NCBI GenBank assembly: GCA_028279315.1
Contig: JANQNZ010000057.1
Coordinates: 1-35,272, forward strand
DNA: 35,272 nucleotides
Direction: 5' to 3'
From: Rhodophyticola sp.
Lineage (GTDB): Bacteria > Pseudomonadota > Alphaproteobacteria > Rhodobacterales > Rhodobacteraceae
Shown: in pieces, positions 1 through 35,272 of the stretch
Numbering within the stretch: the stretch's first letter is position 1
How the letters are laid out: the number at the start of each line of letters is the position of its first letter
Notes under the pieces: generated by a model
Told to the model about the DNA's origin: nothing
Databases searched by the model: none
What the model saw: the letters and a program-made list of their open reading frames with translations, nothing else
Program-made: the position numbers and the translations under genes

Positions 1-600
1 CGAGGACATCGCCCGCGGCCTGTCGGATGTTGTGACACCGCTCACCCAGGCACCCGCCGCGTGAGCGACAGAGATTCCGTCACCGCCTTGGAAGGGTGCA
101 GTCTGCGCGTTATAGGCTTTCAGGCGCTGGACCAGCGTTTCCTCGTTATCGTCGGCGCGGACGGGTTGCCCGGCGGCGCGTGCCTCCTCGGCACGGTTGA
201 GGATGCGTTTGACGAGTGCCGCGTCATCGACCTGCAACTCCAGCACGCCGTCCAGCGTCCGGCCGGTGCTTGCCAGAAGCTCATCCAAGGCTTCGGCTTG
301 GGCGAGCGTGCGCGGGAAGCCGTCGAAGATGACCCCATTGGCGCAATCGGGATCGGCCAGCCGATCGCTGAGGATGGCCAGCACGATCTCGTCCGAGACA
401 AGATCGCCCGCCTCCATCACCGCTTTGGCCTCCAAACCGGCAGTTGTGCCCGCGGCCACGGCGCCCCGCAGAAGATCACCGGTGGAGAGTTGCACAAGCC
501 CGAACCGGTCTTGCAGCATCTGGGCTTGCGTGCCCTTGCCCGCGCCCGGGGGGCCGAGAAGGATCAGGTTTACCGGGCGGGTCATGGTCTCTGCCGTCAT
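1..600 (-). CDS. adk: Adenylate kinase, short (LID-less) type; open to the window edge
   Basis: Reverse translation from ATG 600 or 585: MTRPVNLILLGPPGAGKGTQAQMLQDRFGLVQLSTGDLLRGAV...VIFDGFPRTLAQAEALDELL...RADDNEETLVQRLKAYNAQTAP. P-loop, STGD, DGFPRT and RADDN motifs present. Frame has no stop to position 1; sequence after QTAP is atypical. Confidence 0.85.
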   Translation of the reverse strand, partial: MTAETMTRPVNLILLGPPGAGKGTQAQMLQDRFGLVQLSTGDLLRGAVAAGTTAGLEAKAVMEAGDLVSDEIVLAILSDRLADPDCANGVIFDGFPRTLAQAEALDELLASTGRTLDGVLELQVDDAALVKRILNRAEEARAAGQPVRADDNEETLVQRLKAYNAQTAPFQGGDGISVAHAAGAWVSGVTTSDRPRAMSS

Positions 601-610
601 CTGACCCGCC

Positions 611-2545
611 TCACTTATTGGCCCGGTTTTCGATCAGGTCATCGACCACCGAGGGGTCGGCCAGCGTCGAGGTGTCGCCAAGCGAGCCAAAGTCATTCTC
701 GGCGATCTTGCGCAGGATGCGGCGCATGATCTTGCCGGAGCGGGTCTTCGGCAGGCCCGGGGCCCATTGGATGACATCGGGCTTCGCAATCGGCCCGATC
801 TCAGCCCGGACCCAATCGCTGAGCGTCTTTTTTAGGTCGTCGGACGGGGTCTCGTCATTCATCAGCGTGACGTAGCAATAGATGCCCTGACCTTTGACCG
901 GATGCGGATAGCCAACCACGGCGGCCTCGCTGACGGTCTCATGGGCCACAAGCGCGCTTTCGACCTCGGCGGTGCCCATCCGGTGGCCCGAGACGTTGAT
1001 CACGTCATCAACGCGGCCGGTGATCCAGTAATCGCCATCCTCATCCCGACGGCAGCCATCGCCCGAGAAATAATAGCCTTTGTAATCCGAGAAATAGGTC
1101 TTCACGAAGCGCTCATGATCGCCATAGACCGTGCGCATCTGGCCCGGCCAGCTGTCGGCGATGACCAGCACGCCTTCGACGCCATTGCCGTCGATGATGT
1201 CGCCCGAGGTCGGGTCGAGCACCAGGGGCTTCACGCCAAAGAACGGCATCTGCGCGGCGCCCGGCTTCAACTCATGGGCGCCAGGCAGCGGCGTCATCAT
1301 GTGGCCGCCGGTTTCGGTTTGCCACCAGGTGTCGACAATCGGGCAGCGGCCTTTGCCGACATGGGTGTTGTACCAATTCCAGGCCTCTGGATTGATCGGC
1401 TCCCCAACGGTGCCGAGCAGTTTCAGATCCGACAGGTCGTATTTCTCGACAAATTCGGGGCCTTTACCCATCAGCGCGCGGATTGCGGTGGGGGCGGTGT
1501 AGAACTGATTGACCTTGTGTTTCTCACAAACGGCCCAGAACCGGCCCGCGTCCGGGTAAGTCGGCACACCTTCGAACATCAGCGTCGTGGCGCCATTGGC
1601 GAGCGGGCCATAGACGATATAGCTGTGGCCGGTGACCCAACCCACATCGGCCGTGCACCAGAAGATGTCCCCGTCATGGTAGTCGAACGTGTATTGATGG
1701 GTCATCGAGGCATAGACCAGATAACCGCCGGTGGTGTGCACCACGCCTTTCGGCTGCCCGGTGGAGCCCGAGGTGTAAAGGATGAAAAGCGGGTCTTCCG
1801 CGTTCATCTCTTCTGGTGGGCAGTCGCTCGACACACGGGACGCGACATCGTCATACCAGATGTCACGGCCACCGACCCAGGCCACCTGCTCGCCCGTGCG
1901 CTTCACCACCAGGCATTGGGTGCCCAAGACGTTGTGCAGAAGCGCCTTGTTGACATTATCCTTCAACTCGGTGACGCGGCCACCACGGGGCGCGCCGTCA
2001 GAGGTGATGACCAGTTTCGCGCCCGAACCGTTGATCCGTGCGGCCAAGGCATCGGGGGAGAAGCCCGCGAAGACAATCGAATGGACCGCGCCAATCCGCG
2101 CGCAGGCCAGCATCGCGTAGGCCGCCTCGGGGATCATCGGCAGATAGAGCACCACGCGGTCGCCCTTCTTGACGCCGCAATCCTTCAGCACATTGGCGAA
2201 GGTCCCGACCTTCTCTGCCAATTCGTTAAAGGTGATGTGTTGCGCTTCATCGGTCGGCTCATCCGGCTCCCAGATGATCGCGGTCTGATCGCCGCGGGTG
2301 GCCAGGTGCCGGTCGATGCAATTGGCGGCGACATTCAGCGTACCGTCTTCGTACCAACGGATATGCACGTCATCATGCGCGAAAGAGGTGTCTTTGACCT
2401 TGGTGTAAGGCTTGATCCAATCGATGCGTTTGCCCTGCTCGCCCCAGAAGGCGTCGGGGTCGCTGATCGAGGCCTCATACATCTTTTCATAGGTCGCCAG
2501 GTCGATATGGGCGCCGCTCAGAAGATCGGGGGTGTCCTTGGGCAA
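611..2545 (-). CDS. acs: Acetyl-CoA synthetase (AMP-forming)
   Basis: 644 aa; [55 protein letters not shown] motifs; apparent TTG start after AAGGGAGAG. Confidence 0.96.
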
Positions 2546-3137
2546 TGTCTCTCTCCCTTAAAGAGTGCCGACTCTCATCCTTGGGCAGATCGCGCTGAGC
2601 CGGGTAGGGGCAGCACCCCCGCGCGTCCTGCTTTGCGGCCAGTCGCACGCCCGGGCGGGGACGCGGAAATTGGCCAAAGACCCGACGCGTTCGCGGGCCT
2701 CAGAGATGCGGTTAACCTCCCCAACCAGCGCCTGGGTCCACCTTGGTCTTCCGCAACCGGCCTGTTCCTCCAGCGGCGGGCGGCAAAGGGCCCAAACCAT
2801 CCAATGCAAAGTCCTGAGGTTTCCCAAACTCTTGACCTAACGGCATCGGATGCGGTGGACATTACAGCATTTCGTCAAAGACAGAACATGTTCCTGAGTT
2901 CTAAGGATTTTCCTGTAACAGGTTTTCATGTTGCTGTGCGGCATCTGTCAATAAGTTTACAGATGCCAAATTTCTGCCACAGATTCAACAGGGTAAATCA
3001 ACCATGACGTGTATTGCTGCGCTGCTGCAAGGGTCTGCCGCCGCACTGCGGCGTGACGATCTGTCGCCGGGCCCTCTTGTCTATCATCACATCGCCCCTA
3101 GGCGATCACCGGACTGCTGCGGATGCCCGCGCAAGAA

Positions 3138-4142
3138 TCATTCGTGGGGCAGTCCGGGAAGCGCTCCGGCTTCGGCCAACACATCGCGGCCCATCTGATT
3201 CAGAAGGTCCACATAGTCGAGCAGCACCCAATTCTCCGCAATCTGTGTTTCGGTGCAGCGATAGAAATCCATCACCCGGAGCGTCAGGGCCCTCCCCGTG
3301 GCGGGCACCCCCAGATAAGGCCCCTGATGGGTCATCGTCATCGACGGCCAGCCAGACACGGCCGCATAGGCCCCATCGCCGATCCGGCAATAGTGGTTGC
3401 CGCCTTTGCGATCCGGGAACGCGCGCAAGAAGGCCGCGCGGTGGTGATCGACAAATCCGGCCCAACCGGTGGTCGAGCCAATCCCGGCGGGGCCGTACCA
3501 TAGGAAATCCTCCGCCCAGAGCCCATCAATCCCGGTCTGCTGGCGGGAGCCAAACGTGCCTGGGTCGTAATCATGGAGCGCACCCAACATCGCCTCCACG
3601 ATCCCAAGGCTCTGCGCGCCTCGCGCCCGATCGGCCGGGCAAACACCGTCATGAGTGACCGGGCCGGGAAATTTGATCTCCGCGCCGTAAGAGAAGGGCA
3701 GGGGATACCGCCCGGTCTGGCGGAGGAGGTCGATCAGGTCGAGGATGATGCGCGCATGAACGATCTTCCCCCCTTCCACCCGATAGAACTCGCCGGAGCG
3801 GAGGAAGACCAGCCGATCACTGGCGCGAACCCCGAAGAGCGGCGCAGCGAAGCGGCCGACATAATGGGTGACCGACGCCATCCATGTCCCGCCCTCGGCC
3901 CGGGTGTTGGTGCCGCCGAAGAACATCTCATCCCGGCGGTTCAGATGCCGAAGTGCTGCGCGTAAGGGTCGAATGAACCGCGCCAGGATAGCGCCCCGCC
4001 CCTCCAGCCGCTCCACCGGGGCACATACGTCAAAAACGGCGCCCGGCGCCAAGTGAGTCGCGGCAAACGCATCAAGATCGGCATCGTGGCAGCGCAAAAG
4101 CGCGGCCAAGAAGCCTTGGATGCCCGCTCTTTCGTCCGTCAT
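3138..4142 (-). CDS. SnoaL-like (NTF2-fold) protein with two tandem SnoaL-type domains
   Basis: 334 aa; both halves show the small alpha+beta polyketide-cyclase-like pattern (F..HLAPGAVFDVCAPVERLEGRGAILARFIRPLR... and ...LWAEDFLWYGPAGIGSTTGWAGFVDHHRAAFLRAFPD...). Confidence 0.75.
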   Translation of the reverse strand: MTDERAGIQGFLAALLRCHDADLDAFAATHLAPGAVFDVCAPVERLEGRGAILARFIRPLRAALRHLNRRDEMFFGGTNTRAEGGTWMASVTHYVGRFAAPLFGVRASDRLVFLRSGEFYRVEGGKIVHARIILDLIDLLRQTGRYPLPFSYGAEIKFPGPVTHDGVCPADRARGAQSLGIVEAMLGALHDYDPGTFGSRQQTGIDGLWAEDFLWYGPAGIGSTTGWAGFVDHHRAAFLRAFPDRKGGNHYCRIGDGAYAAVSGWPSMTMTHQGPYLGVPATGRALTLRVMDFYRCTETQIAENWVLLDYVDLLNQMGRDVLAEAGALPGLPHE

Positions 4143-4350
4143 CTGCCCCGCCTTTCCGCATTTGGTGAGAAAACGCTTGCCAAATTGCCGCCCGGGAAAC
4201 TAGCGTTTTCTTGCAAACCTATGCAAAAATCCGGTGAAGGGCAGTTTTTTGCCCAAGTGCCATCACACCGGACCGCGCGTAAGGATCAAGAAATTAAGGC
4301 CCGATCCGTGGGGCCACGTGTCTAGGACAGACCAACCGGGAGAGACCAAG

Positions 4351-5571
4351 ATGATGTTGAAACGACTCGCTTTGGCAGGCGCCTTTGGCCTTGTGGCCAG
4401 CACGGCCATGGCCGATTGCGCTTATGAACCGCCGATGGAGATCCGCTCACTTTCCGCGGCCTTTGAGGCTTGGAATGCGGTGACCGGAGCCTGGGGCGAA
4501 TGCGGCAACGTGAACGCCGAACTGGACCAAGAGTTCCGCACGAAACAGCCCTCTGCCTTTGCGGCTAACCCCTCGCTTTATCATATCGGCGGGGTTGCCA
4601 ACGGGACGATCACCCCGCTTCTGAACGAAGGCACGATCCGCCCGCTTGACGATCTGGTTGCGGAATACGGGCAAAACCTCAGCCCCAACCAGCTGATCCG
4701 TATTGACGGGCAGATCATGGCCGTGGCGATGATGGTGAACACGCAGCATCTGATGTACCGCTCGGACATCTTGGAGGATCTGGGCATCGAGGTGCCGACC
4801 ACTTGGGATGAGGTCCTCGCCGCTGCTGAGGTGATCCAAGAAGCCGGTGTCGTCGATTACCCGCTTGGCGGGACGATGAAATCCGGTTGGAACCTGGCGC
4901 AGGATTTCAACAACATGTTCGTGGGCTTCGGCGGCACTTTCGTGAACCCCGACAGTACACCCAATGTGAATTCCGAGGCTGGTGTTCAGACCTTGGAGAT
5001 GATGATGCGGATGACGGAGTATATGGACCCCGAATTCCTCGTCTCCGACTCCACCTATGTCCAGCAGCAGTTCCAGCAGGGCCGGATCGCCATGGCGAAC
5101 CTCTGGGCCAGCCGGGCGGCGGCGATGAATGATGCCGCCGAAAGCCAAGTCGTGGGTTTGGTGCAGACCTCCGCCGCGCCGCTGGCGATGGAAGGCGGGG
5201 TTCCAGCCACAACGCTTTGGTGGGACGGCATCGTGATTGCCGCCAATATTCCCGATGAAGAGGCTGAAGCTGCGTTCCGCCTGGCCATGGAAGGCCTGGA
5301 TGAAGCGATGGTCACCGCCAATAACGACGCAGCGATCTGGTTGGTGCCAGGCTATCAGCCGACTGAGATGGCCGAGGGGGCGATTGCTACGGCCACGGCC
5401 AGCCCGCCGCCGCCGTCCTACCCCTCAAGCTCTCAAATGGGGCTGATGCACACGGCGCTTGGCAATGAACTGCCGGCCTTCTTCACCGGTGACGTGAGCG
5501 CTGAAGAGGCTCTGGCAGCGGTTGAGGCCGCCTATACCACAGCGGCCCAAGAAGCCGGCTTGCTGGAATAA
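4351..5571 (+). CDS. ABC transporter extracellular sugar-binding protein (family 1 type)
   Basis: MMLKRLALAGAFGLVASTAMA signal peptide; MYRSDILEDLGIEVPTTWDEVLAAAE, GRIAMANLWASRAAAM patterns. Start moved from ORF-track 4234 to ATG 4351 with upstream GGGAGAG. Confidence 0.9.
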   Translation: MMLKRLALAGAFGLVASTAMADCAYEPPMEIRSLSAAFEAWNAVTGAWGECGNVNAELDQEFRTKQPSAFAANPSLYHIGGVANGTITPLLNEGTIRPLDDLVAEYGQNLSPNQLIRIDGQIMAVAMMVNTQHLMYRSDILEDLGIEVPTTWDEVLAAAEVIQEAGVVDYPLGGTMKSGWNLAQDFNNMFVGFGGTFVNPDSTPNVNSEAGVQTLEMMMRMTEYMDPEFLVSDSTYVQQQFQQGRIAMANLWASRAAAMNDAAESQVVGLVQTSAAPLAMEGGVPATTLWWDGIVIAANIPDEEAEAAFRLAMEGLDEAMVTANNDAAIWLVPGYQPTEMAEGAIATATASPPPPSYPSSSQMGLMHTALGNELPAFFTGDVSAEEALAAVEAAYTTAAQEAGLLE

Positions 5572-5580
5572 ACCCAATGC

Positions 5581-5615
5581 CCGGGGCGGGCGCGCCCGTG
5601 ACGCGCCCGCCCCGG
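5581..5615 (+). other. Intercistronic GC-rich stem-loop between binding-protein and permease genes
   Basis: CCGGGGCGGGCGCG-cccgtga-CGCGCCCGCCCCGG: perfect 14-bp arms, 7-nt loop. Confidence 0.85.
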
Positions 5616-5641
5616 TTTCGTGACCAAATGGGGGGCGGCAG

Positions 5642-6667
5642 ATGAAAACCCGGACGTTCTTGGCCTTTGTGGGTCCATCCGTCTTTTTGATGCTGCTTTT
5701 CATCGCGGCACCGCTGGTGTCGGTTTTCATCAGCAGTTTTCAGGTGACCCAACCGCTGGTCGAGCAGGTCACCGAAGAGGTCTGCACCCCCGGCTTCCTC
5801 ACCCAAACCTGCACCACCGAAACCGTCACACGGCCGATCCTGGACGATGACGGCAACATCGTCACGCAGACGGAATGGGTTGGCTTCACGTCTTACGACC
5901 GGGTCCTAGAGCCCGCCCGCGCGTGGGAGGCGATTTCCAGTTTCGATTACAGCGCGCTGATGCAGATCGATTTCTGGGCGGCGCTGCGCTTTACCCTGAT
6001 GTTTACCCTGGTCACCTTGCCGCTGGTGATCGGCGTGGGGCTGGCCATCGCGCTGGCCGTAAACAACGCCGCGCGGTCAATCCGCGGGCCGATCATCTTC
6101 GTCTCCCTTCTACCGTTCATCATCACACCTGTGATCGGGGCGCTCAGCATCCGCTGGCTCTTCATCGGCGACGGAATCTTGGTCTTGGCGCTTGAGGCCT
6201 GGCTTGACCGGGATCTGGCCCTATTCGCCCAGGCCTGGACGATTGAACTGATGATGCTCTTCTACCGGGTCTGGCATGTCGCACCCTTCGCCTTTGTGAT
6301 CTTCTATGCGGGCCTGCAAACCGTGAACCAGGACACCCTGGAAAGCGCAATCATCGACGGGGCCAACCGCTGGGATCGGCTGCGCTATGTGATCGTGCCG
6401 CATCTGATGCCGCTCATCATCTTCATCTCGCTGATCCACCTGATGGATTCCTATCGTGTGTTTGATGAGATCGTGGGCTTCACAGCCCAGGCGCATGTCA
6501 TCTCCCTGCAATGGCTGACCTTCGACTTCTTGCAGCCGGATGATGCCGGGAACCGGGCGTTCAGCCGGGCGGCGGCGTCTTCGATGCTGACCATGGTTGG
6601 GATTGTGATCCTGCTGATCCCGCTACTCAGGCGCACCTGGCGCGACCATAAGGGGAGCTCGCACTGA
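5642..6667 (+). CDS. Sugar ABC transporter permease (MalF/UgpA-like)
   Basis: 341 aa; multiple TM segments; EAA-type motif ESAIIDGANRWDRLRYVIVPHLMPL. Confidence 0.92.
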   Translation: MKTRTFLAFVGPSVFLMLLFIAAPLVSVFISSFQVTQPLVEQVTEEVCTPGFLTQTCTTETVTRPILDDDGNIVTQTEWVGFTSYDRVLEPARAWEAISSFDYSALMQIDFWAALRFTLMFTLVTLPLVIGVGLAIALAVNNAARSIRGPIIFVSLLPFIITPVIGALSIRWLFIGDGILVLALEAWLDRDLALFAQAWTIELMMLFYRVWHVAPFAFVIFYAGLQTVNQDTLESAIIDGANRWDRLRYVIVPHLMPLIIFISLIHLMDSYRVFDEIVGFTAQAHVISLQWLTFDFLQPDDAGNRAFSRAAASSMLTMVGIVILLIPLLRRTWRDHKGSSH

Positions 6668-7824
6668 TGTCTGATACCCCGCGCGCGATGCAACAGCCTT
6701 TCGGCCTGAAATTCGGGTCTGCCGCATTTCTGACCTTCTGGTGTCTCTTGGCCATCTTCCCGATCTTCTGGATCGCGGTGATGAGTTTCAAGGTGCCGGT
6801 TGATGCCTTCGATTCGAACCCGTTTGTGGTGATCTTCGGGCCCGAGACGCGCGAGGCGGGGCACGGATTGTCGGTGCTCGATGTGCTTGCAGGCATCCTG
6901 ATCTTGTGGCTGACAGCGCGGCTTGCCATGCGCTGGCTTCTGCCCATGGCGGTGGGAGAGGGCGCGCTGCAACGCCTGTTTTCCTGGTTTGTGCTGCTCT
7001 TGGGGTTCGGGGCGCTTTTCGTTCTGACGTTCTTCTATTTGCTGCCCCTCGTGATGGGGCCGCTCAACGCCATCGCCGGGCCTTTGGGCAACCCAATCAT
7101 CGGGCTGACCACGCAGCATTATGAGGCGGTTTGGGTCGAGAATGAGTTTTGGCGGAACTTCATGAACTCCATGATCGTGACCGGTGGTGTGGTGACGGTC
7201 TCGCTGACGGTGGGCACCCTGGCGGGATACGGCCTGGCGCGATCCGGCGCGAACTTCGCCTTCTGGCTGTTGATTATCGCGCTTGTGTTCCGCGCGCTGC
7301 CGCACTCGGTTCTTGTCGCGGGCTACTTGCCGGTTTTCATCACGTCTTCGGAGTGGTTGGAGCCGTTCTTGGGTGAGAACGCACCCACGCTTTACGGCCA
7401 GCCCTTGGCGGTGATCGCGGTTTTGGTGTCGATCAACCAGCCCTTCACGATCTGGATGCTGCGGAGCTTCTTTCAGAACATCCCCGCCGAGCTTGATGAA
7501 GCGGCGCGGGTTGATGGCTGCACCCATTTTCAGGCGTTCCGTTGGGTGATCATGCCGGTGATGTGGCCGGGGGTGATCACGACGGGGCTGTTCAGCTTCC
7601 TTTTGGCTTATAATGACTATCTGGTGACCGCCCTTCTGCTGGATCAGTCGAACCAGACGATGGTTCCGGCGATTGCGGGCTATTTCAACCGCGAGACGAC
7701 GACGACCGACCAAGTGGAGGCGGTTGCGGCGGCCGTCTCGATCACGGCGCCCTTGTTCTTGCTGGTGATGGTGTTCCAGAGGCAGATTGTAAGTGGCTTG
7801 ACCGCGGGGGCTGTGAAGGGGTGA
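6667..7824 (+). CDS. Sugar ABC transporter permease (MalG/UgpE-like) with extra TM insertion
   Basis: 385 aa; EAA motif DEAARVDGCTHFQAFRWVIMPVMWPG; TGATG overlap with upstream permease. Confidence 0.92.
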   Translation: MSDTPRAMQQPFGLKFGSAAFLTFWCLLAIFPIFWIAVMSFKVPVDAFDSNPFVVIFGPETREAGHGLSVLDVLAGILILWLTARLAMRWLLPMAVGEGALQRLFSWFVLLLGFGALFVLTFFYLLPLVMGPLNAIAGPLGNPIIGLTTQHYEAVWVENEFWRNFMNSMIVTGGVVTVSLTVGTLAGYGLARSGANFAFWLLIIALVFRALPHSVLVAGYLPVFITSSEWLEPFLGENAPTLYGQPLAVIAVLVSINQPFTIWMLRSFFQNIPAELDEAARVDGCTHFQAFRWVIMPVMWPGVITTGLFSFLLAYNDYLVTALLLDQSNQTMVPAIAGYFNRETTTTDQVEAVAAAVSITAPLFLLVMVFQRQIVSGLTAGAVKG

Positions 7825-7832
7825 GCGCCGGT

Positions 7833-7873
7833 CCGGGCCCTTGGGCCCGGCGAAAGGTCCAGTGGACCTTTCG
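7833..7873. terminator. Two adjacent inverted repeats between convergent genes; probable bidirectional terminator/repeat element
   Basis: CCGGGCCC-TT-GGGCCCGG (7833-7850) followed by CGAAAGGTCCA-G-TGGACCTTTCG (7851-7873). Confidence 0.6.
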
Positions 7874-8027
7874 AGGCGCGAACGGGCGGAGCCCTGGAAG
7901 GGTTGCCCCAAGCGCAACATAAGCCGGGCGTCGACAGACCGCCCGGGCGGCCTGGCGATGCCCGGCGCCTTCGGCGCATTATTCGGGCGCGGGACATAGA
8001 ACGGCGGTTCTTTGGCGCACACCCACC

Positions 8028-8993
8028 TCACGGAAGTAGACGAAAACTCTCCCCGAGCCAGGGCATTGCCGCAAGCCCCGGGTCCACAAAGTGATCCGCG
8101 ATCAACTCCCGCGCGATTGCGGCGATCTGATCCGGGATCTCCGCCGTCCAATCCTCCAGCGCGTAAAGCACAATCTGCCGGGCAAGCGGCGCGCCGGGCA
8201 GCGGGTGCGCATCGATCCCGCCCGCAAACCGGCCTGCGCGGAGAAGGCTGAGGGGCGTCGTGATTGTCCAAGCGCTGCCGCTGGCGACAAGTGCGGTAAT
8301 GGACTGGTTGCTGTCGAACTCAAACCGGTTGGGCGGGGTCAGCCCCTCTTTGGTGAGGTAATCCTCAATCTGCTGGCCCATCACCTGATCGGCGTCACGG
8401 CGGACAAGCGCCAGGGGCGCCAAACCGTCTAGCCCTGCGCCCATGTCATGCCCGCGCGGGACCGCCAGGATATAGGGGTCGGTCAGAAGCGGCAGGCTGC
8501 GGGTGCCAGGTGGCGGCGTACGCCCCGCGGCGCCGATGGCGATGTCGAGCTCGCGCCGCTCAATCTGCGCCTGAAGCGTGTGGCTTGCGCCCGTGTGGAG
8601 GTGGAAGGCGCAATTGGCCATGGTTTCGGCCAGGCGTTCGGTCAGGATCGGCGTGACCTCATTCTCGAAATCCTCGATCACGCCCAGGCGCAGGGAGGAC
8701 AGCCCAGAAAGGTCCAACGTGGTCACGTCGCGGAGCCCCTTGCGGAGCGCCTCAAGCGCGGTTTCGGCCCGGCGGAGGAAGGTCCGGCCCGCCGGCGTCA
8801 GCGTCATCGGGCGCCGGGAATGATCGATCAGTTCCACCCCAAGGGCGGCATCGAGGTTCTTCAGCTGCTGGGAGACCGCGGGCGCGCTCATTCCCAACCG
8901 CGCCGCCGCACCTGCGACGGAGCCGGTGCGGGCCAAGGCCTCGAACACCTCAAGCCCGCGCAGCGAGACACCTTTGAGCGGGCTATCGGCCAT
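8028..8993 (-). CDS. LysR-family transcriptional regulator
   Basis: 321 aa; N-terminal HTH: LRGLEVFEALARTGSVAGAAARLGMSAPAVSQQLKNLDAALGVELIDHSRRPMTLTPAG. Confidence 0.93.
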   Translation of the reverse strand: MADSPLKGVSLRGLEVFEALARTGSVAGAAARLGMSAPAVSQQLKNLDAALGVELIDHSRRPMTLTPAGRTFLRRAETALEALRKGLRDVTTLDLSGLSSLRLGVIEDFENEVTPILTERLAETMANCAFHLHTGASHTLQAQIERRELDIAIGAAGRTPPPGTRSLPLLTDPYILAVPRGHDMGAGLDGLAPLALVRRDADQVMGQQIEDYLTKEGLTPPNRFEFDSNQSITALVASGSAWTITTPLSLLRAGRFAGGIDAHPLPGAPLARQIVLYALEDWTAEIPDQIAAIARELIADHFVDPGLAAMPWLGESFRLLP

Positions 8994-9011
8994 AGGTGCG
9001 AACCGTCGGGC

Positions 9012-10037
9012 TCATGAGTTGATGATCCGTTCCAGAAGCATCTGCGGCACGGCGACGCCATCGGCCTCCGTCCGCTCCCGGGCGGCGTGTCTCCGGCTGC
9101 CAGGGAGGCGTGTGCCCTCCTCAGCGGTCAAGGCGGCGGTCAGATCGCTGAGCCGGTCGCCAAAGGCGCCGCCGGATAGCGCCTCGGTTTCAATCGCCAA
9201 GAAACACTGGCCGGTCCGAGGTGGCCCACCGATAGGGCCGGAGAAGGGGGAGGCGTCTTTCCCAAGGGTTGCACCCGCCAACGCGGCGGCGAAGACCTCG
9301 ACCATGAGACCCGCGCCAAAGCCTTTGTAACCGCCGGAGGGTGCCATGGACCCTTTGAGCGCCGCTTCGGCATCCGTGGTTGGATTGCCATTGGCATCGA
9401 AGGCCCAACCCGGTTCGATCTCCCGGCCTTCGCGCGCCCTCAACATGATCTCGGATTTCGCAATGGCGCTGGCCGATTGGTCGATGACAAACGCCGCGCC
9501 GCCCGTGCCATCTGGCGCTGCAAGCGCAAACGGGTTGGTGCCGATCACGGGCGTCTTGCCGCCCCACGGCGCGATGGAGGCGGGTGCGTTTGTAAAGCAA
9601 AGGCCGAGAAGTCCCGCCTCCGCAATCCGCTCCGCATGATGGCCCAGGACCCCGCAGTTATAGCTGTTATGGATCGTCAGCGCGGCCACTCCATGGCTTC
9701 TGGCCGCGCTGACAAGCGAGTCAAACCCCGCATCGATGGCCGGATGGGCAAAGCCGTCGCCCGCATCGACGCGGATCGCGGCGGGTTTTGGGTGGCGGAC
9801 CTCTGGCACCGCCTCACCCGCAACCTTCCCGACCCTGAGATGCTCCGCATAGATCGGGATATACATCAGCCCATGACTGCGAATACCGTCCCGTTCGGCC
9901 TGACGGGTGGAGCGGGCGACAGACGCAGCCGCGGTGGCGCTGGCGCCTGCCCGGGCAAGCGTGTCGCGGGCCAAGGCCTCCACATCGTCCAGGCTGAGCC
10001 GTTCGTCTATCTGGCGCTCATTCATACCCTCAGTCAT
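9012..10037 (-). CDS. Ldh-family (malate/L-lactate dehydrogenase type, Ldh_2) oxidoreductase
   Basis: ERDGIRSHGLMYIPIYAEHLRVG, NSYNCGVLGHHAERIAEAGLLGLCFTNAPASIAPWGGKTPVIGTNPFALAAP, GGYKGFGAGLMVEVFAAALAGA. Start placed at MTEGMNERQ (10037) rather than ORF-track 10142. Confidence 0.9.
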   Translation of the reverse strand: MTEGMNERQIDERLSLDDVEALARDTLARAGASATAAASVARSTRQAERDGIRSHGLMYIPIYAEHLRVGKVAGEAVPEVRHPKPAAIRVDAGDGFAHPAIDAGFDSLVSAARSHGVAALTIHNSYNCGVLGHHAERIAEAGLLGLCFTNAPASIAPWGGKTPVIGTNPFALAAPDGTGGAAFVIDQSASAIAKSEIMLRAREGREIEPGWAFDANGNPTTDAEAALKGSMAPSGGYKGFGAGLMVEVFAAALAGATLGKDASPFSGPIGGPPRTGQCFLAIETEALSGGAFGDRLSDLTAALTAEEGTRLPGSRRHAARERTEADGVAVPQMLLERIINS

Positions 10038-10647
10038 CCCCATCCACCGCCCCGGCACCGGCGCCAAAGGCCCGGGATTGTGCGGTCGCCGGGACCAACG
10101 TCTTCGCGGCAAGCGCGCCTGCTTGGGCCCAGGTGGCGTCATCGGGCGCTCTTCGCGGCTGGACTGCTGGCTTGATCACGCCAGGCGCCCCAAGACTGAG
10201 CCGGAGGATTTTGTCCTCCGGCGCGCGATGGGGTGCTCCCTCCAACGCCCCGGATGTCACGGTCGCCGTCAAGGCGCCCGACAGCACCAGAGTCTGACCG
10301 GTCTGGGCCGAGGCATAACCCGCCAGCGCCAGAACCAAATCCGGCGCGTCCGTTAACGCGAGAGAGACCGGGCCTTCCCCCGCCAAGACCAGATCAAGCG
10401 CCGCCGGTCCCGCGACGCCAGCAGGTGCCAGGCCGATTTGCCAGTCCCCCGGCGTGTCCTGGCGCGCCTCAACCGGGTCTGGCTTCGCGCCCAAGGCCGC
10501 CATGGCCACTCCGACGCCATCCCCGCCTTGGCTTGAGAGCCAGGCGGCGGCTTGGCCGAGGTCCTGGGCCAGCCCCAGGGGCCAGCCCGCGCCGCGGGCG
10601 GCATCGCTCATTCGTTTGGCGATTTCGTTGAGGGAAGGCGCTGTCAT
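10030..10647 (-). CDS. DUF3726-like protein
   Basis: 205 aa; MTAPSLNEIAKRMSDAARGAGWPLGLAQDLGQAAAWLSSQGGDGV; start overlaps the upstream stop by 4 nt, 8-nt overlap with Ldh gene. Confidence 0.6.
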   Translation of the reverse strand: MTAPSLNEIAKRMSDAARGAGWPLGLAQDLGQAAAWLSSQGGDGVGVAMAALGAKPDPVEARQDTPGDWQIGLAPAGVAGPAALDLVLAGEGPVSLALTDAPDLVLALAGYASAQTGQTLVLSGALTATVTSGALEGAPHRAPEDKILRLSLGAPGVIKPAVQPRRAPDDATWAQAGALAAKTLVPATAQSRAFGAGAGAVDGDD

Positions 10648-12341
10648 GCGGCCTCAGAGATCGGGGACCAGAGCGCCCAATCATCGGGGTTGGCCGTGGC
10701 GATATCGGTGGTCAGCGGCGCGCCCTGGCAGAGCGTGATCCGCGTCCAGCGGTCCGATTTTGGGTCGAACCGCGTGGCGCCGAAGAAGGCCAGTTTGAAG
10801 CGCAAAAGGTCGATCGGGCGGCAGGCCCGGCCGATCAGATTGTCGCGGATTTCGCCATAGGGATGATGGGCGATGCTTTGGACCCGGGTCACGACATGCC
10901 GCTCTTCGGGATGACGCATCAGGAAGGCGGCCACGCGGTCCTCGGGTTGGCCCTCATGCACCCTGCGCCACAGCTCTTGCACCTGCCGGGCGATATCCAG
11001 CGGGCTTTCCAACTCCGCCCCGGGCTCCTGGGCGCGGATACCAAGCCGCGGCTCGGACTTGTCCTCCGACACGTACCAGAATTGATGGGTTTCGTCGGGC
11101 CGCTCGAAATCGATCTTCAGCGCCCAATCATAGGCCTCCCGGATCAAACGCGAGAGGTCGGCCAGCGTCATACTTGGGTCGAGGCGGGGCGGCAGCCCGG
11201 TCTGCATCGTCCTGGCCAAATCGTCGATCAGGCCCCCATGGGGCTCCAGCACAACCGAGACCAGGCATTCCTGCGCCTCCAACCCGTAAGCTGAGGCCGC
11301 CAAGAGCAGGCCTTCCCAAGGCTTGGGCCCGGACAGGCTGCCAGTCCCGGTCAGGGCTTGGATGCCCAGAAGATCACCCCGAAGCTCCTGAATACGCACC
11401 ATCTGTATCTGGTCCTCCACCGACCAGCTGTCGGCATGGGCCATCGCCTGATCCAGCGCCGCCGCAAACCCCGCGCGCTGCGCAGGGGTGGCCCGTGGCA
11501 GGGCGCGGACGCGGGCCAGTGCGGTTTCCCGCGCATGGACCCAGGCATGGGTCAGTTCGGGATGGGTGACGAGAAACGGCGCCATCCCAAGCCCTGTGGC
11601 ATTGCCGATGCCCAAGATACGCTTGTTCTCATCCGAAAGTCGCGCGGCCCGATCTGGCGCTTGGGCCACTGCCAGATGCTCCACCAGGTCATGGGTGAAG
11701 GCCCGGATCAGCCAGACGGTCAGCATCTCGGCTTGAAAGGCGATCTCCAGCCCCGGACGTGCGGCAATTTCAGAGCGGTCCGCAATGCCGAATTTGCCAT
11801 TGCCGTACACCGCCGTGGTTCGCATCAGATAACCGGTTTCGATCAGCTTCTCTCGGTCAGGCTGATGCCCCGCGGCCAGCGCGTCGACCACATGGGCGAA
11901 CAGCCGCACACTCCGATTGGCACGGCTCAGCACCAATTCGCGCGACGTGAACCGGCCCGCCTCTTGCAGCGGTACATTGGCCCCAAGCCGGTCGAGATCG
12001 TCATGGGTTGGGATGCCGTCGAAAAGCGCAAATGTCGCGTCCCATTTCTCGGCAATCACCCGGTCGGTCCGCTCCTCCGGCGGCAAATGGTGCGACAAGG
12101 CGACAAGGGCGTAGGTATGTCCGCCGAGAGTGAGAGTATAGACCGCCCGGCCATAGCCCTCATCCGACATCTCCCAAAGCCGCCGGGTCACCACCACCTG
12201 ATCGGTGTGCAACCGCCGCATCAGGACACGGAGGAAGCTCAGCCGGGTGGGGAAGCTCGCACCCATGCGCGACAGCCGCATCACCTGGGCAGGCATACGC
12301 ATCGGGGCCAGGCCGCCCCCGGCCTCTGAGAACTCATCCAT
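10644..12341 (-). CDS. Conserved protein of unknown function (~565 aa)
   Basis: Continuous ORF; start set at MDEFSEAGGGLAPMRMPAQVMRLSRMGASFPTRLSFLR (12341), which overlaps the dipeptidase stop by 8 nt. No motif recognised. Confidence 0.75.
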   Translation of the reverse strand: MDEFSEAGGGLAPMRMPAQVMRLSRMGASFPTRLSFLRVLMRRLHTDQVVVTRRLWEMSDEGYGRAVYTLTLGGHTYALVALSHHLPPEERTDRVIAEKWDATFALFDGIPTHDDLDRLGANVPLQEAGRFTSRELVLSRANRSVRLFAHVVDALAAGHQPDREKLIETGYLMRTTAVYGNGKFGIADRSEIAARPGLEIAFQAEMLTVWLIRAFTHDLVEHLAVAQAPDRAARLSDENKRILGIGNATGLGMAPFLVTHPELTHAWVHARETALARVRALPRATPAQRAGFAAALDQAMAHADSWSVEDQIQMVRIQELRGDLLGIQALTGTGSLSGPKPWEGLLLAASAYGLEAQECLVSVVLEPHGGLIDDLARTMQTGLPPRLDPSMTLADLSRLIREAYDWALKIDFERPDETHQFWYVSEDKSEPRLGIRAQEPGAELESPLDIARQVQELWRRVHEGQPEDRVAAFLMRHPEERHVVTRVQSIAHHPYGEIRDNLIGRACRPIDLLRFKLAFFGATRFDPKSDRWTRITLCQGAPLTTDIATANPDDWALWSPISEAA

Positions 12342-13314
12342 CACAGCCGTCAAACACCCGGTCGAAATAGGACAGCCAATTTGTGCCCATGATGCCAGCG
12401 ATTTCGGATTTGTCGAATCCGACCGCGGCCAAGCCTCGGGCCAGGCCAGGAAAATCACGGTTGTCGTGGAAGAAGGCCGGTTGCGGCGGGAAGCCGGGAT
12501 TGGCGGCGGAGCCCTCGCCATAATCCACGTCTTTGGTCCAGCGCCCGCTGCGCATCCAGACCACCACGCTGTCGGGCTGGTCCTGGCACAAATCGGAGCC
12601 GATGCCGAGATGGGCGGCGCCATAGCGCTCTGCCGCCTCCGCGACCATCCGGCAGAAATTCTCAAGTGTGCACTCGGACCCGTCTTTCAGATGGTGCGGG
12701 TAAAGCGAAAACCCCAGCATCCCGCCGGTCTCAGACAGCGCCTTCAGCACCGTGTCGGATTTGTTGCGCCTTGCGGGGTGCCACCAATCAGGATTGGCAT
12801 GGGTGATGGCAATCGGTTGGCGGGACTGCTCAATCGCGTCCAAGGTCGAACGCTCCGCCGAATGGGACATGTCGATCACCATGCCAAGGCGGTTCATCTC
12901 GGCCACTACCTCTCGCCCCATCCGGGTCAGGCCGGGATCATAGTCTTCATAACAGCCCGTCGCCAGCAGGCTTTGGTTGTTATAGCTGAGTTGCATGACC
13001 CGAAGGCCAAGCCGGTGCAGGATCTCCAGAAGATCAATGTCGTCTTCCATGGGGGAGGGGTTCTGCGCGCCATAAAGAATGGCGGTCTTGCCCGACGCCT
13101 CCGCCGCACGGATATCCGCCGTGGTATAGGCATGGGTGATGAGGTTAGAATGGGCGGCGAAGCGGCGGTTCCACGCTTCCATCTGCAAGACCGTCTCCCG
13201 AAAGGTCTCGTGATAGGCGATGGTCACATGCACCGCCGTCAGCCCACCCTCGCGCATCTGGCGGAACACCGTCTCGGACCAGTTCGCATATTGTAGGGCG
13301 TCGATGCGGATCAT
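12334..13314 (-). CDS. Membrane dipeptidase (peptidase M19)-like protein with altered metal-ligand motifs
   Basis: MIRIDALQYANWSETVF...REVVAEMNRLGMVIDMSHSAERSTLDAIEQSRQPIAITHANPDWWHPARRN...HLGIGSDL...IMGTNWLSYFDRVF. Confidence 0.85.
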   Translation of the reverse strand: MIRIDALQYANWSETVFRQMREGGLTAVHVTIAYHETFRETVLQMEAWNRRFAAHSNLITHAYTTADIRAAEASGKTAILYGAQNPSPMEDDIDLLEILHRLGLRVMQLSYNNQSLLATGCYEDYDPGLTRMGREVVAEMNRLGMVIDMSHSAERSTLDAIEQSRQPIAITHANPDWWHPARRNKSDTVLKALSETGGMLGFSLYPHHLKDGSECTLENFCRMVAEAAERYGAAHLGIGSDLCQDQPDSVVVWMRSGRWTKDVDYGEGSAANPGFPPQPAFFHDNRDFPGLARGLAAVGFDKSEIAGIMGTNWLSYFDRVFDGCDG

Positions 13315-13419
13315 GGGGCGCGGCCCTCCCCCAGGCTGCCAAGGTCTGGGGAGTTCAGCAGAAAATGCGTTCACCCGGCAAGAAGAAATGGAGGCCGCGC
13401 GGCAGGCCGGGACCGTGCC

Positions 13420-14364
13420 TTACCCTTCAATCACCAGATCGGGGAAGCGGCCTGCGGTTTCTCGGATCAGTTGCGCCAACCGCCCATAAGCGGCGCCCGC
13501 GCCCGTGGCCGACCGCCAGACAAGCCCAATCGAGCGCGCAAAGCGGCGGCCGCGGAAGGGCCGTACGGCGACGTCCAGCGCCCGGCCTTCGATTTCGGAT
13601 TTCACATAGAGCGCCGGCAGGAAGGTGGCCCCCATCCCCATCGCCACCATTTGGCGCAGCGCGTCGAGCGACGTGCCCTCATAGTCGCGGGAGAGGTTTG
13701 CACCGGTCTCCATGCACAGGGCCGAGATTTGATCGTGCAGCGTATAGGCGGGTGAGAGCGACAGGATGGTCTGCCCAGCCAAATCAGGGCCGTCCAGCAT
13801 CGCCCGCTCGGTCAGCGGATGCTCCGTGGGCAGGGCCACGGACAGCGGTTCCCGAAACAGGCGCTCGATGGTCAGGGCCGCGCCAGAGACGGGGAGTTGC
13901 GTCAGGATCAGGTCGTGGACGCCGTCATTCAGCTCGCGCAGGAGATCGCGTGGGGCGGCCTCGCGGATGTAAAGCCGAAGGTCGGGATGGGTGCGGTGCA
14001 GATCGCCAACCACATGGGGCATCAGATAGGGTCCAAGCGTCGCAGAGGTGCCAAGGCGAATCGTGCCGCCCAAGCCCGATTGCAGCGTCACTGATAGGTC
14101 GAGAATCCCTTGCGTCGCATCCAGAATGTCCCGCGCGCGCTTTGACACTTCGCGCCCTGCAAGCGTCAGCCGCACCGGCCCGCGGCCCCGTTCGACCAAT
14201 GTGAGCCCCAGGGATTCCTCTAAGGTTTTGATCTGAACCGACAGTGAGGGTTGAGAAATCCCACAGGATTCAGCAGCTTCGCGGAAATGCGCCGTTTCTT
14301 CGAGCGCCACAAGATAACGCATCTGGCGGAGTGTCAGCGGCGGGACGGAGACGGGCATTGGCAC
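13420..14364 (-). CDS. LysR-family regulator, OxyR-like (paralogue 1)
   Basis: 314 aa; LTLRQMRYLVALEETAHFREAAESCGISQPSLSVQIKTLEESLGLTLVERGRGPVRLT; C-terminal TSLDALRQMVAMGMGATFLPALYV as in OxyR. Confidence 0.92.
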   Translation of the reverse strand: MPMPVSVPPLTLRQMRYLVALEETAHFREAAESCGISQPSLSVQIKTLEESLGLTLVERGRGPVRLTLAGREVSKRARDILDATQGILDLSVTLQSGLGGTIRLGTSATLGPYLMPHVVGDLHRTHPDLRLYIREAAPRDLLRELNDGVHDLILTQLPVSGAALTIERLFREPLSVALPTEHPLTERAMLDGPDLAGQTILSLSPAYTLHDQISALCMETGANLSRDYEGTSLDALRQMVAMGMGATFLPALYVKSEIEGRALDVAVRPFRGRRFARSIGLVWRSATGAGAAYGRLAQLIRETAGRFPDLVIEG

Positions 14365-14369
14365 ACGTT

Positions 14370-14386
14370 CTTAGTTTTTTACTATC
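14370..14386. promoter_or_regulatory. OxyR/LysR-type half-site-like motif upstream of OxyR-like paralogue 1
   Basis: CTTAGTTTTTTACTATC; reverse strand GATAG-TAAAAAA-CTAAG resembles the ATAG-N7-CTAT OxyR element with one imperfect arm. Confidence 0.35.
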
Positions 14387-14555
14387 AAATCTTCATATGC
14401 GATTGTGTTTTCCCTTTGCAAGCCCTGTGCCATATTCGATCTTGATCAAGGGGGATCACAACGGACATGTGGGCACGCGCGTGTTTGTTGTTGGTGGATC
14501 TGCTTTGCTGGTTGTCTAGTCCCTTCCAGCATTCACGGACTCGCAGAAACACCTT

Positions 14556-14608
14556 TTCGGATGACCCTGCTCCGGTCCCTGCCGTCAACCGGGGTGGGGT
14601 CATCCGAA
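14556..14608. other. Long nested stem-loop in intergenic region
   Basis: TTCGGATGACCC ... GGGTCATCCGAA (12-bp perfect arms) enclosing CCGGT ... ACCGG. Confidence 0.7.
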
Positions 14609-14611
14609 CCC

Positions 14612-14625
14612 TTGATTTAAATCAA
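14612..14625. promoter_or_regulatory. FNR/FnrL-type box
   Basis: TTGATTTAAATCAA, exact match to TTGAT-N4-ATCAA; inside 16-bp palindrome CTTGATTTAAATCAAG (14611-14626). Confidence 0.7.
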
Positions 14626-14766
14626 GACGATCGGTGGTGAATTGCTTTCGCGGGCGCTATGTGGCGCCGTCGGGATGTGCGTATTTTTGGAAAGATGAAG
14701 GTGGAGAAGGGCGTGTTTGTTTGCCGCCCGGCGATAGACTGACGCCCCACTTTCTATTGCTCCGCG

Positions 14767-15687
14767 TTAGTCGATGACTGTGACTTCGGGCGCGGTGTCG
14801 CGCAGGATACGGCGGAGGATTTGGGCAAGCTCGGCAAAGGCCTCCCCCCGCGCGGCGGTTTTGCGCCAGACCATGCCGATGGAACGGAACGGCACGGGGC
14901 CGGAGAGTGGGCGCGCGGTCACAAGCGTGTTGGGCCGCACTTCGGAGCGCACATAGAGCGCGGGCAGGAGGGAAATCCCCAGCCCCATCGCCACCATCTG
15001 CCGGATCGTATCCAGCGAGGTCGCCTCATAGTCAAGGCTGAGATCGGCGCCCACATCCTCGCAGATTTGTCGAATTTGCTCATGCAGGCGGTGGCCTGGT
15101 TCGAGGGTCAGGATTGTCTCGCCCCTCAATATGTCGCGGTCGATCTGCGTTTTTGCGGCAAGCGGATGGTCGGTGGCCATGACGGCCAGGAGTGGCTCCC
15201 GGAATAGGCGCTGGCTTTCCAGATCGGCCCGGGTGATCGGCAGCGGGAAGAAAAGAAGGTCAAGCGTGCCGTCGTCGACGCGCGCGAGGAGGTCGCCGGC
15301 CAGACCCTCGCGGACATAAAGCTTCAGGTCTGGATGACGCGCGTGAAGGTCAGGGATGACAAGTGGCAGAAGGTAGGAGCCAAGGGATTGCACCACGCCC
15401 ACGCGGATCGTGCCGCCCAACGGGTGCTGCCCTTGCTGCGCCAAGGCCTTGATGTCGTCCACATCGCGCAGGACGGCACGGGCGCGCGACGCGATCTCGG
15501 CCCCGGTTGGTGTCAAAACCACCCGCGCGCGGGAGCGTTCCACCAACTGGATGCCAAGCTTCGCCTCCAACTCCTTCAATTGTCCCGAGAGCGTTGGTTG
15601 GGTCACATGCGCCCGCTCTGCCGCGCGGCGGAAATGCAGCGTGTCGGCGACGGCGACCAAATAGCGGAGTTGTTGCAGGGTCGGCAT
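14767..15687 (-). CDS. LysR-family regulator, OxyR-like (paralogue 2)
   Basis: MPTLQQLRYLVAVADTLHFRRAAERAHVTQPTLSGQLKELEAKLGIQLVERSRARVVLTPTG; TSLDTIRQMVAMGLGISLLPALYVRSE. ATG at 15687 preferred over the upstream TTG at 15702. Confidence 0.92.
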   Translation of the reverse strand: MPTLQQLRYLVAVADTLHFRRAAERAHVTQPTLSGQLKELEAKLGIQLVERSRARVVLTPTGAEIASRARAVLRDVDDIKALAQQGQHPLGGTIRVGVVQSLGSYLLPLVIPDLHARHPDLKLYVREGLAGDLLARVDDGTLDLLFFPLPITRADLESQRLFREPLLAVMATDHPLAAKTQIDRDILRGETILTLEPGHRLHEQIRQICEDVGADLSLDYEATSLDTIRQMVAMGLGISLLPALYVRSEVRPNTLVTARPLSGPVPFRSIGMVWRKTAARGEAFAELAQILRRILRDTAPEVTVID

Positions 15688-15788
15688 GAGTTTGATCGGC
15701 AATCTCTATCAAAAACAGGTTTAGTTTCGATTGGATCAATCGGCAAGCCCGCTCTATGTCGCCTGCGAGGGAAATGGGGAGTGGGCGG

Positions 15789-16754
15789 ATGCAGCGCTTC
15801 AAGAGCATTTTGGCGCTATTGACCGAGGACAGCCTGCACGAGGTTGCGCTGGAGCGCGCCGTGCATCTGGCCAAGCTGAATGATGCCGCGCTGACCTTGG
15901 TCGATGTGATCGACGCGGCGCCGGGGGAGCTCAGTCGCCTTTGGTCGGCGATCCAAGGGGGTCGCGGGGCCGAGATCGAGGAAGATGTCATCGCTTATCA
16001 CCGCGACCGGCTGGCCAAACTGGCCGATAAGGCGCGGGGCGAAGGGGTTGAGGTCACCGAAGCTGTCTTGCAGGGCAGCACCTTTGTCGAAGTCATCCGC
16101 ATGGTTCTGCGCGAAGGCCATGACATGGTGATCAAAGGCGCGACGGCGGCGCCCCATGGCCGGGGGGTCTTGAAGGGCGTCGATATGCACCTTTTAAGGA
16201 AATGCCCGTGCCCGGTTTGGATGCTGAAAGGCCCGGGCGACGGGAATTTCGACACGATCCTGGCCACGGTCGATCCCGAACCCCATGGCGATGCGGCGCG
16301 GGACCGGTTGGATCGGATGGTTCTGGATCTCGCCACCTCGATGGCGGAGCGGGACAAAGCCGTTTGCCATGTGGCCCATGTCTGGCGCCTGCAGGAGGAA
16401 TATGCGCTGCGCCATGGCCGCTATACCTCCAAATACCAAGGTGAGGTCGACCGGATGGTTGAGCGGGAGAAGGATCAGGCCAGGGATCGGCTGGATGCGT
16501 TGATGGCCGATTACCCGCAGGTGAGCCGCGCCCATGTGCATATGATCAAAGGCCTGCCCGGCGACGCGATTGCGGAGTATGCCGAGGCGCACAAACCCGA
16601 TCTGATTGTCATGGGGACGGTGGGGCGCACCGGCATCAGCGGCTTCATCATGGGCAACACGGCTGAGACCATTCTGCACCGGGTCGATTGCGCGGTGATT
16701 GCGGTGAAGCCTGAGGGGTTCGTGTCCCCCGTGACATTGGAAAAAGCGGGCTAG
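15789..16754 (+). CDS. Universal stress protein, tandem two-domain
   Basis: MQRFKSILALLTEDSLHEVALERAVHLAKLNDAALTLVDVIDAAP...; C-terminal GTVGRTGISGFIMGNTAETIL UspA nucleotide-binding signature. Confidence 0.9.
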   Translation: MQRFKSILALLTEDSLHEVALERAVHLAKLNDAALTLVDVIDAAPGELSRLWSAIQGGRGAEIEEDVIAYHRDRLAKLADKARGEGVEVTEAVLQGSTFVEVIRMVLREGHDMVIKGATAAPHGRGVLKGVDMHLLRKCPCPVWMLKGPGDGNFDTILATVDPEPHGDAARDRLDRMVLDLATSMAERDKAVCHVAHVWRLQEEYALRHGRYTSKYQGEVDRMVEREKDQARDRLDALMADYPQVSRAHVHMIKGLPGDAIAEYAEAHKPDLIVMGTVGRTGISGFIMGNTAETILHRVDCAVIAVKPEGFVSPVTLEKAG

Positions 16755-16812
16755 ATCAGGGAAATGGCGCTGCGCGGCAGGGCGGCTTTGAGGCAAAAGA
16801 AGAGGATCGGGC

Positions 16813-19122
16813 GTGGCTGAGGCAGCAGGCTCTGTACCAAGAGTGGCGGGTGGACCCGCGGGGTGGATTTCGGTCCTGATCCCGGCGGCGATCTTTGCTT
16901 ATCTCGTGCAATTTGTGCCCCGCGTTGGGTCGGGTGAGGTCATTCTCTGGGCCTATGACTGGGTGCCCGCGCTTGGCATCCGGCTGTCGATCTTGCTGGA
17001 CGGGCTGAGCCTGACCTTCGCGCTTCTGATCTCGGGCATTGGCGCGCTGGTCACGCTTTATTCCACGAGATATCTGGGTAATCACCCGGAATACCCGCGC
17101 TTTGTCCTTTACCTTTTGGCCTTTATGGCGGGCATGTTGGGCTTGGTTCTGGCCGATAATCTAATCGCGCTTTTCGTGTTTTGGGAGATCACAACGATCT
17201 CCTCCTATCTCCTGATCGGGTTCAATTCCGATGAGGAGAAATCGCGCCGCTCGGCCCTTCAAGCCCTGCTTCTGACAGGCACGGGGGGCCTCGCGCTGCT
17301 GGCGGGCATGATCATGCTGGGCAATGTGGCGGGGTCGTTTGAGTTAAGCGTGATCCTGACCCAAGGCGATCTGATCCGGGCGCATCCGCTTTACGTCCCG
17401 ATCGTGATCCTGTTCCTGGCGGGCGCCTTCACGAAGTCCGCGCAATTCCCGTTCCACTTCTGGCTGCCGAACGCGATGGCCGCGCCGACGCCGGTTTCGG
17501 CATATCTGCACTCGGCGACCATGGTGAAGGCCGGGGTGTTCCTGATGGCCCGGATGAACCCCGCGCTTGGCAGCACCGATCTGTGGTTCTGGGCGCTGGT
17601 CATTGCGGGCGGGTTCACCACTGTCTTCGCCTCCATCCTCGCGATCCGGCAGACCGATATCAAACAGGTCCTGGCCTACACGACCCTGATGGCGCTGGGC
17701 GCGCTGACGCTCTTCATCGGCGCAGGCACGGCGGATGCGATCAAGGCGATGATGCTCTTCCTTGTGGTCCACTCGCTCTACAAAGCCGCGCTCTTCTTGA
17801 TGATCGGGATTGTCGATCATGAGACCGGCACGCGGGAGGCGCCGATCCTGCGCGGCCTGGGCCGGAAGATGCCGATCACCTTCTTGGGCGGCGCGCTCGC
17901 CGCGATCTCTATGGCCGGCATTCCGCCCTTCTTCGGCTTCATCGGCAAAGAGTTCCTCTACAAGGCAGGCTTGGAGATGGAAGTGGCGATGATCTGGATC
18001 ACCGGCACGATCTTCGCGGCCTCGGTCCTGATGTTCGCCGCGGCGGGAATCGCGGTCTTGCGCCCCTTCACCGGGCCTTTGGCCGAGACCCCGAAACCAC
18101 CCCATGAAGGGCCCTGGCCCATGTGGATCTGCCCGCTGATCCTCGGCGTCCTTTCGCTCGGCTTTGGGCTCTTCCCCGACTATGCCGAGACCTGGCTGAT
18201 CGCACCCGGAACCTGGGCGGTGTACGGCGATTACAGCTATGAGGTCGACATTTACCTGTTTGAAGAGGTGAACGCGGCCTTCATCCTGTCGCTCATCACC
18301 TTCGCGGTGGGCGCTTTTGTCTACGCCTTCCACCGCCCGCTTCGCGACTGGCTGGGCCGGGTCTTTGCGGCTAACCCGATCAAGTTCGACCCGGGCTGGG
18401 ACCAGGTCCTCGACGGGCTGAAAGCGCTGGCCCATTGGCAGACCCGGCATCTGCAATCGGGGGTCTTGCAGCGCTATCTCTTCACGATTTTCGCGACCTT
18501 GGGCGTCCTCGCCGCCTTCACCATCTGGTCGCGCGAGGCGTTGGCCTTCCAACTGGATCTGGCCGAGGAGCTGGACGGGCTTCTCTTCAAGCACTGGGCC
18601 GTCCTGCTTTTCATCACCGCCGGCGCGCTTCTGACTGCGCTCACGTCCAGCCGGATGACGGCCATTGCCTCCCTCGGCGTTGTCGGCATCGGTGTGGCGC
18701 TGATCTTCATCATGTTCTCCGCGCCCGATGTGGCGATCACGCAGCTTCTGGTCGAGACGCTGGTTGTTGTCTTGGTCGCGGTCGCCATGCTGAAACTACC
18801 GCATCTGGAAATCCGTGAGGGCCATCGCGATTGGCGTCCCTGGCACGCGGCGGTGTCGGTGCTGGTGGGGGTTGTCTCAACCCTGATCCTGATTGCGGTT
18901 CTGCAAGGCGATATCGACAGGCGCCTGACAGATTACTTCGAGATGGCAAGCTGGCCCGAAGCCTATGGGCGCAACATCGTCAACGTGATCCTGGTCGATT
19001 TCCGCGCGCTCGACACATTTGGCGAGATCGCGGTGGTCGTGATCGCGGCGCTCGCGGCCTACGCGCTGCTGCGCGGCACCCATTATGCGCGGCGCAAAGC
19101 GCCCGAGGAGGATGAGGCATGA
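16813..19122 (+). CDS. mrpA: Mrp-type Na+(monovalent cation)/H+ antiporter subunit A
   Basis: 769 aa; [52 protein letters not shown]-terminal MbhD/MbhE-like region; GTG start. Confidence 0.95.
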
Positions 19123-19541
19123 TGAACTCGCTGATCCTGAACGCCGCCACGCGGCTTTTGGTGGCGCTGCTGCTGCTCTTCTCGATCTATATGCTGCTGC
19201 GCGGCCATAACCTGCCCGGCGGGGGCTTCATCGGCGGGTTGGTGGGCGCCACGGGTTTTGTGCTTTACGCCATTGCCCATGGTTGCGGCGCGACCCGCGC
19301 GGCACTGCGGGTTGAGCCGCAGGCAATTGCCATGGTGGGCCTTGGCATCGCGCTCGCCGCAGGTGTCTTCGCAGCCTTTTTCGGTGATGCTCTTTTCACC
19401 GGCCAATGGCTTTTCATCGGCGCGACGGAGGAGGATTACGGCCTGCCGCTCTCCTCGGTCCTGGTCTTTGATATCGGCGTCTATCTGGTGGTCTTCGGGT
19501 CGATCCTGACCATCGTGCTGGCCCTGGAAGAGGAGGTCTGA
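19119..19541 (+). CDS. mrpB: Mrp antiporter subunit B
   Basis: 140 aa; [40 protein letters not shown] overlap with mrpA. Confidence 0.95.
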
Positions 19542-19548
19542 CGCGCCC

Positions 19549-19911
19549 ATGGAACTCCTCATCTCCATCATGGTTGGCGTGATGTTCGCCACCGGCACCT
19601 ATCTGATGCTGGCGCGCAATGTGCTGCGGTTTATCTTCGGGCTGATCCTGATCTCAAACGCCGCCAACTTGGTGATCTTCGTCGCCGGGCGTCTGACCGC
19701 GGAAAGCCCGCCGCTGATCCCCGATGGCGCCGATTTCCCGGCAGAGGTGGTGGCCAACGCGTTGCCGCAAGCGCTCGTTCTGACGGCGATTGTGATTGGC
19801 TTCGGCCTGTTCGCCTTCGCGCTGACGCTGGTCTATCGCGGCTATCAGTCCATGGGCACGCTCATGAGCGACCAAATGCGCCTGGCTGAGCCCCGGGAGG
19901 AGGATCAATGA
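19549..19911 (+). CDS. mrpC: Mrp antiporter subunit C (NuoK-like)
   Basis: 120 aa; LISIMVGVMFATGTYLMLARNVLRFIFGLILISNAANLVIF; PQALVLTAIVIGF. Confidence 0.95.
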   Translation: MELLISIMVGVMFATGTYLMLARNVLRFIFGLILISNAANLVIFVAGRLTAESPPLIPDGADFPAEVVANALPQALVLTAIVIGFGLFAFALTLVYRGYQSMGTLMSDQMRLAEPREEDQ

Positions 19912-21446
19912 GCTGGCTTCTGGCCGCGCCGCTGGTCATCCCATTTGCCACGGCGGTCCTGGCGTTCTTGTTCCGAAACGGGCCGGAGGGCCGGTGGATT
20001 TCCGTCATCGGGTCCGCTGCTTTGCTTGTGGCCTCCGGCCTCTTGATGCAGGCGGTTCTGGCTGAGGGCGTGGTCGCCGGCCAAATGGGTAATTGGCCCG
20101 CGCCGTTCGGGATCACGCTGGTCGCGGACCTTTTGAGCGCGGTCATGGTGGTGATCACCGGGATCACCGGGCTCGCGGTTGCCATCTACGCGCTTGCCGA
20201 TATCGAAGAGCGGCTGGAGAAACTTGGTTATCACGCGCTCTTCCAGGTGCTGCTGGCCGGCGTCTGCGGCGCCTTTCTGACGGGCGATCTCTTCAATCTT
20301 TATGTCTGGTTCGAGGTGATGCTGATCGCCTCTTTCGGTCTTTTGATCCTGGGCGGTCGGCGTCAGCAGCTGGATGGCGGGATCAAATATGTGACCATCA
20401 ACCTGGTCTCGACGATCCTGTTTCTGGGCGGGATTGGCCTGCTTTACGGGAAGACCGGCACGCTGAACCTGGCCGATCTGCATCTGGCGGTGCAGGAGGT
20501 GGACAATCAGGGCCTGCTGACCGTTGTGGCGGTGATGTTCATGGTGGCCTTCGGCGTGAAAGCGGCGGTCTTCCCGCTTTTCTTCTGGCTCCCTGCCTCT
20601 TACCACACGCCATCCGTTGCGGTTTCTGCGATTTTTGCCGGGCTTCTGACCAAGGTGGGGGTCTATGCGCTGATCCGGATGTTCACCTTGGTTTTCACGG
20701 GTGATGTGGACTACACCCACACAATCCTCCTTTGGATCGCGGGCTTCACCATGATCACCGGCGTTCTGGGCGCGGCCGCGATGAATGATTTCCGGCGTAT
20801 TCTGAGTTTCCATATCGTCAGCCAGATCGGCTATATGATCCTGGGCCTGGCACTTTACACCCCGCTCGCCATCGTCGGCGCGGTCTTCTACCTCGTCCAC
20901 CATATCATCGTGAAAGCGAACCTCTTCCTGGTGGCCGGCGTCGCCCGCCGCATCGCAGGCTCGACGGAGTTGAGCGCCATTGGCGGGCTTTATAAAACCG
21001 CGCCGGTCCTGGGCCTTCTCTTCCTGATCCCGGCTTTCTCGCTGGCGGGCTTCCCCCCGCTCTCGGGTTTCTGGGCGAAGTACATCCTGGTCAAGGCGAG
21101 CCTCGATCTGGAGATGTGGATCATCGCCGCGGTCGCATTGGTGGTCGGGCTTCTCACGATCTACTCGATGACAAAGATCTGGGGCAGCGCCTTCTGGAAA
21201 CCGCACCCGGCGGGGATGGAGCCAAAGCTGGGCAGCCTGACAACCCGCGACCGGACGGCACTAATCCTACCGATTGCCTCCCTTGCGGTTCTGACCTGCA
21301 TCATCGGCCTTTACCCCGAACCCTTCGTGCAATTCGCCGAACGCGCGGCGGAGCAGCTTCTGAACCCAACCGACTACGTGGCGACGGTGCTGGGCACTCA
21401 GGCCGGGGCGGCGGAGGGTCTGGCCTATTTGGAGGGCGGGTCATGA
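19908..21446 (+). CDS. mrpD: Mrp antiporter subunit D
   Basis: 512 aa; LLILGGRRQQLDGGIKYVTINLVST, FPLFFWLPASYHTPSVAVSAIFAGLLTKVGVYALIR. Confidence 0.95.
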   Translation: MSWLLAAPLVIPFATAVLAFLFRNGPEGRWISVIGSAALLVASGLLMQAVLAEGVVAGQMGNWPAPFGITLVADLLSAVMVVITGITGLAVAIYALADIEERLEKLGYHALFQVLLAGVCGAFLTGDLFNLYVWFEVMLIASFGLLILGGRRQQLDGGIKYVTINLVSTILFLGGIGLLYGKTGTLNLADLHLAVQEVDNQGLLTVVAVMFMVAFGVKAAVFPLFFWLPASYHTPSVAVSAIFAGLLTKVGVYALIRMFTLVFTGDVDYTHTILLWIAGFTMITGVLGAAAMNDFRRILSFHIVSQIGYMILGLALYTPLAIVGAVFYLVHHIIVKANLFLVAGVARRIAGSTELSAIGGLYKTAPVLGLLFLIPAFSLAGFPPLSGFWAKYILVKASLDLEMWIIAAVALVVGLLTIYSMTKIWGSAFWKPHPAGMEPKLGSLTTRDRTALILPIASLAVLTCIIGLYPEPFVQFAERAAEQLLNPTDYVATVLGTQAGAAEGLAYLEGGS

Positions 21447-21919
21447 ACCTTTTCACGCTCAATATCGCGCTCGCCATCGCCTGGGCGGCGCTGACCGGGA
21501 GTTTCACGCTCTCAGGCCTTGCCGTCGGATTCGGCATCGGCTCAGGCGCGCTTTATCTGGCCAAGCCGCTTTTCCCAGGCTCTGACCGGTATTTCCTGCG
21601 TGTCTGGCGTTGGATCAAACTGATCACGCTCTTCCTCTACGAATTGGTTGTCAGTTCGATCCAGGTGGTCTGGGACGTGCTGACCCCCACGCAACTCTCG
21701 AAACCCGGCATCATCGCCATGCCGCTTGATGCGAAGGGGGAGATGGAGGTGCTGCTGGTCACCAACCTGATCTCACTCACCCCCGGGACACTCAGCCTGG
21801 ATGTGAATGAAGCGAGCGACACGCTTTATATCCACGCCATGTTTGCCGATGACCCGGACGCGATCCGAAAGCAGTTGAAGGAAGGGATGGAGCGCTGGGT
21901 GATTGAGGCGATGGAGTAA
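21443..21919 (+). CDS. mrpE: Mrp antiporter subunit E
   Basis: MNLFTLNIALAIAWAALTGSFTLSGLAVGFGIG...LVTNLISLTPGTLSLDV; ATGA overlap with mrpD. Confidence 0.93.
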   Translation: MNLFTLNIALAIAWAALTGSFTLSGLAVGFGIGSGALYLAKPLFPGSDRYFLRVWRWIKLITLFLYELVVSSIQVVWDVLTPTQLSKPGIIAMPLDAKGEMEVLLVTNLISLTPGTLSLDVNEASDTLYIHAMFADDPDAIRKQLKEGMERWVIEAME

Positions 21920-21924
21920 GGCTC

Positions 21925-22236
21925 ATGGATATTCTGGACACAGCCATCAACATCTCTTTCGTTCTGGTCAGCTTGGGCGTTGTCTTCGCCTTTGTGCGTC
22001 TGATCAAGGGCCCAAGCCTGCCCGACCGGGTGGTGGCGCTCGACATGATGACGGTGCTGATCGTCGCCTTCTGCGGTCTTTTCGCGCTCCTCTCACGCGA
22101 GACGGCGTTTCTGGACGTGGCAATTGTGATGGCGCTGGTTGGGTTCTTGGCCACAGTTGCGCTGGCCCGGTTTGTGGAGCGGCGCGATGCGCGGATCGTC
22201 AATCGGGATACCCATGATGCGGAGGACGCGAAATGA
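21925..22236 (+). CDS. mrpF: Mrp antiporter subunit F
   Basis: 103 aa; VRLIKGPSLPDRVVALDMMTVLIVAF, ETAFLDVAIVMALVGFLATVALARFVE. Confidence 0.94.
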   Translation: MDILDTAINISFVLVSLGVVFAFVRLIKGPSLPDRVVALDMMTVLIVAFCGLFALLSRETAFLDVAIVMALVGFLATVALARFVERRDARIVNRDTHDAEDAK

Positions 22237-22568
22237 TCGGCGAGATCGCGCTGTCCGTTGTCGTCCTTCTGGGCGGGTTCTTCTGCTTTGTGGCGGGTCT
22301 TGGCGTTTTGCGCCTGCCCGATGTGCTGGTCCGGATGCATGCCTCGACCAAGGCGGGGACGCTTGGCAGCGGGCTGATCCTGATTGCGGTCGCGTTCCTC
22401 TTTGCCGATCTCGCGACAGTGACGCGTGCTGTTCTGACCATCGTCTTTCTTCTGATCACGGCACCGGTGGCGGCTCATATGATCGGGCGCGCGGCGTTCC
22501 GGTCGGGGGTGCCGACATGGAACACGAAGATCGAGGATGGGGTGGAGGAGAACCTCCGGCGGCGATAG
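22233..22568 (+). CDS. mrpG: Mrp antiporter subunit G
   Basis: 111 aa; GLGVLRLPDVLVRMHASTKAGTLGSGLILIAVAF, TAPVAAHMIGRAAF. Confidence 0.94.
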   Translation: MIGEIALSVVVLLGGFFCFVAGLGVLRLPDVLVRMHASTKAGTLGSGLILIAVAFLFADLATVTRAVLTIVFLLITAPVAAHMIGRAAFRSGVPTWNTKIEDGVEENLRRR

Positions 22569-22593
22569 GGACCTGACGCGGTTGATACCCAAA

Positions 22594-22657
22594 CGTAGAC
22601 CGGGCCTCGGCCCGGGATGACAATCGGTGGGTCCACCGGGCCAAGGCCCGGTCTACG
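22594..22657. terminator. Long inverted repeat between convergent mrpG and phosphatase genes
   Basis: CGTAGACCGGGCCT (22594-22607) / AGGCCCGGTCTACG (22644-22657), 14-bp arms, with internal CGGGCC-TC-GGCCCG. Confidence 0.6.
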
Positions 22658-22662
22658 GTCGA

Positions 22663-23454
22663 TCAAGTCTGCAAAAACCGGTGATTTCCATCAGGGCGTA
22701 GCGCGCAGGCCGTTAACCGCCCGGTTGTCCAAGCCTCGGTATCGATGGCGATGCGGCCATCCCTGAGCGCCGGCTCCTCCACCGGTTGATGCCCATGGGC
22801 CACCCAAACGCCGTCCGGGCGCGGGCCGATATCGAACTCTGGATGCCCCCAAAGCAGTGTGCGCGCTGATTGATCGGTCATCGCGTGATGGGGATCGGCA
22901 CCCGCGTGGACGACCCAAAGATTGCCGGAGGACCAAGACAACGGCAGCGCTTGCAACCAGGCGTGACGCTCTTCCGTCAGGTTTGATTTCAGCAGCGCCG
23001 CTAGTTCGATCAGCGTGTCTGGGCCGGGCGCTTTTGGCAGCTCTGCCGCTGGCAAGCCATAGCTGATTAGCGTTGGACGCGCCCCCGACCGCAGCCAGCG
23101 GGGTCCTCGGATCACCGGATCGGCTAGGAAGTCGAGCAGCATCCGTTCGTGATCACCCATTAGGCAGGTGACGTTCTGCGGCAATTCGGTGGTCAGGTCG
23201 GCGAGGCGGTCAAGAACGCCCGCGCTGTCCGGGCCGAAATCTACATAATCGCCCACGAAAACCAGATGTGGGTTCTGCGCCTTGGTCTCCCCGATATCGC
23301 GATCGATCTCCTCCAAGATCTGCTCCAGAAGGTCCGCCCGCCCGTGCAGATCGCCCACGACATAGACCGCGCGGCCCGGCATTGGGCGGTCGGGCGGCCG
23401 TTCAGCGCTTGGCGCGGGGGCGCTGCGGGATAGGAGGTTGCGCAAGCGTCTCAT
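22663..23454 (-). CDS. Metallophosphatase, serine/threonine protein phosphatase-like
   Basis: VYVVGDLHGRADLLEQILEEI, LVFVGDYVDFGPDSAGVLDRL, CLMGDHERMLLDFL, WVVHAGADP. Start set at MRRLRNLLSRS (23454). Confidence 0.9.
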   Translation of the reverse strand: MRRLRNLLSRSAPAPSAERPPDRPMPGRAVYVVGDLHGRADLLEQILEEIDRDIGETKAQNPHLVFVGDYVDFGPDSAGVLDRLADLTTELPQNVTCLMGDHERMLLDFLADPVIRGPRWLRSGARPTLISYGLPAAELPKAPGPDTLIELAALLKSNLTEERHAWLQALPLSWSSGNLWVVHAGADPHHAMTDQSARTLLWGHPEFDIGPRPDGVWVAHGHQPVEEPALRDGRIAIDTEAWTTGRLTACALRPDGNHRFLQT

Positions 23455-23512
23455 GGGCTTTGAGGTGCGCCTTCGGCGCGGCTTTGACAAGAGGGCTTGC
23501 GACGCCCCGTGT

Positions 23513-26041
23513 CTACTCTCTTGCGCGCAAGACCCGCGCCGGACGTGCCGCCAAGGGGCGGAGTGCGAAGAGAAGCCCGGCCAGAAGCGTGGCAAGCGCA
23601 CCCCCAAGGATGATCGCGAGCGCCGAGACCGGCTCAAACGCATAGCTTGTGTCCATCACAAACCGCATCACGCCCCATCCGCCCAACGCGCCTGCCAGGA
23701 TCGCCACAGCCCCCGCCGCCGCGCCCAGAAGTGCTGAGCGGAGCGCGAAGCTGAGGAGGATGCGGCCCCGGACCGCGCCCAATGTCTTCAGAACGGCGGC
23801 CTCAAACACCCGGCCCCGCTCCCCCGCTGCGGCCGCGCCGATCAAGACCATAAATCCGGTCAGAAGTGTGGCGCCTGCGCCGTAAGAAGTGGCGGCGGCC
23901 AGGCCCGAAAGCGCCTCGGACACTTGCGCGATGGCGTCCCGCACCCGGATCGCGGTGATGTTGGGGGCGGCACCGGCCACATCACGCAGGATCGCGGCCT
24001 CGGCCTCTTCCTCGGCATAGACGGTGGCGATGAAGGTGTGCGGCGCTCCGGCAAGGGCGTTTTCCGACATGGTCAGGATGAAGCCGATCCCGGCATTCTC
24101 AAACCTGACCTCACGCAGCGCCGCGATCTCGGCGGTGATGTCACGGCCAAGGATATTGACCGTGATCTCATCGCCCACGGTCAGGCCCATCTCCAGCGCC
24201 TCTTCCGCGGCGAAGGCGACAAGCGGCGGGCCGGTGTAGTCGTCTGGCCACCAGGCGCCCGCCACAATCTCTTCGGGCGGCGGCGCTTCCGTCAGATAGG
24301 TCACGCCTCGGTCACCGGATAGGACCCAGTGATCACCCGCAACTTCGCGCGCGGGCGCGCCATTGATCCGGGTGATGATGCCGCGCAGCATCGGCGCCGT
24401 GTCAACGCGCGAGACGGCGTCGTCGCCTTCCACCCGTTCCAGGAAGCCGGGAAGCTGATCGTTTTGGATATCGACGAAGAAGTAGGAGGGGGCGACATCG
24501 GGCAGGTCGCGCTCGATGGCGGCGCGGAAATTGGAGTCGATTTGCCCAACTGTGGCCAGCACCGTGAGGCCGAGGCCAAGGGAGAGAACCACACTCGCGG
24601 CCTCGGACCCTGGGCCGCCGACCGACCCTAGCGCCATCCGAAGCGCGGTTTTACCCCGAAGCGATCTGGCCCGGGCTAGGCGGCGCGAGAGGCTGCGGAT
24701 GCCGCGCGCCGACAGCGCCAGAAGCGCCAGGGATCCAAAAATGCCGCCCGCCGTGCCAAGCGCCAATTGCGGTGTGCCGGAGAAGAAGACGGCGGTGCTG
24801 ATCAGGGCGGCTGCCAGCCCCAAGATGAGCAGAAGGAAAACCGGCCGCGGCCAGGCGCGGATGGGGCCGGAGGCGTCGCGGAAGAGCGCCGCCGCCCGGA
24901 CTTGTTCGGTGCGGGCCAGGGGCCAAAGCGTGAAGATGAGCGCGGTTAGCGCGCCATAAAGTGCGGCCTCGGCAAGGGGGCCGGGGTAGAGTCCGAACGC
25001 CACCGGCACCGGCAATTGTGCTTCGATCAAAGGGAAAAGGGCCAATGGCAGGAGCGCGCCGAGGGCGAGGCCGAGTGCAATCGCAATGATCGTCAACAGC
25101 CCCACCTGCAGAAAATAGGCGGCGAAGATCACACGCGCCTCAGCGCCAAGCGTCTTCAAGGTGGCAATCGTGGCGATCTTGCCATCGAGATAGGCCTGCA
25201 CCGCCGCCGAAACGCCGACACCGCCGACAGCCAGCCCCGCCAAGCCGACCAGAACCAGAAACGCCCCGATCCGCTGCACGAACTCCTGAATGCCCGGCGC
25301 GCCATTCCGCGCATCGCGCCAGCGGAGGCCGGTCTCGCCAAACTCTGCCTCCGCCGTCCGTTCCAACGCCGCGAGATCGGCATTTGGTGGCAGGCGCAAT
25401 CGGTATTGGCTGTCATAAAGCGTGCCTGGTTGCAGGAGGCCCGAATTGGCAAGCCCGTCCAGAGTGACGATGCTGCGCGGACCAAGGCCAAACCCACCTG
25501 CCGCGCCATCGGGCTCGCTCTCCATAATCGCTGTCAGGCGGAACTCTTGCGTGCCAAGCCGAAACGTGTCGCCGGGGGTGAGCGCCAAACGATCCACCAA
25601 GACGCGCTGCATCACGCCGCCGGGCAACCCGTCCTGGACTGCCAGCGCCTCTGAAAGCGGCATCGGTGGGTCCAGCACCACCTCCCCATAAAGTGGATAG
25701 GCCTCATCAACCCCGCGGACCTGGGTCAGACCGCGTTCAGGCCCGTCCGCCCGATCGATCACGGCCATGGATCGGAAATCGACGGTCTCGGAAATGGCGG
25801 CTGCGTTCTCCTCCATCCACGCGCGCTCCGCCTCGGATGCGAACCGGTAGGTGAAACTCATCTCCGCATCGCCGCCGAGGATGACGGCCCCTTCGCGCGC
25901 CAACCCTGCTTCGATAGAGACGCGGACAGAACCCACAGCGGCAATGGCCGCAACCCCAAGGGCTAGACAGGCAAGAAAGATACGGAACCCTTTCAGCCCG
26001 CCCCGCAACTCCCGCCGCGCGATCCGGACCGCAATGCTCAT
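23513..26041 (-). CDS. ABC transporter permease, FtsX-like (YbbP type)
   Basis: 842 aa; MSIAVRIARRELRGGLKGFRIFLACLALGVAAIAAVGSV; repeated FtsX-like TM blocks. Confidence 0.92.
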   Translation of the reverse strand: MSIAVRIARRELRGGLKGFRIFLACLALGVAAIAAVGSVRVSIEAGLAREGAVILGGDAEMSFTYRFASEAERAWMEENAAAISETVDFRSMAVIDRADGPERGLTQVRGVDEAYPLYGEVVLDPPMPLSEALAVQDGLPGGVMQRVLVDRLALTPGDTFRLGTQEFRLTAIMESEPDGAAGGFGLGPRSIVTLDGLANSGLLQPGTLYDSQYRLRLPPNADLAALERTAEAEFGETGLRWRDARNGAPGIQEFVQRIGAFLVLVGLAGLAVGGVGVSAAVQAYLDGKIATIATLKTLGAEARVIFAAYFLQVGLLTIIAIALGLALGALLPLALFPLIEAQLPVPVAFGLYPGPLAEAALYGALTALIFTLWPLARTEQVRAAALFRDASGPIRAWPRPVFLLLILGLAAALISTAVFFSGTPQLALGTAGGIFGSLALLALSARGIRSLSRRLARARSLRGKTALRMALGSVGGPGSEAASVVLSLGLGLTVLATVGQIDSNFRAAIERDLPDVAPSYFFVDIQNDQLPGFLERVEGDDAVSRVDTAPMLRGIITRINGAPAREVAGDHWVLSGDRGVTYLTEAPPPEEIVAGAWWPDDYTGPPLVAFAAEEALEMGLTVGDEITVNILGRDITAEIAALREVRFENAGIGFILTMSENALAGAPHTFIATVYAEEEAEAAILRDVAGAAPNITAIRVRDAIAQVSEALSGLAAATSYGAGATLLTGFMVLIGAAAAGERGRVFEAAVLKTLGAVRGRILLSFALRSALLGAAAGAVAILAGALGGWGVMRFVMDTSYAFEPVSALAIILGGALATLLAGLLFALRPLAARPARVLRARE

Positions 26042-26733
26042 TCGGCGGCGTCCCGGGTTGCCTCGGGCGCGATCCGTCCGTCACGCAGGCGGATCACGCG
26101 GTCACACCGGGCCGCCAGATCGGGGGCATGGGTGACCAGGACCAGCGTGGCACCGTGGCGGTCACGCAAGCCAAAAAGCAGGTCCATAATCGCCGCGCCA
26201 TTGGCTTCGTCCAGATTACCCGTGGGCTCATCGGCCAGAAGGATATCCGGCCGCGGCGCGGCGGCGCGGGCCAGCGCCACGCGCTGCTGCTCACCGCCCG
26301 ACAATTGGCTGGGATAGTGGTGCAGACGGTCGGCAAGGCCAACGGCGGACAGCTCCGTCTCTGCCCGATCGAATGCATCCTCGGCCCCCGCCAACTCCAG
26401 CGGCGTGGCGACGTTTTCCAAGGCCGTCATGGTCGGAATGAGGTGGAAGGATTGGAAGACGACCCCCATATGTTCCCGGCGAAAGCGGGCCAGCGCGTCT
26501 TCGTTCATTGCGGTCAGGTCGTGGCCCAGGGCCTTGACGGACCCGGATGTGGCCTGCTCCAACCCGCCCATGAGCATGAGGAGCGATGATTTGCCCGAGC
26601 CTGACGGCCCCACCAACCCCACGGTTTCGCCGCGCGCGATCTCAAGCGTGATGCCATGCAGGATTTCGACCCGCCCCGCATTGCCCTCAAGCGCCAGCTC
26701 TGCATCGGTGAGGGACAGGATCGGCTCGGCCAT
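26038..26733 (-). CDS. ABC transporter ATP-binding protein (YbbA/LolD-like)
   Basis: GPSGSGKSSLLMLMGGLE Walker A, LSGGEQQRVALARA signature, ILLADEPTGNLD Walker B; start MAEPILSLTD (26733). Confidence 0.95.
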   Translation of the reverse strand: MAEPILSLTDAELALEGNAGRVEILHGITLEIARGETVGLVGPSGSGKSSLLMLMGGLEQATSGSVKALGHDLTAMNEDALARFRREHMGVVFQSFHLIPTMTALENVATPLELAGAEDAFDRAETELSAVGLADRLHHYPSQLSGGEQQRVALARAAAPRPDILLADEPTGNLDEANGAAIMDLLFGLRDRHGATLVLVTHAPDLAARCDRVIRLRDGRIAPEATRDAAE

Positions 26734-26785
26734 GACTAAACGCCTTAGTTCACTTCGTTCCCTCGCATATGGGGCTTGCGGGGGG

Positions 26786-27433
26786 ATGAGCAAGATTGTT
26801 TTTGCAGCGGTTTTCGCGCTGGCGCCGATGGCGGCCCTGGCCGAAGACGTGACAATCGCCGCTTTGGGTGACAGCCTGACCCAAGGCTTCGGCCTTTTCC
26901 CCGATGATGGGTTTGTGCCGCAGCTTGAAGGCTGGCTGCGCGACCGGGGGCATGTGGTGACGGTTCTGAATGCTGGTGTCTCGGGGGACACAACCGCAGG
27001 TGGCTTGGCGCGGGTTGGCTGGACCCTGACGCCTGAGGTCGACGGGATGATCGTGGCCCTTGGCGGCAATGACCTGCTGCGCGGGATCGCGCCGGAGGCC
27101 GCGCGGGCCAATCTGGAAGGCATCTTGCAGGCGGCGGAGGCGGCCTCGGTTGAGGTGCTTCTGATCGGGCTAGAGGCCCCGCCGAATTACGGGCCGGAGT
27201 ATCAGGCTGCCTTCAATGCGATGTATCCGGAATTGGCTGAGACCTATGACGCGCTGCATGTGGAAAGCTTCCTGGGCGGGCTGGGGCAGGTCGTTGATGA
27301 GGGCGGTGTCTTCGGTCTCGCGCGCTATATGCAGGCCGATGGAATTCACCCCAATGCCGATGGGGTGGCGCTGATTGTTGAGGCGTTGGGGCCGGAGGTC
27401 GAGCTGCTGATTGGGCGTATAAAGGCTGAGTGA
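26786..27433 (+). CDS. GDSL-type arylesterase/lysophospholipase (TesA-like), secreted
   Basis: MSKIVFAAVFALAPMAALAEDVTIAALGDSLTQGFGL; GGNDLLRG; DGIHPNADG. Alternative in-frame start ATG 26732. Confidence 0.93.
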   Translation: MSKIVFAAVFALAPMAALAEDVTIAALGDSLTQGFGLFPDDGFVPQLEGWLRDRGHVVTVLNAGVSGDTTAGGLARVGWTLTPEVDGMIVALGGNDLLRGIAPEAARANLEGILQAAEAASVEVLLIGLEAPPNYGPEYQAAFNAMYPELAETYDALHVESFLGGLGQVVDEGGVFGLARYMQADGIHPNADGVALIVEALGPEVELLIGRIKAE

Positions 27434-27438
27434 GGGAT

Positions 27439-27481
27439 CGGAATTCTCGAGAATTCCGTCCGGAAAACTCGAGTTTTCCGG
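27439..27481. terminator. Double perfect palindrome between convergent stop codons
   Basis: CGGAATTCTCGAGAATTCCG (27439-27458) + T + CCGGAAAACTCGAGTTTTCCGG (27460-27481). Confidence 0.6.
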
Positions 27482-27482
27482 G

Positions 27483-28247
27483 CTATTCCCCCGCCAATCT
27501 GATCTCTGTTCCGGCGTCCTCGCAGAGGCTGGCCAAGGATGCGGAGGGTGCCGCATCGGTCACCCAAGTATCTAACTCGGTGAGCGAGGCGATGCGCACC
27601 GGCGCGGCGCGGGAGAGTTTCCCTTGATCGGCGACCAGGATCGACCCGCGCGCTTGATCGAGAATGGCACGCGCCACCCGCACCTCCTGCACGTCGAAAT
27701 CCAACAGATCGCCCGCCCCGTCGATGCCCGAGGCCCCGATCACCGCCACATCCACCTTGAATTGCCGGATCGTCTGCACCGCCAGATCGCCCACCAGCCC
27801 GCCATCGGCGCGGCGGAGGCTGCCGCCGGTCAAGATAACCTCTGCCGAGGGGTTCCCGGCGAGGATCTGTGCGACATTCATATTGTTGGTCACAACCATG
27901 AGATTGGCATGGGAGAGGAGCGCGCGGGCGACCGCCTCAGTCGTGGTGCCGATATTGAGGAAAAGCGAAGCACCATTCGGGATCAGCCGGGCGGTGGCCA
28001 CCCCGATCCGCTCCTTCGCCTCGGCATTCAGGCGGCGGCGGTCTTCATAGCCGATATTGGTCACGCCTGAGGGCAGGACCGCACCGCCATGGATGCGGTC
28101 GAGCACGCCGGCCTCACACATTTCGGTCAGATCGCGGCGAATGGTTTGCACCGTGACCGCGAAACCTTGCGCCAGATCCTCCACCACCACCCGGCCAGTG
28201 GCGCGGGCTTGGGCCAGGATATCGGCTTGGCGGGGGGTGAGCGGCAT
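27483..28247 (-). CDS. glpR: DeoR-family regulator, probable glycerol-3-phosphate regulon repressor
   Basis: MPLTPRQADILAQARATGRVVVEDLAQGFAVTVQTIRRDLTEMCEAGVLDRIHGGAVLPSG; divergent from glpD. Confidence 0.88.
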   Translation of the reverse strand: MPLTPRQADILAQARATGRVVVEDLAQGFAVTVQTIRRDLTEMCEAGVLDRIHGGAVLPSGVTNIGYEDRRRLNAEAKERIGVATARLIPNGASLFLNIGTTTEAVARALLSHANLMVVTNNMNVAQILAGNPSAEVILTGGSLRRADGGLVGDLAVQTIRQFKVDVAVIGASGIDGAGDLLDFDVQEVRVARAILDQARGSILVADQGKLSRAAPVRIASLTELDTWVTDAAPSASLASLCEDAGTEIRLAGE

Positions 28248-28255
28248 GGGGTCTC

Positions 28256-28313
28256 TTTCGTGTTTCTCACTACATAACGAAGAAAAACGAAGATGAAAAT
28301 TGACAAAACGAAC
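28256..28313. promoter_or_regulatory. Candidate GlpR operator region between glpR and glpD
   Basis: TTTCGT (28256-28261), ACGAAG (28277-28282), ACGAAG (28287-28292), ACGAAC (28308-28313); TTGACA at 28300-28305. Confidence 0.5.
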
Positions 28314-28358
28314 ATGGAATGAGACGAGAGGGCGATCCCAGACAGGAGTGCGCGAGTC

Positions 28359-29918
28359 GTGGCAGCGCCATACGACCTTTTCATCATCGGCGGCGGCATC
28401 AATGGCTGCGGCATTGCCAGGGATGCGGCGGGGCGCGGCTTGTCCGTTTGCCTGGCGGAGAAAGGGGATTTGGCGGGCGCCACGTCCAGCGCATCGACGA
28501 AGCTCTTCCACGGCGGCCTTCGCTATCTGGAATATTTCGAGATCGGGCTGGTCCGCAAAGCGCTGATCGAGCGGGAGGTTCTGCTTCGCGCCATGCCCCA
28601 TATCTCCTGGCCCATGCGTTTTGTCCTGCCCCTGTCGCCTGAGATGCGGTTTGACAGTGACACACCGACCTCGCGGCTCCTGTCGATCGTGATGCCCTGG
28701 ATGCGCGGGCGGCGGCCCGCCTGGCTGATCCGGTTGGGGCTGTTCCTTTACGATCATCTGGGCGGGCGGGAGATTCTGCCCGGCACAAGGTCCTTCGCGC
28801 TCCCCGGAACGCCCGAGGGTGCGCCCCTGCAAGACCGCTTCGCACGCGCGTTCGAGTACTCCGATTGCTGGGTTGAGGATTCGCGGCTTGTGGTTCTGAA
28901 TGCCCGCGACGCCGAGGCGCGGGGCGCTCGGATCATGACCCGCGCTGAGGTCGTTAGTGCCGAACGGGGCGGTGATCTTTGGCAGATCACGGTGCGGAGG
29001 GGAGAGACCACGGAGGTGATCGCGGCCCGCGGCCTGGTGAATGCGGGCGGGCCTTGGGTGGCCGATGTGGTGCGCAATGTGGCACGGATGAACTCCTCGG
29101 AAGGGATTCGCTTGGTGCGTGGCAGCCATATCGTGACGCGGCGGCTTTATGACCATGACAAAGCCTATTTCTTCCAAGGCAGTGACGGGCGGATCATCTT
29201 CGCGATCCCTTATGAGGGCGATTTCACGCTGATCGGCACCACGGATGCAGAGCATCAAGGCGACCCCGGCGCGCCGGTCTGCACGCCGGAAGAGCGGGAC
29301 TATCTCTTGCATTTCGCCTCAGGCTATTTCCGGCAGAAGTTGACGGCTGAAGACGTGGTCTGGACCTATTCCGGCGTCCGCCCGCTTTATGATGACGGGG
29401 CGAAATCGGCGACGGCGGCGACCCGGGATTATGTGTTGTCGCTGGAGGAAAATGGGCCAGTTCTGCTCAATGTCTTTGGTGGCAAAATCACCACCTATCG
29501 GAAATTGGCTGAGGCCGCGATGGCGAAACTGGCCCCGCATTTTCCGCGTGCCTCCGGCGACTGGACCGCGGGTGTGCCGATGCCGGGTGGCGACTTCGCC
29601 GTGGCGGATTTCGATGATCTTGTAGAAGAATTGATCCGCGGCTATCCATTCCTGACACCAGCCTGGGCCAAGCGGCTGATGCGGGCTTACGGCACCGAGT
29701 CGCGGGACATCTTGGGAGAGGCAGAAGAGGCGGCGGATCTGGGCCGCGATTTCGGCGCGACGCTGACCGAGGCCGAGGTGATTTGGCTGATGGAGAGGGA
29801 GTACGCGCGGGAGGCCGAGGACGTGATCTGGCGCCGGTCGAAACTGGGATTGCGGCTGGGCGCCGATCAGGTTGCGGAATTGGCGGGGTTCATGGCGGCG
29901 AGGCGCGGGCCGGAATGA
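28359..29918 (+). CDS. glpD: Aerobic glycerol-3-phosphate dehydrogenase
   Basis: MAAPYDLFIIGGGINGCGIARDAAGRGLSVCLAEKGDLAGATSSASTKLFHGGLRYLEYFEIGLVRKALIERE. Confidence 0.96.
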   Translation: MAAPYDLFIIGGGINGCGIARDAAGRGLSVCLAEKGDLAGATSSASTKLFHGGLRYLEYFEIGLVRKALIEREVLLRAMPHISWPMRFVLPLSPEMRFDSDTPTSRLLSIVMPWMRGRRPAWLIRLGLFLYDHLGGREILPGTRSFALPGTPEGAPLQDRFARAFEYSDCWVEDSRLVVLNARDAEARGARIMTRAEVVSAERGGDLWQITVRRGETTEVIAARGLVNAGGPWVADVVRNVARMNSSEGIRLVRGSHIVTRRLYDHDKAYFFQGSDGRIIFAIPYEGDFTLIGTTDAEHQGDPGAPVCTPEERDYLLHFASGYFRQKLTAEDVVWTYSGVRPLYDDGAKSATAATRDYVLSLEENGPVLLNVFGGKITTYRKLAEAAMAKLAPHFPRASGDWTAGVPMPGGDFAVADFDDLVEELIRGYPFLTPAWAKRLMRAYGTESRDILGEAEEAADLGRDFGATLTEAEVIWLMEREYAREAEDVIWRRSKLGLRLGADQVAELAGFMAARRGPE

Positions 29919-29977
29919 CTTGCAGGCCGGTTCGGGGCCGCTAGGCTTCGAAACAACAGAATAAAGGGGAGGGCGCG

Positions 29978-31465
29978 ATGACCCATGTTTTGGCCATCGA
30001 CCAGGGCACCACATCAAGCCGGGCAATCATCTTCGACGGCGATCTGACGCCGGTTGCCACGGCGCAGGAGGAGTTTGCCCAGCATTTCCCGGCCTCGGGC
30101 TGGGTCGAACATGATCCGGGCGATATCTGGGCGACGACGGCGGCGACCTGCCGGGAAGCCATCGAGCGGGCTGGGTTGGGACCCGAAGACATCGCGGCCA
30201 TCGGCATCACCAATCAGCGCGAAACCGTGGTTGTGTGGGATCGGGAGACGGGCAAACCCATCCATAATGCAATTGTCTGGCAAGACCGGCGCACCGCTGA
30301 GATGTGCGCACGGCTGAAGGCCGAAGGGCATGAGCCGATGGTGCAGGAGAAGACCGGGCTTCTGCTCGACCCCTATTTCTCGGGCACGAAGCTCGCCTGG
30401 CTTCTGGAGAATGTGGAGGGCGCCCGGGCAAAGGCCGAGGCGGGGCAACTGGCCTTCGGGACCATCGACTGCTTCCTGATCTGGAAACTGACTGGTGGCG
30501 CGTCTCATGTGACTGACGCGACGAATGCGGCGCGAACGTTGCTCTACAACATCCGCGAAGGTGCTTGGGATGCTGAGATTTGCCAGCTTCTAAACATTCC
30601 CATGGGGATGCTGCCCGTGGTGAAGGATTGCGCGGCGGAGTTTGGGATGACACGCGCGGACCTCTTCGGCAAACCTCTGCCGATCCTAGGTGTGGCAGGG
30701 GACCAACAGGCCGCCACGCTTGGCCAGGCTTGTTTCCAACCGGGGATGTTGAAATCCACCTATGGCACCGGCTGTTTCGCGCTTCTGAATACGGGCGAGA
30801 CGTTGGTGGAAAGCCAGAACCGGATGCTGGGGACGATCGCGTATCAGTTCGACGGCAAACCGACCTATGCGTTGGAGGGCTCGATCTTCATCGCGGGTGC
30901 AGTGGTGCAATGGCTGCGCGATGGGCTGAAGATCATCCGGGAGGCCGGTGAGACCCAAGGCCTGGCCGAAGCGGCGGATGAGACCGAAGAGCTTTACCTG
31001 GTCCCGGCTTTTGTTGGGCTTGGCGCGCCGTATTGGGATCCGGAGTGCCGTGGGGCCGTCTATGGGCTGACCCGTGGCTCAGGACCCGCGGAATTTGCGC
31101 GCGCCGCGCTGGAAAGCGTCGGCTTCCAGACCCGCGATCTGTGGGAGGCGATGCGCGCCGATTGGCAAGGTGCGGGCGGCGATCAGGTACTGAGGGTTGA
31201 TGGCGGGATGAGCGCGTCGGATTGGACCATGCAGTTTCTGGCCGACATCCTGGGCGCGCCGGTGGATCGGCCCAAGGTGTTGGAGACCACGGCGCTCGGC
31301 GCGGCTTGGGTCGCGGGCATGAAGGCGGGCGTTTATCCTGATGAGGAGGGGTTTGCCGCCACTTGGGCGCTCGACCGGACGTTCACACCCAAGATGGAGG
31401 AGGTAGAGCGCGCGCGGCGCTATGCCGGGTGGAAAGACGCCGTCGCGCGGACCTTGAGCCATTAG
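29978..31465 (+). CDS. glpK: Glycerol kinase
   Basis: [64 protein letters not shown]. Confidence 0.97.
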
Positions 31466-31541
31466 CAGGGGCCGCGCCGCCTCAAGCCCCCGGTTCCCGG
31501 GCGCCATCTGCGGCGCGGGTGGCAGCGGCGATGCCCCTGCC

Positions 31542-31617
31542 ATGCCTCCGGCGGGAGTATTTCTGCAAGCAAAGACGAGGGGATGCGTCTCTCATCGTCT
31601 TTGCTTCTCAAATACTC
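31542..31617. repeat. CTCCGGCGGGAG-type intergenic repeat containing a long imperfect inverted repeat (probable bidirectional terminator)
   Basis: ATGCCTCCGGCGGGAGTATTTCTGCAAGCAAAGACGAGGGG; GAGTATTT-ctgc-AAGCAAAGACGA (31555-31578) pairs with TCGTCTTTGCTT-ctc-AAATACTC (31595-31617). Confidence 0.75.
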
Positions 31618-31662
31618 AAAATGTCCCTCCCTTGGTCCTGTGCAAGCGGCCGACGGGGTGTG

Positions 31663-33591
31663 CTAGCCTCGGTTCCCGCGCTCCAGATAGCTGCGCGCTT
31701 CTTCGGCGGTCTCAAACACATGAGGGGCGTTGTCGCGGGCCAATGTCTTGCCGAGTTTCAAACGCATGAAGGCTGAGTGGGAGTAGCGCGAGACCGTGCC
31801 GTAGAACCGGTCCTCCAGCTCGGCGACAAGCGCGGCATAGCTCTCCTCCACATCCTCATCGATCCGGGCGCCGTCATAGTTCACGATCACATCGACCCGT
31901 GATTTGAGCGGGGCGCAAAGGGCCTCGACCCGGGCGCCGATACGGGTAACATCGTCCTCGCTGCGGATGCGGAGTTTCTCGAAATTGATGAAGAGACGCG
32001 TGGCGTCTGCGTTCAGCGCAATCCGGTCTTCGAGGTCGAGATGCAGGAGATCGGTTTTTAGCTCCATCAGGTCATCGGTGAAGATGCGCGAGTCCATTTG
32101 GGCGACCTCTCCGATCACCGGGTGGAAGGCCATATGGGCCAAGATGTCAGTCTCCAGATCGACGCCCGGGGCCAATTCGGTTAGTCGGAGGCCGTCTGCG
32201 CAGAGATCGAAGACGCAGCGTTCGGTGACGTAGAGGATGGGTTTGCCCAAGGCGCGGGGGCCGGAGAAGGTGATTTGCTGCACCGTATCCTGGAATTTCC
32301 TGGCGCGGCCTTCCTGGGCGATGGTGAGTGCGCCGTCTGAGAGCGCGATATCCAGGCCACCCGCCGTGAAGGTCCCGGCAAAGACGACGCGGGCGGCGTT
32401 CTGGCTGATATTGATGAAGCCGCCCGCGCCCGCGAGCCGCGTGCCGAAGCGGGAGACGTTCACATTTCCAGCGGCATCCGCCTCGGCCATCCCAAGGACG
32501 GCCAGATCAAGCCCGCCGCCATCGTAGAAATCGAATTGCGCGTTTTGCGGGATGATCGCGTCGGTATTGGTGGCGGCGCCGAAATCGAGGCCTGAGGCGG
32601 GGCGGCCACCGACGACGCCGGGTTCAGCGGTGAGGGTTACATGATCCAGCAACCCCTCTTCCTCAGCCACGGCGGCGACACCTTCGGGCATCCCGATGCC
32701 AAGATTGACGACCCCGTTCACCGGCAGTTCGAAGGCTGCGCGCCTTGCGATGATCTTCCGCGCGTCAAGCGCCATGGGGGCCGATACCCCGGCGGGCGCC
32801 CGGAATTGCCCGGCGAAGAGGTGGGAGTAAGGCGTGGCGTAGGTTTGCATATGGTGCTCGGGCTCAGCGATCACGACCGCGTCGACCAAGGCGGCGGGCA
32901 GGATCACGTCGCGCGGGTTCAAAGCGCCGCGCGCCGCAATGCGTTCGACCTGGACGATGACCACGCCGCCGGAGTTTCGTGTGGCCATGGCTTGGGCGAG
33001 ATTGTCGATGACAAGGGCCTCCCGCTCCAGCGTCACGTTGCCCGCGGGGTCCGCTGTGGTGCCACGCAGAAGCGCCACTTGAATTGGGCGCGCGTGGTAG
33101 AACAGCTGCTCTCGGCCCGCGATCTCCATCAACTCCACGATGTCATCCGTGGTTTGCGGGTTGATCTTGCCGCCATCAAGGCGCGGATCGACGAAGGTGC
33201 CGAGGCCCACATGGGTGACAGTCCCCGGTTTGCCTGCGGCGATGTCGCGATACAGCTGGCTGATCACGCCTTGGGGCAGGTTATAGGCCTCGATCAACCC
33301 GTTGGTCGCCAATTGACCCACCTTGGGGATGAGGCCCCAATGCCCGCCGATCACACGCGCGAGCAGCCCCTCATGGCCAAGCCGGTTTAACCCCCGATCG
33401 GCGCCATCTCCCTGGCCTGCCGCGAAGAAAAGCGTGAGGTCGCGGGGGCCGCCCGTGTCGAGGAAGCGCGTCTCAAGCGCCGCAAGCAATTGATCGGGAA
33501 CGCCGATGCCGACGAAGCCTGAGGTGGTGACCGTGTCACCGTCACTGACCAGGGCCGCGGCTTCGGCGGCCGTGACGATTTTGTCCTTCAT
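31663..33591 (-). CDS. Acyl-CoA:acetate/3-ketoacid CoA-transferase (YdiF-like) with C-terminal extension
   Basis: 642 aa; MKDKIVTAAEAAALVSDGDTVTTSGFVGIGVPDQLLAALE; NLGIGMPEGVAAVAEEEGLLDHVTLTAEPGVVGG (EPG catalytic region). Confidence 0.92.
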   Translation of the reverse strand: MKDKIVTAAEAAALVSDGDTVTTSGFVGIGVPDQLLAALETRFLDTGGPRDLTLFFAAGQGDGADRGLNRLGHEGLLARVIGGHWGLIPKVGQLATNGLIEAYNLPQGVISQLYRDIAAGKPGTVTHVGLGTFVDPRLDGGKINPQTTDDIVELMEIAGREQLFYHARPIQVALLRGTTADPAGNVTLEREALVIDNLAQAMATRNSGGVVIVQVERIAARGALNPRDVILPAALVDAVVIAEPEHHMQTYATPYSHLFAGQFRAPAGVSAPMALDARKIIARRAAFELPVNGVVNLGIGMPEGVAAVAEEEGLLDHVTLTAEPGVVGGRPASGLDFGAATNTDAIIPQNAQFDFYDGGGLDLAVLGMAEADAAGNVNVSRFGTRLAGAGGFINISQNAARVVFAGTFTAGGLDIALSDGALTIAQEGRARKFQDTVQQITFSGPRALGKPILYVTERCVFDLCADGLRLTELAPGVDLETDILAHMAFHPVIGEVAQMDSRIFTDDLMELKTDLLHLDLEDRIALNADATRLFINFEKLRIRSEDDVTRIGARVEALCAPLKSRVDVIVNYDGARIDEDVEESYAALVAELEDRFYGTVSRYSHSAFMRLKLGKTLARDNAPHVFETAEEARSYLERGNRG

Positions 33592-33651
33592 GGGTGCCCT
33601 CCCTCTCCTCCACCGGTCAGGCTAACACGCGGGAGGGGGGATCAGGCAATC

Positions 33652-34041
33652 TTAGGGCGCGTCGGGGCCTGAATTCATCCCGTCGAACACCTCTTTGGCG
33701 ATGCGGATTGCGCTGTTGGCGGCGGGGACACCGGCATAGATCGCGACATGGAGGAGCGCCTCGCGGATATCCGCCTCACTGGCGCCGGTATTGGCGGTTG
33801 CGCGGATATGCATCGCCAGTTCTTCGTCGTGGCCAAGGGCTGCCAGGATCGCGATGGTCACAATCGAGCGCTCCCGGTGCGGCCAATCGGGGCGGGACCA
33901 GAGATGGCCCCAGGCGGCCTCGGTGATCAGCTCTTGAAACGGGGCGTCGAAGGCGGTGCGGTTCGCCTCGGCCCGGTCCACATGGGCATTGCCCAGAACC
34001 GTGCGGCGCGTCGCCATTCCTTGTTCCCAACGATCGGTCAT
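33652..34041 (-). CDS. Carboxymuconolactone decarboxylase family protein (PcaC-like)
   Basis: MTDRWEQGMATRRTVLGNAHVDRAEANRTAFDAPFQELITEAAWGHLWSRPDWPHRERSIVTIAILAALGHDEELAMHIRATANTGASEADIREALLHVAIYAGVPAANSA; start at 34041. Confidence 0.9.
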   Translation of the reverse strand: MTDRWEQGMATRRTVLGNAHVDRAEANRTAFDAPFQELITEAAWGHLWSRPDWPHRERSIVTIAILAALGHDEELAMHIRATANTGASEADIREALLHVAIYAGVPAANSAIRIAKEVFDGMNSGPDAP

Positions 34042-34106
34042 ACTGGCCCTTTCCCTTGCCTTCGCGCAGACTGGCGGAAGTCGCAGCGCTTGGCCAGGGG
34101 GCGGGG

Positions 34107-34940
34107 ATGAGAACCAGTTTGCGGGTGGCGATGGGGCAGATGACCTCGGGCGACACCCATGAGTTGAATATCGCGACGCTGGACGAGATGGCGGCACGGG
34201 CGCGCGAGGCTGGGGCGGAGCTTCTGGCGCTTCCCGAAGTGGCCGGGCTGATGAATAGGAACGCGGCAGCGGCGCGGGAGATGGTGGTGGCGGCGGACAC
34301 GGACCCGTTTCTGGCGCGCGCGCGGGCGCTGTCGGCGGAACTGGGGCTGTGGATGCAGCCCGGGACCGTGCCGGTGACCGGTGCGGAGGGCAAGTTCCGC
34401 AACCACGGGGTGTTGATTGATGACACAGGCGCGGTGCGGGCGGGGTATGACAAGATCCACCTCTTCGATGTGGCGCTGGAGGGGCAGCGACCGATTGGCG
34501 AGTCGAAGCGGTTCGAGGCCGGGACCGAAGGGGTGGTGGTGGAGACACCTTGGGGGCGTTGGGGCCTCAGCATCTGTTATGATCTGCGGTTTCCGGGGCT
34601 TTACCGGGATTATGCACAAGCGGGCGCGGGGCTGATCTTCATCCCGTCGGCCTTTACTGTCCCCACCGGCCGCGCCCATTGGGAGGTCTTGCTGCGGGCG
34701 CGGGCGATTGAGACCGGGTCATTCATCATTGCGGCGGCGCAGGTGGGGCACCATGCGGATGGGCGCGAGACTTGGGGCCATTCGATGATTGTGGACCCTT
34801 GGGGCGAGGTGCTCTGCGATATGGGTGGAGAGGCGCCTGGCCTGGCGGTGGTCGATCTGGATTTGCGGAAGGTCGAGGCGGCGCGGGCGCAGATTCCGTC
34901 TTTGACCCATGATCGGGTGTATCGGCTGCGGGTGGTCTGA
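34107..34940 (+). CDS. Carbon-nitrogen hydrolase (Nit1/deaminated glutathione amidase-like)
   Basis: LLALPEVAGLMNRN (Glu), GYDKIHLFD (Lys), GLSICYDLRFPGLYRDYA (Cys) catalytic triad; ATG 34107. Confidence 0.93.
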   Translation: MRTSLRVAMGQMTSGDTHELNIATLDEMAARAREAGAELLALPEVAGLMNRNAAAAREMVVAADTDPFLARARALSAELGLWMQPGTVPVTGAEGKFRNHGVLIDDTGAVRAGYDKIHLFDVALEGQRPIGESKRFEAGTEGVVVETPWGRWGLSICYDLRFPGLYRDYAQAGAGLIFIPSAFTVPTGRAHWEVLLRARAIETGSFIIAAAQVGHHADGRETWGHSMIVDPWGEVLCDMGGEAPGLAVVDLDLRKVEAARAQIPSLTHDRVYRLRVV

Positions 34941-35001
34941 GCCCTCGCGTCGGTGGGGCGGACCTCGTCAAGCTCCGTTCCGGAGCCCTCCTCGGCCCGC
35001 A

Positions 35002-35110
35002 ATGCCTCCGGCGGGAGGTATTTGGGAAGCAAAGAGGGAGGTGTGAGGACTGTCTGGGAAAGCCTCCAGTGGAGGTCTTCAGGCCTGAGCGGGCGGAGCC
35101 TCCGACGGGG
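35002..35110. repeat. Composite intergenic repeat region (CTCCGGCGGGAG-type unit followed by TCCAGTGGA/GGGCGGAGCC-type unit)
   Basis: ATGCCTCCGGCGGGAGGTATTTGGGAAGCAAAGAGGGAGG (cf. 31542) and GGAAAGCCTCCAGTGGAGGTCTTCAGGCCTGAGCGGGCGGAGCC (cf. 7851). Confidence 0.65.
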
Positions 35111-35120
35111 GCGGCGCGAC

Positions 35121-35272
35121 TTATGACGCTACCGCCTCGGGCGTCGCGGCTGCGAAAGCCGGATGATCCGCGCAGGTCGCCTGGACGGCGCGGATGCGGG
35201 GGCAGTCGGTGTAGTCAGCGCCCCACCGGTCGGCATTGTAGAGTTGCGGGACCAGGCAGAGATCGGGCAGGC
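35121..35272 (-). CDS. Maleylacetoacetate isomerase / GST-like protein, C-terminal fragment running off the window
   Basis: Reverse translation ...LPDLCLVPQLYNADRWGADYTDCPRIRAVQATCADHPAFAAATPEAVAS* matches the C-terminal zeta-class GST pattern. Confidence 0.75.
   Translation of the reverse strand, partial: LPDLCLVPQLYNADRWGADYTDCPRIRAVQATCADHPAFAAATPEAVAS

Follow-up and report, generated by a model that had tools for sequence, protein, structure and literature searches.

Two neighbouring LysR regulators, OX1 and OX2, encoded in a 35,272-nucleotide stretch of Rhodophyticola sp. DNA (hereafter the window), appear to combine the fold and DNA site of OxyR with the absence of its peroxide switch. 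In the reading that we favour, with a probability of roughly 65%, OX2 would control the divergent usp-mrp genes and OX1 a divergent structured RNA, both in response to a signal other than peroxide. This reading is built on four observations, namely the absence of the sensor residues from both proteins, the linkage of their genes, the conservation of their predicted operators and the structure of the RNA. A previous sequence-only reading had recognised the unusual sensor region of the two proteins but overlooked their context, that is the divergent usp-mrp genes, the conserved OxyR-type operators and the structured RNA lying between OX1 and OX2.

OxyR-like proteins devoid of Cys199

Both genes are carried by the minus strand. 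OX1 (13420-14358) likely starts at the ATG at 14358, with a GTG at 14364 as an alternative, and OX2 (14767-15687) likely starts at the ATG at 15687, with a TTG at 15702 as an alternative. Both proteins harbour complete HTH_1 and LysR_substrate domains that score above the cut-off. They share 38-41% identity with OxyR from E. coli, their nearest solved structures by sequence (HMMER alignments) are OxyRs, and their scores (207 and 238 bits) fall short of the 329-bit cut-off of the NCBIfam OxyR equivalog (NF008361). The best fold match in the PDB of the AlphaFold model of OX2 (mean pLDDT 88.9) is OxyR from Pseudomonas aeruginosa, and the regulatory domain of this model resembles that of reduced OxyR from E. 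coli (TM 0.92, normalised by target length).

The translated regions corresponding to Cys199 and Cys208 of OxyR read AYTLHDQISALCMETGA and GHRLHEQIRQICEDVGA. The Cys199 position is occupied by a threonine in OX1 (minus strand, codon 13741-13743) and by an arginine in OX2 (15088-15090), while a cysteine is found at the Cys208 position of both (minus strand, codons 13714-13716 and 15061-15063), as the translations and alignments indicate. No cysteine was found at position 199 of either protein by HMMER alignment with solved OxyRs or by MAFFT alignment with OxyR from E. coli, nor at that of OX2 in its AlphaFold model, in which R200 opens a helix (200-212) that also includes C209. The sequence-only reading, which had placed these residues by eye, was thus right on the missing Cys199, on the retained Cys208 and on every codon; it had proposed that a structure-based alignment could overturn it, and the model places R200 at this position. 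A misalignment concealing Cys199 is ruled out by the agreement of several alignments and the model. Furthermore, the threonine of the peroxide pocket, Thr129, is replaced by a proline in OX1 and by an alanine in OX2. OX2 contains a single cysteine in total and OX1 only two, one of which belongs to the DNA-binding domain.

A group of paralogues distinct from canonical OxyR

Searches of genomes of the family and of named genomes yielded 46 related proteins, mostly Rhodobacteraceae paralogues, which were analysed together with 30 canonical OxyRs. In the resulting tree, the two sets are separated by a branch with 100/100 support, OX1 and OX2 lying on the other side from canonical OxyR. The tree is unrooted and fits both a loss of Cys199 in the group and its acquisition by canonical OxyR. 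Cys199 and Thr129 are both present in all 30 canonical proteins and both absent from all 46 members of the group. In the 14 OX2 orthologues, residue 199 is an arginine (8), a lysine (4), a glutamine (1) or a threonine (1). Its absence from all 46 relatives and the conservation of an Arg or Lys in 12 of these 14 orthologues indicate that the lack of Cys199 results neither from chance nor from a sequencing error. Cys208 is kept by 37 of the 46 members and replaced by Ala, Thr, Ser or Phe in the other nine, including three whose genes are linked to Mrp genes (L098, L114 and L103). This group nevertheless shares many features with the OxyRs from E. coli, P. aeruginosa (4x6g) and Corynebacterium glutamicum (6g1d): a LysR fold, an ATAG-N7-CTAT site, Arg266 and, in most members, Gln203. 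It differs from them by the absence of Cys199, the replacement of Thr129, its position on the other side of the unrooted tree and the lack of a katG gene adjacent to OX1 and OX2; in the OX1 branch, His198 has moreover given way to a tyrosine or a phenylalanine. Among named relatives, OX1 and OX2 are found in tandem in Boseongicola sp. H5, R. porphyridii and Roseobacter sp. HKCCD6576-2.

The genome probably also keeps a normal, two-cysteine OxyR. Indeed, katG is located on another contig (G000:C54), where it is divergent from a gene truncated by the contig end (G000:C54:3-206, L253), whose 65 N-terminal residues are 66% identical to canonical OxyR. An absence of canonical OxyR from the genome is therefore rejected. 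The search for a third OxyR proposed earlier therefore succeeded in part: a canonical-type N-terminus was found beside katG, and it likely belongs to a protein carrying both cysteines, the sensor region of which lies beyond the contig end and thus outside the assembly. A canonical OxyR is also encoded by 18 of the 28 genomes searched, all of which were chosen because they carry a member of the group. No PF00199 catalase was detected in the genome (89% complete), and no catalase or peroxidase gene was recognised in the window. The lack of such a gene next to OX1 and OX2, previously held to argue against a standard OxyR function, is thus real in the window but makes a weak argument; the OxyR gene beside katG is a separate one and probably canonical.

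Linkage to a universal stress protein and an Mrp antiporter

On the plus strand, OX2 faces a gene encoding a tandem universal stress protein (15756-16754, conserved start probably near 15789), which is UspE-like but scores below the NCBIfam cut-off. It is followed by a complete operon encoding a seven-subunit Mrp cation/proton antiporter (16813-22568), also on the plus strand: mrpA (16813-19122), mrpB (19119-19541), mrpC (19549-19911), mrpD (19908-21446), mrpE (21443-21919), mrpF (21925-22236) and mrpG (22233-22568). Conserved divergent gene pairs are the usual layout of LysR regulators and their targets, and Mrp complexes are involved in Na+ and pH homeostasis. All 14 members of the OX2 subclade, which come from many genera, are encoded divergently from mrpA, usually with the usp gene in between, and OX1 itself faces mrpA in several genomes devoid of OX2. 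This type of Mrp is encoded by 17 of the 121 genomes sampled in the family. In nine of these 17, a regulator of the group lies beside the operon (one gene further off in G063); next to the other eight operons, neither a regulator of the group nor any other conserved regulator was seen. Among the canonical oxyR loci of the named-genome scan, none is flanked by an mrp gene. No relevant report of an Mrp-linked LysR regulator was found in the literature searched.

The neighbours of the OX1-branch members that are not linked to Mrp are varied, and a single conserved neighbourhood was looked for without being found. By eye, four of them (L100, L113, L120 and L101) adjoin formate dehydrogenase-, TRAP transporter- or DabA-like genes, and these differing neighbours suggest that the OX1 branch has diversified. 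In the window, OX1 is followed by a block (8028-13374) encoding a LysR regulator, an Ldh2 dehydrogenase, a DUF3726 protein, a Pfam-less protein of 606-673 aa and an M19 dipeptidase, parts of which recur after OX1 in relatives. Elsewhere, an unrelated LysR regulator (L212 / L255, G047:C40; 29% identity to OX2) is divergent from another mrpA, by a PstS-like gene.

Predicted operators

An OxyR-type dyad, ATAG-N7-CTAT, is conserved in the sequences upstream of the genes of the group. With at most one mismatch, it is found in all 14 OX2-linked, 9 of 11 OX1-linked and 15 of 19 OX1-unlinked regions, and in 8 of 29 canonical regions, among which all four perfect matches come from Methylomonas. In the window, the predicted operator upstream of OX2 (15692-15712, TTGATAG-N7-CGATCAA) shows one mismatch to the extended consensus TTGATAG-N7-CTATCAA, and that upstream of OX1 (14368-14388, TTGATAG-N7-CTAAGAA) shows two. 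A second conserved box, ATTGATCCAATCGAA, is located upstream of OX2 at 15726-15740, 31 bp from the first box (start to start); among OX2 orthologues, a ATTGNNCAATCGAA-like box recurs at a distance of exactly 31 bp in every case that the pattern recognises. Throughout the genome, the extended consensus, the source alignment of which contained the window itself, has only two matches with at most two mismatches, the two operators described above, which suggests that OX1 and OX2 may govern a very small and local regulon.

A conserved structured RNA beside OX1

The core of a conserved structured RNA (14457-14608, plus strand; core bounds rather than mapped ends) is separated from OX1 by roughly 100 bp that contain the operator, and is best read divergently from this gene. 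A covariance model built from six sequences and used to search 395 genomes of the order matched 19 of them, most of which had contributed no sequence to the model. The RNA lies directly upstream of OX1 in each of the 22 loci examined, with OX2, mrpA or a phosphatase gene beyond. With eight sequences, the plus-strand fold displays compensatory changes in 24 of 43 pairs, a value reached by none of 500 shuffles, and all slid controls are far lower; with the 21 distinct sequences, double compensatory changes affect 40 of 52 pairs.

A minus-strand leader of OX1 including a pseudoknot was considered and rejected, as the plus strand fits better for both consensus energy (-78.6 versus -49.8) and wobble counts, the ratio of G-U to A-C cells being 148 to 38 on the plus strand and 60 to 97 on the minus strand. 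The plus strand also folds better in 20 of the 21 sequences, and the proposed pseudoknot, which shows no compensatory change, brings no evidence of its own. The RNA includes a near-invariant segment, GUCCCUUCC, which looks anti-Shine-Dalgarno-like. Its 3' hairpin resembles an intrinsic terminator, since several relatives carry a run rich in T after it (for example CCCGGGTCTCTTTTTCC in L289); the T tail in the window is weak and was not flagged by a simple terminator scan. No match to any Rfam family, including OxyS, was obtained at E values up to 1. The RNA is conserved and apparently previously undescribed.

Proposed mechanism and alternative explanations

The constant placement of mrp and the RNA opposite these regulators suggests that OX1 and OX2 probably control them rather than peroxide defence. 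In the proposed mechanism, OX2 would bind the conserved two-box site of the OX2-usp intergenic region, where it would both repress its own gene and switch usp-mrpABCDEFG, the operon running divergently from it. The trigger would be a signal other than peroxide, linked to the balance of cations or pH and sensed in a remodelled pocket, where an Arg or a Lys takes the place of Cys199. OX1 would act likewise on the divergent RNA and, in genomes devoid of OX2, on mrp itself. The eight sampled Mrp operons that lack a regulator of the group and the varied neighbours of the Mrp-unlinked members of the OX1 branch speak against this mechanism. We infer the binding of DNA by both proteins, the direction of regulation, the transcription of the RNA and the signal; a cation or pH signal is probable given the role of Mrp, a link that rests on the neighbouring genes. 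By extension, OX1 and its RNA may form an oxyR/oxyS-like module answering cations, pH or a metabolite, with the RNA as a new family of trans-acting sRNAs, alongside the control of the Mrp antiporter by OX2; we hold this extension tentatively, at somewhat less than even odds.

The absence of Cys199 and the replacement of Thr129 throughout the group make canonical disulfide sensing of peroxide unlikely, in good agreement with the sequence-only reading. It is very improbable that OX1 and OX2 are ordinary OxyR peroxide sensors whose working cysteine pair lies elsewhere and was missed by misalignment. Their identity to OxyR from E. coli would fit such sensors, but the number and location of their cysteines contradict them, the sequence and structure comparisons agree, and both scores are well below the OxyR cut-off. 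The same earlier reading had offered a small ligand or one-cysteine chemistry instead. A signal other than peroxide, which may be a ligand, is indeed favoured here, and one-cysteine chemistry appears less likely as a general mechanism. This chemistry would involve the oxidation of Cys208 to sulfenic acid, the peroxide response being wired to usp-mrp and the RNA. It has a precedent in OxyR from Deinococcus radiodurans (DR0615), a peroxide sensor that uses a single cysteine and regulates catalase (PMC2225504). By our own reading of the primer used to mutate C210 in that study, FDQVMHW-C-ADAGF, this residue falls at the Cys208 position; one-cysteine sensing therefore is still a candidate for OX1 and OX2, which like DR0615 have a cysteine only at this position of the sensor region, and the cysteine at this position is kept by most members of the group. 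However, unlike this reported sensor, nine of the 46 members, three of them Mrp-linked, are devoid of Cys208, which argues against an essential thiol; Thr129 is replaced in every member, and a buried small residue may persist merely for packing. We therefore regard this explanation as unlikely for the locus.

An equally unlikely alternative is that these proteins are metabolite-sensing LysR regulators, whose placement beside mrp would be historical and whose main targets would lie elsewhere, for example in the Ldh2/M19 dipeptidase/DUF3726 block downstream of OX1. The diverse neighbours of the Mrp-unlinked members of the OX1 branch and the presence of Ldh2 and LTTRc genes after OX1 in many relatives speak for it, but it accounts poorly for the invariable linkage of the OX2 subclade to Mrp across many genera and for the fact that the genome holds only two strong operator sites, which lie upstream of OX1 and OX2 themselves.

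Comparison with known systems and implications

The control of Mrp by a LysR regulator would have a functional parallel in NhaR from E. coli, a LysR protein also encoded beside a Na+/H+ antiporter gene. However, the antiporter is of another type and nhaR lies downstream of nhaA in the same direction instead of being divergent; orthology is ruled out by an identity of just 23-28% over partial alignments. The arrangement of OX1 and the RNA recalls that of oxyR and oxyS in E. coli, where oxyS is divergent and its start lies 96 bp away from the start codon of oxyR, a distance similar to that observed here, although the RNA beside OX1, unlike OxyS, has no Rfam match and its transcription is only presumed. 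In Alphaproteobacteria, LsrB is likewise a second LysR regulator besides OxyR (PMC11975290); as compared by description, it differs from OX1 and OX2 by its thiol switch, which involves several cysteines, and it has been reported only from Rhizobiales.

Similarity searches are likely to designate such proteins as peroxide regulators, a label that is probably wrong. The locus makes it possible to test how a regulator scaffold swaps its input while its DNA site stays the same, and the RNA may be its most novel part. Should the more tentative extension of the favoured reading hold, OX1, OX2 and the RNA would constitute a circuit of two regulators and one RNA that serves the ion homeostasis of Rhodobacteraceae.
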